64,000 nucleotides of DNA from Pseudomonas protegens CHA0 (lineage in GTDB: Bacteria > Pseudomonadota > Gammaproteobacteria > Pseudomonadales > Pseudomonadaceae), in assembly GCF_000397205.1 (NCBI RefSeq), contig NC_021237.1:2977001-3041000 (forward strand). The letters are read 5' to 3'. Each line of letters begins with the position of its first letter. Positions within the stretch are counted from its first letter, which is position 1. Both the position numbers and the translations under genes were made by a program. Below, piece after piece: positions 1-64,000 of this stretch. The notes under the pieces are model-generated. The model did no database searches. It had not been told where the DNA came from and saw only the letters and a list, made by a program, of their open reading frames with translations.

Positions 1-393
1 CGCTGGTTCATCGACAAGGCCAGCGCCTATGCCCGCGACCGGGTGGTGTTCGGCCGGCCCATCGGCCAGAACCAGGGCGTGCAGTTCCCGATTGCCGAGG
101 CCCATATCGAGATCGAGGCCGCCGACCTGATGCGCTGGCGCGCCTGCGAGGAATACGACAGCGGGGGCAACGCCGGGGCCAGCGCCAACATGGCCAAGTA
201 CCTGGCGGCCAAGGCTTCCTGGGAAGCGGCCAACGCCTGCCTGCAGACCCACGGCGGCTTCGGCTTTGCCTGCGAGTACGACGTCGAGCGCAAATTCCGC
301 GAGACCCGGCTGTACCAGGTGGCGCCGATCTCCACCAACCTGATCCTGTCCTACGTCGCCGAGCATTTGCTGGAGCTGCCCCGCAGCTTCTAA
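1..393 (+). CDS. acyl-CoA dehydrogenase, C-terminal part (gene begins before the window)
   Basis: The reading frame is open from base 1 and stops at 391-393, giving the last 130 residues of an acyl-CoA dehydrogenase. The C-terminal helical domain is recognisable: the stretch RDRVVFGRPIGQNQGVQF near the start is the usual substrate/FAD-facing region, and QTHGGFGF near residue 82 matches the conserved Q-x-x-GG-x-G motif of the family. These FAD enzymes oxidise acyl-CoA esters to enoyl-CoA. The stop overlaps the AAGGAG ribosome site of the next gene, so it is co-transcribed with the MmgE/PrpD gene and the CoA transferase. In P. aeruginosa the itaconate cluster has an acyl-CoA dehydrogenase gene in a similar place; its exact substrate there is not something I can state. 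Confidence 0.93.
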   Translation, partial: RWFIDKASAYARDRVVFGRPIGQNQGVQFPIAEAHIEIEAADLMRWRACEEYDSGGNAGASANMAKYLAAKASWEAANACLQTHGGFGFACEYDVERKFRETRLYQVAPISTNLILSYVAEHLLELPRSF

Positions 394-402
394 GGAGCCC
401 CC

Positions 403-1752
403 ATGAGCCATACCCACGATCTGGCCGGGTTCCTCGCCGGCCTGCGCTACGCCGACCTGCCGGAAAGCGTCCTGCTGCGCACCCAAGAGCTGTTCCTCGA
501 CTGGCTGGGCTCGGCCCTGGCGGCCCAGGGCGCGCACCCGATCCCCTTGTTCGAGGCCTATGCCCGGCACATGGGCCCGGCCAGTGGCCCGGCGCGCATC
601 CTGGTCAATGGGGCCGGCAGCTCGGCGTATTTCGCCGCCCTGGTCAACGCCGCCTCCTCGCACCTGGTGGAGCAGGACGACCTGCACAACAGCTCCGTGC
701 TGCACCCGGCCACCGTGGTGTTCCCGGCGGCGCTGGCGGCGGCCCAGGACCTGGGCAAGTCCGGCCGCGAGCTGCTGCTGGCGGCGGTGGCCGGTTATGA
801 GGCAGGGATCCGCATCGGCGAATTCATGGGCCGTTCCCACTACCGGATCTTCCACACCACGGCCACCGTCGGCACCCTGGCCGCTGCGGTGGCGGTGGGC
901 AAGCTGATGGAATTCGACAGCGAGCAGTTCATCAACCTGCTGGGCAGCGCCGGGACCCAGGCCGCCGGGCTCTGGGAGTTTCTGCGCGACGCCGCCGACT
1001 CCAAGCAATTGCACACCGCCAAGGCCGCCGCCGATGGCCTGCTGGCCGCCTACCTGACCCGGGACGGCCTGAGCGGCGCGCGCAATATCCTCGAGGGCGA
1101 GCAGGGCATGGCGGCCGGCATGTCCCGGGATGCCGAACCGGCACTGCTCAGTGCCCGCCTGGGCAGCCGCTGGGCGCTGCTGGAAACCTCGTTCAAGTTC
1201 CACGCCTCGTGCCGCCACACCCATCCCGCCGCCGATGCCTTGCTTGAGGTGATGCAGCGCGAAGGCCTGGAACACGGGCAGATTGCCCGGGTGCTGACCC
1301 GGGTGCACCAGGGCGCCATCGATGTGCTGGGCCGGGTCCAGGTGCCGCAGACCGTGCACCAGGCCAAGTTCTCCATGGGCACCGTGCTCGGCCTGATCGC
1401 CGTGCACGGCAAGGCCGGGTTGCCGGAGTTCCAGCGCCATGGGCTGAACGACCCCCGGGTCGCGGCGTTTCGCGACAAGGTCGGCATGCAGCTGGACCCT
1501 GAAGTCGATGCGGCCTATCCAGCGCGCTGGCTGGGCCGGGTCGAGGTGCAGTGCGTGGACGGCCGCACCCTGCACGGCGCCATCGATGAGCCCAAGGGTG
1601 ACCCGGGCAATGGCCTGTCCCGGGCCGAGCTGGAAGACAAGTTCCAGCGCCTGCTGCAGTTCTCCGGTGCCCGCACCCCGGAGCAGGGCAATGCCTTGAT
1701 CCGCCGGGTCTGGGCCCTGCGGGACGCTGCCGACCTCAACTCACTGCTCTGA
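403..1752 (+). CDS. MmgE/PrpD family protein
   Basis: A 449-residue protein of the MmgE/PrpD family, about the normal length (450-480). Family hallmarks include HLVEQDD at about residues 87-93, HPATVVFPA at 101-109, and the KFSMG stretch near 324 at the start of the second domain. Characterised members are 2-methylcitrate dehydratase (PrpD), cis-aconitate decarboxylase and iminodisuccinate epimerase, so a dehydratase, decarboxylase or isomerase acting on a small polycarboxylic acid is likely. The start at 403 has AAGGAG six bases upstream, overlapping the stop of the acyl-CoA dehydrogenase. Its position between an acyl-CoA dehydrogenase and a class III CoA transferase resembles P. aeruginosa PA0881 beside the itaconate genes. 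The precise reaction is not known from sequence. Confidence 0.9.
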   Translation: MSHTHDLAGFLAGLRYADLPESVLLRTQELFLDWLGSALAAQGAHPIPLFEAYARHMGPASGPARILVNGAGSSAYFAALVNAASSHLVEQDDLHNSSVLHPATVVFPAALAAAQDLGKSGRELLLAAVAGYEAGIRIGEFMGRSHYRIFHTTATVGTLAAAVAVGKLMEFDSEQFINLLGSAGTQAAGLWEFLRDAADSKQLHTAKAAADGLLAAYLTRDGLSGARNILEGEQGMAAGMSRDAEPALLSARLGSRWALLETSFKFHASCRHTHPAADALLEVMQREGLEHGQIARVLTRVHQGAIDVLGRVQVPQTVHQAKFSMGTVLGLIAVHGKAGLPEFQRHGLNDPRVAAFRDKVGMQLDPEVDAAYPARWLGRVEVQCVDGRTLHGAIDEPKGDPGNGLSRAELEDKFQRLLQFSGARTPEQGNALIRRVWALRDAADLNSLL

Positions 1753-1784
1753 ATGCCCGACATCGAACAGGGCGAGGACCGAAC

Positions 1785-2990
1785 ATGACTGACAACACAG
1801 CACAGCCACGGCCCCTGGACGGCATCACCGTGGTCAGCCTGGAACACGCCATTGCCGCGCCGTTCTGCACCCGCCAGCTGGCGGACCTGGGCGCCCGGGT
1901 GATCAAGGTCGAGCGCCCCGGCAGCGGCGATTTCGCCCGGGGCTACGACCAGCGGGTCAAGGGCCTGGCCTCGCACTTCGTGTGGACCAACCGCTCCAAG
2001 GAAAGCCTGAGCCTGGACCTCAAGCAGCCCGAAGCCGAGGGCCTGCTGGACAGCCTGCTGGCCGGGGCCGACGTGCTGGTGCAGAACCTGGCACCGGGGG
2101 CGGCGGCGCGCATGGGGCTGTCGTTCGAGGCGCTGCATGAGCGCTTTCCACGGCTGATCGTCTGCGATATTTCCGGCTACGGCGAAGGCGGCCCCTATGA
2201 GCGGAAAAAGGCCTACGACCTGCTGATCCAGAGCGAAGGCGGCTTTGTATCGGTGACCGGCGGCCCCGAACCGGAGCAGATGGCCAAGGCCGGTTGCTCG
2301 ATCGCCGACATTGCCGCCGGCATGTACGCCTACAGCGGCATTCTTTCGGCCTTGCTGCTGCGTGGGCGCACCGGCCTGGGCAGCCGCATCGACATCAGCA
2401 TGCTGGAAAGCCTGGTGGAGTGGATGGGCTACCCCCTGTACTACGCCTTCGAAGGCGCCGAACCGCCACCCCGGGCCGGTGCGGCCCATTCCACCATCTA
2501 CCCCTACGGGCCGTTTCCCGCGGGTGACGGCGGCACGGTGATGCTCGGCCTGCAGAACGAACGGGAATGGGCGGCCTTCTGCGACAAGGTGCTGGAGCTG
2601 CCCGAACTGGCCACGGACGAGCGCTTTGGCGCCAACTTCAAGCGTTCGGCCAACCGCGAGGCGCTGCGCCAGATCATCGTCGAGCGCTTTGCCCGGCTCA
2701 GCGTCGCCCAGGTGATCGAACGGCTGGAGCAGGCGCAGATCGCCAACGCCCGGGTCAACGACATGCAGGGCGTGTGGCAGCACCCGCAATTGGCGGCCCG
2801 GGACGCCTGGCGCCAGGTGGACAGCCCGGCGGGCCGCCTGCCGGCGCTGTTGCCACCGGCGCGCAACAGCGCCTATGCGCCGCGCATGGACGCAGTCCCG
2901 GCGCTGGGCCAGCACAGCGCAGCGATACTCGCCGAGCTGGGCCTGAGCCCGCAAGGCATCGAGCAACTGCAGGCCCGCGGTGTCATCTGA
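1785..2990 (+). CDS. ict: CaiB/BaiF class III CoA transferase, probable itaconate (succinyl-CoA) CoA transferase
   Basis: A 401-residue class III CoA transferase. The N-terminus carries the family signature PLDGITVVSLEHAIAAPF and ADLGARVIKVERPGSGDFAR. Asp175 in CSIADIAAGM is the expected catalytic aspartate that forms the acyl-anhydride intermediate. It lies 32 bp after the MmgE/PrpD gene and is followed, after a repeat array, by a CitE/HpcH lyase. This order (acyl-CoA dehydrogenase, MmgE/PrpD, class III transferase, citramalyl-CoA lyase) is that of the P. aeruginosa itaconate operon, in which the transferase makes itaconyl-CoA. The symbol rests on this context; other dicarboxylate CoA transferases of the family cannot be excluded. 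Confidence 0.85.
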   Translation: MTDNTAQPRPLDGITVVSLEHAIAAPFCTRQLADLGARVIKVERPGSGDFARGYDQRVKGLASHFVWTNRSKESLSLDLKQPEAEGLLDSLLAGADVLVQNLAPGAAARMGLSFEALHERFPRLIVCDISGYGEGGPYERKKAYDLLIQSEGGFVSVTGGPEPEQMAKAGCSIADIAAGMYAYSGILSALLLRGRTGLGSRIDISMLESLVEWMGYPLYYAFEGAEPPPRAGAAHSTIYPYGPFPAGDGGTVMLGLQNEREWAAFCDKVLELPELATDERFGANFKRSANREALRQIIVERFARLSVAQVIERLEQAQIANARVNDMQGVWQHPQLAARDAWRQVDSPAGRLPALLPPARNSAYAPRMDAVPALGQHSAAILAELGLSPQGIEQLQARGVI

Positions 2991-3003
2991 ACCCCAACCT
3001 CCC

Positions 3004-3290
3004 CGTAGGAGCCGGCTTGCCAGCGAAGAGGCCGCGAGATCGCCTTCGCCGGCAAGCCGGCTCCTACGGAGGGCAGGACACACCAGGCTCTTATCGTAGG
3101 AGCTGGCTTGCCAGCGAAGGGGCCCCTGAGATCGCCTTCGCCGGCAAGCCGGCTCCTGCAGAGGGCAGGACACACCAGGCTCTTATCGTAGGAGCTGGCT
3201 TGCCAGCGAAGGGGCCGCGAGATCGCCTTCGCCGGCAAGCCGGCTCCTACGGAGGGCAGGGCGACACCAGGCTCTTGCCGTAGGGGCCGG
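3004..3290. repeat. Tandem REP array, three copies of a unit of about 91 bp
   Basis: Fills the 347-base gap between the CoA transferase and lyase genes. Each unit has the inverted pair GTAGGAGCYGGCTTGCCAGC and GCCGGCAAGCCGGCTCCTAC (3004-3068, 3095-3160, 3186-3251) and a near-identical linker GGAGGGCAGGRCACACCAGGCTCTT between units. A fourth, degraded arm lies near 3279-3290. These are Pseudomonas REP elements arranged head to tail; the identical linkers show recent duplication of the whole unit. They can fold into stable hairpins in the transcript. Confidence 0.93.
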
Positions 3291-3337
3291 GCAGCAAGCC
3301 TGGCCGCCATTGGTCTTCCAATAACAAGGATCCGAAC

Positions 3338-4150
3338 ATGTCCAACCCCATTGTCCGCTCCGCGCTGTTCGTCCCCGGCAGCCGCCCCGAGCGTTTCGCC
3401 AAGGCCCTGGCCTGTGGCGCCGATGCGGTGATCGTCGATTTCGAGGACGCCGTCGAGGAACCCCTCAAGGTGCAGGCGCGAGAGCACCTGGGGCGCTTCC
3501 TGCTGGCGCAGCCCCAGGTGCGGGCCTGGGTACGAATCAACGCACCCGAGCACCCCCAGCACCTGGCCGACCTGGCGTTCTGCCAGGCCCATGCCGGTGT
3601 GGTGGGCATTCTCCTGCCGAAAGTCGAGAGCGCAGCCCAAGTGGCGCAGGTGGCCGCCAGCGGCCGCCTGGTCTGGCCGATCATCGAAAGTGCCCGGGGC
3701 TTGCTGGCCCTGGGCGAGATCGCCAGCGCCCCCGGGGTCCAGCGCCTGTCGTTCGGCGGCCTGGACCTGGCCCTGGACCTCAACCTCAGCAGCGGCTCGG
3801 CGGCGGCCCAGTTCGCCCTGGACCAGGCGCGGCTGGCGCTGATCCTGCACTCCCGGGCGGCGGGGCTGCAGGCGCCGCTGGACGGGGTGTTTCCCGGCAT
3901 CGCCGACAGCCAGGGCCTGGTCGCCTCGGTCCGCCACGCCTACGCCATGGGCTTTGCCGGTGCGCTGTGCATCCACCCGGCCCAGGTGCCGGTGATCCAC
4001 CAGGCCCTGGCGCCCAGCGCCGAGGAGTTGGCCTGGGCCCAACGGGTGGTGGAAGGCGGGCGCGAGGGTGCCGGGGCCTACCAGGTGGATGGGCAGATGG
4101 TCGATGCCCCGGTGCTGCTGCGGGCCCAGCGCTTGCTGGCGATGGCCTGA
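3338..4150 (+). CDS. ccl: HpcH/HpaI (CitE-like) CoA ester lyase, probable (S)-citramalyl-CoA lyase
   Basis: A 270-residue TIM-barrel lyase of the citrate lyase beta subunit (CitE)/HpcH family. Typical motifs are FVPGSRPERF at 11-20, VDFEDAV at 33-39, RIN at 66-68, PKVES at 94-98, IIESARG at 115-121 and GGLDLALDL at 140-148, which supply the CoA-binding arginines and the Mg-binding acidic residues. Such enzymes cleave malyl-CoA-type esters; in itaconate degradation the product pair is acetyl-CoA and pyruvate from (S)-citramalyl-CoA. The AAGGA ribosome site precedes ATG 3338. It is the third step expected in the pathway; the itaconyl-CoA hydratase (ich) is not in the window and may lie upstream of base 1. 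Confidence 0.85.
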   Translation: MSNPIVRSALFVPGSRPERFAKALACGADAVIVDFEDAVEEPLKVQAREHLGRFLLAQPQVRAWVRINAPEHPQHLADLAFCQAHAGVVGILLPKVESAAQVAQVAASGRLVWPIIESARGLLALGEIASAPGVQRLSFGGLDLALDLNLSSGSAAAQFALDQARLALILHSRAAGLQAPLDGVFPGIADSQGLVASVRHAYAMGFAGALCIHPAQVPVIHQALAPSAEELAWAQRVVEGGREGAGAYQVDGQMVDAPVLLRAQRLLAMA

Positions 4151-4209
4151 CCCTGCGCCCGGGCCGCGGCGCAGGTAGAATGGCGCGGTCTTTTTATCGA
4201 GGTGGCACC

Positions 4210-4251
4210 ATGCACGGCTCAGCCCCATACACCTGCGGTAGCGTCCGATGA
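4210..4251 (+). CDS. Possible 13-residue leader peptide coupled to the HD hydrolase
   Basis: A short frame MHGSAPYTCGSVR starts at ATG 4210, has GAGGTGG seven bases upstream, and ends in ATGA so that its TGA (4249-4251) overlaps the ATG (4248) of the next gene. The strong ribosome site belongs to this frame rather than to the hydrolase, which suggests the hydrolase is translated by coupling. It may instead be only a translation entry site with no functional peptide. Confidence 0.4.
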   Translation: MHGSAPYTCGSVR

Positions 4252-4679
4252 GCAGCCTGGAGCGGGCCATCGCGCTGGCCGCCCAGGCCCATGCCGGGCA
4301 AGTCGACAAGGGCGGTGCGCCCTACATCCTGCATCCCTTGCGCGTGATGCTGCGCCTGACACACCCCGAGGCGCGGATTGTCGCGGTGCTGCACGATGTC
4401 CTGGAAGACTGCCCCATCACCCCGGAGCAGTTGCGGGGCGAGGGCTTCAGCGAAGAGGTGCTGGCGGCGCTGCTGGCGCTGACCAAGGTTGCAGGCGAGG
4501 ACTACCCGGCGTTCATTCGCCGCGCAGGCGCGAACCCCCTGGCGCGGCAAGTGAAGCTGGCGGATCTGGCGGAAAACAGCGACCTGTCGCGCATCCCCGA
4601 ACCGGGTGCCGAAGACCTGCGGCGCCTGAAGAAGTACCGCCAGGCCACGGACTACCTGAACTCACTGGCGCGCGACTGA
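4248..4679 (+). CDS. HD-domain phosphohydrolase (RelA/SpoT hydrolase-domain-like, stand-alone)
   Basis: A 143-residue protein consisting only of an HD-type metal-dependent phosphohydrolase fold. Metal-ligand positions are visible: His15 in AQAHAGQ, His29 in PYILHPLRV, the HD pair at 49-50 in VLHDVLED, and the ED at 53-54. The pattern DKGGAPYILHPLRVM is that of the (p)ppGpp hydrolase domain of SpoT and of small Mesh1-like hydrolases. There is no synthetase, TGS or ACT domain. Mesh1-type enzymes hydrolyse (p)ppGpp or NADPH; which substrate applies here is not shown. The gene overlaps the end of a 13-codon leader frame by ATGA and is followed by a convergent tautomerase gene. Confidence 0.8.
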   Translation: MSSLERAIALAAQAHAGQVDKGGAPYILHPLRVMLRLTHPEARIVAVLHDVLEDCPITPEQLRGEGFSEEVLAALLALTKVAGEDYPAFIRRAGANPLARQVKLADLAENSDLSRIPEPGAEDLRRLKKYRQATDYLNSLARD

Positions 4680-4707
4680 GCTCGTGATACCCGCGCCCAG
4701 CAGCGGC

Positions 4708-4899
4708 TCAGGCCTGGTCGTCGTCGCTGAGCTCGCCGGCAAACCCCCAATCGCTGCCGTCGATTTCCTGGATCACGATGTGGATATGCTCGGGCTTCTT
4801 GCCCAGTACCCGCACCAGGGATTCGGTGAATTCCTTGACCAGTTGGGCCTTCTGCTGGCGCGTGGCGCCCTTGGTGATCTGCAGGTTGATATAGGGCAT
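4708..4899 (-). CDS. 4-oxalocrotonate tautomerase family protein
   Basis: A 63-residue protein, exactly the size of a 4-OT subunit. It begins MPYINLQITKG, so after removal of Met the catalytic Pro1 is N-terminal; the region KKPEHIHIVIQEI carries the conserved beta strand. A longer frame opens at 4926, but only the ATG at 4899 places Pro at position 2, and it has GGAG upstream. Tautomerases of this size isomerise unsaturated 2-keto acids. It is isolated (no meta-cleavage genes nearby), so the natural substrate is not indicated by context. Confidence 0.88.
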   Translation of the reverse strand: MPYINLQITKGATRQQKAQLVKEFTESLVRVLGKKPEHIHIVIQEIDGSDWGFAGELSDDDQA

Positions 4900-4989
4900 G
4901 GATCGACACTCCAGGTGATGGCGCATGGACGGGCGGCAGGGCAGCCTACGACAGCCGCTGCCCTCCTGCCAGCCAGGGGCCTTGGTGCG

Positions 4990-5319
4990 TCAGTTGCTGT
5001 AGCTGGACAGCGCCACTTCGGCGGTGCGTGCCGGTGGCTTGCGCCCACGGGTGCGCCAGTGCTCGATCAGCGCCCGGCCATGGGCCAGGCCGGCCTGCAG
5101 CGCGGCTTCAGTGCTGGCGTAGTCATTGCCGTAGGGCGGGCAGGCGAAGTGCACGGAAAAGCACGGGTGCTGGCCGTGGCCGGTGAGGCGGCCGACGTAG
5201 CTGTAGCTGGAACCGGACTGATGGGGATCAAGGCTGGGAGAGCTCGGTTCACGAATGATCATCACGTAGATGTCGTGGTCGAATTGGGTGTCTTGATACC
5301 AACTGCTTGAAGAATCCAT
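4990..5319 (-). CDS. Hypothetical protein, 109 residues
   Basis: A soluble, probably cytoplasmic protein of 109 residues with no signal peptide or membrane segment. It has a strong ribosome site (AGGAGGTGG) just before ATG 5319, so it is very likely translated. The sequence is rich in Ser, Tyr and His in its first half (DTQFDHDIYVMIIREP) and ends with a basic stretch HWRTRGRKPPAR. I do not recognise the family. It stands between the tautomerase gene (start 4899) and the amidase gene (stop 5383), all on the minus strand, without evident functional link. Confidence 0.7.
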   Translation of the reverse strand: MDSSSSWYQDTQFDHDIYVMIIREPSSPSLDPHQSGSSYSYVGRLTGHGQHPCFSVHFACPPYGNDYASTEAALQAGLAHGRALIEHWRTRGRKPPARTAEVALSSYSN

Positions 5320-5382
5320 GGTCCACCTCCTTGTCCGTGAGCCTTCGCCGTGGCCGGCGTCGGCATTGTGTTCTGTGCGGGT

Positions 5383-6846
5383 CTAGCGGTTTGCGGGTGA
5401 CGCCTGGGGGGCGTCGTGCAGCCCGGCGGGGTGGCGGAACACCCCCTCGGGCAGCCGTTTTTCCAGGGCCCGTGCGGCCCTCAGTACCAGGGCGTCGCGG
5501 CCGAAGCGGGCGACGATCTGCAGGCCGATGGGCAGGCCCGCCTCGCTCAGGGCGCAAGGCAGGCTCAACGCTGGCTGGCGGCTGAAATTGAACGGGAAGG
5601 TGGTGGGCTGCCACATGGCGCTGATCTGTTCCGGCCAGTCCGGCGGCAGCAGGCGTTCCACGGCGAAGGGTTCGACCACCGCGGCAGGGGTCAGCAGCAG
5701 GTCGTACTCACCCAGGAAACCGTGAAGCTTGTGCGCCACCTGATGGCGCTCTTGCACCGCACAGGCGTAGTCCAGGGCATTGAGCTGGCGCGCGCGGACC
5801 TGGGCCTGCTGGAGAAAGTCCCCCACCAGATGGCGGTCCTCGGCGGGTATTTCCTGGGCCACGGCGCAGGCCACTTCCACCGGCCAGGCCCGCAGGTAGT
5901 TCGGCGCCGGGTTGCCGATGTCCGGCGAGGCCAGGACCAGGGTGGCGCCGGCTTCCTGCAACAGCCTGGCAGCGTTCAGGCAGGCTGCGGCGATCTGCGG
6001 GTCGACATGGGCGGCGTAGCCCAGGTCGGCGCTGAAGGCGATGCGCAGGCCGGCGACGCCGTCCTCGATGGAACTGAGGAAATCCCTGGGCCCATGGGGC
6101 CAGGCAAAGGGCTCGCCGGGCTCGTGCACGGCCATGAGCTCCATCAACAGGGCAATGTCGCGCACGTGGCGGGCAATCGGGCCTTCGGCGGCCATGCCGC
6201 CCGGGTCGATGCTCGGGCAGGCGGACACCAGGCCATGGCTGGGCTTGAACCCGACCACGCCGCAAAAGCTCGACGGGGTACGGATCGAACCGGCGGCATC
6301 GTTGCCTGTCGCGGCCGGGGCATAACCGGCTGCGACCCCCGCAGTACTGCCGCCACTGCTGCCACCGGCATGCAGGGCCAGGTTCCACGGGTTGCGGGTG
6401 ATGCCGGTCAACGGGCTGTCGGTCAGGGGCGTGCTGCCCAGTTCCGGCAGGGTGGTCTTGGCGATGAAGATCGCCCCGGCTTCACGCAGGCGTGCCACCA
6501 GGCTGGAGTCCCGGGTCATGGCCGGGCGGTTGGCCAGGGCCCGGGAACCACTGCGGGTCTGCCAGCCCTGTACGTCGTTGTTGTCCTTGACCAGGATCGG
6601 AATGCCATCCAGCCGGCCCATGGGTTGCCCGGCGGCCCAGCGCGCGGTGGACGCCTGGGCAGCGCGCAGCGAGGCCGGGTCCTGGCGTTCGCAGAGGGCG
6701 TTGAGCTGTGGCTCGTGGCGCTCGATCTGCGCCAGCACGGCCTGCAGCACGTCCACCGGGGTGAACTGCAAGGTGGCGAAACCCTGCAGCAGCGCCTCGA
6801 TCGACAGGTGCGGCAGGGCCGCTTGGCTGGAAGTGGGCAACGGCAT
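5383..6846 (-). CDS. Amidase (amidase-signature family)
   Basis: A 487-residue amidase-signature enzyme counted from ATG 6846 (an in-frame TTG 18 bases earlier is less likely; AAAGAG precedes the ATG). The catalytic Ser-cisSer-Lys triad is visible: Lys87 in ILVKDN, the Gly/Ser-rich GGSSGGS at 161-167, and the nucleophile Ser187 in GNDAAGSIRTPS. Family members hydrolyse carboxylic amides, including aryl- and acyl-amides and glutamyl-tRNA; this one is a stand-alone amidase without GatB/GatC. It lies downstream of an orphan polyamine-type binding protein gene and an AraC regulator gene on the same strand, so a role in hydrolysing an amide or acylated amine taken up from outside is a reasonable guess, not proven. 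Confidence 0.9.
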   Translation of the reverse strand: MPLPTSSQAALPHLSIEALLQGFATLQFTPVDVLQAVLAQIERHEPQLNALCERQDPASLRAAQASTARWAAGQPMGRLDGIPILVKDNNDVQGWQTRSGSRALANRPAMTRDSSLVARLREAGAIFIAKTTLPELGSTPLTDSPLTGITRNPWNLALHAGGSSGGSTAGVAAGYAPAATGNDAAGSIRTPSSFCGVVGFKPSHGLVSACPSIDPGGMAAEGPIARHVRDIALLMELMAVHEPGEPFAWPHGPRDFLSSIEDGVAGLRIAFSADLGYAAHVDPQIAAACLNAARLLQEAGATLVLASPDIGNPAPNYLRAWPVEVACAVAQEIPAEDRHLVGDFLQQAQVRARQLNALDYACAVQERHQVAHKLHGFLGEYDLLLTPAAVVEPFAVERLLPPDWPEQISAMWQPTTFPFNFSRQPALSLPCALSEAGLPIGLQIVARFGRDALVLRAARALEKRLPEGVFRHPAGLHDAPQASPANR

Positions 6847-6951
6847 ATTCGGCTCTTTGTTCAAGCACGCCGGGCGCGGGCTGCGCCACGGCGTGGAAAG
6901 GCGGCATGGACGCCGTTGGCGGCGTCCTGGCGGGCCTTCGCAGTGAATGAC

Positions 6952-8073
6952 TCAGCGGCCACTGGTGACCTTGACCCAGGTCCGGGTCCGGGTGCGCTCG
7001 GCCTTGGCCGGCAGCGGGGCCAGGGGGTAGAGGCGGGTCATGGTCTCGGCGCTGGGGAACAGGTCCGGGTTGTCCAGCAGCGACTGCTGGATGAACGGCT
7101 TGGAATCGGTCACGCCGTTGGGGTAGCCGACGTAGTTGCTGATGGAGGCAATGACCTTGGGTTCCATCAGGTAATTGAGGAAGGCGTGGGCGGTGTCCAC
7201 GTGCTTGGCGCCGGCGGGGATGGCCACGGTGTCGATCCACACCAGGGTGCCTTCCTTGGGAATGCGCATTTCGATGTGCACGCCGTTCTTGGCTTCGTTG
7301 GCGCGGTTGGCCGCCTGCAGGAAGCCGCCGGAGTAGCCCACGGCCACACAGATGTTGCCGTTGGCGATATCGCCCATCCACTTGGCGCTATGGAAGTAGC
7401 GCACGTAGGGACGCAGCTTGAGCAGCATGGCCTCGGCCTTGCGGTAGTCCTCGGGGTTCTGGCTGTTGGGGTCCAGGCCCAGGTAGTGCAGGGCCAGGGG
7501 CAGCATTTCGGTGGGCGAGTCGAGGAAGGTCACGCCGCACTGGCTGAGCTTCTTCAGGTTCTCTTCCTTGAACACCAGGTCCCAGCTGTTGACCGGCGCG
7601 TCGCTGCCCAGCAGCTCCTGGACCTTGTCGCGGTTGTAGCCGATCAGGTTGGTGCCCCACATGTAGGGAATCACGTAGCGGTTGCCCGGGTCGCTCTGCT
7701 CCAGCAGCTTCATCACGGCCGGGTCGAGGTTCTTCCAGTTCGGCAACTGCCCGCGGTCCAGGGGCTGGAAGGCGCCGGCGCTGATCTGCTTGCTGACGAA
7801 ACCGCTGGAGGGCACCACCACGTCATAGCCGCTGTTGCCGGTCAGCAGCTTGGCTTCGAGCACTTCGTTGCTTTCGAAGATGTCGTACTTGACCTTGATC
7901 CCGCTCTGGGCCTGGAAATCCTTGATGGTGTTGGGAGCGATGTACTCCGACCAGTTGAAGATGTTCACCGTGCGCTCGGGGGCGGCCTGGGCGGTGACAG
8001 AGGCGGCCAGGGCCAGGGCACCGAGGGTGCAGGCCGTGGCGAGGCGGGAGAGGGCGGTGTGCAACGATTTCAT
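6952..8073 (-). CDS. Periplasmic polyamine-type substrate-binding protein (PotF/SpuD-like)
   Basis: A 373-residue extracellular solute-binding protein. The start at 8073 gives a classical signal peptide (MKSLHTALSRLATACTLG, cleavage after VTAQA). The mature protein begins TVNIFNWSEYIAP, the hallmark of PotF/SpuD/SpuE proteins whose Trp and acidic residues bind polyamines, and YDVVVPSSGF is also typical. No ABC permease or ATPase gene is adjacent, so this is an orphan binding protein that must share a transporter encoded elsewhere or act as a sensor component. It lies between an AraC regulator gene (upstream) and an amidase gene (downstream), all on the minus strand. Binding a polyamine or an acylated polyamine is inferred. 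Confidence 0.9.
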   Translation of the reverse strand: MKSLHTALSRLATACTLGALALAASVTAQAAPERTVNIFNWSEYIAPNTIKDFQAQSGIKVKYDIFESNEVLEAKLLTGNSGYDVVVPSSGFVSKQISAGAFQPLDRGQLPNWKNLDPAVMKLLEQSDPGNRYVIPYMWGTNLIGYNRDKVQELLGSDAPVNSWDLVFKEENLKKLSQCGVTFLDSPTEMLPLALHYLGLDPNSQNPEDYRKAEAMLLKLRPYVRYFHSAKWMGDIANGNICVAVGYSGGFLQAANRANEAKNGVHIEMRIPKEGTLVWIDTVAIPAGAKHVDTAHAFLNYLMEPKVIASISNYVGYPNGVTDSKPFIQQSLLDNPDLFPSAETMTRLYPLAPLPAKAERTRTRTWVKVTSGR

Positions 8074-8134
8074 ATGACAACTCCATGTCCGAAATGAGCG
8101 GAACCATCCGTGGCGGACATTTTTCGTCGGATAG

Positions 8135-10456
<2,322 letters not shown>

Positions 10457-10513
10457 TACGCCCTCCCGGCCGTCCGCGGCGGACGGCCACTGCCCGTTTC
10501 GCGAGGTATCTCT

Positions 10514-11146
10514 ATGCAGTCCCTGAGACGTATCTGGGAGCACCTGGAGGAGGGCCTGATTGCCCTGCTGCTGGCGACCATGACCCTGGTGACCTTCGTC
10601 TACGTGATGCTCAACAACATCTACACCCTGTTCTTCGCCCTGGCCGACAAATGGACCGCCAGCAGCGCCTTCTTCAACGCTCTGGGCGACGCCACCATGG
10701 GCCTGGCCCAGGACATGACCTGGAGCGTGGCCCTGACCAAGGCGATGTTCGGCTGGCTGATCTTCTTCGGCATCTCCTATGGCGTGCGCACCGCCGGGCA
10801 CCTGGGGGTGGACGCCCTGGTGCGCCTGACCCCGCGCCCGGTGCAGCGCTACCTGGCGCTGCTCGCCTGCCTGTGCTGCCTGGTGTACGCCGGGCTGTTC
10901 ATGGTCGCCAGCTTCAAGTGGCTGAGCGCGATCATGGCCGCCCATATCGGTGCCGAAGACCTGGACCGCTTCGGCATCCAGGTCAGCCATATCGTGGTGA
11001 TAGTGCCCATCGGCTTCGCCCTGGTGCTGATCCGCTACCTGGAAATCTTCTACCGCATCTTCACCCGACGGCAGTTCGGCCTGGGCCTGGCCGACGAGGC
11101 GGGCGAGGCCAGCAAGCTGGCGGGCAGCCATGAGGAGCGTCACTGA
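10514..11146 (+). CDS. TRAP transporter small permease subunit (DctQ)
   Basis: A 210-residue integral membrane protein with four predicted hydrophobic helices (around residues 17-38, 77-95, 115-137 and 158-177), the standard DctQ topology. ISYGVRTAGHLGVDALV in the middle is characteristic of the family. It forms the membrane complex with DctM and receives substrate from the periplasmic DctP encoded upstream. Its TGA overlaps the ATG of the dctM-type gene by one base, indicating tight translational coupling. It is somewhat longer than the shortest DctQ proteins because of the central loop at about residues 40-75. Confidence 0.92.
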   Translation: MQSLRRIWEHLEEGLIALLLATMTLVTFVYVMLNNIYTLFFALADKWTASSAFFNALGDATMGLAQDMTWSVALTKAMFGWLIFFGISYGVRTAGHLGVDALVRLTPRPVQRYLALLACLCCLVYAGLFMVASFKWLSAIMAAHIGAEDLDRFGIQVSHIVVIVPIGFALVLIRYLEIFYRIFTRRQFGLGLADEAGEASKLAGSHEERH

Positions 11147-12426
11147 TGGCCGTGCTCTGTCTGTTTCTGCTGCTGTTCGTGTTCATGTTCCTCGGCGTGC
11201 CCATCGCCATTGCCCTGGGCCTGTCGGGGGCGGTGTCGATCCTGATGTTCAGCCAGGACTCCCTGAGCTCCCTGGCGATCAAGCTGTTCGAGACCTCCGA
11301 CGCCTATACCTTCCTGGCGATTCCGTTCTTCCTCTTGTCCGGGGCCTTCATGACCACCGGCGGCGTGGCCCAGCGCCTGATCGACTTCGCCAACGCCTGC
11401 GTCGGCCACATCCGTGGCGGCCTGGCCATTGCCGCGGTGCTGGCCTGCATGCTGTTCGCCGCGCTGTCCGGTTCCTCGCCGGCCACCGTGGCGGCGGTGG
11501 GCTCGATTGCCGTGGCGGGCATGGTGCGCTCCGGCTATCCCAAGGAGTTCGGCGCCGGGATCATCTGTAACGCCGGGACCCTGGGCATCCTGATTCCGCC
11601 GTCGATCGTCATGGTGGTGTACTCGGCGGCCACCGAGACTTCGGTGGGCAAGCTGTTCATGGCCGGCGTGGTGCCCGGGTTGCTGCTGGGCCTGCTGCTG
11701 ATGGTGGCGATCTACATCGTGGCCCGGGTGAAAAAGCTGCCGGCCCAGCCACGGGCCACCTTTGGCCAGTGGCTGAGTGCTGCGCGCCGGGCGTTCTGGG
11801 GCCTGTTGTTGCTGGTGATCATCCTTGGCGGCATCTACAGCGGCATGTTCACGCCTACTGAGGCGGCGGCGGTGGCGGCAGTGTACTCGGCCTTCGTCGC
11901 CCTGTTCGTGTACCGCGACATGAAGCTGCGGGACTGCCCCAAGGTGCTGCTGGAGTCGGGCCGGCTGTCGATCATGCTGATGTTCATCATCGCCAACGCC
12001 ATGCTCTTCGCCCATGTGCTGACCACCGAACAGATCCCCCAGGAAATCACCGCCTGGGTGATTTCCGAAGGCCTGACGCCGATCGGTTTCCTGCTGATGG
12101 TCAACGTGGTGCTGCTGGTGGCGGGCAGCTTCATGGAGCCCTCGGCGATCGTGCTGATCCTGGCGCCGATCTTCTTCCCGATTGCCATGAAGCTGGGGAT
12201 CGACCCGATTCACCTGGGCATCGTCATGGTGGTCAACATGGAGATCGGCCTGGTGCACCCGCCGGTGGGCCTGAACCTGTTCGTGACCTCGGCGGTGACC
12301 GGCCTGACCCTGGGCCAGACCATCCGCGCGGCGATGCCGTGGCTGATGATCCTGCTGCTGTTCCTGATCCTGGTGACCTACGTGCCGCTGATCTCCCTGG
12401 CCTTGCCCAACTGGCTGGGCATGTAG
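11146..12426 (+). CDS. TRAP transporter large permease subunit (DctM)
   Basis: A 426-residue, very hydrophobic protein of the DctM/SiaM type with about 11-12 membrane segments. Family motifs include IPFFLLSGAFMTTGG, ALSGSSPATVAAVGSIA and GILIPPSIVMVVYS, and the HPPVGLNLFV stretch towards the end. It is the ion-coupled carrier subunit that uses the sodium gradient to import the substrate delivered by DctP. It is the last gene of the operon; two duplicated REP units follow and can act as transcript-end structures. By context the substrate is a dicarboxylate such as itaconate. Confidence 0.94.
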   Translation: MAVLCLFLLLFVFMFLGVPIAIALGLSGAVSILMFSQDSLSSLAIKLFETSDAYTFLAIPFFLLSGAFMTTGGVAQRLIDFANACVGHIRGGLAIAAVLACMLFAALSGSSPATVAAVGSIAVAGMVRSGYPKEFGAGIICNAGTLGILIPPSIVMVVYSAATETSVGKLFMAGVVPGLLLGLLLMVAIYIVARVKKLPAQPRATFGQWLSAARRAFWGLLLLVIILGGIYSGMFTPTEAAAVAAVYSAFVALFVYRDMKLRDCPKVLLESGRLSIMLMFIIANAMLFAHVLTTEQIPQEITAWVISEGLTPIGFLLMVNVVLLVAGSFMEPSAIVLILAPIFFPIAMKLGIDPIHLGIVMVVNMEIGLVHPPVGLNLFVTSAVTGLTLGQTIRAAMPWLMILLLFLILVTYVPLISLALPNWLGM

Positions 12427-12433
12427 CGCCCCC

Positions 12434-12630
12434 ATCGCTGGCAAGCCAGCTCCTACAGGCGCGCATAACCCCGTAGGAGCCGGCCTGCCGCGAACCGCGC
12501 AGCGGCCATTGGGCGCGGTTGATGGCGAGGGAATGGGGCGATCTTGCGGGCGCTTTCGCTGGCAAGCCAGCTCCTACAGGCGGGCATATCCCCGTAGGAG
12601 CCGGCTTGCCGGCGAACCGCGCAGCGGCCA
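12434..12630. repeat. Two duplicated REP pairs
   Basis: Two similar blocks (about 12434-12507 and 12553-12630), each made of GCTGGCAAGCCAGCTCCTAC, a linker CAGGCGSGCATA and an inverted arm CCGTAGGAGCCGGCYTGCC, then CGAACCGCGCAGCGGCC. They fill the gap between the convergent TRAP operon and glycosylase gene. Confidence 0.9.
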
Positions 12631-12657
12631 GTCCGCACCGGGTCAAGTGCGCGGTGT

Positions 12658-13269
12658 TCAGGCCGTCGGCACGCGCCACAGGTACCAGGCAGCAGTGGTG
12701 CGCCAGGGGCTCCAGGCCTGGCCGATCTGGCGCAGCTGCCGGGGGCTGGGCTGTTTCTCCAGGTCTTTCAGGCGGCGATAACCTTCGCGCACGCCAAAGT
12801 CGTCCACCGGCAGTATGTCCTCGCGCTCAAGGCTGTAGATCAGCAGCATCTCCACGGTCCAGCGGCCAATGCCGGGCAGCTGGATCAGGCGCTCTATCAA
12901 CTGTTCGTCATCCAGGCCGCGGGCGCTGGCGGCATCGGGGACGCGGCCGTCCAGGGTGGCCTGGGCGATGCCCTGCAGGGTCGCTACCTTGCGTGCGGAA
13001 AAGCCGCAGCCGCGCAGGCTCTCCAGGCTGGCATCGGCCAGTTGCCCGGGCGTAGGGAAGTCCTGCCCGGGAAACAAAGCGCGCAGGCGGCCGAGTATCG
13101 CGTCGCCCGCGCGGGCATGCAGTTGCTGGTAGGCCACCGCGCGCACCAGCGCCTGATAAGGCTCGCGCTCCGGGCGGGGCTGGTGCAGGCAGGGGCCGAC
13201 GGCGGCGATCAGCGCGGCCCAGTCGGCATCCAGTGCGGCAAGAAAACGAGTGGCAGGGCAGGTGGGCAT
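12658..13269 (-). CDS. DNA-3-methyladenine glycosylase II (AlkA-type, HhH-GPD)
   Basis: A 203-residue base-excision repair glycosylase. The helix-hairpin-helix motif LPGIGRWT lies at 131-138, and the catalytic acid is Asp156 or Asp157 in DILPVDDFGV. It lacks the N-terminal TATA-like domain of E. coli AlkA (282 residues), so it is the short catalytic form common in Pseudomonas, comparable with yeast Mag1. It removes alkylated purines such as 3-methyladenine from DNA. No Ada-type regulator is adjacent, and the gene stands alone between the REP-filled gap and the pfe locus. Confidence 0.9.
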   Translation of the reverse strand: MPTCPATRFLAALDADWAALIAAVGPCLHQPRPEREPYQALVRAVAYQQLHARAGDAILGRLRALFPGQDFPTPGQLADASLESLRGCGFSARKVATLQGIAQATLDGRVPDAASARGLDDEQLIERLIQLPGIGRWTVEMLLIYSLEREDILPVDDFGVREGYRRLKDLEKQPSPRQLRQIGQAWSPWRTTAAWYLWRVPTA

Positions 13270-13386
13270 TGGTGATCCGGAACAAGTGGCGGGGCGAGCG
13301 GCAGATTAGCCCGCCGCCCCAAGGCTTGCACCCTGTCTCTTGCGCTGGAACTCGCGGCCCGGGCCTTGCACCCGGGCGCAGGGTTT

Positions 13387-16574
<3,188 letters not shown>

Positions 16575-16616
16575 CGGTGATCTCCGGGACAGAGGCAGAA
16601 ACAGAAGATCACGAAT

Positions 16617-16635
16617 GATAATGACTGCTATTTGC
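16617..16635 (-). promoter_or_regulatory. Fur-box-like operator upstream of pfeA
   Basis: On the pfeA strand the sequence GCAAATAGCAGTCATTATC agrees with the 19-base Fur consensus GATAATGATAATCATTATC at 13 positions by eye. It sits in the gap between pfeS and pfeA, where iron control of the receptor gene is expected. Confidence 0.6.
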
Positions 16636-16715
16636 GAGTAAAGCGCATTAACTTTCTAAACACTTCCAGGTCGGTACGAGGTTCTGTCAGGGAGCCGGGC
16701 GCGCTTGTGCCGGGC

Positions 16716-18053
16716 CTAGGCGGCGGGCAGCAGCAGGTGCATGCACAGCCCGGGGTGGCCGTTGCTGGCCCAGATCCGCCCCTGGTGCAGCTCCACGGCG
16801 CGCCGGGCGATGGCCAGGCCCAGGCCGAAGCCGTCGCCCTGGGCCGAGTCCAGGCGCTGGTAGGGCTGGAAGATGCGTTGCAGGTCCTGTTCGGCGACCC
16901 CTGGTCCCTGGTCTTCCAGGCACAGGTGCCAATAGGCGCCTTCGCGCCAGCCGCGCAGGCTCACCCGGCCGCCGGCGGGGGAGTAGCGGATCGCGTTGCG
17001 CAGCAGGTTCTCCAGGGCCTGGGCGATGCTGTCCAGGTGCACCTGGACCCGGCACTCGGCGTCCAGCAGGCAGGGCAGGCGCTCGGCGTCCCAGGCGCTT
17101 TCGAAGCAGGCGTCCTGGCGCAGGGCTTCCCAGATCGACAGCACCTGCACCGCTTCGGTAGGCAGTTGCGGGCGCTCGGTGTCGAGCCAGGCCAGGTCCA
17201 GGGTGTCTTCCAGCAGGCGCTGCATGTCGGCGATCTCACGGTCCAGGCGCTGGCGCAACTGCTCCGGCGGCAACCGGCTGTCATGGGCGATGCGCAACCG
17301 CGCCAGGGGCGTGCGCAGCTCATGGGACAGCGTGCGCAGCAACAGGCGCTGCTGGGCCAGGCTCTGGCGCAGGCGCTCGGCCATGTGCTCGAAGGCCAGG
17401 GCCAGTTCCCCCAGTTCGTCGTGGCGGTTCACCAGGGGCGTGCCCAGGCCCTGGCTTTCCAGGTCGTCGGCGCGCAAGGCATCGGCGCGGTCGCGCAGGC
17501 GGTTCAACGGCAGCACCAGGTGGCGGTAGAGCAACAGGCCGAGCAGGGCGGCCAGCAGGGTCGGCACCACGCCATGGCTGAGCAGGTGGGTCCAGGGCGT
17601 CAGGCCGCTGGGCAGCAGGCGCTCGGGTAGTTGCAGCACCAGCCGGCCTTGCTCCGGGTGCTCGGGGAATTCGATGCTGACGTAGGGCAACTCGTCCTGC
17701 AGGCGCCGGCTCATGGGCCAGTCGAGCTTGCGCATGAAGGTCAGGTGGCTGGCTTCCTCGGCGGTCAGCGGCGTGCTGCCCAGGCTCTGCAGGCGATCGC
17801 CGATCACCGCGACCCAGGTGTCTTCCCGGGTTGCCAGTTGTCGCTGGAACTCATCGACCGCGGCCACCCCGCCCTGGCGCCAGGCGTGCTCGGCCTGCTG
17901 GGCGTAGCTGGCCAGGTACTGGCGGTCGGCGGGGTCGAGAAAATAGGTGCTGCGCTCGGCCGACAGGCCCCAGGTCCAGATGATCCAGGTCAGCAGCAGG
18001 CAGAAGCCGATCTGCAACAGCGCCAGTTTCCACAGCAGGGGGTGACGGCGCAT
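16716..18053 (-). CDS. pfeS: Sensor histidine kinase PfeS
   Basis: A 445-residue membrane sensor kinase. Two membrane helices (about 7-28 and 158-178) enclose a periplasmic domain. A HAMP linker follows, then the H-box [10 protein letters not shown] with His244, the N-box LLRNAIRYSP, and the G-boxes EDQGPGV and GDGFGLGLAIA. The start at 18053 overlaps the pfeR stop by one base; in-frame codons further upstream lie within pfeR and are rejected. In P. aeruginosa PfeS responds to periplasmic ferric enterobactin and phosphorylates PfeR to switch on pfeA. The same gene order here supports the same role. Confidence 0.9.
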   Translation of the reverse strand: MRRHPLLWKLALLQIGFCLLLTWIIWTWGLSAERSTYFLDPADRQYLASYAQQAEHAWRQGGVAAVDEFQRQLATREDTWVAVIGDRLQSLGSTPLTAEEASHLTFMRKLDWPMSRRLQDELPYVSIEFPEHPEQGRLVLQLPERLLPSGLTPWTHLLSHGVVPTLLAALLGLLLYRHLVLPLNRLRDRADALRADDLESQGLGTPLVNRHDELGELALAFEHMAERLRQSLAQQRLLLRTLSHELRTPLARLRIAHDSRLPPEQLRQRLDREIADMQRLLEDTLDLAWLDTERPQLPTEAVQVLSIWEALRQDACFESAWDAERLPCLLDAECRVQVHLDSIAQALENLLRNAIRYSPAGGRVSLRGWREGAYWHLCLEDQGPGVAEQDLQRIFQPYQRLDSAQGDGFGLGLAIARRAVELHQGRIWASNGHPGLCMHLLLPAA

Positions 18054-18745
18054 CAGTGGCGTTCCGCTTCCACCAGGATGTAGCCCGCGCCGCGCACCGC
18101 CTGGATCTGCAGGTGCTGCACCCCAAGGTCGGCGAGTTTGCGCCGCAGGTTGCACACGTGCACATCCAGGCCGCGATCGAGCCTCGTGTAGATGCGGTGC
18201 AGTACGTGCTGATAGAGAAACGGCTTGCTCAGGGTTTCCCCGGGGTGCTCGCGCAGGGTCACCAGCAACCGGTATTCCGAGCCGGTCAGGCCCGCTGCGC
18301 GGCCCTGGTGCAGCACGTCCTGGGCCTGGTCGTCGAAGCTCAGGTGCGGGTCCTGGCGCGTGGCCTGCAGCTGTTGCACCCGGGCCATGCGCCGCAGCAG
18401 GGCGTCGGCGCGGGCGTCCAGTTCGGCCAGGCTGAAGGGCTTGGGCAGGTAGTCGTCGGCGCCTCGGGTAAAGCCGGTGATGCGGTCCTGCTCGGCGCCC
18501 AGGGCCGACATCAGCATCACCGGCGTGCCCTGTTCCTGGCGCAGGGTTTCCAGCAGGGCCAGGCCGTCCATGCCCGGCAGCATGATGTCCAGCAGCACCA
18601 GGTCGAAGTGGCCGGCGCGCACCGCGGCCAGCCCCTGGCGGCCGTCGGTGCAGGTGGTGACGGTAAAGCCGCGCTGGCGGAAATGCAGGTCCAGGTCGTC
18701 GCGCAGTCGGGCGTCGTCTTCCACGAGAAGCAGGTTGGGGGTCAT
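18053..18745 (-). CDS. pfeR: OmpR-type response regulator PfeR
   Basis: A 230-residue response regulator. The receiver domain has the acidic pair near 9-11, phospho-acceptor Asp53 in VLLDIMLPG and Lys102 in YLPKPFS. The C-terminal winged-helix domain ends with the typical RRKLADLGVQHLQIQAVRGAGYIL segment. ATG 18745 gives the canonical length. The TGA overlaps the ATG of pfeS, so the two are translated as a coupled pair. It should activate pfeA when enterobactin is present. The divergent gap to the next gene (18746-18927) is AT-rich; AATGAGAACGTTTTACAT at 18775-18792 could be a weak Fur site, but I do not score it. Confidence 0.9.
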   Translation of the reverse strand: MTPNLLLVEDDARLRDDLDLHFRQRGFTVTTCTDGRQGLAAVRAGHFDLVLLDIMLPGMDGLALLETLRQEQGTPVMLMSALGAEQDRITGFTRGADDYLPKPFSLAELDARADALLRRMARVQQLQATRQDPHLSFDDQAQDVLHQGRAAGLTGSEYRLLVTLREHPGETLSKPFLYQHVLHRIYTRLDRGLDVHVCNLRRKLADLGVQHLQIQAVRGAGYILVEAERH

Positions 18746-18869
18746 GGGGCAGAGCACTTGAATGGAAATATTTAATGAGAACGTTTTACATTTGCGAATA
18801 TTGCAGCAATGCCCTTGGCTATGCAATTGCCATGATGGGCGGGCATGACCGGGATCAACTGAACAAGAA

Positions 18870-18883
18870 GTTGAATATTCAAC
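18870..18883. promoter_or_regulatory. Perfect 14-bp palindrome GTTGAATATTCAAC (candidate operator)
   Basis: Lies 44 bases upstream of the YheO-type regulator gene. It is flanked by further related half-sites, GATCAACT at 18853-18860 and GTGTTGATA at 18888-18896, giving three spaced TTGA/TCAA half-sites. This suggests an operator for the regulator encoded directly downstream (autoregulation) or for the divergent pfeR promoter. Confidence 0.55.
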
Positions 18884-18927
18884 AAAGTGTTGATATTTTT
18901 CCTGGCCGTTCACCTTGGTAGTCACCC

Positions 18928-19623
18928 ATGAACCGATCTTGCGCTTCCCTGCTTGCCGAACGTCAGCTGGTGCTGCAGGTGCTGCACAGCACTTTGCAGA
19001 TGCTGGGCAGTGTAGTCGGCCGGCACGTGGAGATTGTCCTGCATGACCTTGACCGTCCCGAGTGCTCGATCGTCGCCATCGCCAATGGTCATGTCACCGG
19101 GCGCCGGGTAGGCGACCCGGTGCTGGTCGGGCCGCGCCAGGACCTGGGTTTTGCCGCGGTGCGACGTGCCCTGCAAGACCGCTCCGCGGCGACCCCGCTG
19201 GTGCTGGAGAACTACCCGACCCTGGCCCCCGACGGCCGCGAGCTGCGCAGTTCCACGGTGATCTTTCGCGACAGCAGCGGGCAGCCCTTCGCCAGCCTGT
19301 GCAGCAACAGCGACCTGAGCGGTATCGCCGCCGCTCATGCCTGCCTCGGGCAGTTGCTGGGCCTGGGCAGCGCGCCTGCGCCGCGCCGCGACGAAGCCCC
19401 CGACATGGAACAGTTGCTGGCCCAGATCATCCAGGGTGCCTGCCCGGGAAGCGGGGCGCGCATGAGCAAGCCACACAAGCTCGACGCCGTGCGCCAGATG
19501 CAGGAGCGCGGGGTGTTCATCGTCAAGGGCGGGATCGAAAAGGCCGCCGCGGCCCTGGGGGTGACCCGCTACACCATCTACAACTACCTGGAACAGATCC
19601 GCGCCCAAGGCGCCGAGGAATGA
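18928..19623 (+). CDS. YheO-type (PAS plus HTH) transcriptional regulator
   Basis: A 231-residue regulator of the YheO/DauR family. The N-terminal YheO-like PAS domain includes EIVLHDLDRPECSIVAIANG and VIFRDSSGQPFASLC. The C-terminal HTH is FIVKGGIEKAAAALGVTRYTIYNYLEQIR, the conserved end of the family. DauR, the characterised Pseudomonas member, represses D-arginine catabolism; others remain of unknown ligand. The gene overlaps the PhzF-family gene by four bases (ATGA), so the two are one operon. A palindrome just upstream may be its binding site. I infer control of its own operon. Confidence 0.87.
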   Translation: MNRSCASLLAERQLVLQVLHSTLQMLGSVVGRHVEIVLHDLDRPECSIVAIANGHVTGRRVGDPVLVGPRQDLGFAAVRRALQDRSAATPLVLENYPTLAPDGRELRSSTVIFRDSSGQPFASLCSNSDLSGIAAAHACLGQLLGLGSAPAPRRDEAPDMEQLLAQIIQGACPGSGARMSKPHKLDAVRQMQERGVFIVKGGIEKAAAALGVTRYTIYNYLEQIRAQGAEE

Positions 19624-20414
19624 CCGCGATGCAGCTCGATATCTTTCAAGTGGATGCCTTTACCTCCCACGTCTTCGGTGGCAACCCGGCGGCGGTGTGC
19701 CCCCTGGATGCCTGGTTGCCGGACGAAGTCCTGCAGCGCATCGCCCTGGAGAACAACCTGTCGGAAACCGCCTATTTCGTGCCCCAGGGCGAAGTCTTCG
19801 AACTGCGCTGGTTCACCCCCACGGTGGAGGTCGACCTGTGCGGGCACGCCACCCTGGCGGCGGCCTGGGTGCTGTTCGAGCAGTTGGGCGAGCGCCGCGA
19901 CGTGCTGCGCTTTGCCACCCGCAGCGGCGAGTTGCGGGTGAGCCGCGAGGGCGGCCTGCTGTCCATGGACTTTCCCGCCAAGCAGCCCGAAGCCGTGGCG
20001 ATTGCTCCGGCCCTGCTGCAAGCCCTGGGGTTGCCGGCGGCCGAGGCCCTGTACCGCACCGACGATTACCTGCTGGTGGTGGACGACGAATCTCTGGTGG
20101 AGGCGCTCAAGCCCGATTTCGCCGCACTGGCCGCCTTCGATGTGCGCGGCATCGCCGTGACGGCGCCGTCCCGGGCATTCGATTTCGTCTCGCGCTGGTT
20201 CGGCCCGCGGGTCGGGGTCAATGAAGACCCGGTCACCGGTTCCGCCCATACCTCCCTGGCGCCTTACTGGGCCGCGCGCCTGGGCAAGCGCCAGTTGCGG
20301 GCGCAACAGGGCGGGGCGCGCAAGGGCCAGTTGCAGTGCCAGGTGCTGGACAACGGGCGGGTGATCATCAGCGGCTACGGCGCCTTGTACCTCAAGGGCC
20401 GTATTTTCCTCTGA
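19620..20414 (+). CDS. PhzF family isomerase/epimerase
   Basis: A 264-residue PhzF-like protein (diaminopimelate epimerase fold, two similar halves). It shows the N-terminal stretch IFQVDAFTSHVFGGNPAAVC, catalytic Glu49 in NNLSETAYF, GHATLAAA from residue 75, and the C-terminal EDPVTGSAHTSLAPYW. The gene overlaps the upstream regulator by ATGA; a second in-frame ATG nine bases later is also possible. PhzF itself isomerises a phenazine precursor, but there is no phenazine operon here, so this is one of the many stand-alone members. By its pairing with a DauR-like regulator it could act on a small amino-acid-like molecule. Confidence 0.9.
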   Translation: MTAMQLDIFQVDAFTSHVFGGNPAAVCPLDAWLPDEVLQRIALENNLSETAYFVPQGEVFELRWFTPTVEVDLCGHATLAAAWVLFEQLGERRDVLRFATRSGELRVSREGGLLSMDFPAKQPEAVAIAPALLQALGLPAAEALYRTDDYLLVVDDESLVEALKPDFAALAAFDVRGIAVTAPSRAFDFVSRWFGPRVGVNEDPVTGSAHTSLAPYWAARLGKRQLRAQQGGARKGQLQCQVLDNGRVIISGYGALYLKGRIFL

Positions 20415-20529
20415 ACCGGCTGTGGCGCCGCTCTGCCATGCAGGCCTGGTGCCTGCAGGCGGATTTGTCTCGGCGGTGCCGGCGGGAGTAGAGTCGCGTT
20501 TTTTTCGCCTGCTCAGGATGCTCCAGACC

Positions 20530-21177
20530 ATGCAACGGACGCGCACCTTGCCCCGCCTTTCCACCTCACCGCTGTTGGCCTTGCTCCTGGGCTTGAGTGC
20601 CGGCGCTGCCCAGGCAGCGAGCCTCAGCCAGAGCCTGCTGGAGTGCCAGCCGAGTTTTTTCAAGGCCCTGTATCAGCAGCGCGCCGAGCTCGGGCAGGTG
20701 GTGAAACTGGCGGAGAATCAGCGCCAGGGCATCGCCTGGATTCCGGTGGCGGAGCGCCGCGACAGCGCCACCGCGCTGATGGCGTTTTCCCGGCCGCTGC
20801 TGGATCAGGGCCTGCCCCTGAGCGCCTACTACGACCGCCAGTTCGACCTGGGCGAGCAGGGCACCTTTCACTTCTGGGGCTTTGAAATCGATGCCAGCCG
20901 CGAGGCCGTCATGGCCGCGCTGCCCCAGGCCGGTTGGCAGGAGACTGGCGAATACTTCGTCTCCCGGCCGCAGATCAAACTCAACGCCGCGACCCCCTGG
21001 CAGGACAACCCGGCCGCCGCTTCGGGCATCGCCCCGGCGCCGGGCTCCGCGGAAAAGATCCTCATGCTCAGCCAGGAAGACGGCAAGACCCGTTTGCTCT
21101 GCTCGCTGCAGGGCACTGTCGATCAGCCATTGCTGGAGCAGGAGCGGCCGGACCTGGCCCAGGGAGCGGGCCGATGA
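20530..21177 (+). CDS. Hypothetical exported protein, 215 residues
   Basis: A protein with a clear signal peptide (hydrophobic SPLLALLLGLSAGAAQA) and a mature part beginning ASLSQSLLECQPSFFKAL. The start is uncertain: ATG 20530 (AGGA nine bases upstream) or ATG 20518 in the same frame; longer extensions to 20422 are unlikely. The body has alternating charged and aromatic residues (YYDRQFDLGEQGTFHFWGFE) and no catalytic motif I recognise. Its stop overlaps the start of a lipoprotein gene (ATGA), so the two products are probably made together and may act together in the envelope. Confidence 0.75.
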   Translation: MQRTRTLPRLSTSPLLALLLGLSAGAAQAASLSQSLLECQPSFFKALYQQRAELGQVVKLAENQRQGIAWIPVAERRDSATALMAFSRPLLDQGLPLSAYYDRQFDLGEQGTFHFWGFEIDASREAVMAALPQAGWQETGEYFVSRPQIKLNAATPWQDNPAAASGIAPAPGSAEKILMLSQEDGKTRLLCSLQGTVDQPLLEQERPDLAQGAGR

Positions 21178-21650
21178 ACAAGCTGTCGAGCTTGAGCGCG
21201 GCGCTTTTGCTCGCCGGTTGCGCGCATTCGGGTACCCCCGGGGAGGCCCCGGCGCCGCAGCGTCCGGACGGCATGTTCAAGGTGCTGGAAAGCCCGGAAC
21301 TGGCCACCTACTTTGCCGCCAACTCGCTGGCCCTCTACCAGAACAATCCGAACCTGCGGCAGTTCTATCTGGTCAACAACTACGCCAAGCCTGCTGCGCT
21401 GGGCGGTGGCAAGCCGCCGATCTACAGCTCCCGCGCGACCCGGGTGATCAACTGCGAGAAGGATGAGTCGGCGCAGTTCGGCCGGGTGTACTTCTCCGAG
21501 CCCTTCGCCCAGGGCGTGGAGGTCATGCGCAAGGAAGATCTTGCGCAATGGGCCGCCTTTCCCCGTCAATCGTTGATCGGGGAGCTGCGCAACATGGCCT
21601 GCGCGGTCGATCCGACCCGGCTCAAGCTGGCTCCGGCACCGAGTCGGTGA
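21174..21650 (+). CDS. Hypothetical lipoprotein, 158 residues
   Basis: A short signal peptide with lipobox LLAG-Cys16 (ALLLAGC) marks an exported, lipid-anchored protein. Residues after the lipobox are Ala/Pro-rich, then a compact domain containing LYQNNPNLRQFYLVNNYAK and a pair of later cysteines (VINCEKD and NMACAVD) that could form a disulfide. The family is not one I can name. The ATG overlaps the TGA of the exported-protein gene upstream, indicating coupling. Confidence 0.75.
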   Translation: MNKLSSLSAALLLAGCAHSGTPGEAPAPQRPDGMFKVLESPELATYFAANSLALYQNNPNLRQFYLVNNYAKPAALGGGKPPIYSSRATRVINCEKDESAQFGRVYFSEPFAQGVEVMRKEDLAQWAAFPRQSLIGELRNMACAVDPTRLKLAPAPSR

Positions 21651-21785
21651 GCGGTGTCAGCCGGGCCTGTTGTTCAGTCCGGCCAGGCCATGATCAGCAT
21701 GGGCGGTGGCCCGCCTGATTGAAGCGCGCGCCGCACGCCGCCCAGGCGGCGTTCTGTCCAACTGTTGAGCACCAAGGAAGTTTCG

Positions 21786-22079
21786 ATGCTGGAAAGCAAC
21801 CGCACCATCACCCTCTCTGGCGAGCAGGCGCTGCAGGCCCTGGCGGAGCTGGAGTTCGTCTTGATCTCGTTGCACAAGATGGGCGCCTACTACATGGATA
21901 AACCCGTGGCCGACTACCAGCGCGCCACCACCGATTTCATCGATAACCAGCAGGTCACCCAGCGCCTGGCCCAGGTGCGCAGGATTCTCAGCGAACCCTT
22001 CGACCGTACCCTGGGGGAGGACGACATGGACGACATCGAGCGCCATGTGCAGGGGCTCGAACTGTGGCGGCCCGAGTAG
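21786..22079 (+). CDS. Hypothetical small cytosolic protein, 97 residues
   Basis: A protein with no signal peptide, predicted mostly helical (QALQALAELEFVLISLHKMG, VTQRLAQVRRILSEPFD), with an acidic tail DDMDDIERH. AAGGAAG lies before ATG 21786; an earlier in-frame ATG at 21765 is weaker. The product is unfamiliar to me; many pseudomonads carry such short conserved proteins. It precedes another small protein gene by 40 bp in the same direction. Confidence 0.65.
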   Translation: MLESNRTITLSGEQALQALAELEFVLISLHKMGAYYMDKPVADYQRATTDFIDNQQVTQRLAQVRRILSEPFDRTLGEDDMDDIERHVQGLELWRPE

Positions 22080-22119
22080 CAGCGCGAGGGCTGCCCGCCG
22101 ATTTATCAAGGAACCTGCC

Positions 22120-22470
22120 ATGTCCAGAATAAGCATCGCCGCCGCGACTCCCAGCACTGACCTGGCGCTGGTCAAGTTTCTCCATCAGCGCCTGGGCCTG
22201 TCCCTGCGTATTGCCCAGGGCTATCTGCGCCGTGGCGCCGAGGGTTTCTTCTACAGCGCCAAGCTGTTTCACAACGACCATGTGGAACGTGAGCAGGAAC
22301 TGCGCGACATCCTCGCCTTCTGCAACAACGCCCAGGTGCCGCTGCTGATTGTCGAAAGCGACCCCGATGAGCAATGGAACGGGGTTGCGCCCGAAGCGCT
22401 GGAGGACTGCGCGATGCCCCAGGAGCACTTGTTCAATCTGCTCCAGGCCTATGAAGAGGACTATCAATAA
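22120..22470 (+). CDS. Hypothetical small cytosolic protein, 116 residues
   Basis: A soluble protein that starts at ATG 22120 with AAGGAAC upstream. Visible features are a helical N-terminal half (LALVKFLHQRLGLSLRIAQG), a His/Glu-rich middle (FHNDHVEREQELRDI) and an acidic end (YEEDYQ). No domain is recognised. It is followed by a short inverted repeat AGGCCCG-GGAG-CGGGCCT (22470-22487) without a T tract, a possible weak terminator. It is probably co-transcribed with the preceding small gene. Confidence 0.65.
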   Translation: MSRISIAAATPSTDLALVKFLHQRLGLSLRIAQGYLRRGAEGFFYSAKLFHNDHVEREQELRDILAFCNNAQVPLLIVESDPDEQWNGVAPEALEDCAMPQEHLFNLLQAYEEDYQ

Positions 22471-22577
22471 GGCCCGGGAGCGGGCCTGTAGCGCCCAACC
22501 GAATGCGAGGTTTTCCTAAAGTTCTGGGCGCCGGGGTCGAGACGTTGGTGCTGTCCGTCCCTCAATAAGGATATTTC

Positions 22578-23186
22578 GTGTTCAGAACCCTCCTCAGGGC
22601 CACCGCCCTTGTCGCCACCCTGGCGCTGACCGGCTGTGTGTCCTACAACGTCACCGGCCCCCTGGGCGCACCGCTGCATCCCGCGCCTGCCAGCAGCCCG
22701 CGCACCGCGCAGATCGCCGATGTGCAGGTTTCCGCCGCCGGTATCGACGAAGCCACCCGCACCGCCATCAGCCGCTCCCTGACCGCCCAGCTGACGCCCT
22801 ACGTCAAGAGCGCCGGCTACTTCCAGCAACTCAGCGAATTTCCTACCCGCCTGGGGGAAAACGACGTGGTGCTGAAGTTCAACATGACCTCCCTCAAGGG
22901 CCATCGCGGGCCGCACCCGGGCTATGTGCCGGGGGCCCTGCTGACCCTGACGCTGTGGATCTGGGTCAATGGCCCGATCTACGTCGACAGCTTCGACCTG
23001 GCCGGTGATCTGTCGATCGTCGATCGCGACGGCAAGGAACTGGCCAGCGCCAGGGAGCAGCTCAAGTTCGAGCGCAATGTCGGTCTCTATGGGCGCGAAT
23101 ACTGGGCCCCGACCCAGGGCGCCAAGCAGCTCAACGAGCTGGTTGCCAAATTGCTCGACAACGCCACCGCCCGGTTGGCGCACTAG
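22578..23186 (+). CDS. Hypothetical lipoprotein, 202 residues
   Basis: Starts with GTG 22578 after AAGGATA. The signal peptide ends in lipobox LTG-Cys20, followed by VSYNVTGPLG. The mature protein contains strand-forming segments and a hydrophobic segment (GALLTLTLWIWVNGPIYVDSF) in the middle. The tail ends in VAKLLDNATARLAH, a helix also seen in the following lipoprotein (VQQLARSTLDEAVQ). The two genes are 16 bp apart and their products share the start GCVSY after the lipobox, so they look like diverged duplicates or partner subunits in the outer membrane. No function is known to me. Confidence 0.75.
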   Translation: MFRTLLRATALVATLALTGCVSYNVTGPLGAPLHPAPASSPRTAQIADVQVSAAGIDEATRTAISRSLTAQLTPYVKSAGYFQQLSEFPTRLGENDVVLKFNMTSLKGHRGPHPGYVPGALLTLTLWIWVNGPIYVDSFDLAGDLSIVDRDGKELASAREQLKFERNVGLYGREYWAPTQGAKQLNELVAKLLDNATARLAH

Positions 23187-23202
23187 GATCAAGGAGCGTC
23201 AC

Positions 23203-23790
23203 ATGTTCGGTTCCATCAAGCACCTACTGGTGCTGGCTGCGGTACTGCTGAGCGGCTGCGTGTCCTATTCGCAACACGAACTGGCACCGGTCACGGCCTG
23301 GCCACCCACCGCCCAGGCGGAGCAACACAAACCCACGGCCTTCGTGCGCACCACCGCGATGAACCAGGTCAATGGCGGCCCGGCCAATGCTGCCGCCGGC
23401 GCCTCGGCCGCCGCCTGGGAAGCGGCGGTGGCCGATACCTACCGCCAGTCCGGGCGCTTTGCCCGGGTCAGCACCGACAAGGTCGAGTCGGACCTGTACG
23501 CCGAAGCCACCCTGTACAACAACGAGCAGTTCAGCATGGCCTCGGCCATCATCACCGGCGCCACCTTCTTCATCATCCCGTCCACGGCGAAGAACACCTT
23601 CACCCTGGAGACGGTGTTCAAGGACAAGGACGGCAAGGAACTGGGGCGGATTCGCAAGAGCGAGTCGGTGCGTACCTGGATGCAACTGCTGCTGATCGTG
23701 GCGATTCCTTTCCAGGCGGATACCCGCGACGTGGTCCAGCAACTGGCCCGCAGCACCCTGGATGAAGCGGTGCAACGCAAACTGCTGTAA
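23203..23790 (+). CDS. Hypothetical lipoprotein, 195 residues
   Basis: The signal peptide and lipobox LLSG-Cys19 are followed by VSYSQHELAPV. A Gly/Ala-rich linker (GGPANAAAGASAAAWEAA) precedes a domain with a hydrophobic hairpin (ASAIITGATFFIIPST), then a second hydrophobic stretch WMQLLLIVAIPFQ near the end. This pattern suggests a lipoprotein with membrane-interacting segments. AAGGAG precedes ATG 23203. It is the last gene of the operon and ends at a strong bidirectional terminator. Confidence 0.75.
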   Translation: MFGSIKHLLVLAAVLLSGCVSYSQHELAPVTAWPPTAQAEQHKPTAFVRTTAMNQVNGGPANAAAGASAAAWEAAVADTYRQSGRFARVSTDKVESDLYAEATLYNNEQFSMASAIITGATFFIIPSTAKNTFTLETVFKDKDGKELGRIRKSESVRTWMQLLLIVAIPFQADTRDVVQQLARSTLDEAVQRKLL

Positions 23791-23820
23791 GCCTCGCGCT
23801 GCTGGCAGGACGCAGACAAA

Positions 23821-23862
23821 AACGCCGCGGGCCCTGATTGGAGCCCGCGGCGTTTTTTTTGG
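23821..23862. terminator. Strong bidirectional rho-independent terminator
   Basis: A GC stem of 12 perfect pairs (AACGCCGCGGGC and GCCCGCGGCGTT) with a 10-base loop is followed by a T run on the plus strand and preceded by an A run. It serves both the lipoprotein operon and the convergent UPF0149 gene. Confidence 0.93.
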
Positions 23863-23874
23863 ATGCGGTTTACT

Positions 23875-24429
23875 TCAGCGCTGCGCCGCCCAGTAGGCAT
23901 GCAGCGCCCGCGCCGCCGGTTCGATGGCCGCTACTTGCTGGCGATGCTGGTCCAGGTCGAGGTCGGCCGGCAGTTCGAAGTTGTCCTGTTCGGCACAGTC
24001 GATGATCGTCTGCAACAGGCCGGTCTGTAGTGTCGGCATCTGCGGCCAGTTGCCCACGGCCACGCCACGCAGGTAGCCAAAGCACCATTCTTCGGCCAGC
24101 AACAGGTCCTGGCCCTGGTGTTCGGTGGTTTCGAAACGTGCATGGAAACCCTGGGCATCACTGGCCAGTTGTTCGGCCAGGGTGTTGATGTGGCGCACGC
24201 ACAGGTCGATGAACTGCCGGCACTCTTGCGGGGTTTCCCAATTGGGGTTCTCGCCGCCCCAGATCGCCGGGAACCATTCGGCGATATCCACCTGGGTCGG
24301 GCCCGACACCAGCGCGGTGAAATAACCGTCCAGCTCGCAGGGGTTGAGTACCGAGTGGTCGTCGCCGTACTTGAGCAGGGTGTCTTCGAGGGTTTCGAAG
24401 TCGGCGGCGTTCAATGGGGTGTTTTGCAT
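23875..24429 (-). CDS. UPF0149 (YecA/YgfB) family protein
   Basis: A 184-residue acidic cytosolic protein of the UPF0149 family. The signature ELDGYFTALVSGP near residues 32-44 and EEWCFGYLRGVAVG near 117-130 are conserved in the family. It lacks the C-terminal zinc-binding SEC-C tail found in E. coli YecA. The biochemical role of the family is unclear; the Pseudomonas YgfB protein has been linked to gene regulation. It ends at the shared terminator and starts at ATG 24429 with a purine-rich upstream region. Confidence 0.88.
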   Translation of the reverse strand: MQNTPLNAADFETLEDTLLKYGDDHSVLNPCELDGYFTALVSGPTQVDIAEWFPAIWGGENPNWETPQECRQFIDLCVRHINTLAEQLASDAQGFHARFETTEHQGQDLLLAEEWCFGYLRGVAVGNWPQMPTLQTGLLQTIIDCAEQDNFELPADLDLDQHRQQVAAIEPAARALHAYWAAQR

Positions 24430-24524
24430 GAGAGAAGTCCTGGAAAAAGCAGCGGCAAGTTTCCGGGTTCAGGCCCCGGGCTGCAAGCCTTGAACGGTAT
24501 GGGCGGCGCTTGAGTGCGCGGCCC

Positions 24525-24926
24525 TCAGGTGCCGCGCAACAGGTCCTGGGAGTCCAGCAGGCGGTAGGCGATTTCCGGGCGCTGCTCCATGGCCCGGCGG
24601 ATGGCGGCCGGGATCGATTGCCGGGTCTTGCGGCACAGGCCGGGCAACTCGCCCAGGGAAATGGCGATGCCGCGCATGCTGCGGACCACGTTGTCACTGG
24701 GGCTGATCTGGACGCGGATGCCCAGTTGTTCGTACATCCGCCGCTGCATGTGTTCCAGGTCCGCCAGGTCCTTGAGGTTTTCCAGGCGTTCGAGCAGGCG
24801 TTTTTCCTCCTGGCGCGTCAGATTGAGGATGCGCAGGTCGGCTCCGGGGGTGTCCAGCAACTGCTCGCGCTCGCAAATGCAGGCGCCGGGCGGACAGGGT
24901 TGGCGGATCGCGGGGCTGGGGTTCAT
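24525..24926 (-). CDS. Hypothetical protein with N-terminal Cys motif, 133 residues
   Basis: The N-terminus carries a cysteine cluster, Cys11, Cys16 and Cys18 in PCPPGACICERE. A helical middle (TRQEEKRLLERLENLKDLADLEH, likely coiled coil) and a basic C-terminal half (GLCRKTRQSIPAAIRRAMEQ) follow. The cluster could bind a metal or form a redox-active disulfide. I cannot name the family. It lies between the UPF0149 and MaoC genes on the same strand, with gaps of 95 and 146 bases. Confidence 0.72.
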   Translation of the reverse strand: MNPSPAIRQPCPPGACICEREQLLDTPGADLRILNLTRQEEKRLLERLENLKDLADLEHMQRRMYEQLGIRVQISPSDNVVRSMRGIAISLGELPGLCRKTRQSIPAAIRRAMEQRPEIAYRLLDSQDLLRGT

Positions 24927-25015
24927 GGTGATCCATCATAGCGATCCCGTAGCCGCTGTCAGAGAAAATTCTGTGCCCGGCCAGCCCCAACGAGATGGCG
25001 TGGTGGTGGGGCTTT

Positions 25016-25050
25016 GTGTAGGCGCTGGCTTGCCAGCGAAGGGGGCTTCG
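25016..25050. repeat. Single REP arm
   Basis: GTAGGCGCTGGCTTGCCAGCGAAGG in the gap between the MaoC gene and the Cys-motif gene. Confidence 0.65.
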
Positions 25051-25072
25051 GGTGCGTCGCAGGGCTTGAGGT

Positions 25073-25549
25073 CTACCGAGCCAAGGGGTTGCCCGGGTCG
25101 CCTTCGGCGAGCATCTGGCTCAGTAACTGCCGTTCCTGTTCGCCGGGAAGCACGCCGCGGGTTTCGCCTTCGAGCACGATCACGCCATCTTCGTTGCTCA
25201 GGGTGATGACCGCCGTAGCCCGGCCCCGGGCATCCACCTCGGTGATCAGCCAGCGGCAGGTCACGGTATCCCTCGCATAGACCGGGCGGCGGAACTGGAA
25301 GCGCATCGCCGAGGCCAGCCAGCCGATCTGCCCGCCGATCTCGGTCACCAGGCTGGCGGTCAGCAGGCCATGGGCCACCGGTTCGCGAAACCCTCGGGCC
25401 TCGGCGAAGGGCGGGTGGAAGTGCACCGGGTTGTAGTCCCGGGAAATCTCGGCAAAGCGCTGGATGTCCTGGGGAGTGAAGCATCGCGACAGGCTGAAGC
25501 TGTCACCGCTTTGCAGCCCGCGAGCCGCTCGTTGTCTGAAGCTGTGCAT
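25073..25549 (-). CDS. MaoC-like (R)-specific enoyl-CoA hydratase
   Basis: A 158-residue single hot-dog-fold hydratase. The hydratase-2 motif is present: Asp38 and His43 in SRDYNPVHFHP form the catalytic dyad, and VAHGLLTASL follows at 58-67. Such enzymes (PhaJ-like) hydrate trans-2-enoyl-CoA to (R)-3-hydroxyacyl-CoA and can supply polyhydroxyalkanoate precursors. It is nine bases after the LysE-type exporter gene on the same strand, so the pair is probably co-transcribed, though no functional link is obvious. It is much shorter than itaconyl-CoA hydratase, so I do not assign it to the itaconate pathway. Confidence 0.88.
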   Translation of the reverse strand: MHSFRQRAARGLQSGDSFSLSRCFTPQDIQRFAEISRDYNPVHFHPPFAEARGFREPVAHGLLTASLVTEIGGQIGWLASAMRFQFRRPVYARDTVTCRWLITEVDARGRATAVITLSNEDGVIVLEGETRGVLPGEQERQLLSQMLAEGDPGNPLAR

Positions 25550-25558
25550 GGGTACTCC

Positions 25559-26176
25559 TCAAGCCAGGAGTTGTTCCGCCAGCAACACTAGCGCAATCAG
25601 GACCATCAACCCGCCCGACAGGCGACTGACCCACAGCGCCGCCACCGGCCGCGTCTGCAGAACCGTGCGCGAGCCGAAGCCCACCAACAGGTAGATCACC
25701 GCGCAACTGAAGGCATGCAGCAGCCCCAGGGCGAGGATCTGCAGCGACACCGGCCAGGCGGCCGCGGGGCTGGTGAACTGTGGCAGCAGGGCCAGGAACA
25801 GCAGGAAGACCTTGGGATTGAGGCCGCTGACACACAGGCCCTTGAACGACCAGCGTGCCCAGGAAGCATCGGCCTGGCCTGCGCCGGCCTGTGGCGTGGA
25901 CGGGTGGCGCAGCAGGCCGACGCCCAGCCACAGCAGGTAGCCGGCACCGGCCACGGTCAGGCCCGCAAGGGCCAGGGGGTAACGCGCCACCAGCCCGCCG
26001 ACCCCGGCGGCCACCACCAGGGTCGCCAGCAGGTGGCCGCTCAGCAGCCCGGATACCGCGGGAATCACCACCCGGCCGTTGAGCCCGGCAGAGATGGCAT
26101 AGGCCCAGTCGGCGCCGGGGGTGATCACGAACAGCAGCGACACTGCCCAGAACGCGGCCAACATGCTCGGTTCCAT
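25559..26176 (-). CDS. LysE/RhtB family amino-acid exporter
   Basis: A 205-residue membrane protein with about six hydrophobic helices. The N-terminal motif FVITPGADWAYAISAGLNGR is the LysE/RhtB signature (P-G-P/A-x-x). Family members export amino acids or homoserine lactones. It is divergent from an Lrp/AsnC-type regulator gene (26419), the usual arrangement for amino-acid exporters controlled by Lrp-like proteins. I therefore infer control by that regulator; the exported compound is not known. Confidence 0.9.
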   Translation of the reverse strand: MEPSMLAAFWAVSLLFVITPGADWAYAISAGLNGRVVIPAVSGLLSGHLLATLVVAAGVGGLVARYPLALAGLTVAGAGYLLWLGVGLLRHPSTPQAGAGQADASWARWSFKGLCVSGLNPKVFLLFLALLPQFTSPAAAWPVSLQILALGLLHAFSCAVIYLLVGFGSRTVLQTRPVAALWVSRLSGGLMVLIALVLLAEQLLA

Positions 26177-26418
26177 GTTGGCTTACCTCGGCTGGCTGCA
26201 GGTAGCGTGGGCGGGGCAGGCGGTCGCGCTAGGCAGCGCAGGGTGCGGCTTGGCAAGGGGGTAGGGCATGGGGCTTTCTCACGGGCATCAGGGGCTCGAC
26301 CGCCGCACAGCTGCGGTGAGCAGGGGCTTCAAGGTGTGAAGAAAGAATAGTGAAGATCGAGGGGGATTTTTTCTCTAATATTCCAACTGCAAACCTTCGA
26401 ATGGGGAGAATTATTCAA

Positions 26419-26871
26419 ATGGATCGGATTGATCAGAAGATTCTTGCCGAGCTGCAAGCCGACGGCCGCCTGTCGGTCACCGACCTGGCCGAGCGGGTCG
26501 GTCTTAGCCTGTCCCCTTGCCATCGCCGGGTACGGGCGCTGGAGCAGTCCGGGGTGATCCTGGGCTATCGCGCACAACTGGCGCCCAGCGCCCTGGGGCT
26601 GAATTTCTCGGCCATGGTGTTCGTCACCCTGCGCGAGGGCGATCATCAGGCCGTGGCGGCCTTCGAAACTGCCTTGCAGGGCATTGTCCAGATCGTCGAG
26701 GCGCAGCGGCTGTTTGGCGAACCCGATTACCTGCTGCAGGTGATCACCCGCGACCTGCCGGCGTTCCAGCGGTTGTATGACGAACGCCTGTCGACCTTGC
26801 CCAACGTCCAGCGCCTGACCTCGACCCTGGTGATGAAGCAGGTGATCCAGGACCGCACCCTGCCATTGTGA
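26419..26871 (+). CDS. Lrp/AsnC family transcriptional regulator
   Basis: A 150-residue regulator starting MDRIDQKILAELQADGRLS. The N-terminal HTH spans about residues 5-60 (LSVTDLAERVGLSLSPCHRR), and the C-terminal RAM domain binds amino-acid ligands (EAQRLFGEPDYLLQVIT). ATG 26419 is chosen by family alignment; the frame runs back to 26350. It is divergent from the LysE exporter gene; the 242-base gap is AT-rich near the regulator (TAATATTCC, GAATTATTC) and likely carries both promoters and the binding site. Confidence 0.93.
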   Translation: MDRIDQKILAELQADGRLSVTDLAERVGLSLSPCHRRVRALEQSGVILGYRAQLAPSALGLNFSAMVFVTLREGDHQAVAAFETALQGIVQIVEAQRLFGEPDYLLQVITRDLPAFQRLYDERLSTLPNVQRLTSTLVMKQVIQDRTLPL

Positions 26872-26942
26872 TCGGGATCAAGGCTCGAAGGTCCCGCAGG
26901 TTCTAAGGTGCAGGCTCCTTCATCCAGGTTCCGGGAGCCGTC

Positions 26943-27173
26943 ATGGCCAAGCCCTTTCCCCTGCGCCCCAAACACCCCGAGCGGATCTGCTGGGGCTGCG
27001 ACCGCTACTGCGCGGCCAATGCCCTGGCCTGCGGCAATGGTTCCGATCGCACCATGCACCCGGCGGAAATGCTCGGGGAGGACTGGTACCTGGACGGCGA
27101 CTGGGGCATCGAGATGCCCGTCGACAGCGAGCCGGCCCCACAGCGGCAGTCGCGAGGGCCGGCCGCTGTTTAA
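26943..27173 (+). CDS. DUF3079 small four-cysteine protein
   Basis: A 76-residue protein beginning MAKPFPLRPKHPERICWGCD. Cys16, Cys19, Cys23 and Cys30 (C-x2-C-x3-C-x6-C) look like a zinc- or iron-binding knuckle; the rest (HPAEMLGEDWYLD) is conserved in the DUF3079 family. No function has been established. It ends at 27173, directly before the double palindrome at 27174. Confidence 0.85.
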   Translation: MAKPFPLRPKHPERICWGCDRYCAANALACGNGSDRTMHPAEMLGEDWYLDGDWGIEMPVDSEPAPQRQSRGPAAV

Positions 27174-27220
27174 ATATTACCCGGGTATTATTGATTGTCT
27201 TATTAATACCCGGGTAATAT
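27174..27220. promoter_or_regulatory. Perfect inverted repeat with two self-palindromic arms (candidate double operator)
   Basis: ATATTACCCGGGTATTA (27174-27190) and its exact reverse complement TAATACCCGGGTAATAT (27204-27220) are separated by 13 bases. Each arm itself contains the palindrome TACCCGGGTA. The pair lies 28 bases before the DUF2239 gene, covering the expected promoter. This is the layout of two dimer-binding sites in tandem; alternatively it could fold as a 17-bp hairpin, but it has no T tract. Confidence 0.8.
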
Positions 27221-27248
27221 GCAGCCTCGTTTCCTTGAGGCCATAACC

Positions 27249-27869
27249 ATGTCCGACTCACTTGCCCAACCCGTCACTGCGTTTCAGGCCCAGCAGGTGC
27301 TGGCGGCCGGCCCGTTGCTGGAGGTCGCGCTGGCGGTCAAGCGTGCCAGCGAAGAGGCGGCGCCGCAGCCGTTGCTGGTGTTCGACGATGCCAGCGGCCG
27401 GGTCATCGACCTCGACCTGCGGGGCACCCCGGACGAAGTGCGCCAGCGCCTGGCCGCCACGCCGGCGCCGGGCAACGGGCGCTATCGCCCGCACCAGCCT
27501 GCTGCTGCGCCGGTCGAGGGCGAAGAGGCTGCGCCCCGGGGGCGGGGGCGACCCAAGCTGGGGGTCATCGCCCGGGAAGTGACCCTGTTGCCGCGCCAGT
27601 GGGACTGGCTGGCCGAGCAGCCCGGTGGCGCCTCGGCGGTGCTGCGCCGGCTGGTGGACGAAGCCCGGCGCCATGGCGCCGAACCGCAGCGCCAGCGGGC
27701 CGCGCAAGAGGCGGCCTACCAGTTCATGCTGGCCATGGGCGGCGATCTTCCCGGTTATGAAGAAGCCACCCGGGCGCTGTTCGCCGCGGACCTGGCGCGC
27801 CTGCAGCAGTGCATCGAGGACTGGCCGCAGGACATCCGTGCCTATGCCTTGCGCCTGGCCGGGGCGTAA
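27249..27869 (+). CDS. DUF2239 family protein, possible DNA-binding autoregulator
   Basis: A 206-residue protein of DUF2239. The N-terminal half is Ala/Gln-rich with DLDLRGTPDEVRQRL. The centre has an AT-hook-like basic stretch RGRGRPKLGV followed by REVTLLPRQWDWLAEQPGGA and SAVLRRLVDEARR, which reads like a ribbon-helix-helix or similar DNA-contacting unit. The C-terminal half (about residues 150-206) is helical. The double palindrome just upstream makes an autoregulator plausible. The function of the family is not known to me; the DNA-binding idea is inference from sequence. Confidence 0.85.
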   Translation: MSDSLAQPVTAFQAQQVLAAGPLLEVALAVKRASEEAAPQPLLVFDDASGRVIDLDLRGTPDEVRQRLAATPAPGNGRYRPHQPAAAPVEGEEAAPRGRGRPKLGVIAREVTLLPRQWDWLAEQPGGASAVLRRLVDEARRHGAEPQRQRAAQEAAYQFMLAMGGDLPGYEEATRALFAADLARLQQCIEDWPQDIRAYALRLAGA

Positions 27870-27956
27870 TCGCCGGGGCTGGCTTGTGTCCCGGGGCCCA
27901 GGCGTTTTATGTTCCCTGCCGGTCAACAACGACGCCTTGCCGATTCTGGAGTGCCT

Positions 27957-28577
27957 ATGAACCTCGCCACCCTGGCGCTATTTCTCCCGGCCTGTTTCGC
28001 CCTGAACATGGCCCCCGGGCCGAACAACCTGCTGTCGGTGCGCAATGCCAGCGCCTACGGTTTTCGCACCTCGTGCCTGGCGGGCATCGGCCGCCTGGCG
28101 GCGTTCGCCCTGATGATCGCCCTGGCCGCCGCCGGCCTGGCGGTGGTGCTGCAAGCCTCGGAGCTGTTGTTCTACGGGATCAAGATTCTCGGCGCGGGCT
28201 ACCTGCTGTACCTGGCCTATCAGCTGTGGACCGCGGACCCCCAGGTGCAGAGTGCGGAGCGCAGCCGGGTGTCCGGGCTGCTGGCCCTCAGCCGGCAGGA
28301 ATTTCTGGTGGCCATCGGCAATCCCAAGGCGATCCTGATCTTCACCGCGTTTCTGCCGCAGTTCGTCGAGCCCGGGGCGCCAGTGGGTTCGCAGTTCCTG
28401 GTGCTGGGGCTGTTGTTCCTGCTGCTGGAGTGGATCGCCATCAGCGCTTATGCGCTGATGGGCCTGCACATGCGCCGCTGGTTCAGCGAGCCTGCGGGCA
28501 AGCGCCTGTTCAATCGTTGCTGCGCGGCGTTGCTGTCGGCGGCGGCCTCAGTGCTGTTGCTGGCCCGGCGCGCCTGA
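27957..28577 (+). CDS. LysE/RhtB family translocator
   Basis: A 206-residue membrane exporter with about six hydrophobic segments. The N-terminal ALNMAPGPNNLLSVRNASAYG contains the family P-G-P motif, and AIGNPKAILIFTAFLPQF near residue 118 is the second conserved region. It exports amino acids or related small molecules. The gene follows DUF2239 by 87 bases in the same direction and may share its transcript. It ends at a hairpin shared with the convergent PixA/AidA gene. It is a second, distinct LysE-type protein in this window. Confidence 0.9.
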   Translation: MNLATLALFLPACFALNMAPGPNNLLSVRNASAYGFRTSCLAGIGRLAAFALMIALAAAGLAVVLQASELLFYGIKILGAGYLLYLAYQLWTADPQVQSAERSRVSGLLALSRQEFLVAIGNPKAILIFTAFLPQFVEPGAPVGSQFLVLGLLFLLLEWIAISAYALMGLHMRRWFSEPAGKRLFNRCCAALLSAAASVLLLARRA

Positions 28578-28590
28578 AGCCTGGAGCAAG

Positions 28591-28612
28591 CCTCTCCCCG
28601 CAACGGGGAGAG
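28591..28612. terminator. Hairpin between convergent genes
   Basis: CCTCTCCCC-GCAAC-GGGGAGAGG forms a perfect nine-pair stem between the LysE-type gene and the PixA/AidA gene. There is no long T tract, so termination is plausible but unproven. Confidence 0.55.
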
Positions 28613-28622
28613 GCCATGGCCA

Positions 28623-29210
28623 TCAGTGGATGGAGAAGTACGGGTCCCAGGAGCAGTAGGCGATCACCTTGTTGTTGCTGTCCAGGATCATGAAGGCCCA
28701 GGTGTAGGTAATGCGCGAGCCGACCCGGGTGGCGTTGGCCTGCCAGTAGTAGTTCTGCACGCTTTGCGCGATGGGCTGCCCGGCCGGGTTGTCCTTGTCG
28801 ATGATGGGCAGCGGCGTGCTGTCCAGGACGATTGGTGTGACGTCGGTCAGATAGGGCGGATTGCCGGCACTCGGTACCGGGTTGGTCTGGGTGTACTGGT
28901 ACAGCAGCACCGCGTTGTACATGCCCTTGGACAGGCTGGTGGCGCGCCAGCGGACAATGTCCCCCTGACGCAGGTTGACCGCCAGTTCGGAGCCGCCGTC
29001 CGGCCCGTCGGTGTTGTCGCGGCGGGCCACCATGTAGACCACCTGGTCGGACAGGCGCTGGCCGTTGCTGTAGTAGTTGTAGAGCTGGGTGGGGGTGGCG
29101 CTGTGCTGGCTCAAGGTCAGCGTGTTGCCGCCGTCGAAGGTCTTGCCGTTGCTTTCCAGAATGGTGTCCACGTCAATGGTGACAAGGATATCCACGATGT
29201 TTTCGTTCAT
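28623..29210 (-). CDS. PixA/AidA family inclusion-body protein
   Basis: A 195-residue protein of the PixA/AidA family. It starts MNENIVDILVTIDVDTIL and contains the typical VVYMVARRDN, GDIVRWRATSLS and YYWQANATR segments, and ends near YCSWDPYFSIH. PixA is an inclusion-body protein of Xenorhabdus, and AidA is a quorum-sensing-linked protein of Ralstonia and Burkholderia. There is no signal peptide. The upstream gap contains a hairpin (29236-29255) and probably the promoter. The role here is not clear; members are often abundant in stationary phase. Confidence 0.85.
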   Translation of the reverse strand: MNENIVDILVTIDVDTILESNGKTFDGGNTLTLSQHSATPTQLYNYYSNGQRLSDQVVYMVARRDNTDGPDGGSELAVNLRQGDIVRWRATSLSKGMYNAVLLYQYTQTNPVPSAGNPPYLTDVTPIVLDSTPLPIIDKDNPAGQPIAQSVQNYYWQANATRVGSRITYTWAFMILDSNNKVIAYCSWDPYFSIH

Positions 29211-29621
29211 GTCCGGCTCCCTGTTGTCGCGCTATGGGCCTGGCGATCCAGGCCCGGGTGTCATCGGCTGTGCAGCGTGCGGCCACCGAGCATCCGGGCG
29301 CGGCGCAACAGCTGTCGGGCACCGGGCGAAATGCACTTCCATGAGGTCGCCAGTGGAATCTAGAAGCTCAAGACTGTTAGTCAAATGGGCCGGTCAAAAA
29401 AGCGCCGTGAGGGCGTCCTGGCCGCTTCGGGCTACAAGCCTGTAGCACCCGTGCCAAGACCCAGGTGCTGATCGGCCCCGGGCACGATGCGCAATCGGGC
29501 GACCCCGGATCGCCAAGCGACAGGCCCCGGGATCGGCCGCGACGGTTTATCATGCTGCGCTGCCGCCCGTTGCCCGTGCGACAAGGGGCTGTTCCATTCG
29601 CCCACCCTGGAGGCGCCCGCC
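29211..29621. other. Intergenic region of 411 bases between divergent genes
   Basis: Holds a perfect hairpin GGGCCTGG-CGAT-CCAGGCCC at 29236-29255, in the leader of the PixA/AidA gene, and a smaller one GCTACA-AGCC-TGTAGC near 29431-29446. No coding frame is convincing. The part near 29380-29400 (TGGGCCGGTCAAAAAAGCGCC) is the only A-rich stretch. The promoters of both flanking genes should lie here. Confidence 0.6.
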
Positions 29622-30809
29622 ATGCCTGATCTGCCCAAGCCTGCTGCCATCCCTGAATTCCCCGTGTGCCACGCCCGTGGCGGCACCTCCACCGGGCTGA
29701 TCCTGGCCCGCGAAGCGCTGCCCCGGGACGAAGCGCTGGTGGAAGAGTTGCTGCGCCACCTGATGGGCGTGCCGCTGCAGGGCGAGTGGCCGGGCAACAG
29801 CCAGATCACCGGCCTGGGGCGCGGCGGGCCCACCAGCAACAAGGTGTTCATCGTCGAGCGCCGCCCCGGCGAGACGCGGATGATCAGCACCCTGGCGCAA
29901 CTGGCGGCGGGCAAGAGCGCCATCGACTGGAGCGTCAACTGCGGCAACATGTCCGCGGCGTTGCCGCTGTATGCCCTGCAGCGCGGCTGGCTGGAGCCCG
30001 GGGAGGGCGGTGGGCAGATCGAGATCTACAACAGCAACACCCAGACCACGATGTATGCGCGCCTGGGCTTCGCCAATGGCCGGCTGCTGAGCGACACGCG
30101 GATTCCCGGGGTCAACGGGGTGTTTCCCGGGGTCGACCTGTTTCTCGACAAGCCGGTGGGGGCCAAGACCGGCGCGCTGTTCCCCACCGGCAAACGGGTG
30201 GACCTGCTGGACGGCATCGCCGCCACCTGCATCGACGTGGCGGTGCCCATGGTCATCCTGCGCGCGGCGGACCTGGGCAAGAACGGCGAGGAAACCCCGG
30301 CCCAGCTGGACGCCGATCCGCAATTCAAGGCACGCCTGCTGGAACTGATGGTGCTGGGCGGGTTGCGCATGGGCTTGCGCAAGCGCGACGGCAGCCTGAT
30401 GAGCGCCGACGAGCTGCGGCGCAGCGAAACCATCCCGAAGATCTGCATCGTCAGCCCAGCGCGAGAGGGTGGGGATATCGCCACCCGCTACTTCACCCCG
30501 CAGAACGCCCACCCGTCCCTGGCGGTGTCCGGTGGCTGCTGCCTGGCGGCGGCGTGCCTGGCCGAAGGCACCGTGGCCCATGCCTTGTTGGCGCGGGCGC
30601 CGGTGCTAGGCGAGGAGCCGGGCGAGTACCCGCTGGCAATTGAAAACCCCGCCGGGGTGCTGGAGACCCTGATCAATGCCCGGCTGGCCGGCGGGGAGCT
30701 GCTGATCGATGGCGCTGCCTACCGGCGCAGCGCGCAGATCCTGCTGCAGGGCAGTACACCGCTGTACAACGCCTCCCCAGCGTTGATCGCCGCCCTCGGC
30801 TCCGTCTAA
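29622..30809 (+). CDS. PrpF family (methylaconitate isomerase-like) protein
   Basis: A 395-residue PrpF-like isomerase (DapF-related fold). The conserved opening PVCHARGGTSTGL, followed later by DWSVNCGNMSAA and the GGCCLAAACLAEG region, gives the family's glycine/cysteine-rich active-site loops. PrpF isomerises 2-methylaconitate; other members act on 4-oxalomesaconate or similar tricarboxylates. The start ATG 29622 is chosen by homology, with GGAGG near 29609; a longer frame from 29487 is unlikely. It stands alone, without prpBCD genes, so the substrate is open. Confidence 0.88.
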   Translation: MPDLPKPAAIPEFPVCHARGGTSTGLILAREALPRDEALVEELLRHLMGVPLQGEWPGNSQITGLGRGGPTSNKVFIVERRPGETRMISTLAQLAAGKSAIDWSVNCGNMSAALPLYALQRGWLEPGEGGGQIEIYNSNTQTTMYARLGFANGRLLSDTRIPGVNGVFPGVDLFLDKPVGAKTGALFPTGKRVDLLDGIAATCIDVAVPMVILRAADLGKNGEETPAQLDADPQFKARLLELMVLGGLRMGLRKRDGSLMSADELRRSETIPKICIVSPAREGGDIATRYFTPQNAHPSLAVSGGCCLAAACLAEGTVAHALLARAPVLGEEPGEYPLAIENPAGVLETLINARLAGGELLIDGAAYRRSAQILLQGSTPLYNASPALIAALGSV

Positions 30810-30870
30810 CCACCACCGAGGCTCCTTCGCGGCCACACAGAGTCCAACCCTGCGCGTGCCCCGCTTCTTG

Positions 30871-30971
30871 TAGCCGCTGCCGAAGGCTGCGCACGAGCCG
30901 CAGGCTCGCTGGCGATCCCCCTGGCGCCTAGGCCCCTTCGGTGCCTATCGCAGCCTGCGGCAGCGGCTACA
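30871..30971. repeat. Long imperfect inverted repeat of the GTAGCCGCTGCCG type
   Basis: GTAGCCGCTGCCGAAGGCTGCG at 30871-30892 pairs with CGCAGCCTGCGGCAGCGGCTAC around 30950-30971. Related copies are at 52333-52481 and 58928-58976. This is a second dispersed Pseudomonas repeat type. Confidence 0.8.
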
Positions 30972-30987
30972 GACGGGCGGCTGTGGT

Positions 30988-31434
30988 TCAGCGCTGGGGG
31001 AAATCCCGGCGCAGGGCATCCACCCCTGCCAGCAACCGAGACACGGAATTGCAGGCCAGGGGCAGCGTCACTTGGCAGCCGTCCAGCCGTTGCTCCGGGT
31101 TCAGCCAGGGCGGTGCGGCTTCAAGGCAAAAGTGGATCTGGATCTGCGGCTCGGGGCCGCCCAGGTAGTGAAACGCCAGGCAAGGCTCGGTGAACCAGCA
31201 AGGCCGGGGAGGGCCTTCGGGCTGATCCAGGGCCTGTAGCCACTGGGCCAACTGATCGAGCTCGTGAGTCCTCAGGCAGGCATCCTTGAAACGCCAGTCG
31301 CCCTGGGGATGCTCGATGCGGCCCTGCACCATCAGCCAGTTGGCGTCCAGGTGATCGTGGCTGCCAGGGAACTGGTAGCCAAGGATGTCCAGCTCCACCC
31401 GCAGCTCAGGTGGGGCCCTGAATATCAGGGGCAT
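30988..31434 (-). CDS. WapI-like immunity-family protein
   Basis: A 148-residue cytosolic protein beginning MPLIFRAPPELRVELDILGYQFPG. The DANWLMVQGRIEHPQGDWRF stretch, CLRTHELDQLAQWLQAL and the EPCLAFHYLG segment resemble the WapI-type immunity family as I remember it, but I could not check this. Such proteins neutralise WapA-type toxins; no toxin gene is adjacent, so it may be an orphan. It lies one base after the stop of the phosphatase gene, so the two are one transcript. ATG 31434 is chosen over an in-frame ATG 21 bases earlier. Confidence 0.65.
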   Translation of the reverse strand: MPLIFRAPPELRVELDILGYQFPGSHDHLDANWLMVQGRIEHPQGDWRFKDACLRTHELDQLAQWLQALDQPEGPPRPCWFTEPCLAFHYLGGPEPQIQIHFCLEAAPPWLNPEQRLDGCQVTLPLACNSVSRLLAGVDALRRDFPQR

Positions 31435-31435
31435 A

Positions 31436-31777
31436 TCAGCGAGCCTCGCCGCCATCGGGAAGAAACTGCGGCACCTTCTGCCGCAGCAACTGGATCAGTT
31501 CCGGGTCCATGAACTCGTAATCATCGGGAATGTTCAGGCACACAATCTGCTGGTTGTTCAACTGCGCCTTGAAGCGCTTGCGCAGTTTTTCCCGGTGCCG
31601 GGTTTCCATCACCACAATCAGCCCGGCCCATTGCACCAGCTCCGGGCCCAGGGGCACCTGGGCGTCGTGGTTGAGGCCCGCCGAAGCGGTTTCGATCCCC
31701 GGCCAGTCGGCGAACAGCTGCTCGGCGGTGGGGCTGCGCAGCTTGTTCTGGCTGCAGACAAACAGGACATTGAGCAT
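31436..31777 (-). CDS. Low-molecular-weight protein tyrosine phosphatase-like protein
   Basis: A 113-residue protein starting MLNVLFVCSQNKLRSPTAEQ. The P-loop Cys-x5-Arg-Ser (Cys9, Arg15) is the catalytic signature of the LMW phosphatase fold, also found in arsenate reductases. It is shorter than typical LMW-PTP (about 150); the C-terminal Asp motif DP may be that in MDPELIQ. Members dephosphorylate tyrosine or other phospho-proteins. It is followed immediately by the WapI-like gene. The gap to the divergent XRE gene carries both promoters. Confidence 0.82.
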   Translation of the reverse strand: MLNVLFVCSQNKLRSPTAEQLFADWPGIETASAGLNHDAQVPLGPELVQWAGLIVVMETRHREKLRKRFKAQLNNQQIVCLNIPDDYEFMDPELIQLLRQKVPQFLPDGGEAR

Positions 31778-31966
31778 TGGGCCGAACTCCTTGGCACAGA
31801 CGCCCGGCCCGTAGAGGGCAGGGCAAAGACGCTGATTTTTCGGGGCTTTTACTGCACTGTCCAGCAACTTGTGGCGGGCCGGACCAATTGCATTGGTCGG
31901 CGCAAGTTGCCCGCCAAGCGCCGAGGCTGCGAAACTGCCGGCCCCTTTACTCGCATCGCCCAGGCC

Positions 31967-32524
31967 ATGTCCGTAGCTCTGTTCACCTCCCCCCATCTGG
32001 GCCTGGCCCTCAGGCGCTGGCGCCTGTTGCACCGGGTCAAGCAGCAGCACGCCGCCGAACTGTTCGGCGTGGCGCAGTCGAGCATTTCCCGTTGGGAAAA
32101 CGGCCGGCAGATCATGGAACCGGCCGAGCGTGCGCGCCTGGAACAACTGCTGGCGGCCAACCTCAGCGCCGCCGCCGACCAGGCCCTGGCGCGGCTGGTG
32201 AACGACAGCCCGCGCGCCGTGCACCTGGTGTGCGACCTGACCCACCGCCTGCTGGCCTGTTCCGCCACCCGCGCCGGGCAGTTCGGCGTGCCCTTGAGTG
32301 AGCTGCTGGGCCAGTCCCTGTGGGGCTTTTGCACCGAGGAAATCACCCGCAAGGAAGCCGCCCTGGATGACCTGGGCTGGCGCGAAGTACTGGAGCCGCC
32401 GTCCCTGGAATTCTTCAGCGGCCACAACGATTCGGCCATCGTGCCCATCGCCCCCAGCCAGTGCCGCTGGACCCGCCTCAACCTCTCTGACGGCAACGCC
32501 GTGCGGCTGGTGGAAACCCTCTGA
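31967..32524 (+). CDS. XRE-type helix-turn-helix regulator
   Basis: A 185-residue regulator. The N-terminal HTH covers about residues 12-55 (QQHAAELFGVAQSSISRWENGR). The remaining ~120 residues form a PAS-like sensing module (VHLVCDLTHRLLACSATRAGQFG, LGQSLWGFCTEE). The ATG at 31967 is chosen by homology of the HTH; a longer frame from 31385 is spurious. It is divergent from the LMW phosphatase gene. The signal and target are unknown. Confidence 0.85.
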   Translation: MSVALFTSPHLGLALRRWRLLHRVKQQHAAELFGVAQSSISRWENGRQIMEPAERARLEQLLAANLSAAADQALARLVNDSPRAVHLVCDLTHRLLACSATRAGQFGVPLSELLGQSLWGFCTEEITRKEAALDDLGWREVLEPPSLEFFSGHNDSAIVPIAPSQCRWTRLNLSDGNAVRLVETL

Positions 32525-32642
32525 AATGGGGCCCCGGATATTTTATCCGTGGCCCCGGCAGCACCCCTTGGCTAGTCTGGTTAGCCATCGCTCGCCGCCT
32601 TTCAGTGCCGGCTGTGTTTTGCCCACCCGCGCAGGTCTTTCC

Positions 32643-33242
32643 ATGAACAGTGAACTTCTCAGTGGCCGCCTCGACTTTCTCCGTGAAGCGGAAAAACTCA
32701 AGGACGTGCTGCGCAGCGCCCACACCTCCAGCGGCCGCCAGGAAAGCACGGCCGAGCACAGCTGGCGCCTATGCCTGATGGCGCTGCTGTTCGAAGACCA
32801 ACTGGGGGACCTGGACCTGCTGCGGGTGCTGAAACTGTGCATCGTCCACGACCTGGGGGAGGCCATTCACGGCGACATCCCGGCGGTGGCCCAGGCTGCC
32901 CACCCGGACAAGAGCCAGCAGGAGCGCGACGACCTGCAACTGCTGGCCCGAGCCCTGGACGCCCCGGCCCGCGAGCACCTGCTGGAGCTGTGGGACGAAT
33001 ACGAAGGCGCCGCCAGCAACGAGGCGCGCGCGGTCAAGGCCCTGGACAAGCTGGAAACCCTGCTGCAACACACCCAGGGCCAGAACCCGGCGGGTTTCGA
33101 CTACCGCTTCAACCTCGGCTACGGCCGCCGCTACACCGACGCCAGCCCGCTGTTCCAAGCCCTGCGCCAGCAGATCGACATCGACACCCAGCGTTGCCTG
33201 GACGCCCAGGCTCAGGCCGCGGTTCAGCATCGGCTGCGCTAA
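32643..33242 (+). CDS. HD-domain phosphohydrolase (YfbR-like 5'-deoxynucleotidase family)
   Basis: A 199-residue HD hydrolase. The metal-binding histidines and aspartates are in STAEHSWRLCLMA (His39), CIVHDLGEAIHGD (His68-Asp69) and the later RAVKALDKLE. This layout, with EHS then HDLGE, matches the HD_3 (YfbR/YGK1) family, which dephosphorylates 5'-deoxynucleoside monophosphates. It lies 118 bases after the XRE regulator gene. It could take part in nucleotide salvage; there is no defence partner beside it. Confidence 0.85.
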   Translation: MNSELLSGRLDFLREAEKLKDVLRSAHTSSGRQESTAEHSWRLCLMALLFEDQLGDLDLLRVLKLCIVHDLGEAIHGDIPAVAQAAHPDKSQQERDDLQLLARALDAPAREHLLELWDEYEGAASNEARAVKALDKLETLLQHTQGQNPAGFDYRFNLGYGRRYTDASPLFQALRQQIDIDTQRCLDAQAQAAVQHRLR

Positions 33243-33441
33243 ACAAGCCCGGGCGCAGCTCGCCACATCCAGGGCAGGTTCCCAGGGGGCTGGGCGTCCC
33301 GCGCAGAAACCTTGCAGGCGTCATGGTTTTTTTCTGCCAGGGTCATCAAGCGGGTCTATTTTTACCTTCGCTTGCCGTTCACTACGCTTTTCATACGCAC
33401 GTCCAGCCTCGGGCCCATATCGAGCAGCCGGGTAGGGATGA

Positions 33442-35637
<2,196 letters not shown>

Positions 35638-35667
35638 GGGCAAGGGATTAACGTCCAGCAACTGGTG

Positions 35668-35697
35668 GCCCTCGACTTGAGTATTCAGGTCGAGGGC
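35668..35697. terminator. Hairpin downstream of katG
   Basis: GCCCTCGAC and GTCGAGGGC form a perfect nine-pair stem, 30 bases after the katG stop, with a partly paired loop (TTGA..TCA). No T tract follows, so it is a likely but weak terminator. Confidence 0.55.
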
Positions 35698-35847
35698 TAC
35701 GGCTGTCTGTGGCAAGTGCTGGCGAATTCCTCGACCCCTCTTGTTCCCCCCAGCAGCAGAATCAGTGTCAGGCAAAAGGCTCTGCGAACTCGCGCGGTGC
35801 TGGGTCCACTATGGCAAAATGCCCTGCATCAATTCAGGGAGTCAGGG

Positions 35848-36306
35848 ATGAAAGCTATTGTCATCGCAGCGCTACTGTTACTTACAGGTTGCGTAGCAAA
35901 GGTTGTTGAATACAAGGCATTGCCTATCACACAGAGTCAGGCGGAATCGATCATTGAACAGGTACTGATGGAACAACCGCTGAAAACCAGGCCCGAACAA
36001 GTGTTCTTCACGGATGAATACATTGGCTACGGAAGTGGGACTATTTCTGCTACCAGTGGCTTTGCAAGTGCAACGCCTATCGGTGTAGGAGCCATAGCAG
36101 CCGGCAGCTCCAAGACTTCCTCCAAAGCGGTGCAAACCCGTATCTACTTCAACTCGATTGGTAGCGTCACGCTCTACTCAAAGCGTGGTCGTTGGGTCGT
36201 GCAGACCAGGAACCAGGCAGGTGGCGTGCTGAACAGCTCGCAGGTCGACACGCAGCAGAAGGCTCAGCGGTTCGTTGACGCAATGTTGTTTTTCAAACGC
36301 ACCTGA
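35848..36306 (+). CDS. Hypothetical lipoprotein, 152 residues
   Basis: A short signal peptide with lipobox LLTG-Cys15. The mature part has a Gly/Ser/Thr-rich segment (GYGSGTISATSGFASATPIG) that looks like a flexible or membrane-associated loop, then a strand-rich end (TRIYFNSIGSVTLYSKRGRW). Base composition is more AT-rich than neighbouring genes, suggesting recent acquisition. An ATG at 35848 follows a GGGA stretch. No family recognised. It ends before a hairpin terminator at 36402. Confidence 0.75.
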   Translation: MKAIVIAALLLLTGCVAKVVEYKALPITQSQAESIIEQVLMEQPLKTRPEQVFFTDEYIGYGSGTISATSGFASATPIGVGAIAAGSSKTSSKAVQTRIYFNSIGSVTLYSKRGRWVVQTRNQAGGVLNSSQVDTQQKAQRFVDAMLFFKRT

Positions 36307-36401
36307 TGCAGCGCAGGGTCGCTGACTGATAGGCAGCGGCAGGTGATGGCCCCGAGTCGCTTGATCTGCTTCAAGGCCACTTCAGACCGGGTAAAACGAT
36401 A

Positions 36402-36425
36402 ACGCCTCCCTAGGGAGGCGTTTTT
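36402..36425. terminator. Rho-independent terminator
   Basis: ACGCCTCCC-TAGGGAGGCGT followed by TTTTT; it lies between the convergent lipoprotein gene and the exported-protein gene at 36498. Confidence 0.88.
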
Positions 36426-36497
36426 GCCGGCGCGATCGAGGCGTTTCGAGCACGACTGGCGGCAATCAAGGCGGGCCATATAGCGCCCGCCAAGCGC

Positions 36498-36926
36498 TTA
36501 CTTCGCCTTGAGGTACTCATTAAGAAACGCCTGGGCATCGCCATAGCTGGACAGGTTGCTGTCATAGCCCACCTTCAGCGGCTTGGCCTCACCCGGCAGA
36601 TGCAGCTCGCCATAGCCTTCCTGAAGCAGCAGCACCACGAACTTCTGCCCGTCCACCTGAGTGAAGTAACGGGTGTCGCGATCGGTTTGCTCCACGTTCA
36701 TTTTCTGAATGCGCATGTTCCAGTCGTGGTCGGCGTCTTCCACCTGCACCAACGCCTGGTTGGCGCTGCGCTCACCAATGCGCAAGGTCCAGACCTTCAC
36801 CCCGTGCGGCCCGGTGTAGGCCAGGATCTTGTCCGCCACCTGTGGCCGTTCCTCGGCCTGGGCCAGCCCGGTTCCCAGTACCCACGCCATGACCCACGCG
36901 GCCGCCCAACGGTAATAAAGCTGCAT
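36498..36926 (-). CDS. Hypothetical exported protein, 142 residues
   Basis: The signal peptide MQLYYRWAAAWVMAWVLGTGLAQA is followed by a mature periplasmic domain of about 118 residues. It contains alternating strands (VKVWTLRIGERSANQALVQV, FVVLLLQEGYGELHL) and ends with a helix QAFLNEYLKAK. ATG 36926 is chosen because it gives an immediate signal peptide; an upstream frame to 37115 is improbable. No family is recognised, and it is not part of an obvious operon. Confidence 0.72.
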   Translation of the reverse strand: MQLYYRWAAAWVMAWVLGTGLAQAEERPQVADKILAYTGPHGVKVWTLRIGERSANQALVQVEDADHDWNMRIQKMNVEQTDRDTRYFTQVDGQKFVVLLLQEGYGELHLPGEAKPLKVGYDSNLSSYGDAQAFLNEYLKAK

Positions 36927-37160
36927 CCTTCTAGCTCCTGAACATGAAAAGGGGCGGTTATTGAAGCCGACCCGTGCGGCGCTGCCAAGCACCCAAGGCA
37001 ACAGGCGGGATAAAAAAAGCGGCGCACACGCTGGACTCACCCGCCACTGACCTGTCGCGAACAGCACACTCTTTGCGCCCTCGGCTAAATACAGGTCGCA
37101 AGCGTGGCGAGGCAAAACGTCGCCACCGGTAGTCTAAGAGCACCACCCGGGAGACTTTCA

Positions 37161-38075
37161 ATGATTCGACGCGCTTGCTTGGCCGCTCTATTGACCATGA
37201 CTGCCGCAACCGCCTTTGGCGGCCCTGGCTACGATCATCTCTATGCGTTCGGTGACAGCTACTCTGACAATGGCGCGGGTGAAACCTTCACCCGAACCAT
37301 GGCCGCGCAGAAGGTCAAAGATGCACAGGAGCTGCCCGGTTCGTTGTATTGGCAGGGACGCTGGAGCAATGGCCCCACCGCGGTCGAGCACTTGGCGCAG
37401 GCCTTGAAAATCCCCTTGACCGACTACGCCATTGGCGGCGCCAAAAGCGGCAACGGCAACTACTACGCCTGGATGCAGCCCTCTCGCGACACCGGGGTTT
37501 TCGGGCAAATCGCCGATCACCTGAAAGCCGCTAAAACACACAAGGCGGATCCGGATGCGCTGTATTTCATTTTCATCTCAGCCAACGACTTTTTTGAATG
37601 GGCCGACTTCGCGCACCCAGAAACGATCGACGTGCTTGGCCAGAACAGCGTGGCGAACATACAGAAGAGCACCGAGACGCTGATCGCCGCAGGGGCGAAG
37701 CACCTGATGGTGGTGGGGACCACGGATTTGAGCCATGTGCCGGCTGTGGTGCAGGGCAATCAAGTCAAGAACGCAACGCAATACCAGCAGATACTCGAAC
37801 AAAAACTGCCCGCCGTGCTGACAACACTGGCTAACGCCCATCACGTGAGCATTGGCTACTTCGACCACCTGGCCTTCAGCAACACGCTTCGCGCGGCACC
37901 CGAGGTGGCGGGCCTGAAGGATCTGGATACCCCGTGCCAAGCCACCTACCCGGACGTCAAACCCGTGTGTGCGGATCCGGATAGCCATTACTACTGGGAT
38001 GAATGGCACCCGACCCGCAAAGTCCACAGCCTGGCCGCCGAGGCGATGCTTGAAACGCTGAAAGCGAGCCGTTGA
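37161..38075 (+). CDS. Secreted GDSL/SGNH-family lipase/esterase
   Basis: A 304-residue hydrolase with signal peptide (MIRRACLAALLTMTAATAFG) and the GDSYSDNG motif at 31-38, placing the nucleophile at Ser33. The second block with Gly and Asn (GGAKSGNGNYY, FIFISANDFF) and the terminal DEWHPT (Asp280, His283) complete the SGNH triad. Enzymes of this type hydrolyse lipids, acyl-thioesters or other esters, mostly in the periplasm or outside the cell. Cys pairs (TPCQATYPDVKPVCAD) may form a disulfide. It stands alone; the substrate is open. Confidence 0.9.
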   Translation: MIRRACLAALLTMTAATAFGGPGYDHLYAFGDSYSDNGAGETFTRTMAAQKVKDAQELPGSLYWQGRWSNGPTAVEHLAQALKIPLTDYAIGGAKSGNGNYYAWMQPSRDTGVFGQIADHLKAAKTHKADPDALYFIFISANDFFEWADFAHPETIDVLGQNSVANIQKSTETLIAAGAKHLMVVGTTDLSHVPAVVQGNQVKNATQYQQILEQKLPAVLTTLANAHHVSIGYFDHLAFSNTLRAAPEVAGLKDLDTPCQATYPDVKPVCADPDSHYYWDEWHPTRKVHSLAAEAMLETLKASR

Positions 38076-38413
38076 GGTTCTCTATCCGCCCATAGCCGTT
38101 CAGCACTGCCCGGCTATGAGCGCCAAGCATTGTCATGGTCGTTGCTCGGACATCCTTGCCCTTGTCGTTGAGAACAGCACGCTGCGTTCACAGGACGCTT
38201 AGCGACATGTGACCTTGTCGGCACCTTGGGGGGAGACGCCGGCAACGAGTTCTCCAGTGGTGTGGAGGACATGGGGCTGGCTCCACTCTTGAGGTCGTTG
38301 TTTGGGCTTGAACCCGATAAAGTGACCCGCCTCAAAGCGCCTAACGCAAAAACCGCGCATCAGCCCGCGACCGCGCCCCGATTCAAAGGCTGCATTTTCA
38401 GGACGAATACCCC
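38076..38413. other. Intergenic region of 338 bases
   Basis: No convincing gene. Short frames are present on both strands but have no recognisable product or ribosome site. The segment may hold a decayed gene and the promoter of the small-protein pair at 38414. Confidence 0.45.
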
Positions 38414-38677
38414 ATGAGCCAACTCACTGCACTGATCGCCCAAGCCCAAGCCGGGCTTTCGGTCCAGCAAAACATTCCCCAGGAACGCTGGGAGGCCATC
38501 GCCACCCAGTGCGGCGCCGAGGAAATCGCCGAGATCAAAACCCGCATCGCCTCACTCAAGGCCGCCCGCGAAGCAGTGGAAGACTGGGACGGCGACACCC
38601 GCGATGACCTGTATTTCACCATCGCCCACTTCACCCGCCTGCTGGAACTGGCCACGGCCCACGTACAAGGTGAATGA
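38414..38677 (+). CDS. Hypothetical small protein, 87 residues
   Basis: A soluble, mostly helical protein (MSQLTALIAQAQAGLSVQQN, IASLKAAREAVEDWDGDTRD). No signal peptide or known domain. The TGA overlaps the ATG of the next small gene by ATGA, so the two are coupled. The family is unfamiliar to me. Confidence 0.65.
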   Translation: MSQLTALIAQAQAGLSVQQNIPQERWEAIATQCGAEEIAEIKTRIASLKAAREAVEDWDGDTRDDLYFTIAHFTRLLELATAHVQGE

Positions 38678-38868
38678 GCATGTCGATTGACCGCACAACG
38701 GATTATTTCGAGAGCAGCGAGGGCGCCGTGCGCCTATGGATAGAGCAGGGCAGTGCCATTCATCTCAAGGCCATCAGCCCGCACAACGACCCCGTGGAAC
38801 TGACGGCAGAACAGGCCCTGGAACTGGCCCAGGCACTGCAACGCTTGGCCGGCCGCCTGGCCGACTGA
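38674..38868 (+). CDS. Hypothetical small protein, 64 residues
   Basis: A short protein starting MSMSIDRTTDYFESSEGAVR and ending in a helical ALELAQALQRLAGRLAD. A second ATG two codons later is also possible. It overlaps the upstream gene by four bases, suggesting that the two small proteins are made in fixed ratio and may interact. Function unknown. Confidence 0.6.
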   Translation: MSMSIDRTTDYFESSEGAVRLWIEQGSAIHLKAISPHNDPVELTAEQALELAQALQRLAGRLAD

Positions 38869-38914
38869 ATGAACGCCACGCTGCGGCTGACGCACCCCGG
38901 GCGCCCGAGCCCAC

Positions 38915-39583
38915 TCAGACAAAATCCGCCGGTTCGAAGCGCTCGCTGGTGTCCATGCGGATAGCACGCAGGCCCAGCGTCTGCAGATGGGACTCATACA
39001 GCCCCAGGGCGCAATAGCTGACCAGCAAGCTGCGACGGCGCGCACCACTGGGGTTCAGACTGGCCCCATGCACCAGATCGGCATCGAACAGCAGCACGTC
39101 CCCCGCCTTACCCGCCAGTTGCAACGCTCGGGATTCATCACTGAAATCGAAGGGCGCCAACTGCTCCCCGGGGCGATGACTGCCGGGCACGATGCGCGTC
39201 GCGCCATTGGCCGGCCCATAGTCATCGAGATAGACCAGCGCCGTGACCCGGTCACCGAGGCGCTGATCCGACAGATCCCGGTGCAATACCTGATGACCGC
39301 CCCCCGCCAACGGCTCGCGGCCCTCCACCTGAGCCAGAAAAAAGCCTTCCCCGATCAACTCCCCGGCCACCGCCAACACCGCCGGCAAGCGACACACCGC
39401 CTGCACCCGTGCATCCAGATCCACCAGCGCATGCCGCCAATCCGGCCCCCGAGGCACCGGCCATTGCTCCGGCCCAATCACCCCCGCCTCGAAAGCGGCC
39501 CGCAGCTCATCCAACCAGCCGGCGGGCACCGCCTGACGCAGCAACAGGTAACCGTTTTGATGGAGTTGTTCGCGGTCGATCAT
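38915..39583 (-). CDS. Phytanoyl-CoA dioxygenase (PhyH) family protein
   Basis: A 222-residue Fe(II)/2-oxoglutarate dioxygenase. The facial triad is His101 and Asp103 in HRDLSD and His172 in DADLVHGA. Arg in GARRRSL near 182-184 is the expected 2-oxoglutarate ligand. The family includes phytanoyl-CoA hydroxylase, ectoine hydroxylase and many secondary-metabolite halogenases and hydroxylases. The ATG at 39583 fits the family start; a second ATG at 39622 adds 13 residues. It is a single gene, so the substrate is not indicated. Confidence 0.85.
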   Translation of the reverse strand: MIDREQLHQNGYLLLRQAVPAGWLDELRAAFEAGVIGPEQWPVPRGPDWRHALVDLDARVQAVCRLPAVLAVAGELIGEGFFLAQVEGREPLAGGGHQVLHRDLSDQRLGDRVTALVYLDDYGPANGATRIVPGSHRPGEQLAPFDFSDESRALQLAGKAGDVLLFDADLVHGASLNPSGARRRSLLVSYCALGLYESHLQTLGLRAIRMDTSERFEPADFV

Positions 39584-39680
39584 GAGGGGGCAGATGTCCT
39601 TATCCGGGGTGGGGGAAAGCATAACGGCTCGCTAATCCAAGCGACATAACCGGCTACGGTTTAGCGGTTGCCCCAGCGTG

Positions 39681-39724
39681 AGCAGACCGCCTAGTCTGCT
39701 GCGGTCGCTGCAAAATCAGCGACC
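39681..39724 (+). promoter_or_regulatory. Double-hairpin leader upstream of the Cys-rich peptide gene
   Basis: Two adjacent perfect inverted repeats: AGCAGAC-CGCCTA-GTCTGCT at 39681-39700 and GGTCGCTG-CAAAAT-CAGCGACC at 39703-39724. A third, weak GGGC...CCGAT follows at 39725-39740. They lie 55-98 bases before the first start codon (39779). I recall similar leader sequence before other DUF3077 genes in fluorescent pseudomonads, but this needs a search. Possible roles are a regulatory RNA element or an operator. Confidence 0.7.
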
Positions 39725-39778
39725 GGGCCTGAGAACCCGATCAGATACAGGCACATTATTGATCAGGGAGCTTCAATC

Positions 39779-39877
39779 ATGTCTGCCGGTAATCTGTGTG
39801 AAGTTTGCTGCTGTTCCTTTCGCCTTCCTCCGCTCAAAAGCCTCTGCTGCCAGACCTTGGCGGGAGGTGCACGATGA
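39779..39877 (+). CDS. Small Cys-rich peptide, 32 residues, coupled to the DUF3077 gene
   Basis: ATG 39779 has an AGGGAG ribosome site eight bases upstream. The frame encodes 32 residues with six cysteines, clustered as Cys7, Cys10-12 and Cys23-24 (CEVCCC and LCCQ). Its TGA (39875-39877) overlaps the ATG of the DUF3077 gene by ATGA. No signal peptide. Function unknown: it may be a metal-binding or redox peptide, or a leader that couples translation. It is too short for most annotation tools. Confidence 0.6.
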   Translation: MSAGNLCEVCCCSFRLPPLKSLCCQTLAGGAR

Positions 39878-40155
39878 GCCATTCAAACTCGATCAAAACC
39901 CAAGGCTTTGTCACCTTTGGCCAATGTGCCGATCCTGAACTAACGTTGTTTCGCGTCAATGCGGATGTGCCTTTGCAGCAGGCGTTGGAGCAGGCTTCGA
40001 CGCTGTTGTACTACGCCAAGAAACTTGCGCTGGATGCGGCCATGGAAGAGCAGGGGGAGCGGTATGCGTGGGCTGCGTACTTTTTGGCGGAGATGGGGAA
40101 GGCGGTGGTTGATGATGTGGGGCTGGGGTTGGGGGCAGGAGGGATTCGGAGTTAA
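39874..40155 (+). CDS. DUF3077/DUF6124-type small protein, 93 residues
   Basis: A small cytosolic protein that starts MSHSNSIKTQGFVTFGQCAD and has the helical core ALEQASTLLYYAKKLALDAAMEE, typical of this Pseudomonas-restricted family, with a Gly-rich end (LGLGAGGIRS). GGGAGGTG precedes ATG 39874, which overlaps the stop of a 32-residue Cys-rich frame. Functions in the family are not established. Pseudomonas genomes often carry several copies. A terminator-like hairpin follows at 40183-40211. Confidence 0.82.
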   Translation: MSHSNSIKTQGFVTFGQCADPELTLFRVNADVPLQQALEQASTLLYYAKKLALDAAMEEQGERYAWAAYFLAEMGKAVVDDVGLGLGAGGIRS

Positions 40156-40182
40156 GGCAACATCATATGGAGTAGATAGAGA

Positions 40183-40211
40183 CGCCGCTTATTGCTGGTT
40201 GGTAAGCGGCG
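40183..40211 (+). terminator. Terminator-like hairpin after the DUF3077 gene
   Basis: CGCCGCTTA and TAAGCGGCG form a nine-pair stem around an 11-base loop. The following bases CTTGTCTGATTTG contain a few Ts but no clear run. Confidence 0.55.
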
Positions 40212-40229
40212 CTTGTCTGATTTGAGAGG

Positions 40230-40256
40230 CACCTTTCGGCCAGAAGCGGACATTGG
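40230..40256. repeat. Left-flank copy of a dispersed repeat (CACCTTT...GGCCAGAAGCGGACATTGG)
   Basis: Closely resembles TTGGCCGGAAGCAGACGTTGG at 47012-47032, on the other side of the large STAND gene and in the same orientation. The CACCTTT prefix is also shared (46993-46999). Sequences like this are common in Pseudomonas and are often miscalled as ORFs (SASGQKRT-type peptides). Confidence 0.6.
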
Positions 40257-40422
40257 CACGCGACTGCTGAAGGCCAATAGCGGTCATCAGGTGTCTACAT
40301 AAACCGGGGTTATTCACTAGCGGTCTAGGGGGCGAGTGGCGTGTTAGCGTTACAGTCACGCTCGGCTTACATACAATCGACGAGATCCCGAATGAGCACT
40401 GTTGGCAAAGGACATAACAACA

Positions 40423-43400
40423 ATGCTGAATATTGATGACGACATCGAAACCGTACGCGCATCTCGTGCTGGCCACACCTTCCATGAGCGATGGGCTGCT
40501 AGACGAGCGCTGCAACTCGTCTTTCCTAATGATGATCTTTTTGCGATCGCCGTCGAAGGAATTTCATCAACTGAGACTGCAAGACCTGGAGCCCAAGCCG
40601 AAGAGGTTGCTGACCTTGTCCTCTATTATGGTCGTGGGGACAATTTTCAGGCATGTGAACGACTCGAGACCGTTCAATTCAAGTACAAGGTTCGAGAAGA
40701 AGCTGTCACTGCGTCGTATCTCAAAAAGACCATCGAGAAGTTTTCCGACACGATACTCGGCTATGAGAAGGATTTCTCAGCTGCCGAAGTCGACAAAAAG
40801 ACGTCATTCATCTTCGTCACGAGCGCTGAGTTTAAGGACAGCCTCTGGGAAGCAATAAAGTCCCTCATTGAGGGAACGAACCCTTCATCCTCCGACGCAG
40901 CCACTCAATTTCGAAACCTTAAGAAGTGGTGCGCAAAGCGCGGTCTTTCAGATGCAAGCCGTCTCTTCACGAGGATAGTTTTTCGAGCTGGAGAAAAGAG
41001 TCTTGCGGCTCAAGATAACGCCCTCAAGCGCACACTTACCGACTGGTCGGCAGGTGCTGACTTGGAGGCTAGGGGGCGTATTCTCGGCCTCCAGGAGCTC
41101 GTTCTAAAGAAAGCTGGCCCAAGTGGTCAGGGTAAGAATCTGATTCATCGCGAAGATGTCTTGGACGCTCTCGACTGCGAGCCGGAGGATCTCTTTCCGG
41201 CTGAGACCCGCTTCATCGACGTGGGTGAGGTCGTTGAGAGAGTTGAACTTTCGATCACCAGCAATCTGGTCAAGGAGTCAGATCTACCCGTCTTTGTTCA
41301 CGCGGAAGGAGGGGTAGGTAAAACAGTATTTGTCCAAAGTCTCGCAGCAATCATGGCGAGCGAATTCGAGGTTGTCGTTTTTGATTGCTTCGGTGGTGGT
41401 TCATATCGCTCGGACAATCATGCCCGGCATCTCCCCAAGATCGGGCTGGTGCAAATCGTCAACGAATTGGTCTCGCGGACCCTATGTGATCCGATGCTGC
41501 CTGGAGGGGATGACAGTCGCAAAGTCATCAAGGCGGCGTGCAAACGGCTTTCACAGGCAGCGACGGCGATTCGGACTCAGTCGAGCAAACTGGGTTTGCT
41601 TATCATCATTGATGCTGCAGATAACGCTCAACTCGAAGCGGATGACCGCCATGAGGAGTCGTTTCCGAAGCGTCTTCTCGCCGCTTTACACGAGGAACCG
41701 ATTGATGGTGTGAAGCTGCTTCTTACGGCGCGCCCCTACCGTAAGGATAAGGTCATTGACTGCGCCAGGGTTAGCGAGATCGAGCTAGGACCATTTACAG
41801 ATCCAGAGGCCCGTGAGTTTTTGAAAAGCCGGAAGCCAGATGCTTCCGAGGTGGCAATAGCCACTGCCTTGGCTCGATCTGGTCGGAACGCACGAGTCCT
41901 TGATTACCTCGTTCAAACCTGGGACACGAATGTTCTGGGTGAAGCTTCGATAGCCAATATCACGGTCCCAGAGATCATTGCTCAGCGTTGCAGCAAGATC
42001 ATCTCGGATCTGCATATTGCTGGATGGCCGGATTCAGAAATAACTGAATTTTTCGTCGCCCTGTCACTTCTACCTCCGCCCATCCCACTTGAGGAACTGG
42101 CGCGCGCACTGGGGTGGCCAGTGGTCCAGGTGAACACCGCCGCATCCGATTTGGCTCCAATGCTTGAGGTCACATCGCACGGTGCGATCTTCAGAGACGA
42201 GCCCACGGAGTCTTATATTCGGGAGACATTTTCTGAGCGGCCTGATGCACAAAGAGCTATTGCAGACCGCCTTCTAGCGTCACAAGCGATTTCAACCTAT
42301 GCCGCTGAAGCGTTACCGCACTTTCTTGTCGTGATCAAAGATAGCGATCGAGCCTTCGCACTCGCCGACTCAGTCAGCTTCCCGAGTTCGGTGCAGTCGG
42401 AGTTTGGCCGGCGCAGGCTTACACTCGCCAGGCTTCGTGCGGCGTTCAGACTGGCTGTGGCAGAAGATGACTTTGACCGAGTGCTTGGCCTCAGTATGAG
42501 GTTAGGGCAGGTTGCTACGGCCAACATGCGAGGCGACGAGTTCATTCGTCGTTCGCCAGCTCTGGCAATTGTGCTAGGAGACTCTGACTCCTATCGTCGC
42601 CTCTTTGCTGATCGCTCTGGATGGCGTGGTGCTCGAAGCGCTCGGTTGACGGTTGCGCATCGTTTTGCGGGGGACTCGCAAGAGGCACAAATCCAATGTG
42701 AGAGCACAATCCGGTGGATTAATTGGCATTCCGCTCAGCTGTGTGACGAAACACATCGAGACTTGGCCGGCCCAGAAGTTGGTGACTACTTGGCGGTGCT
42801 TTTTCACCATGTTGCTCAGGGTGAGTTCAGCAGGGCCGATCACAACCTTGCTAGCTGGAGTGATCGCTTCTCAATGTCGGCAAGCGACGAGCTTTTCCAG
42901 CTGCTAGAGCTGCTCGATCAGGCAAGCGGCACGTCGATACTTTCTGATTTTGTCTCGTTTGCCGTAAGCAACGAGTGCACGTCGCAGGCGCTTAAGATGC
43001 AGCTATTATCGCAGCCCCGTTACCTTCGAAAACAGCAGGTGAAGTTACTCGCAAATGCGATTGTCACTTCCGCTTCTTCCATAAGCGAAGAGATCGAGCG
43101 CTTTCCAGCGGGGCTCGAGCGAAGCAGAAGTTACGTTGTGGATGCAGCTTTAACGACACTCTTCCACAGTTCGCGAGCCGCTGCTGCGGCTATCATCCGC
43201 CACACACCAGTAACTCGTCCCGCAGCATTCGAATACAACGAGCGTTTCGGACACTCGAGTATTTGGGGCTCCATTCTTAGCGCCTGTATTGGTGCGTGGT
43301 CGGCTGGAAGAAGGGTTGCCTATCATGATTTGCTTCCTAGGGAAGTGAAGGTCAACAGGCAGGCGAAAGCTGTCTCGACCAAGAAAGAGTTGCAGGTGTT

Positions 43401-46400
43401 CTTGAAAGCTCTTCGCGAGCCCATTCCAGAGCACGCGCGTGAGAAGGGCGATAAGAACAAACTGAGAGCGAGGTTCAGCGACCGAGAATGCGAGGACATA
43501 AGTAGAGGAGTCGAGCTGGCGCGAGAGCTTACTCGGCCAATTGAGGATGCCGTTCTCTCTCGGACGTCTCTCACGGAAACCAGTGTCAGCGAGTTTTTGC
43601 AGGCGTGGCGCAAGCACTTGCGGAATGATATTCACTGGCGAGCTGAAAGCGCAGTGGATTTGCTCGCTCGCTCAGTCGGTTTCGGTTGCATGCATATCTT
43701 GCTAGAGCAAGCACCTGCGATATCTTCCGAGCAGGCTGCGACCATGATTGACTTGGTTTCCACTGGGCGGTTCTTTGTCCAGCAAAAAATCGACTTGTTA
43801 GGCCAGCTCGCACATCGATCTAACCTCCACGCTCTTGCAGGTGAATTTGCACAGCATGTCGCAGAGGTTATCCGTCAAGATGACAATATCGGACAGCGTG
43901 GGGATACCTACGTAACACTTGCTGCTTCTCTTGTGCCGATGAGTATTGATGAGGCTCGAGAATACTATCGGCAAGGTCTTGCTCAGTTGGATCAGTTGGG
44001 CGGAGAGAGCTATGAACTAATCTACTCACTTCTTGAGCTTGCAAGTGCCCAGAAAGGCGGCTTTCTCAAGCCTGTGTTGGCTCAGCGACTGATGAATCTC
44101 TGTCAGACTATCGCGAGTAGCGAGCCTAGAAAGTTCGGGTGGACAGCATTTGCGCGTGCCGCAGCCCAATCCATAGGATTTCCGGCGATGGCAAAGCTCG
44201 TGCGTTGGCACGACCAGGATGTGGCGGATCTTTCATATGGAATGCCACAGCTTGCATGCTTTCTTGCTAAAAATAAGAGTCTTGATCCACGTCGCGCGGC
44301 TCTCATCCTAACGCTTTGTGAGGATCATGGTTGGTGGGATTGGCGTTCCGGAGATGGGGTTGCTGATCTACTGAAACTAACTGCCCCTTCGGCTCAACGA
44401 AAGGTTTATCAGGCTATCGTCGCCAAACTGAAGGCAGAATACCCTTTCGGTGGTTGGCCCTCACTTTGGGAAGGCTTCCTCGAAACAGGCAATCAATTTC
44501 CGAACGTAATTACTTCAGAAGAGCGTGAGGATATCCAGCGGCTATGGGTAGAGTCTAAGCGCAGCCAGGATGAATTTAACAGTCGCAATAGCTCGTCGCC
44601 AGCCTTCCGAGGTGTTCAAACCCCGAAGCCAAGCGAGGCAGAGATTGATGATCTCATTGCAGCGCTGGTAGCGGCTTGCGATCCAACCTCGGCAAGTTCG
44701 ATCGACAAAATATTGAAGATCATCAAGAAGGACCACAATCTTTCGTACTCGGATCGGCAAAGTTTTATCAGTAGAGTGAGCGATGCCTGCCCATACCCAA
44801 GGCGCTTGGCTTTTTTGTTCGCAGTTTGCGATGCGGCCGAGCTAGGTTTTACTCAGTCGCTGGATATCCTCGCAGAGCGTTTCACGGCATGGAGTGGCTC
44901 ATCCGCCCATCTTACTTCTAATACGGCGGCGCTAGTTGAGCGGTTGTTTGAGAGCAAGAGTGTCGAGCTGTTCGAGGATCAGTTCTCTAAAATCTCACGT
45001 GACATTCGCCAGCTGTCGGACTTCTGTGGTGACAAGCGGTTTGTATTGAGGCTCATTCTTCGCAAGGTCGCTGCGGATGAGGTGGAGCTCGGTGGTGACG
45101 AATGGATTCAACTATCGACTGCGCTGTGTGACGTGGCATCAGGTCAAGCTAGCCTCGATTCGCTTGAGTTGCTGTTGTCCGGGCCGGCTGCCCGCATCGC
45201 TGACGAGATAGGAGAGGGCCCGCTACGGCCTGAGCAAGAAATCAGTGGCAGCGAAGCAGAGTTCGTGTCTGACCTCATTTGGCATCGCCTTGGGAACGAA
45301 GATGCTTACGTCCGCTGGGCCGCCGCGAGAGGGCTAAATACACTTATCGAACTAGGGCTCAACAATGAGCTCAGTTTGTTGCTCGATCGCTTTGATCAAA
45401 GAGAAGTGGGATTCCTTGCCTCCGCAGAGTTGAAGCTATCCTTTCAAAACTCTCAGCAGTGGTTGCTTATGGGACTTGCGCGGGTTGCCGCACGACATGG
45501 AAAAATACTCGAACCACTTAGGCCCAAGCTGGTGGCTCTTGCTCAGCGAAACGACTTGCATGTCATACATAAGGTTCACGTCGCCAGGTGTCTTCGGAAT
45601 ATCAATGGGGACAATGCCGATGACGCAGATTTAGCTGCGTTGCGCGAGCAGATCGACAATCCCCCCCTCGGTTTTCTTACTAGTGACGGTTACCCAGCTG
45701 CCGTAAATCCTACATCAGGATTTGAATTCGACTACGAATTTACTAAGCACGAGATCAGCGGTCTTGCTCAACTTTTTAATGTGTCAAAGGGAGTAGTTCA
45801 AGATGCTCTCGCTTCGGAGATTACGCTCCGATGGCCGGAGGCTGACTCGATGGATTACTTCCCAGGCCGGGAGCGGCACCATTGGGATCATGGGAGTCGA
45901 TATGAGCTTTATCGGGAGCATGTTCAAAGGCACGCATTGCTTAGTGCCGCTACAAGCCTATCAAAGGCTCTACCAGTAGTTATTCGGAGCTATGACGCTG
46001 ATGGTGAATCACCGTGGAAGAAATGGCGTGATCGTTACGATGTCACATTCGAGGATGGTATATGGCTGTCAGACCGTAAGGACTCTGTACCTCAGCAGGC
46101 GAAAGAAAACCTGTTAGGTGAAAGTGTGGGTCGGCAGGAGGTGCTGCAGGAGCAGGGAATATTGCTGCGAAAATTAGGCTATGTGACCGATGATAGCGAC
46201 GCGTTTTTCCCACTATATGGCCGCTGGTCCTCGCCTGATGGAGTGTCGGTAAGCATTACTTCGGCGCTGACTGAAAGACGAGGAGCGATAGGTCGGTGCA
46301 TGGCATTAGCCAAACAGCCTAGCCATGATCTTTGGCTACCTGAGTTCTGGGATGAAGGGTATTACGACCGCCGGATTCGCCAGGAGACCCCTTTCGCTCC

Positions 46401-46851
46401 ATTTGTGTGGGCACCTGAAATCCACAGTCTTGGTATCGATGTAGGAGAAGAAATCGCTGCTCAGGGGGCGGGGAGAAGACCGCGGCTTGGCGTCAACCTC
46501 ACAAATAGCTTGGGGCTGGTGAATCAGTTACACAGTAATGAGTGGCGCACGAGAACTGGACGATTGGCTTTGAGAAGCCAGGTATGGGGCAGTTGGAAAC
46601 CAGATCCCGATGACGGCCGTTCGCACCATCATGAGGACGGCGAGATCTTATGGGCTTCGCCCGCATGGCTTGCAACGACATTGCCCACTCTCAATCGACA
46701 ACTTGTATTCACCGTAAGGCTTTGGAAATCCAAGTCATCGCGCGACTACAAGCCTTCAAACGACCTCAAATCAATCCGAGTAGGACTGCGCTCCGATGAC
46801 GGCTCGTTAAGGCTTTGGCCGGCAAGGAAGGCTTCGAAAAGTGGCTATTGA
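40423..46851 (+). CDS. Giant STAND (NACHT-like) ATPase with N-terminal nuclease-like domain, putative Avs-like anti-phage protein
   Basis: A 2142-residue protein (ATG 40423 with AAAGGA ten bases before; a TTG at 40402 would add seven residues). Residues ~15-200 look like a Cap4/DUF4297-type PD-(D/E)xK nuclease: Glu22 in FHERWAARRAL, Asp64 in VADLVLYYG, and Gln85-Phe-Lys87 in VQFKYK. The P-loop ATPase follows: Walker A GGVGKT at 296-301, Walker B LLIIIDAAD ending in Asp397/Asp400, and sensor-like LLTARP at 433-438. The remaining ~1600 residues are helical and lack a known enzyme motif, the expected place for a ligand-sensing TPR/HEAT-like region; a conserved-looking Trp/His-rich segment (GRERHHWDHGSRYELYREH) lies near residue 1820. 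This is the Avs (antiviral STAND) architecture, in which phage protein binding triggers oligomerisation and DNA cleavage, but it is longer than usual Avs proteins. GC is visibly lower than in the flanks. No integrase is beside it. Confidence 0.82.
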   Translation: MLNIDDDIETVRASRAGHTFHERWAARRALQLVFPNDDLFAIAVEGISSTETARPGAQAEEVADLVLYYGRGDNFQACERLETVQFKYKVREEAVTASYLKKTIEKFSDTILGYEKDFSAAEVDKKTSFIFVTSAEFKDSLWEAIKSLIEGTNPSSSDAATQFRNLKKWCAKRGLSDASRLFTRIVFRAGEKSLAAQDNALKRTLTDWSAGADLEARGRILGLQELVLKKAGPSGQGKNLIHREDVLDALDCEPEDLFPAETRFIDVGEVVERVELSITSNLVKESDLPVFVHAEGGVGKTVFVQSLAAIMASEFEVVVFDCFGGGSYRSDNHARHLPKIGLVQIVNELVSRTLCDPMLPGGDDSRKVIKAACKRLSQAATAIRTQSSKLGLLIIIDAADNAQLEADDRHEESFPKRLLAALHEEPIDGVKLLLTARPYRKDKVIDCARVSEIELGPFTDPEAREFLKSRKPDASEVAIATALARSGRNARVLDYLVQTWDTNVLGEASIANITVPEIIAQRCSKIISDLHIAGWPDSEITEFFVALSLLPPPIPLEELARALGWPVVQVNTAASDLAPMLEVTSHGAIFRDEPTESYIRETFSERPDAQRAIADRLLASQAISTYAAEALPHFLVVIKDSDRAFALADSVSFPSSVQSEFGRRRLTLARLRAAFRLAVAEDDFDRVLGLSMRLGQVATANMRGDEFIRRSPALAIVLGDSDSYRRLFADRSGWRGARSARLTVAHRFAGDSQEAQIQCESTIRWINWHSAQLCDETHRDLAGPEVGDYLAVLFHHVAQGEFSRADHNLASWSDRFSMSASDELFQLLELLDQASGTSILSDFVSFAVSNECTSQALKMQLLSQPRYLRKQQVKLLANAIVTSASSISEEIERFPAGLERSRSYVVDAALTTLFHSSRAAAAAIIRHTPVTRPAAFEYNERFGHSSIWGSILSACIGAWSAGRRVAYHDLLPREVKVNRQAKAVSTKKELQVFLKALREPIPEHAREKGDKNKLRARFSDRECEDISRGVELARELTRPIEDAVLSRTSLTETSVSEFLQAWRKHLRNDIHWRAESAVDLLARSVGFGCMHILLEQAPAISSEQAATMIDLVSTGRFFVQQKIDLLGQLAHRSNLHALAGEFAQHVAEVIRQDDNIGQRGDTYVTLAASLVPMSIDEAREYYRQGLAQLDQLGGESYELIYSLLELASAQKGGFLKPVLAQRLMNLCQTIASSEPRKFGWTAFARAAAQSIGFPAMAKLVRWHDQDVADLSYGMPQLACFLAKNKSLDPRRAALILTLCEDHGWWDWRSGDGVADLLKLTAPSAQRKVYQAIVAKLKAEYPFGGWPSLWEGFLETGNQFPNVITSEEREDIQRLWVESKRSQDEFNSRNSSSPAFRGVQTPKPSEAEIDDLIAALVAACDPTSASSIDKILKIIKKDHNLSYSDRQSFISRVSDACPYPRRLAFLFAVCDAAELGFTQSLDILAERFTAWSGSSAHLTSNTAALVERLFESKSVELFEDQFSKISRDIRQLSDFCGDKRFVLRLILRKVAADEVELGGDEWIQLSTALCDVASGQASLDSLELLLSGPAARIADEIGEGPLRPEQEISGSEAEFVSDLIWHRLGNEDAYVRWAAARGLNTLIELGLNNELSLLLDRFDQREVGFLASAELKLSFQNSQQWLLMGLARVAARHGKILEPLRPKLVALAQRNDLHVIHKVHVARCLRNINGDNADDADLAALREQIDNPPLGFLTSDGYPAAVNPTSGFEFDYEFTKHEISGLAQLFNVSKGVVQDALASEITLRWPEADSMDYFPGRERHHWDHGSRYELYREHVQRHALLSAATSLSKALPVVIRSYDADGESPWKKWRDRYDVTFEDGIWLSDRKDSVPQQAKENLLGESVGRQEVLQEQGILLRKLGYVTDDSDAFFPLYGRWSSPDGVSVSITSALTERRGAIGRCMALAKQPSHDLWLPEFWDEGYYDRRIRQETPFAPFVWAPEIHSLGIDVGEEIAAQGAGRRPRLGVNLTNSLGLVNQLHSNEWRTRTGRLALRSQVWGSWKPDPDDGRSHHHEDGEILWASPAWLATTLPTLNRQLVFTVRLWKSKSSRDYKPSNDLKSIRVGLRSDDGSLRLWPARKASKSGY

Positions 46852-47141
46852 TGGAGTCAAGGCACGTTACACCAATGCAATTACCCTGGTTCTAGCAGCT
46901 CCGACAGACGAAACCCGCGAGATCCTGACTGGCCCGGCGTGGCTTGAGCCAGATTTTTCGGCCAAGATATCGAATTGCCCCTAAATTAGAGACACCTTTG
47001 AGCGTCCGCTTTTGGCCGGAAGCAGACGTTGGTATTGCATACGAATATGCCACCCCCGGGTGAAGTGACAACAGAAGAGCAGATATCCTCCATATCAATC
47101 TAAAGGCTGCTTATCCAAACGCTCTGTTTAAGGGACCAGAC
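46852..47141. other. Intergenic region after the STAND gene
   Basis: Holds the right-flank repeat at 47012-47032 (TTGGCCGGAAGCAGACGTTGG), similar in sequence and orientation to the one at 40230-40256. A short minus-strand frame here contains the SASGQKRT peptide typical of miscalled repeat ORFs. No gene or terminator is convincing. Confidence 0.6.
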
Positions 47142-47588
47142 ATGAACGTTGAAATCATCGAGTTCAGAAAATTGCTAGAAGCCGGGCGGCGTTACCTGGA
47201 AGGCACCGCCACCCTCGCCGAACTAAACGGTCGAGTCAGGGCAACATTGGAGGCCGGACACTTCTGGGGAGCATCAGCGCCACTCATGGAAGTCGCCCGA
47301 AACTGGGAACACATGATTAACCGCGCCTGGAATGAAATGGGCGAGCACCACGCTCCGCTGACCGAGGTCCAGTTCAGCGAGTGGTTGCGGCAGCAGTTCT
47401 ACTTCCCAGTCCGTGACAGCCAGTTTTCAGTAAACGAAAGAGCAGTGCATTGCGCTTCCGCTCAGTCGCTCGCTCAAAACGTCGGCGGCGTTATCACCCA
47501 CAACACCACCGCATCCTCCTCCCCAGGATTCCCATACTTATGCGGTTCCTGGCTGGAGAAACTAAAACTATCCCCCTCACTCAGCTGA
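47142..47588 (+). CDS. Hypothetical protein, 148 residues, possibly truncated
   Basis: The first ~90 residues (MNVEIIEFRKLLEAGRRYLE, AGHFWGASAPLMEVARNWEH) look like a normal small helical protein with AAGGGA before ATG 47142. The last ~38 residues, from 47474, overlap the 3' end of the convergent XRE-cupin gene by 115 bases and read as low-complexity sequence dictated by the other strand. The real protein may have lost its C-terminus, perhaps through insertion or deletion at the island edge. Family not recognised. Confidence 0.5.
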   Translation: MNVEIIEFRKLLEAGRRYLEGTATLAELNGRVRATLEAGHFWGASAPLMEVARNWEHMINRAWNEMGEHHAPLTEVQFSEWLRQQFYFPVRDSQFSVNERAVHCASAQSLAQNVGGVITHNTTASSSPGFPYLCGSWLEKLKLSPSLS

Positions 47589-48100
47589 AAATACCGCTCG
47601 CCCACCCACAGCTCAAAGCTCCCCGACAGCACATACCCGGCTTCCTCGCCCTCATGGCTGTAACTCTCCTTGCTGTAGGTCCCCGGCGGAAACCGTGAGT
47701 GCAAAAACTCCAACTGCCGGGTCGGCTGCGGGGTCAGCAGTTGATCGATAATCCCGTTCTCATAATTCACCTGCAGCCGCTGTTTTTTGCGTACCACATA
47801 GCCTTGGTCTTCGGGTGCGGTCTGGGTTTCGCTGGCGAAGAACCATTGGATGGTCACGCCCAGGCTGCGGGCGATGTTGAACAGGGCGGGGATGGAGGGG
47901 TAGGCGAGGTTGCGTTCCAGTTGGCTGATGTAGCCGGCGGTGAGTTCGCTCTGTTGCGCCAGTTCGCTCAGGGTCAGGCCGCGGCGTTTGCGCAGGCCGC
48001 GAATGCGGGTGCCAAGGAACTGCGGGCCGCCAGGGGCCTGGTTGTCGCTGCCGGGCTCGGGCGCGGTGCTCGCGGGCGGCGTCTTGCTGCTTGGGTTCAT
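47474..48100 (-). CDS. XRE family regulator with cupin domain
   Basis: A 208-residue regulator. The N-terminal XRE HTH spans about residues 31-86 (LRKRRGLTLSELAQQSELTA, GYISQLERN). The C-terminal cupin spans about 135-205 (SHEGEEAGYVLSGSFELWVG, FSFSSQEPHKYGN). This fold is typical of PuuR-type regulators that bind small ligands and repress catabolic genes. It is followed, 73 bp away on the same strand (upstream), by the oxidoreductase gene, so the two are one operon or closely linked. Operator candidates are TTTAC/GTAAA repeats at 50196-50230. The ligand is unknown. Confidence 0.9.
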   Translation of the reverse strand: MNPSSKTPPASTAPEPGSDNQAPGGPQFLGTRIRGLRKRRGLTLSELAQQSELTAGYISQLERNLAYPSIPALFNIARSLGVTIQWFFASETQTAPEDQGYVVRKKQRLQVNYENGIIDQLLTPQPTRQLEFLHSRFPPGTYSKESYSHEGEEAGYVLSGSFELWVGERYFQLSEGDSFSFSSQEPHKYGNPGEEDAVVLWVITPPTF

Positions 48101-48173
48101 GGCGGGCTCCAGGCCAGGAAGGCGGACGCGTCCGGGCGCCCGTCCTGCAAAAGCCCTGGAGTATAAAGCAGCC

Positions 48174-50126
48174 TCAAAGCGCCCAGGCGACTTTCAAGCC
48201 TTCGTGGATGGCTTCTTCGACGGTGCGCGGTGCCAGGCAGTCGCCGATGCGTTGGAAGGGCACCAGGCCCTTGAGTTGTTGGCCGAGGTCGTCCACGGAT
48301 TGGTGGCCTTGGCACAGGACCAGGCTGTCGACGTTTTCCAGGAGCATGGGTTCGCCGCTGGCGGTGTGTTGCAGGTAGACGGTGCTGTCGTCGCAGCCGT
48401 AGAGGCGGGCGTAGGGGATGATCGGGACCGCCAGTTTGTGCAGTTCGCCGGCCAGTTGGTCGCGCACGTACAGCGGCAGGTTTTCGCCACAGTGGGTGCC
48501 GTTGACCGCCAGTTGCACTTGGTGCCCGGCGCGGACCAGGCGCTCGGCGATGCCGGGGCCGATCCAGTCGCAGCGCCAGTCGGCCACTACCACGCTGCGG
48601 CCCAGTTGCACTTCGTCCCGCAGTACTTGCCAGGTGTCCACCACTTGCAGGTCGCCGCCGCGTTCGAAGTTCGGCCAGTAGGGTTGGGCGCCGGTGGCGA
48701 TGATCACGTGGTCGGGCTTTTCGCGCTCGATCAGGGCGCGGTCGACCCGGGTGTTGCGCACCACCTCCACGCCGGCCAGTTGCATTTCCCGTTGCAGGTT
48801 GGTGCTGGCGCCGCCGAATTCGCTGCGCCGGGGCAGCAGTTGCGCCAGTTGGATCTGGCCGCCCAGTTGCGCGCTGGCTTCGTAGAGGGTGACGCGGTGG
48901 CCGCGTTGGGCGGCGACGGCGGCGGCTTTCATCCCGGCCGGGCCGCCGCCCACCACCAGGATGCGTTTGCCGCGGGCGCTGGGCTTGGGCTGGCCGTAGA
49001 GCAGTTCGCGGCCGGTTTCCGGGTGCTGGATGCAGGAGATCGGCAGGCCCTTGTGGAAGTGGCCGATGCACGCCTGATTGCAGGCGATGCAGGCGCGCAC
49101 GTCTTCGGCGTGGCCGCTGTCGCTCTTGTTGGGCATTTGCGGGTCGCAGATCAGCGCGCGAGTCATGCCGCACACGTCGGCCTGACCTTTGGCGATGATC
49201 GCCTCGGCTTCCTGGGGCTGGTTGATGCGCCCGGTGACGAACAGCGGGATCGACAGCCTGGCCTTGAAGGTGCCGGCTTCCCGGGCCAGATAGGCCGCTT
49301 CCACCGCCATGGGCGGGACTATGTGCACCGCGCCGCCGAGGGAGGCGGAGGTGCCGGCGACGATGTGCACGTAGTCCAGTTGCCCTTGCAGCAATTGCAC
49401 GGCGGCCAGGGATTCGTCTTCGGTGAGGCCTTCGGGGTCGCGTTCATCGGCGGAAATGCGCAGGCCGATGATGAAGTCGGCATCGGTGCTGGCGCGCATG
49501 GCGTCGAGGATTTCCCGGATAAAGCGCAGGCGCTGTTCCAGCTCGCCGTTGTAGCCATCGCTGCGGCGGTTGACCCGCGGGTTGATGAACTGCGCCGGCA
49601 GGTAACCGTGGCTGGCCACCAGTTCCACGCCGTCCAGCCCGGCCTGATGCAGGCGCCGGGCGGCGTCGGCGTAGCCCTGGATGATCTCGTCGATCATGTC
49701 CTGGTCCAGGGCCCGGGGCATGACCCGGAAGCGTTCGTTGGGCACCGCCGAAGGGGCGTAGGCCACGGCCAGCAGGCCGTCGGCGGACTCCATGATTTCC
49801 CGCCCCGGGTGGAAGATCTGCGACAGCACCACGGTGCCGTGGGCGTGGCAGGTTTCGGCCAGGCGCCGGTAGCCGTCGATGCAGGCGTCGTCGGTGGCCA
49901 TCAGCACGTGGCTGGTGTAGCGCGCACTGTCGTGGACCCCGGCCACCTGCAGCACGATCAGGCCGACGCCGCCTTCGGCCCGGGCGCGGTGGTAGGCAAT
50001 CAGCTGTTCGTTGACCAGGTTGTCGGTGGGCATCGAGGTGTCGTGGCCGCTGGACATGATGCGGTTCTTCAGGCGTTTGCCACGGATCTGCAAGGGTTCG
50101 AACAGGTGCGGGAAGGCGCTGGTCAT
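48174..50126 (-). CDS. NADH:flavin oxidoreductase with 4Fe-4S and FAD domains (2,4-dienoyl-CoA reductase/TMADH type)
   Basis: A 650-residue modular flavoenzyme. The first ~330 residues form an FMN-binding TIM barrel (FEPLQIRGKRLKNRIMSSGHD). The 4Fe-4S site is Cys346, Cys349, Cys353 and Cys365 (C-x2-C-x3-C-x11-C). The C-terminal FAD/NAD domain starts with ILVVGGGPAGMKAAAVAA. Relatives include 2,4-dienoyl-CoA reductase, trimethylamine dehydrogenase and the glycine-betaine/dimethylglycine and stachydrine demethylases of Pseudomonas. It is divergent from a polyamine-type binding protein gene, so N-demethylation of a methylated amine is a reasonable guess; the substrate is not proven. Confidence 0.9.
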   Translation of the reverse strand: MTSAFPHLFEPLQIRGKRLKNRIMSSGHDTSMPTDNLVNEQLIAYHRARAEGGVGLIVLQVAGVHDSARYTSHVLMATDDACIDGYRRLAETCHAHGTVVLSQIFHPGREIMESADGLLAVAYAPSAVPNERFRVMPRALDQDMIDEIIQGYADAARRLHQAGLDGVELVASHGYLPAQFINPRVNRRSDGYNGELEQRLRFIREILDAMRASTDADFIIGLRISADERDPEGLTEDESLAAVQLLQGQLDYVHIVAGTSASLGGAVHIVPPMAVEAAYLAREAGTFKARLSIPLFVTGRINQPQEAEAIIAKGQADVCGMTRALICDPQMPNKSDSGHAEDVRACIACNQACIGHFHKGLPISCIQHPETGRELLYGQPKPSARGKRILVVGGGPAGMKAAAVAAQRGHRVTLYEASAQLGGQIQLAQLLPRRSEFGGASTNLQREMQLAGVEVVRNTRVDRALIEREKPDHVIIATGAQPYWPNFERGGDLQVVDTWQVLRDEVQLGRSVVVADWRCDWIGPGIAERLVRAGHQVQLAVNGTHCGENLPLYVRDQLAGELHKLAVPIIPYARLYGCDDSTVYLQHTASGEPMLLENVDSLVLCQGHQSVDDLGQQLKGLVPFQRIGDCLAPRTVEEAIHEGLKVAWAL

Positions 50127-50195
50127 TGCGGTGGCTCCAGGCGGGCCAAGGGCAGGGGGCGGGGCCTTGGCGTTGTTATTGTTGGCCTATCAAAA

Positions 50196-50230
50196 TTTAC
50201 CGACAGTAAAAAATCAACTTGTTTTTTTAC
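50196..50230. promoter_or_regulatory. TTTAC/GTAAA half-sites (candidate operator)
   Basis: TTTAC-CGACA-GTAAA at 50196-50210 is a perfect inverted repeat, and another TTTAC lies at 50226-50230. They lie in the divergent gap of the oxidoreductase and binding protein genes and are good candidates for the XRE-cupin regulator encoded nearby. Confidence 0.6.
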
Positions 50231-50341
50231 TAAGGCTTGCAGTAGCTTCGATTTGCGCCCGCTCCCGCGGCCAACCTCACAACAATAAAAAAGGGCTGTG
50301 CCGGCGCCTGCCGGTGTGGCACCGCGACGAGGATTCACAGA

Positions 50342-51415
50342 ATGAAAGCGCTCACCCGCAAGCACGGTTGTTCTTTCCTGGCCCTGAGCCTGGCCTTGGG
50401 TCTGACCCTGGGCCAGCCGCTGATTCAGAACAAGGCCCAGGCAGCCCCCGACATGGTGGTCGTGGCGTACGGCGGAGCCGGACAAAAAGCCCAGGATGTG
50501 GCGTTGTTCCAACCCTTCAGCAAGGCCGATGGCAGCAAGCTGATCCAGAGCGAATACAACGGCGAAATGGCCCGCATCAAGGTCATGGTCGACACCGGCA
50601 ACGTCGACTGGGACCTGGTGCAGATCGAAGGCCCGGACCTGATGCGCGGCTGCGACGAAGGCATGTACGAACCCCTGGACTGGAAGGCCCTGGGCCGTGC
50701 CGAGCAGCTGATTGCCGATGCCGCCCAGCCCTGCGGCTCGGCGGTGCTGGTGTGGAGCGTGGCCATCGCCTACGACCGCAACAAGCTGGCCAAGGCGCCG
50801 GCGTCCTGGGCGGATTTCTGGGACGTCAAGCAGTTCCCCGGCAAGCGCGGCCTGCGCAAGCGCGCGGTGTACAACCTGGAATTCGCCCTGATGGCCGACG
50901 GGGTCAAGGTCGAGGACGTGTACAAGGTCCTGGCCACGCCGCAAGGGGTGGAGCGGGCCTTCGCCAAGCTGACCGAACTCAAGCCCAACATCCAGTGGTG
51001 GGAAGCCGGCGCCCAGCCGGGGCAGTGGCTGGCCGCCGGTGATGTGGTGATGACCTCGACCTACAGCGGCCGCATCGCCGTGGCCGCCCAGGCCGGCGCG
51101 CCGCTGGCGGTGGTCTGGCCCGGCAGCCTGTACGGCATGGACTACTGGGCGATCATCAAGGGCTCGAAACACGTGGATCAGGCCAAGCGCTTCATCGCCT
51201 TCGCCAACTCTCCCGAAGCCCAGGTCAACTACGTCAAGCAGATCCCCTATGGCCCGACCAACACCCTGGCCGCGGCCAAGCTCGACCCGGCCCTGGCGCA
51301 GTGGGTGCCGACCTCGGAACAGAACCTCAAGGACGCCCTGGCGATGAACGTGGAGTTCTGGGTCGACCATGGCGAAGAGCTGGAAGAGCGCTTCAACGCC
51401 TGGGCCAGCAAGTAA
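50342..51415 (+). CDS. ABC transporter periplasmic substrate-binding protein (PotD-like)
   Basis: A 357-residue extracellular solute-binding protein. The signal peptide extends to about residue 34 (cleavage after AQA). The mature part starts PDMVVVAYGGAGQKAQ and is of the spermidine/putrescine type (family 1/PotD). Typical segments are VDWDLVQIEGPDLMRG, NKLAKAPASWADFWDVKQFPG and YGPTNTLAAAKLDP. No permease or ATPase gene is in the window beside it, so it is an orphan binding protein or shares components. It is divergent from the oxidoreductase gene and precedes the class II aldolase gene. Confidence 0.9.
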   Translation: MKALTRKHGCSFLALSLALGLTLGQPLIQNKAQAAPDMVVVAYGGAGQKAQDVALFQPFSKADGSKLIQSEYNGEMARIKVMVDTGNVDWDLVQIEGPDLMRGCDEGMYEPLDWKALGRAEQLIADAAQPCGSAVLVWSVAIAYDRNKLAKAPASWADFWDVKQFPGKRGLRKRAVYNLEFALMADGVKVEDVYKVLATPQGVERAFAKLTELKPNIQWWEAGAQPGQWLAAGDVVMTSTYSGRIAVAAQAGAPLAVVWPGSLYGMDYWAIIKGSKHVDQAKRFIAFANSPEAQVNYVKQIPYGPTNTLAAAKLDPALAQWVPTSEQNLKDALAMNVEFWVDHGEELEERFNAWASK

Positions 51416-51514
51416 GTGCACCGGGCTGGACGCCTGCGGGCGTCCGGTCCTATTGTTTGCGGGCTCTTTTTACCGGCCCCGTTTGCCCGCCCACCTGCCT
51501 GGAGGACTCCAACA

Positions 51515-52309
51515 ATGAACAATATCGCTCCCAGCCCCCACGCCCTGACCGAGCGCAGCAGCACCGAGCAGCGCCTGCGCGAAGAGTTGGCGGCCTGCTA
51601 CCGCCTGATCGCGCACTTTCGCATGACCGACCTGATCTTCACCCATATCTCGGTGCGCTTGCCCGGGCCCGAGCATCACTTCCTGATCAACCCCTACGGC
51701 TTGATGTTCGATGAAATCACCGCCTCCAACCTGGTGAAGATCGACCTCAATGGCGAAGCCGTGGAGCCGTCGCCGTACCCGGTGAACCCGGCGGGTTTTG
51801 TGATCCACAGCGCCATTCACGGCGCCCGGGAAGACGCCCAGTGCGTGCTGCACACCCACACCAAGGCCGGATGCGCGGTGGCGGCGCTCAAATGCGGCTT
51901 GCTGCCGGTGAACCAGATTTCCATGGAGTTCTATGGCCGCGTGGCCTACCACGACTACGAAGGCGTGGCCCTGGACCTGAGCGAGCAGCAACGTCTGGTG
52001 GCCGACCTCGGCGACAAGAGCGTGCTGATGCTGCGCAACCATGGCCTGCTCACCGTGGGCGAAACCGTGAGCCAGGCGTTTTTGCGCATGTACTACCTGG
52101 AGAAGGCCTGCGAGATCCAGCTGGCGGCCCAGGCAGCAGGGGAGATCGTGCTACCACCGGACGCGGTCTGCGCCCACACCGAACGCCAGTTCAACGACCC
52201 GGGCCGGCCGCTGCAGGAAGGCGAACTCAACGACCCGGACGCCATGCAACTGGCCTGGGCAGCGTTGTTGCGCCTGCTGGAGCGCATCGCCCCCGACTAC
52301 CGCGCCTGA
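51515..52309 (+). CDS. Class II aldolase/adducin family protein
   Basis: A 264-residue enzyme of the fuculose-phosphate aldolase/adducin family. Metal ligands are His113 and His115 in VLHTHTKAG and His176 in RNHGLLTVG. Glu67 in LMFDEITASNL may be the catalytic acid. Members act as aldolases, epimerases or decarboxylases on small hydroxy acids. GGAGG precedes ATG 51515, about 100 bases after the binding protein gene, consistent with co-expression. It may process a carbon product of the amine pathway; substrate unknown. Confidence 0.88.
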   Translation: MNNIAPSPHALTERSSTEQRLREELAACYRLIAHFRMTDLIFTHISVRLPGPEHHFLINPYGLMFDEITASNLVKIDLNGEAVEPSPYPVNPAGFVIHSAIHGAREDAQCVLHTHTKAGCAVAALKCGLLPVNQISMEFYGRVAYHDYEGVALDLSEQQRLVADLGDKSVLMLRNHGLLTVGETVSQAFLRMYYLEKACEIQLAAQAAGEIVLPPDAVCAHTERQFNDPGRPLQEGELNDPDAMQLAWAALLRLLERIAPDYRA

Positions 52310-52332
52310 CCCCACGTGGGTTTGTATCTACC

Positions 52333-52481
52333 TGTAGCCGCTGCCGAGCCATGGCGAGGCTGCGAAAAGGCCCGCAGGGCCTTGCCTGGCGATCTGCAGC
52401 CGAACCTGTGTCGCCTTGAAGATCGTTGCGTCCCTGCGACGGAATGCCGCCCAGACCGTTCGCAGCCTGCGGCAGCGTCTA
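52333..52481. repeat. Imperfect inverted repeat of the GTAGCCGCTGCCG type
   Basis: GTAGCCGCTGCCGAGCCATGG at the left and CGCAGCCTGCGGCAGCGTCTAC at the right, matching the repeat at 30871-30971. It lies between the aldolase and TetR genes. Confidence 0.75.
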
Positions 52482-52590
52482 CAGAAAGCGGTGCGGCTTG
52501 GGCGGCCACACAAACGCTGGATAGCCACGGAAGGCCTGTTGTACAGTCGTTCAGTTTCAATTTCCCGCCACCGCCCAAGGAACCCGCCCC

Positions 52591-53229
52591 ATGAGCCAGG
52601 AAGCGCGCTTTTCCCGCCTGGAACCCGACCTGCGCAAGGCCGAGCTGATCGAGGCGACCCTGACCTGCCTCAAGCTCCACGGTTTCCAGGGCGCGTCGAT
52701 CCGCAAGATCTCCGCCGAGGCTGGGGTGTCGGTGGGGCTGATCAGCCATCACTATTCCGGCAAGGACGAGCTGGTGGCCGAGGCCTATCGCGCGATCACC
52801 GGGCGGGTCATGACCCTGCTGCGCGAGGCCATGGAGCAGGCCGAGCCCGATCCCCGGCAGCGGCTGTCGGCGTTCTTTCGCGCCTCGTTCTGCGCCGAAC
52901 TGCTGGACCCGCGGCTGCTGGATGCCTGGCTGGCCTTCTGGGGCGCGGTGAAGACCGCCGAGGCGATCAACCTGGCCCACGAACATTCCTATGGTGAATA
53001 CCGCAACGAGCTGGCCGGCCTGCTGGGCCAGTTGGCCGGCATTCAGGGCTGGAAAGGCTTCGACGCCGATCTGGCGGCCATCAGCCTCAGCGCCTTGCTC
53101 GACGGCCTGTGGCTGGAGTCCGGGCTCAACCCGGGGACCTTCAGCCCACAGCAGGGCGTGCAGATCTGCGAGGCCTGGGTCGAGGGGCTGCTGGCCAGCG
53201 GCGGGCGCGGTTTCGCTGTGCCGACATAG
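52591..53229 (+). CDS. TetR family regulator (BetI-like)
   Basis: A 212-residue regulator. The N-terminal TetR HTH (IRKISAEAGVSVGLISHHYSGKDEL) is followed by helices typical of the BetI subgroup (AITGRVMTLL, DAWLAFWGAVKTAE). BetI represses choline/betaine genes; the relationship here is only by family. The gene is 281 bases after the aldolase gene and could regulate the preceding cluster or the aru genes downstream; neither can be decided from the sequence. Confidence 0.85.
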   Translation: MSQEARFSRLEPDLRKAELIEATLTCLKLHGFQGASIRKISAEAGVSVGLISHHYSGKDELVAEAYRAITGRVMTLLREAMEQAEPDPRQRLSAFFRASFCAELLDPRLLDAWLAFWGAVKTAEAINLAHEHSYGEYRNELAGLLGQLAGIQGWKGFDADLAAISLSALLDGLWLESGLNPGTFSPQQGVQICEAWVEGLLASGGRGFAVPT

Positions 53230-53312
53230 GGCTGTTGATCGGTTGTTCAGTAATGGCTAGGCTGCTGCGCTGTAGGTGGTTTCTCTAATAAAAATAATCA
53301 GGAACACAGGCG

Positions 53313-54029
53313 ATGACTCCTCGGGTATTGATCGTCGATGACGATCCGCTGATTCGCGAGCTGCTTCAGGCTTATCTCTCTCAGGAAGGCTACGACGTGC
53401 ATTGCGCCGCCACCGCGGAGCAGGCGGAGAGCTTTCTCGGCCAGCACACGGTGGACCTGCTGATGCTGGACATCCGCCTGCCGGGCAAGGACGGCCTGAC
53501 CCTGACCCGGGAGCTGCGGGTGCGTTCGGAGGTGGGGATCATCCTGATCACCGGGCGCAACGACGACATCGACCGCATCGTCGGCCTGGAATGCGGCGCC
53601 GACGACTACGTGATCAAACCCCTCAACCCCCGCGAGCTGGTGTCCCGGGCCAAGAACCTGATCCGTCGGGTGCGCCAGGCCAACCCGCCCCAGGCCCCGG
53701 CCAACAGCCCGAGCCCGGTCAAGCAGTTCGCCGACTGGGCCCTGGACACCGACCGCCGCCGGCTGATCGACCCGCGGGGCGCTGAAACCCTGCTGACCCA
53801 CGGCGAATACCAATTGCTCAGCGTGTTCCTGCGCAACAGCGGCCATACCCTGAGCCGCGACCAGTTGATGGACCAGATCCGCAACCGCGAATGGGTGCCC
53901 AGCGACCGTTCCATCGACGTGCTGGTGGGCCGCCTGCGGCGCAAGCTGCACGACGACCCGGCCGAGCCGGAGCTGATCATCACCATCCACGGCGCCGGTT
54001 ACCTTTTCACCGCCAGCGTGGCGGCCTGA
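53313..54029 (+). CDS. aruR: OmpR-type response regulator, AruR-like
   Basis: A 238-residue response regulator. Receiver residues are Asp9-Asp10 and phospho-acceptor Asp53 in LMLDIRLPGKDG; the conserved Lys is in YVIKPLNPREL. The C-terminal winged helix ends RRKLHDDPAEPELIITIHGAGYLF. The next gene starts one base after its stop. The order of response regulator, hybrid sensor, permease, hydratase, dehydrogenase and AruI resembles P. aeruginosa PA4983-PA4977, where AruRS activates the arginine transaminase pathway. The symbol is based on that context. Confidence 0.83.
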   Translation: MTPRVLIVDDDPLIRELLQAYLSQEGYDVHCAATAEQAESFLGQHTVDLLMLDIRLPGKDGLTLTRELRVRSEVGIILITGRNDDIDRIVGLECGADDYVIKPLNPRELVSRAKNLIRRVRQANPPQAPANSPSPVKQFADWALDTDRRRLIDPRGAETLLTHGEYQLLSVFLRNSGHTLSRDQLMDQIRNREWVPSDRSIDVLVGRLRRKLHDDPAEPELIITIHGAGYLFTASVAA

Positions 54030-54030
54030 A

Positions 54031-54840
54031 TTGCTGCGTCGCGCGCTGGTGCTGTGCCTGGGCCTGTGCCTGATCCCGCTGGCCGGCGCGACCTGGGCCG
54101 AGCCCGCGCCGCAGCCCCAGCCCGTGCTGCGTTATTGCGACTACCCGGTGTACCCACCGATTTCCTGGAGCGACGGCAGCCAGGTGCGCGGCCTGGCACC
54201 GACGGTGGTGCGCCAGGTGCTGGGGGACCTGGGCTATCAGGTGCAGGTGGTGGTGCTGGGCAACTGGAAGCGCTGCCTGCTGGACGCCGCCGCGGGCCGG
54301 GTGGATGTGGTGCTGGCCTACAGCACCGGCCAGCGCCAGCAGGACCTGTTGTTTTCCCGGGTGCCGGTGCTGCGTGAGGAGGTGGCGCTGTTCGTCAACC
54401 GCCGCAACCTGCCGAGTTTTACCCACTTGCAGGACCTGACCGCCTACCGCGGCGGCCTGCTGTTCGGCGAGAGCTACGGCCAGGATTTCGACCGCGAAGT
54501 GGTGCAGCACGGCAATATCGAATGGGTCTCCAGCAGCCAGCAGAATTTCGGCAAGCTGATCCGCCAGCGCATCGATTTCATCCCCCATGAACGCCGCACC
54601 GGGCAGCTGTTCATCGAGCAGTTGCCGGGGGCCCAGGACATCATCGCCTTGCCCCAGGCGGTGAGCGTCGACTACCTGCGCCTGGCGGTGTCGCGCCATT
54701 CGCCCCTGGCGCCGCGCATGGCCGAGATCGACACCCAGTTGCAGCGCCAGGTGGACAGCGGGGCGATCCAGCGCTGGCTGGCGCAGAGCCAGGACGGCTA
54801 CCGCGCCATGCTCAAGGCCCAGGTGGAGGGCCGGCCATGA
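54031..54840 (+). CDS. Periplasmic amino-acid-type binding protein between AruR and AruS
   Basis: A 269-residue extracellular solute-binding protein of family 3, beginning with TTG at 54031. The signal peptide is MLRRALVLCLGLCLIPLAGA (cleavage near WAEP). The mature sequence PVLRYCDYPVYPPISWSDGS, followed by AAGRVDVVLAYSTGQRQQDL, matches the amino-acid binding fold. It overlaps the sensor kinase gene by four bases (ATGA) and follows the regulator gene by one base. This placement suggests that it presents the ligand (probably arginine) to the sensor AruS rather than to an ABC transporter. Confidence 0.82.
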   Translation: MLRRALVLCLGLCLIPLAGATWAEPAPQPQPVLRYCDYPVYPPISWSDGSQVRGLAPTVVRQVLGDLGYQVQVVVLGNWKRCLLDAAAGRVDVVLAYSTGQRQQDLLFSRVPVLREEVALFVNRRNLPSFTHLQDLTAYRGGLLFGESYGQDFDREVVQHGNIEWVSSSQQNFGKLIRQRIDFIPHERRTGQLFIEQLPGAQDIIALPQAVSVDYLRLAVSRHSPLAPRMAEIDTQLQRQVDSGAIQRWLAQSQDGYRAMLKAQVEGRP

Positions 54841-57092
54841 TTGCGCTGCGGCCCAGCGGCCTGTTGCGCCGCCTGCTGCTGTTTATCCTGCTGTTCAGCC
54901 TGTGCTTCACCGTGCTCGCCAGCAGCGTGCAGCTGTACTTCGAATACCGCCGGGAAATGCGCGACATCGACAGCCGCATGGAGCTGATTCGCGCCGGTTA
55001 CCTGGGCAGCCTGGAACGCAACCTGTGGGACCTCAACCAGGAGCAGCTGACCGTGCAGTTGCAGGGGCTGGTGGACTTTTCCGATGTGGCCCGGGTGCAC
55101 TTGATCAGCAACGACTTCGACTTGCAGCAGGGCAGTGCCGAGCTGATCGGGCCGCTGCGGGTGGAGCGTTTCCCCCTGAGCTACCAGCCGCCGTCCGGGC
55201 CCTTGCGCCAGTTGGGCGAGTTGCAGGTCAGCACTGATCTGGGGGCAGTGTATCGGCGCCTGTACGCCACCGGGCTGGCCAGCCTGTTGTGGATGAGCGT
55301 GTTTCTCTGCGGCTTGGCGGTGGCCTTGTCCGGGCTGTTCTACCGCCTGGTGACCCGGCACCTGCAAGTGATGGCCGATTTCGCCCGGCGCGTGGCGGCC
55401 GGCGAGCTGCACGAGCCCCTGCACCTGGACAAGCGCCAGCGCCCCGGCGGCGATGAGATCGACACCGTAGCCCGGGCCCTGGACGACATGCGTCGGGCAG
55501 TGCTCGACGATGTGCAGCGCCGCGAAGCCGACCGATTGGCCTTGCAGGACAAGCGCGACGAATTGCAGAAAATGGTCCAGCGCCGCACCGCCAGCCTGAT
55601 GCACGCCAAGGACGAGGCCGAAGCCGCGAACCTCGCCAAGTCGCGCTTTCTGGCGACCATGAGCCATGAACTGCGCACCCCCTTGAATGGCATCCTCGGC
55701 ATGGCCGAACTGCTGCGTTCGGCGCCCCTGGGCAGCCAGGATCGCCAGCGCTTGCAGGCCCTGCACCAGGCCGGGGAGGGGCTACTGAGCATCCTCAACG
55801 AAGTGCTGTCCTTTGCCCGGTTGGAGGAGGGCGAAAGCCGCCCGGAAGTGCGGGACTTCTCCCTGCGTCAGTTGCTGGAAGAAGTCACCACCTTGTTGCA
55901 GCCCCGGGCCGAGGCCAACCGCACCCGCCTGGAATTGCACATCGACGAACAACTGGCACCGCGCCAGCAGGGCGCCGAGCAGTACCTGCGCCAGGTGCTG
56001 AGCAACCTGCTGGCCAACGCCATTCGTTTTACCGAAGACGGCTGGGTGCGGGTCGAGGTGCAGGTGCTGCACAGCGCCGCCGAGGGCCAGCGCCTGCGCT
56101 GCTGCGTGCGCGACAACGGCATCGGCATTGCCGCGTCGATGCGCGAAAAGATCTTCGAGCGTTTCGTCCAGGCCAGTGATGAAGTCAGCCGCCGCTATGG
56201 CGGCACTGGCCTGGGATTGGCCATCTGCAAGCACCTGCTGCAGCAACTGGACGGACGCATCGGCGTCGACAGTGAGCTGGGGCAGGGCAGTTGTTTCTGG
56301 TTCGAGCTGGCGTTGGGCATCGGCCAGGAGCCCTTGTCGGTGCCCGCGCTTGAGTTGCCGACGCAGGCTTTGAAGATCCTGGTGGTCGAAGACGTGGCCC
56401 TGAACCGCGAAGTGGCCAGCGGCCTGCTGCAGCGTGACGGCCATCAAGTGTGGCTGGCTGAAGACGGCGAGTCGGCTCTGGCCTTGTGTCAGCAGCAAGC
56501 CTTCGACCTGTTGCTGCTGGATGTGCACTTGCCGGGCATCAGCGGGGTCGAACTGTGCCGGGAAATCCGCCAGCGTCCCGGGCCCAACCGGCAGGTGCGC
56601 ATTGTCGCTCTCACCGCCAGCGTCCAGCCGTCCGTGGTGCGTGGTTATCTGCAGGCCGGGATGCAGGGCATTCTCGGCAAGCCGTTGCAGCTGGAGAGCC
56701 TGCGTCAGGTGCTGGCCGGGCAGGTGCAGATGCCGCAGGCCGACACTGAGGAGGGCTTGCTCGACCAGGGCTTGCTGGACACTCATCGCAGTCTGTTGGG
56801 CGAGCAGAAGTTGCAGGACCTGCTCCGGATCCTGGCCGATGCCCTGGATCAGCAACAACCACTGTTGGCCGACGCCCTGGCCGCCGAAGACTGCACCGAG
56901 GTCCTGCACCTGGCCCATCGGCTGGCGGGCAGTGCCGACTCCCTGGGGTTTTGCGCGTTGGCCCGGGTGCTGCGGGAGTTGGAGGAGGCGGCGCAGCAGG
57001 CGGATCGCCCGGCTCTGGCGTCCCTGGCGGCGAGGCTGCAGCAGCCCTGGCAAGAGTCTCGGGCCTTGCTGCAGCGCTTGCTGGCGGCCTGA
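54837..57092 (+). CDS. aruS: Hybrid sensor histidine kinase, AruS-like
   Basis: A 751-residue membrane kinase. Two membrane helices (about 10-30 and 147-166) flank a small periplasmic domain. A HAMP and coiled-coil linker lead to the H-box [12 protein letters not shown] (His277) and the ATP-binding domain with [11 protein letters not shown] receiver domain carries Asp562 in LLLDVHLPG, and a C-terminal Hpt domain carries His694 in [11 protein letters not shown]. The multi-step phosphorelay would pass to the response regulator encoded upstream. The overlap with the binding protein gene suggests that the latter provides the signal. Named by synteny with P. aeruginosa AruS. Confidence 0.82.
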
Positions 57093-57158
57093 CGTACAAA
57101 ATCCTTACGACTTTTTACATCTTCGATCTTTTGCTTCAACCCGAACTTACATGGCTTT

Positions 57159-57206
57159 CCAATAATCGCTTGAGCCGCGCCCGCCGCGGCCTTCGAAGCT
57201 TATTGG
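57159..57206 (+). promoter_or_regulatory. Leader hairpin overlapping a ribosome site
   Basis: CCAATAA (57159-57165) pairs with TTATTGG (57200-57206), with an inner GCCGCG/CGCGGC stem (57174-57179 and 57185-57190). The right arm runs into the GGAG ribosome site of the leader frame at 57218. This can mask or expose translation initiation. Confidence 0.6.
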
Positions 57207-57217
57207 AGATAATAATA

Positions 57218-57292
57218 ATGAACTGCCTGCAAGCTGCTTGTACCCCACGCCCCGTCCCATCGCCCCGCGCCCTGCGCCTCACCGACTGCTGA
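57218..57292 (+). CDS. Putative leader peptide, 24 residues
   Basis: The frame MNCLQAACTPRPVPSPRALR runs from ATG 57218 to TGA 57290-57292 and contains four Arg and five Pro residues. GGAG is nine bases before it. The stop lies eight bases before the permease ATG (57301), and the permease ribosome site GAGGTG overlaps the stop. This suggests coupling or attenuation; Arg codons could act as sensors of charged tRNA-Arg, but this is speculation. Confidence 0.5.
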   Translation: MNCLQAACTPRPVPSPRALRLTDC

Positions 57293-57300
57293 GGTGCACC

Positions 57301-58704
57301 ATGACGACCAGTACTGAACGCAAAGGCATCCAACTGACGCGCTCGCTGAAGAGCCGGCACATTTTCATGCTGTCCCTGGGCGGCGTGATCGGCACCGGGC
57401 TGTTCATGGGCTCCGGGGTCACCATCAACCAGGGCGGGCCCTGGGGGGCGATCCTCTCCTACCTGGTGGCCGGCTTCCTGATGTACCTGGTAATGGTCTG
57501 CCTGGGCGAGCTGTCGGTGCAGATGCCGGTGTCCGGCTCGTTCCAGGCCCACGCCACCAAGTACATCGGCCCGGCCACCGGCTTCATGATCGGCTGGGTC
57601 TACTGGATGAGCTGGGCCACCACCGTGGGCCTGGAGTTCACCGCCGCCGGCATGCTGATGCAGCGCTGGTTTCCCGGGGTGCCGATCTGGTACTGGTCGG
57701 CGCTGTTCGTGGCCTTGCTGTTCGGCATCAACGCCCTGGCCACCAGGGCCTTTGGCGAGGCCGAATACTGGTTCGCCGGGGTCAAGGTGCTGGCGATCCT
57801 GAGCTTTATCGTGGTGGGCGCGCTGGTGATCTTCGGCGTCATCGACCTGCCCAGCGGCGCCCCGGCGCCGATGTTCGACAACCTCAAGGGCGACTCCCTG
57901 TTCCCCAACGGCCTGCCGGCGGTGTTCGCGGTGATGATGACCGTGGTCTACGCCTTCCAGGGCTGCGAGATCATGGGCGTGGCCGCCGGTGAAACCGACC
58001 AGCCGGAAAAAAGCATTCCGCGTGCCGTGCGCAACGTGGTGTTTCGGGTACTGATCTTCTATGTCCTGGCGGTGATGGTGCTGGCGGCGATCATTCCCTG
58101 GCAGCAAGCCGGACTGGTGGAGAGCCCCTTCGTCCAGGTGTTCGACATGGTGGGAATTCCCTACGCCGCCGACCTGATGAACTTCGTGATCCTCACGGCG
58201 ATTCTTTCGGTGGGCAACTCCGGTTTGTATGCCTCCACGCGCATCCTCTGGGCCATGTCCAAATCCGGCATGGCGCCCAAGGCCCTGTCGCCCCTGAGCA
58301 AACAAGGCGTACCCCTGCGCGCCCTGTTCATCACCCTGTGCTTTGCCCTGATCTCGTTGATGACCAGCTTCATCGCTGCCGACACCCTGTTCATGGTGCT
58401 GATGGCGGTGAGCGGCATGGCCGGCACCGTGACCTGGATCGTCATTGCCCTGGCCCAGTACCGCTTCCGTCGCCAGTTCCTGCGCGAAGGCGGGCAACTG
58501 GAGCAGCTCAAGTACCGCGCGCCCTGGTTCCCTCTGGTGCCGCTGCTGTGCATCGTCCTGTGCAGTTCGCTGTTCGTGTTCCTGGCCCTGGATGAAACCC
58601 AGCGTCCGTCGCTGTACTGGGGCTCGGGCTTTATCGCCCTGTGCTACGGCGCCTACTACCTGATGCAGCGCAAACGCCAACTGCAACCTGCAGCCGCCGT
58701 GTAG
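57301..58704 (+). CDS. Amino-acid permease (APC family)
   Basis: A 467-residue permease with 12 predicted membrane segments. The conserved N-terminal LTRSLKSRHIFMLSLGGVIGTGLF is the amino-acid transporter signature, with MSKSGMAPKALSPLSKQGVPL later. It uses the proton gradient for import. It lies between the sensor gene and the hydratase gene, the same relative place as PA4981 in P. aeruginosa; arginine or a related basic amino acid is the probable substrate. GAGGTG precedes the ATG, and a leader peptide and hairpin lie just upstream. Confidence 0.88.
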   Translation: MTTSTERKGIQLTRSLKSRHIFMLSLGGVIGTGLFMGSGVTINQGGPWGAILSYLVAGFLMYLVMVCLGELSVQMPVSGSFQAHATKYIGPATGFMIGWVYWMSWATTVGLEFTAAGMLMQRWFPGVPIWYWSALFVALLFGINALATRAFGEAEYWFAGVKVLAILSFIVVGALVIFGVIDLPSGAPAPMFDNLKGDSLFPNGLPAVFAVMMTVVYAFQGCEIMGVAAGETDQPEKSIPRAVRNVVFRVLIFYVLAVMVLAAIIPWQQAGLVESPFVQVFDMVGIPYAADLMNFVILTAILSVGNSGLYASTRILWAMSKSGMAPKALSPLSKQGVPLRALFITLCFALISLMTSFIAADTLFMVLMAVSGMAGTVTWIVIALAQYRFRRQFLREGGQLEQLKYRAPWFPLVPLLCIVLCSSLFVFLALDETQRPSLYWGSGFIALCYGAYYLMQRKRQLQPAAAV

Positions 58705-58707
58705 GAG

Positions 58708-58976
58708 CCGGCAGGTACACCACTCAGGCTCCCGTAGGAGCCGGCTTGCCGGCGAAGAGGCCCTTGAGCCCTGCATCGCCTGGGCCTGCGCTTTCGCTGG
58801 CAAGCCAGCTCCTACATTAAGCAGGCACATCCCACAGCCCCACCCCGTAGGAGCCGGCTTGCCGGCGAAGAGGCCCGCAAGCCTTGCATCGCCAGGGCCT
58901 GCGCCCACGGGGGCCCAACCACCGCAACTTCCTGCGGTCCTTTGCGCAGCCTCGCAGGCTCGGCAGCGGCTACAGA
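58708..58976. repeat. REP array between permease and hydratase genes
   Basis: Several GTAGGAGCCGGCTTGCCGGCGAAGAGGCC units and inverted arms (GCTGGCAAGCCAGCTCCTAC) at about 58732-58818 and 58845-58911, with a GTAGCCGCTGCC-type arm near 58955-58976. They occupy most of the 490-base gap. The remainder (59000-59194) is AT-rich (ATTGATTCTGATTAATGTC, TTATGTATTTTTTCC) and probably carries the promoter of the hydratase gene. Confidence 0.88.
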
Positions 58977-59194
58977 GCCCGCGCGGGAGGTTGTAGGCGG
59001 TTGTTCGAAGTTGTAACAGAGGAGCCCGAAGCAACGATTGATTCTGATTAATGTCTATTTAAAACAACGAGTTATGTATTTTTTCCAGAATGGAGACAGG
59101 CCTCGATCAACCAATTGCTGCCTTGTTGAACACTCGTTTAGTATGGCCCTCACATCACCTCCCTCACGCCAACCACAATAATTCGAGGACGCAC

Positions 59195-59986
59195 ATGACC
59201 CCTTCATCGTCGCTGCTCAGCCGGGTCGAAGCCGGCGTAGCCTGGATCACCCTCAATCGCCCGGAGCAACGCAATGCTCTGGACATCCCCACCCTCAAGC
59301 AACTGCATGCCTTGCTGGAGCACTGCAACAGCGACCCGGCGGTACGGGTGCTGGTGCTGACCGGCAGCGGCCGCAGTTTCTGCGCCGGGGCCGATCTGGC
59401 GGAATGGGCCGAAGCCGAGGCCCGGGGCGCCCTGGAAAGCTACGGCTGGACCGAAACCGCCCACGCCTTGATGACCTGCCTGCACAGCCTGGACAAACCC
59501 ACCATCGCCGCCATCAACGGCACGGCGGTGGGCGGTGGCATGGACCTGGCGCTGTGCTGCGACCTGCGGGTGGCGGGGCAGTCGGCGCGGTTCAAGGCCG
59601 GCTACACCAGCATGGCCTACTCGCCGGACGCCGGGGCCAGCTGGCACCTGCCGCGCTTGATCGGCAGCGAACAGGCCAAGCGCCTGCTGTTCCTCGATGA
59701 GTTGTGGAGCGCCGAACGGGCCCTGGCCGCCGGTTTGGTCGGCGAGGTGTGCGCCGACGAACAACTGATCGGCAGCGTCAGCGAGCTGGCGGCGCGCCTG
59801 GCCACGGGCCCGACCTTCGCCTTTGCCCAGACCAAGAAGCTGATCCGCCAGGGCGCCGATCGCAGCCTGGCGCAGCAACTGGCCGCCGAACTGGCCGCCG
59901 GCCTGCTCTGCGGGCGCAGCGCCGACGGCGCCGAAGCCCTGCGTGCCGTCAGCGAAAAACGCCCGCCACGTTTCCAAGGGTTGTAG
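59195..59986 (+). CDS. Enoyl-CoA hydratase/isomerase family protein
   Basis: A 263-residue crotonase-fold protein. The oxyanion-hole segments are SGRSFCAGADLAEWAE (residues ~55-70) and NGTAVGGGMDLALCCDLRVA (~109-128). The usual catalytic Glu position is replaced by Asp in YSPDAGASW, so the reaction may differ from standard hydration. ATG 59195 follows GAGGAC. In the arginine transaminase locus of P. aeruginosa such genes (PA4978-4980) are adjacent to aruI; the product may degrade a downstream acyl-CoA. Confidence 0.88.
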   Translation: MTPSSSLLSRVEAGVAWITLNRPEQRNALDIPTLKQLHALLEHCNSDPAVRVLVLTGSGRSFCAGADLAEWAEAEARGALESYGWTETAHALMTCLHSLDKPTIAAINGTAVGGGMDLALCCDLRVAGQSARFKAGYTSMAYSPDAGASWHLPRLIGSEQAKRLLFLDELWSAERALAAGLVGEVCADEQLIGSVSELAARLATGPTFAFAQTKKLIRQGADRSLAQQLAAELAAGLLCGRSADGAEALRAVSEKRPPRFQGL

Positions 59987-60001
59987 GGGCGGTCGGGCGG
60001 C

Positions 60002-60135
60002 GTTCCGCTTGCCGGCGAAAGGGCCCCTGGGCCATGTGCCCATTTTGTAGGAGCCGGCTTGCCGGCGAAGGCGCCCGCAAGAACAGCGCCTGATTCAAGG
60101 GCCCGTTCGCCAGAAAGCTGGCTCCTACGGGACGG
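60002..60135. repeat. REP elements between the hydratase and dehydrogenase genes
   Basis: CGCTTGCCGGCGAAAGGGCCC at 60007-60027, GTAGGAGCCGGCTTGCCGGCGAAGG at 60047-60071, and an inverted arm AGAAAGCTGGCTCCTAC at 60112-60128. Confidence 0.85.
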
Positions 60136-60205
60136 TGTTTTTCGCCAGATCGTCCTGCCAGATCACTCGTTTTTTTTGCACCGTCAATCACTCACAGGTA
60201 GCGCC

Positions 60206-61366
60206 ATGAATTTCCAACTCAGCCAAGAACAAGAAATGTTGGTGGACGCGGTTCGCAGTTTTGTCAGCAAGGAGTTGCTGCCCCACGAAGAGGCGGTGGA
60301 CCGCGCCGATGAGGTCAGCGCCGACCTCGCCGGGGAGATCCGCAGCAAGGCCATCGCCGCTGGCTTCTATGCCTTCAACATGCCGGAAGAAGTGGGTGGC
60401 GGCGGCCTGGACTACCTGTCCCAGGCGCTGATCGAGCGTGAGCTGGCCAAGTGTTCCTGGGCCCTGCATGTGTTCGTTGCCCGGCCTTCGAAAATCCTCA
60501 TGGCCTGTACCGGCTCGCAGATCGGCGACTACCTGCTGCCCTGTGTGCAAGGGCGCAAGGTCGACTGCTTCGCCCTGACCGAACCCGGCGCCGGTTCCGA
60601 TGCCAATGCGATCAAGACCCGCGCCGTGCGCGACGGCGGCGACTTTGTGCTTAACGGCAGCAAGCACTTCATCAGCCACGCCGGGCATGCGGATTTCGCC
60701 ATTGTCTTTGCGGTCACCGGCACCTATGAGCACAACGGCCGTCAGCGCAACGCGGTGACTTCGTTCCTGGTGGATCGCGACACCCCGGGCCTGACCATCC
60801 GCCGTGGCCCCAAGTGCGTGAGCAACCGTGGCTACCACACCTTCGAGATGTTCTTCGACGACTGCCGGGTACCGGCTTCCAAGGTGCTGGGGGAGGTGGG
60901 CAAGGGTTGGGAAGTGGCCAACGCCTGGCTCACCGCCGGGCGAGTGATGGTGGCGGCCAACTGCGTGGGGCAGGCCCAGCGCGCCCTGGATGCCTCCCTG
61001 CAATGGGCGGCGGATCGCAAGCAGTTCGGTCAGGCCATCGGCAGTTACCAGGGGGTGTCGTTCAAGCTGGCGGACATGGCCACGCAGATCCGCGCCGCCG
61101 AGCTGTTGACCCTGCACACCGCCTGGAAGATGGACCAGGGCAGCATGACCGACGGCGAGGCCGGCATGGCCAAGCTGTTCGCCAGTGAAGTGCTGGGCCG
61201 GGTGGCCGACGAGGCGGTGCAGATCTACGGCGGCATGGGCCTGATGGACGAAGGCCCGGTGGAACGCATCTGGCGCAATGCGCGGATCGAGCGCATCTGG
61301 GAAGGCACTTCGGAGATCCAGCGCCACATCATTTCCCGTGAACTGCTGCGGCCGCTGATGCGCTGA
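60206..61366 (+). CDS. Acyl-CoA dehydrogenase
   Basis: A 386-residue FAD acyl-CoA dehydrogenase. Conserved segments are CFALTEPGAGSDANAI, QIYGGMGLMDEGPVERIWR, and Glu366 in the WEGTSEIQ motif, the catalytic base. It starts MNFQLSQEQEMLVDAVRSF. It oxidises an acyl-CoA to the enoyl-CoA, which fits the hydratase gene upstream. It is distinct from the fragment at the window start. The CoA synthetase gene follows by 21 bases, so these are one operon. By synteny it belongs to the arginine (guanidinobutyrate-side) pathway region. Confidence 0.92.
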   Translation: MNFQLSQEQEMLVDAVRSFVSKELLPHEEAVDRADEVSADLAGEIRSKAIAAGFYAFNMPEEVGGGGLDYLSQALIERELAKCSWALHVFVARPSKILMACTGSQIGDYLLPCVQGRKVDCFALTEPGAGSDANAIKTRAVRDGGDFVLNGSKHFISHAGHADFAIVFAVTGTYEHNGRQRNAVTSFLVDRDTPGLTIRRGPKCVSNRGYHTFEMFFDDCRVPASKVLGEVGKGWEVANAWLTAGRVMVAANCVGQAQRALDASLQWAADRKQFGQAIGSYQGVSFKLADMATQIRAAELLTLHTAWKMDQGSMTDGEAGMAKLFASEVLGRVADEAVQIYGGMGLMDEGPVERIWRNARIERIWEGTSEIQRHIISRELLRPLMR

Positions 61367-61387
61367 GCGCCCTGGAGAATTGCCGTC

Positions 61388-63487
61388 ATGTCCCAGACTC
61401 TACGTGACAATCTCAAGCGCCTGCTGGCCCCAAGGCACCTGGCCTTCGTCGGTGGGCGCAGCATGGCCCGGGCCCTCAAGCGCTGCGCCGAAGACGGGTT
61501 TACCGGGCCCATGTGGCTGGTCAACCCGCAGCATGCCGAGCTCGATGGCGTGCCCTGTGTGGCCAGCATCGAACAGCTGCCCTGCGGCCCGGATGCGGTG
61601 TTCGTCGCCACCAACCGCGAGCTGACCCTGACCTGCGTCGCGGCGCTGGCGGCCAAGGGCGCGGGTGGGGCGATCTGTTATGCCTCGGGCTTTGCCGAAA
61701 CCGGCGCCGAGGGCCAGGCCCTGCAACAGCAATTACTGCAGGCCGCAGGCGACATGGCGCTGCTGGGCCCTAACTGCTACGGCCTGCTGGACTACCTGCA
61801 CAGCGCCGCGCTGTGGCCGGTGGCCCATGGCGGTCAACCCGTGGAACGCGGTGTGGCGGTGCTGACCCAGAGCGGCAACTTTGCCTACAACCTGTCCATG
61901 AGCGATCGCTCGCTGCCGGTGGCCTACATGGCGTCGGTGGGCAATCAGGCGCAGCTGGGCATTGCCGAACTGATGGACGTGCTGCTGGACGAACCACGGG
62001 TCACGGCCATCGGCCTGCACCTGGAAGGCCTGAAGAACGTGCCGGGTTTTGCCCGGGCGGCGCATAAAGCCCTGGAGAAGGGCATTCCGATCATTGCCCT
62101 GAAGACCGGGGTGTCGCAGATCGGCGCCGAACTGGCCTTGAGTCACACCAGTTCGCTGTCGGGTTCCGATGCCTTGTACGACGCGTTGTTCCAGCGCCTG
62201 GGGGTGATCCGGGTCAGCGGCCCGGTGAGTTTTGTCGAAACCCTGAAGGCCGCCTCTTGCGGGCAGTTGCCGGCCGGCCCGCACCTGATGGCCCTGGCCT
62301 GTTCCGGGGGGGACGCCGGGCTGATCGCCGACTACGCCGAGCGCAACGGCTTGCAACTGCCCAAGCTGGATGCCGGGCAGTGCGCCGAGTTGGCCCAGGT
62401 GCTGCCGGGCTACGCCAATCTGGTCAACCCGCTGGATTTCACCACCGCGATCTGGGGCGACGCCACGGCCTTGCAAGCCATGCTCGACACGGCGCTGCGT
62501 ACCGAGGCCGACAGCGCCATGCTGGTGCTGGATTACCCGGCCGAGTTCACCGGCGAGCGCAAGGAGTGCGACCTGCTGCTGGAGCTGTTCTGCGCGGCGC
62601 TGCAACGCCACGGCAAGCGCGGTTTTGTCACCTCGGCCTTTCCCGAGCTGCTGCCGGCCAGCGCCCGCGAGCGTTTGCACGGCCACGGCATTCCCGCCTT
62701 GCAAGGGGTGGAGGACGGTCTGGCGGCCTGGGGCCGGATCGTCGCCTATCAACAGCGCCGTCCGGCACTGCTGGCCCTGGGGGAGTCGGCCCTGGTGCCG
62801 CTGTGCCCGCAGGCCCTCCACGGCGCCAGCGTGCTGCTGGACGAGTGGCAGTCCAAACAGGCCTTGCGCGGCTTCGGCCTGAGTATCCCGGACGGTGTGC
62901 TGAGCACCCCCGAGCAGGCCCTGAGCGCGGCGGCTGCTGTCGGTTATCCGCTGGTGCTCAAGGCGGTCAGCGCGCAGTTGCCGCACAAGACCGAGGCCGG
63001 GGCGGTGGCCCTGAATCTTAAGGACCCTGAAGCCCTGAGCGCGGCCCTGCGCCTGATGCGCACGCGGATCGCCGAGCATGCGCCCAGCGTGGCTTTTGAG
63101 CGGGTGTTGCTGGAGCCCATGGCCGCGCCGCCCCTGGCGGAGCTGATTGTCGGCATCAAGCGTGAGAACGACTTCGCTCTGGCCTTGGTGATCGGTGCTG
63201 GCGGGGTGCTGGTGGAACTGCTCAAGGACAGTCGCAGCCTGCTGCTGCCCACCACCGAAGGGGCGATCCGCCAGGCCCTGCTCAGCCTGCGCAGCGCCGC
63301 CTTGCTGCAAGGCTTTCGCGGGCGCCCGACGGCTGATCTTGAAGCCCTGGTGGCGGCCATTGGCGCGGTGGCGGACTACGCTTGCGAACACGCCGGGCAA
63401 CTGCTGGAACTGGATGTGAACCCATTGTTGGTCGGTGCCCAGGGCACCGTCGCGGTCGATGCGTTGATTCGCCTTGGCCAGGCTTGA
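61388..63487 (+). CDS. ATP-grasp acyl-CoA synthetase (ADP-forming acetate--CoA ligase family)
   Basis: A 699-residue fused acyl-CoA synthetase. The N-terminal CoA-binding Rossmann domain contains HLAFVGGRSMARALKRC; the succinyl-CoA-ligase-like domain follows with VAVLTQSGNFAYNLSM. His253 in LALSHTSSLSGSDALYD is the probable phosphohistidine. The ATP-grasp domain occupies the last ~230 residues (PLVLKAVSAQLPHKTEAGAV). Such enzymes activate acids to CoA esters with ATP. It lies 21 bases after the dehydrogenase gene and 10 before aruI, in one operon, and could activate the acid derived from arginine (4-guanidinobutyrate or a product). Confidence 0.9.
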   Translation: MSQTLRDNLKRLLAPRHLAFVGGRSMARALKRCAEDGFTGPMWLVNPQHAELDGVPCVASIEQLPCGPDAVFVATNRELTLTCVAALAAKGAGGAICYASGFAETGAEGQALQQQLLQAAGDMALLGPNCYGLLDYLHSAALWPVAHGGQPVERGVAVLTQSGNFAYNLSMSDRSLPVAYMASVGNQAQLGIAELMDVLLDEPRVTAIGLHLEGLKNVPGFARAAHKALEKGIPIIALKTGVSQIGAELALSHTSSLSGSDALYDALFQRLGVIRVSGPVSFVETLKAASCGQLPAGPHLMALACSGGDAGLIADYAERNGLQLPKLDAGQCAELAQVLPGYANLVNPLDFTTAIWGDATALQAMLDTALRTEADSAMLVLDYPAEFTGERKECDLLLELFCAALQRHGKRGFVTSAFPELLPASARERLHGHGIPALQGVEDGLAAWGRIVAYQQRRPALLALGESALVPLCPQALHGASVLLDEWQSKQALRGFGLSIPDGVLSTPEQALSAAAAVGYPLVLKAVSAQLPHKTEAGAVALNLKDPEALSAALRLMRTRIAEHAPSVAFERVLLEPMAAPPLAELIVGIKRENDFALALVIGAGGVLVELLKDSRSLLLPTTEGAIRQALLSLRSAALLQGFRGRPTADLEALVAAIGAVADYACEHAGQLLELDVNPLLVGAQGTVAVDALIRLGQA

Positions 63488-63497
63488 GGAGAGAGAC

Positions 63498-64000
63498 ATG
63501 CACGATCAGACCTTGACCGGTGGCCAGGCCCTGGTGCGCCTGCTGGCCGGCTACGGCGTCGACACGGTGTTCGGCATTCCCGGGGTGCACACCCTGGAGT
63601 TGTATCGCGGGCTGCCCGGCAGCGGCATCCGCCATGTGCTGACCCGGCATGAGCAGGGCGCGGGCTTCATGGCCGACGGTTACGCCCGGGTCAGTGGCAA
63701 GCCCGGGGTGTGTTTCGTCATCAGCGGCCCGGGGGTGACCAACGTCGCCACGCCGATTGGCCAGGCTTATGCCGACTCGATCCCGCTGCTGGTGATTTCC
63801 AGCGTCAACCACAGCGCCAGCCTGGGCAAGGGCTGCGGCTCGCTGCACGAAACCCAGGACCAGCGCGCCATCACTGCGCCTATCACCGCCTTTTCGGCCC
63901 TGGCCCTGAGCCCGGAAGATCTGCCGGAACTGATCGCCCGGGCCTTTGCCGTGTTCGACAGCGAGCGCCCGCGCCCGGTGCACATCAGCGTGCCCCTGGA
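63498..64000 (+). CDS. aruI: Thiamine-diphosphate enzyme, 5-guanidino-2-oxopentanoate decarboxylase (AruI-like), N-terminal part
   Basis: The first 167 residues of a ThDP enzyme, cut by the window end. It opens with QALVRLLAGYGVDTVFGIPG; Glu52 in TRHEQGAGFMADGYAR is the conserved glutamate that activates ThDP. PGVTNVATPIGQAYADSIPLL follows. In P. aeruginosa AruI decarboxylates the 2-keto acid made from arginine by the transaminase AruH. The AruRS-like pair, permease, hydratase and dehydrogenase genes upstream support the assignment; the family also includes acetolactate synthases. aruH is not in the window. Confidence 0.85.
   Translation, partial: MHDQTLTGGQALVRLLAGYGVDTVFGIPGVHTLELYRGLPGSGIRHVLTRHEQGAGFMADGYARVSGKPGVCFVISGPGVTNVATPIGQAYADSIPLLVISSVNHSASLGKGCGSLHETQDQRAITAPITAFSALALSPEDLPELIARAFAVFDSERPRPVHISVPL

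Follow-up and report, generated by a model that had tools for sequence, protein, structure and literature searches.

A distant sister of the phage sensor Avs3, without Avs3b, in a one-cassette hotspot of Pseudomonas protegens CHA0

According to passages of PMC12931631, the nucleases of Avs1 to Avs4 cut both phage and host genomes on sensing terminase, portal or Ksap1, while the N-terminal effector of Avs5 is a Sir2 domain. SeAvs3 tetramerises, which pairs its nucleases (passages of PMC11291478), and an Erwinia Avs1-type system is likewise triggered by terminase (passages of PMC12799240). The annotated Avs3a genes on a Klebsiella and a Janthinobacterium plasmid each overlap an avs3b gene downstream. 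The literature that we searched yielded no paper on Avs3b or AVAST type III, which is not proof that none is in print. The protein analysed here, P0001, is a distant sister of the phage sensor Avs3 and belongs to a little-studied branch of this known kind of system. This branch is Avs3b-less and falls outside the NCBIfam Avs3a model at its cut-off.

The gene, its family and its domains

The window, a 64,000-nucleotide stretch of the P. protegens CHA0 chromosome, contains the Avs3-like gene at 40423..46851 on the plus strand. Its translation gave 2142 amino acids followed by a stop, as a previous sequence-only reading had stated, and the positions that this reading gave for E22, D64, Q85, K87, GGVGKT (296-301), DAAD (397-400) and LLTARP (433-438) were all correct. 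An AAAGGA stretch resembling a ribosome site lies 5' of the ATG at 40423; the mechanically called ORF starts upstream of it, at an in-frame TTG (40402). The gene has a GC content of 0.529 and a GC3 of 0.528, compared with a GC3 of 0.660-0.891 for the 12 other window genes measured, confirming the deviation in GC and codon usage noticed before. This is not a chance ORF, because 1364 proteins out of 7992 scored candidates matched it (E ≤ 0.001) and the frame is open over 2142 codons. The 120 matches listed were 60-98% identical to P0001, and they include a full-length protein at 98%.

Avs3a was the sole PADLOC family listed for P0001 at E ≤ 10 (E 1.6e-164), residues 9-2114 aligning with positions 5-2066 of the 2090-position profile. 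The NCBIfam Avs3a model, NF041816, gave 622.3 bits, under its curated cut-off of 2800 for equivalogs. Among Avs models, the PADLOC and NCBIfam scans listed Avs3a alone, though these libraries may lack some Avs1 and Avs2 models. Of the PDB sequences, SeAvs3 (8dgc, 2092 residues) alone matched at E ≤ 1. The Avs4 model, NF041815, was absent from the hmmscan of P0001 at E ≤ 10 and had no match in its genome at E ≤ 0.001, and we therefore rejected membership of Avs4. Avs5 was rejected as well, the N-terminus of P0001 having a nuclease fold and not Sir2. NF041818, which we had guessed to be an additional Avs model, turned out to be Dsr1.

P0001 shared 19-24% overall identity with 14 Avs3b-linked Avs3 proteins (22% with the annotated Avs3a of the Klebsiella plasmid, L041). 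Identity was low in the sensor: starting at residue 1301, it averaged 0.12-0.23 per 100 residues over 8 canonical rows. We aligned 32 rows of the P0001 clade with 9 Avs3b-linked rows segment by segment with hhalign. The E values were 1.3e-38 for residues 1-260, 2.4e-49 for 261-560, 5.8e-17 for 561-999, 5.3e-12 for 1000-1450 and 1.1e-35 for 1450-2142, compared with 0.045-0.26 for four mismatched segment pairs. As the segment boundaries came from a joint alignment, these values test the homology of corresponding parts and are not a discovery of it.

The N-terminal part (40447..41181, plus strand, about residues 9-253) is a Cap4-like PD-(D/E)xK nuclease fold, as shown by structural matches and conserved residues. 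It is followed by a STAND/NACHT ATPase domain (41194..42240, plus strand, about residues 258-606) with Walker A at 296-301, the Walker B DAAD at 397-400 and R437. Pfam NACHT matched it above the cut-off (E 4.3e-7; 30.4 bits against 26.7), and its structural matches were STAND, NLR and Apaf-1 chains. Both domains agree with what had been read from the sequence. Conservation was scored over 56 aligned family members, 54 of them different. G297, G299, K300, D397, D400 and R437 were invariant (56/56 rows), as were D64 and K87, while E45 and Q85 were each kept in 55/56. Of the nuclease residues read earlier, D64, Q85 and K87 are conserved across the family, and Glu22 is conserved in the clade. All 30 clade rows with a residue at this position carry E22 (4 rows have a gap), as do 6 of the 8 remaining Avs3b-less rows and 1 of the 14 Avs3b-linked ones. 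A tyrosine occupies the position in 12 of these 14 proteins, so Glu22 is not a family-wide catalytic residue.

The AF2 models of the long C-terminal part gave helical repeats and an alpha/beta end, as in SeAvs3. The repeats (42241..45657, plus strand, about residues 607-1745) were delimited from the AF2 secondary structure and a profile match to canonical Avs3. The C-terminal sensor part (45658..46848, plus strand, about residues 1746-2142) is closed by an alpha/beta domain that starts at about residue 1929 in the model. Residues 30-1134 of the sensor-half model superposed on SeAvs3 990-2082. The model of the N-terminal half superposed on 8dgc with an rmsd of 38 Å, indicating that the placement of the domains differs. 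The predicted fold of P0001 is collinear with SeAvs3: Cap4-like nuclease, STAND ATPase, helical-repeat sensor and alpha/beta end. Avs4 (8dgf) was a weaker structural match to the N-terminal half (E 4.2e-8). Portal-bound 8dgf was missing from the best 50 rows of the sensor-half search; some similarity to the Avs4 sensor may nonetheless exist.

The sequence-only reading had taken the gene for an Avs-like system of unusual length, undescribed so far and perhaps directed at a different phage ligand. The combination of nuclease, STAND ATPase and long sensor, situated in a defence hotspot, bears out its Avs-like character. Its length is not unusual, SeAvs3 having 2092 residues and most of the 120 listed homologues 2110-2190. 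Since P0001 has the length and architecture of Avs3, and the Avs3a profile matches over the full length, the claim of an undescribed system is not supported. A different ligand, deduced from length, finds no support either, as the predicted sensor fold resembles that of Avs3 bound to terminase. By sequence and predicted fold P0001 is an Avs3 in the broad sense, with an end-to-end Avs3a match, a Cap4-like nuclease, a STAND/NACHT domain with both Walker motifs and a sensor of SeAvs3 fold.

Avs3b and the tree of Avs3-like proteins

An iterated Avs3b profile detected avs3b at 14 of the 33 loci scanned (L038 and L040 were left out), but not at the window, 10 clade loci or 8 further loci. The NCBIfam model for Avs3b, NF041817, had no match in the whole genome of the window, nor in 6 genomes carrying other Avs3b-less relatives. 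It detected avs3b in both control genomes with the pair, where the score was 195 bits and the cut-off is 200. The window gene thus lacks the avs3b directly downstream that marks the AVAST type 3 pair. An ORF at 47142-47588 was considered as Avs3b and rejected, because it had no NCBIfam match and was missed by the Avs3b profile.

A tree was computed from 56 rows: the window, 29 loci and 26 proteins taken from the 120 listed. Five clade loci were left out, L034, L036 and L039 for want of a long ORF, and L038 and L040 because of their short contigs. The tree contained very long branches (L054, L055, L062 and L063) and required two changes for avs3b. A 22-row tree without these four split Avs3b-linked from Avs3b-less proteins with one change and 100/100 support, and one change still sufficed when the long-branch rows were restored singly. 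L054 and L063, two highly divergent Avs3-like proteins lacking avs3b, then joined the avs3b side of the tree in an uncertain position. Avs3b is therefore also absent outside the branch of the window, in two uncertainly placed rows.

The hotspot and the distribution of the branch

The region 40231-47008 is a one-cassette hotspot; a small conserved gene lies on one side of it and the gene of an XRE-type regulator on the other, and its defence-like cargoes differ in four of four relatives. A search with the left-flank DNA yielded these relatives (L091-L094), which share both flanks of the window. Flank homology reaches as far as 40230-40251 on the left and starts again at 47009-47473 on the right, the bounds of the cassette (40231..47008, no strand) being those of L091, where it ends at 40230 and resumes at 47009. 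On the left lie a gene with weak hydroxylase/dioxygenase model matches, which we label PhyH-like (38915..39622, minus strand), and the small conserved gene (39874..40155, plus strand, 93 residues). On the right is the XRE-type transcriptional regulator (47474..48100, minus strand), PuuR-like and, in our reading, with a cupin part.

The cargoes of the four relatives had a GC content of 0.41-0.49. They consisted of the RT, WH and PRTase of a type III-A retron in L094; a PDC-M26A-like AAA protein with a DUF2357/PDDEXK_7 protein, which we label McrBC-like, in L091; an SMC-like ATPase, a putAbiC protein and a third, unassigned gene in L093; and a 789-residue STAND-like ATPase with a GNAT-like protein, neither matched by PADLOC, in L092. 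The window gene lies where these relatives carry defence-like genes. The STAND-like ATPase of L092 (10456-12825, plus strand), with weak AAA_16/NB-ARC matches, is a candidate uncharacterised defence gene. No empty site was found, L091-L094 being all filled. L074-L078, which were selected via the right flank, lacked the left-flank genes in the 14-19 kb examined. Defence hotspots on P. aeruginosa islands were mapped in a 2025 paper, in the available passages of which this locus was not found (PMC12629846).

An imperfect 23-nt direct repeat, read by eye (19/23 identical), flanks the gene near the ends of flank homology, with copies at 40234..40256 and 47010..47032 (both plus strand). An automated repeat search did not list the pair. 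The degenerate pattern was derived from both copies, so their perfect match to it is by construction; it had two further matches at 2 mismatches, and its reversed control equally had two. A similar motif occurs at L093:10498 (4 mismatches).

Within the genus, 19 of 298 genomes, including that of the window, had a match; the remaining listed matches aligned with 23-32% identity, apart from one 108-residue fragment (47%). The Avs3-like branch occurs in many named Pseudomonadota, where the source annotations examined name its members only as 'NACHT domain-containing', 'ATP-binding' or 'hypothetical' protein. Twenty plasmid records matched, and in 5 of them the match covered 80% or more of the query. 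A phage-borne gene was rejected, no match being found in 50,697 phage records (E 1e-5). We also rejected a conserved companion gene, as blastp gave no match between loci (E 1e-5) among 87 neighbouring ORFs of at least 90 residues, up to 5 per side, at 10 clade loci. Ten of these 87 ORFs were scanned with PADLOC, and since they were picked as likely candidates the result is no measure of enrichment: PD-Lambda-4_A (L030) and OloA and OloB of Olokun (L043) matched strongly, neighbours in L035 and L032 more weakly, and five not at all.

Other observations were made at these loci. On an Agrobacterium plasmid (L043:14633-20166), a DUF6119/TIGR04141 gene and the Olokun pair come after the clade member. 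A DUF6615 gene (L030:8251-9204; E 1.3e-87) lies upstream of the clade member and adjoins the PD-Lambda-4_A gene, while a 702-residue neighbour (L033:7845-9953) had no Pfam or PADLOC match at E 0.001. The clade members at L034, L036 and L039, whose longest frame is far below full length, and the Rhizobium leguminosarum plasmid matches H2 and H3, which overlap IS transposase genes, are broken or misassembled copies.

Proposed mode of action and comparison with known systems

P0001 is likely to be a stand-alone antiphage STAND nuclease of Avs3 type that senses terminase; its probable action is to recognise a DNA-packaging protein of the phage and to cut DNA in response. By analogy with SeAvs3, its sensor would bind the large subunit of the terminase when a tailed phage infects the cell, upon which ATP-loaded protomers would assemble into a tetramer. 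The paired nuclease domains would then become active and cleave the DNA of both phage and host, so that the cell would die before phage release. P0001 would work without an Avs3b partner. Its gene probably came as a single gene into the chromosomal hotspot, which in relatives is occupied by other defence-like systems. Against this explanation stand the identity of 19-24%, the low identity in the sensor, the 622 bits, the missing avs3b and the rmsd of 38 Å for the N-terminal half.

A rival explanation is the same Avs-type machine in which the Avs3b-less lineage senses another phage protein, for instance portal or another head protein. We regard this as rather unlikely. The deep separate clade, the low sensor identity and the lack of avs3b speak for it, and the Avs5 authors suggest several distinct phage ligands as triggers (passages of PMC12931631). 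However, the whole sensor superposes on terminase-bound SeAvs3, the best 50 sensor rows contain no Avs4 (an unlisted family is possible), and the Avs4 model has no match in the genome. It is similarly doubtful that an Avs3-like lineage never needs Avs3b and has a sensor redirected to another phage protein, which would make it a separate Avs type with the shape of Avs3 and a ligand of its own. That the gene is degenerate or inactive and retained by chance in the island is very improbable: much-shortened frames are found in some relatives (L034, L036, L039) but not in the window, where the frame is open over 2142 codons, nuclease and ATPase residues are intact and a full-length database protein is 98% identical. 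The STAND domain does resemble Apaf-1 and the maltose-system regulator (8bob), yet a regulatory ATPase of MalT/Apaf-1 type with no defence role is scarcely credible for a protein with a conserved nuclease, an end-to-end Avs3 match and a place in a defence hotspot.

The Avs3b-less branch allows one to test whether terminase sensing goes back to the common ancestor of all Avs3-like proteins, and what Avs3b contributes. The flanks define a compact one-cassette hotspot that can be mined in the genus, one of four relatives carrying a PADLOC-negative STAND-like gene.

P0001 is like SeAvs3/Avs3a (AVAST type 3; 8dgc, NF041816, PDLC02167) in its domain order over the whole length, its length class, its conserved nuclease and ATPase residues and its superposable sensor. 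Unlike Avs3a, it scores far below the NCBIfam cut-off, is only 22% identical to the Klebsiella protein, has no avs3b downstream or anywhere in its genome, and carries Glu22 where most Avs3b-linked proteins have Tyr. Avs4 is built as nuclease, STAND domain and repeat sensor. P0001 has this plan in common with Avs4 (8dgf, NF041815), with a weaker structural match in the N-terminal half; it differs from Avs4 in having no match to NF041815, a model of 1579 positions. Cap4 (CBASS) and HerA-DUF4297, which are separate systems with other sensors (passages of PMC11291478), have the effector domain alone in common with P0001.
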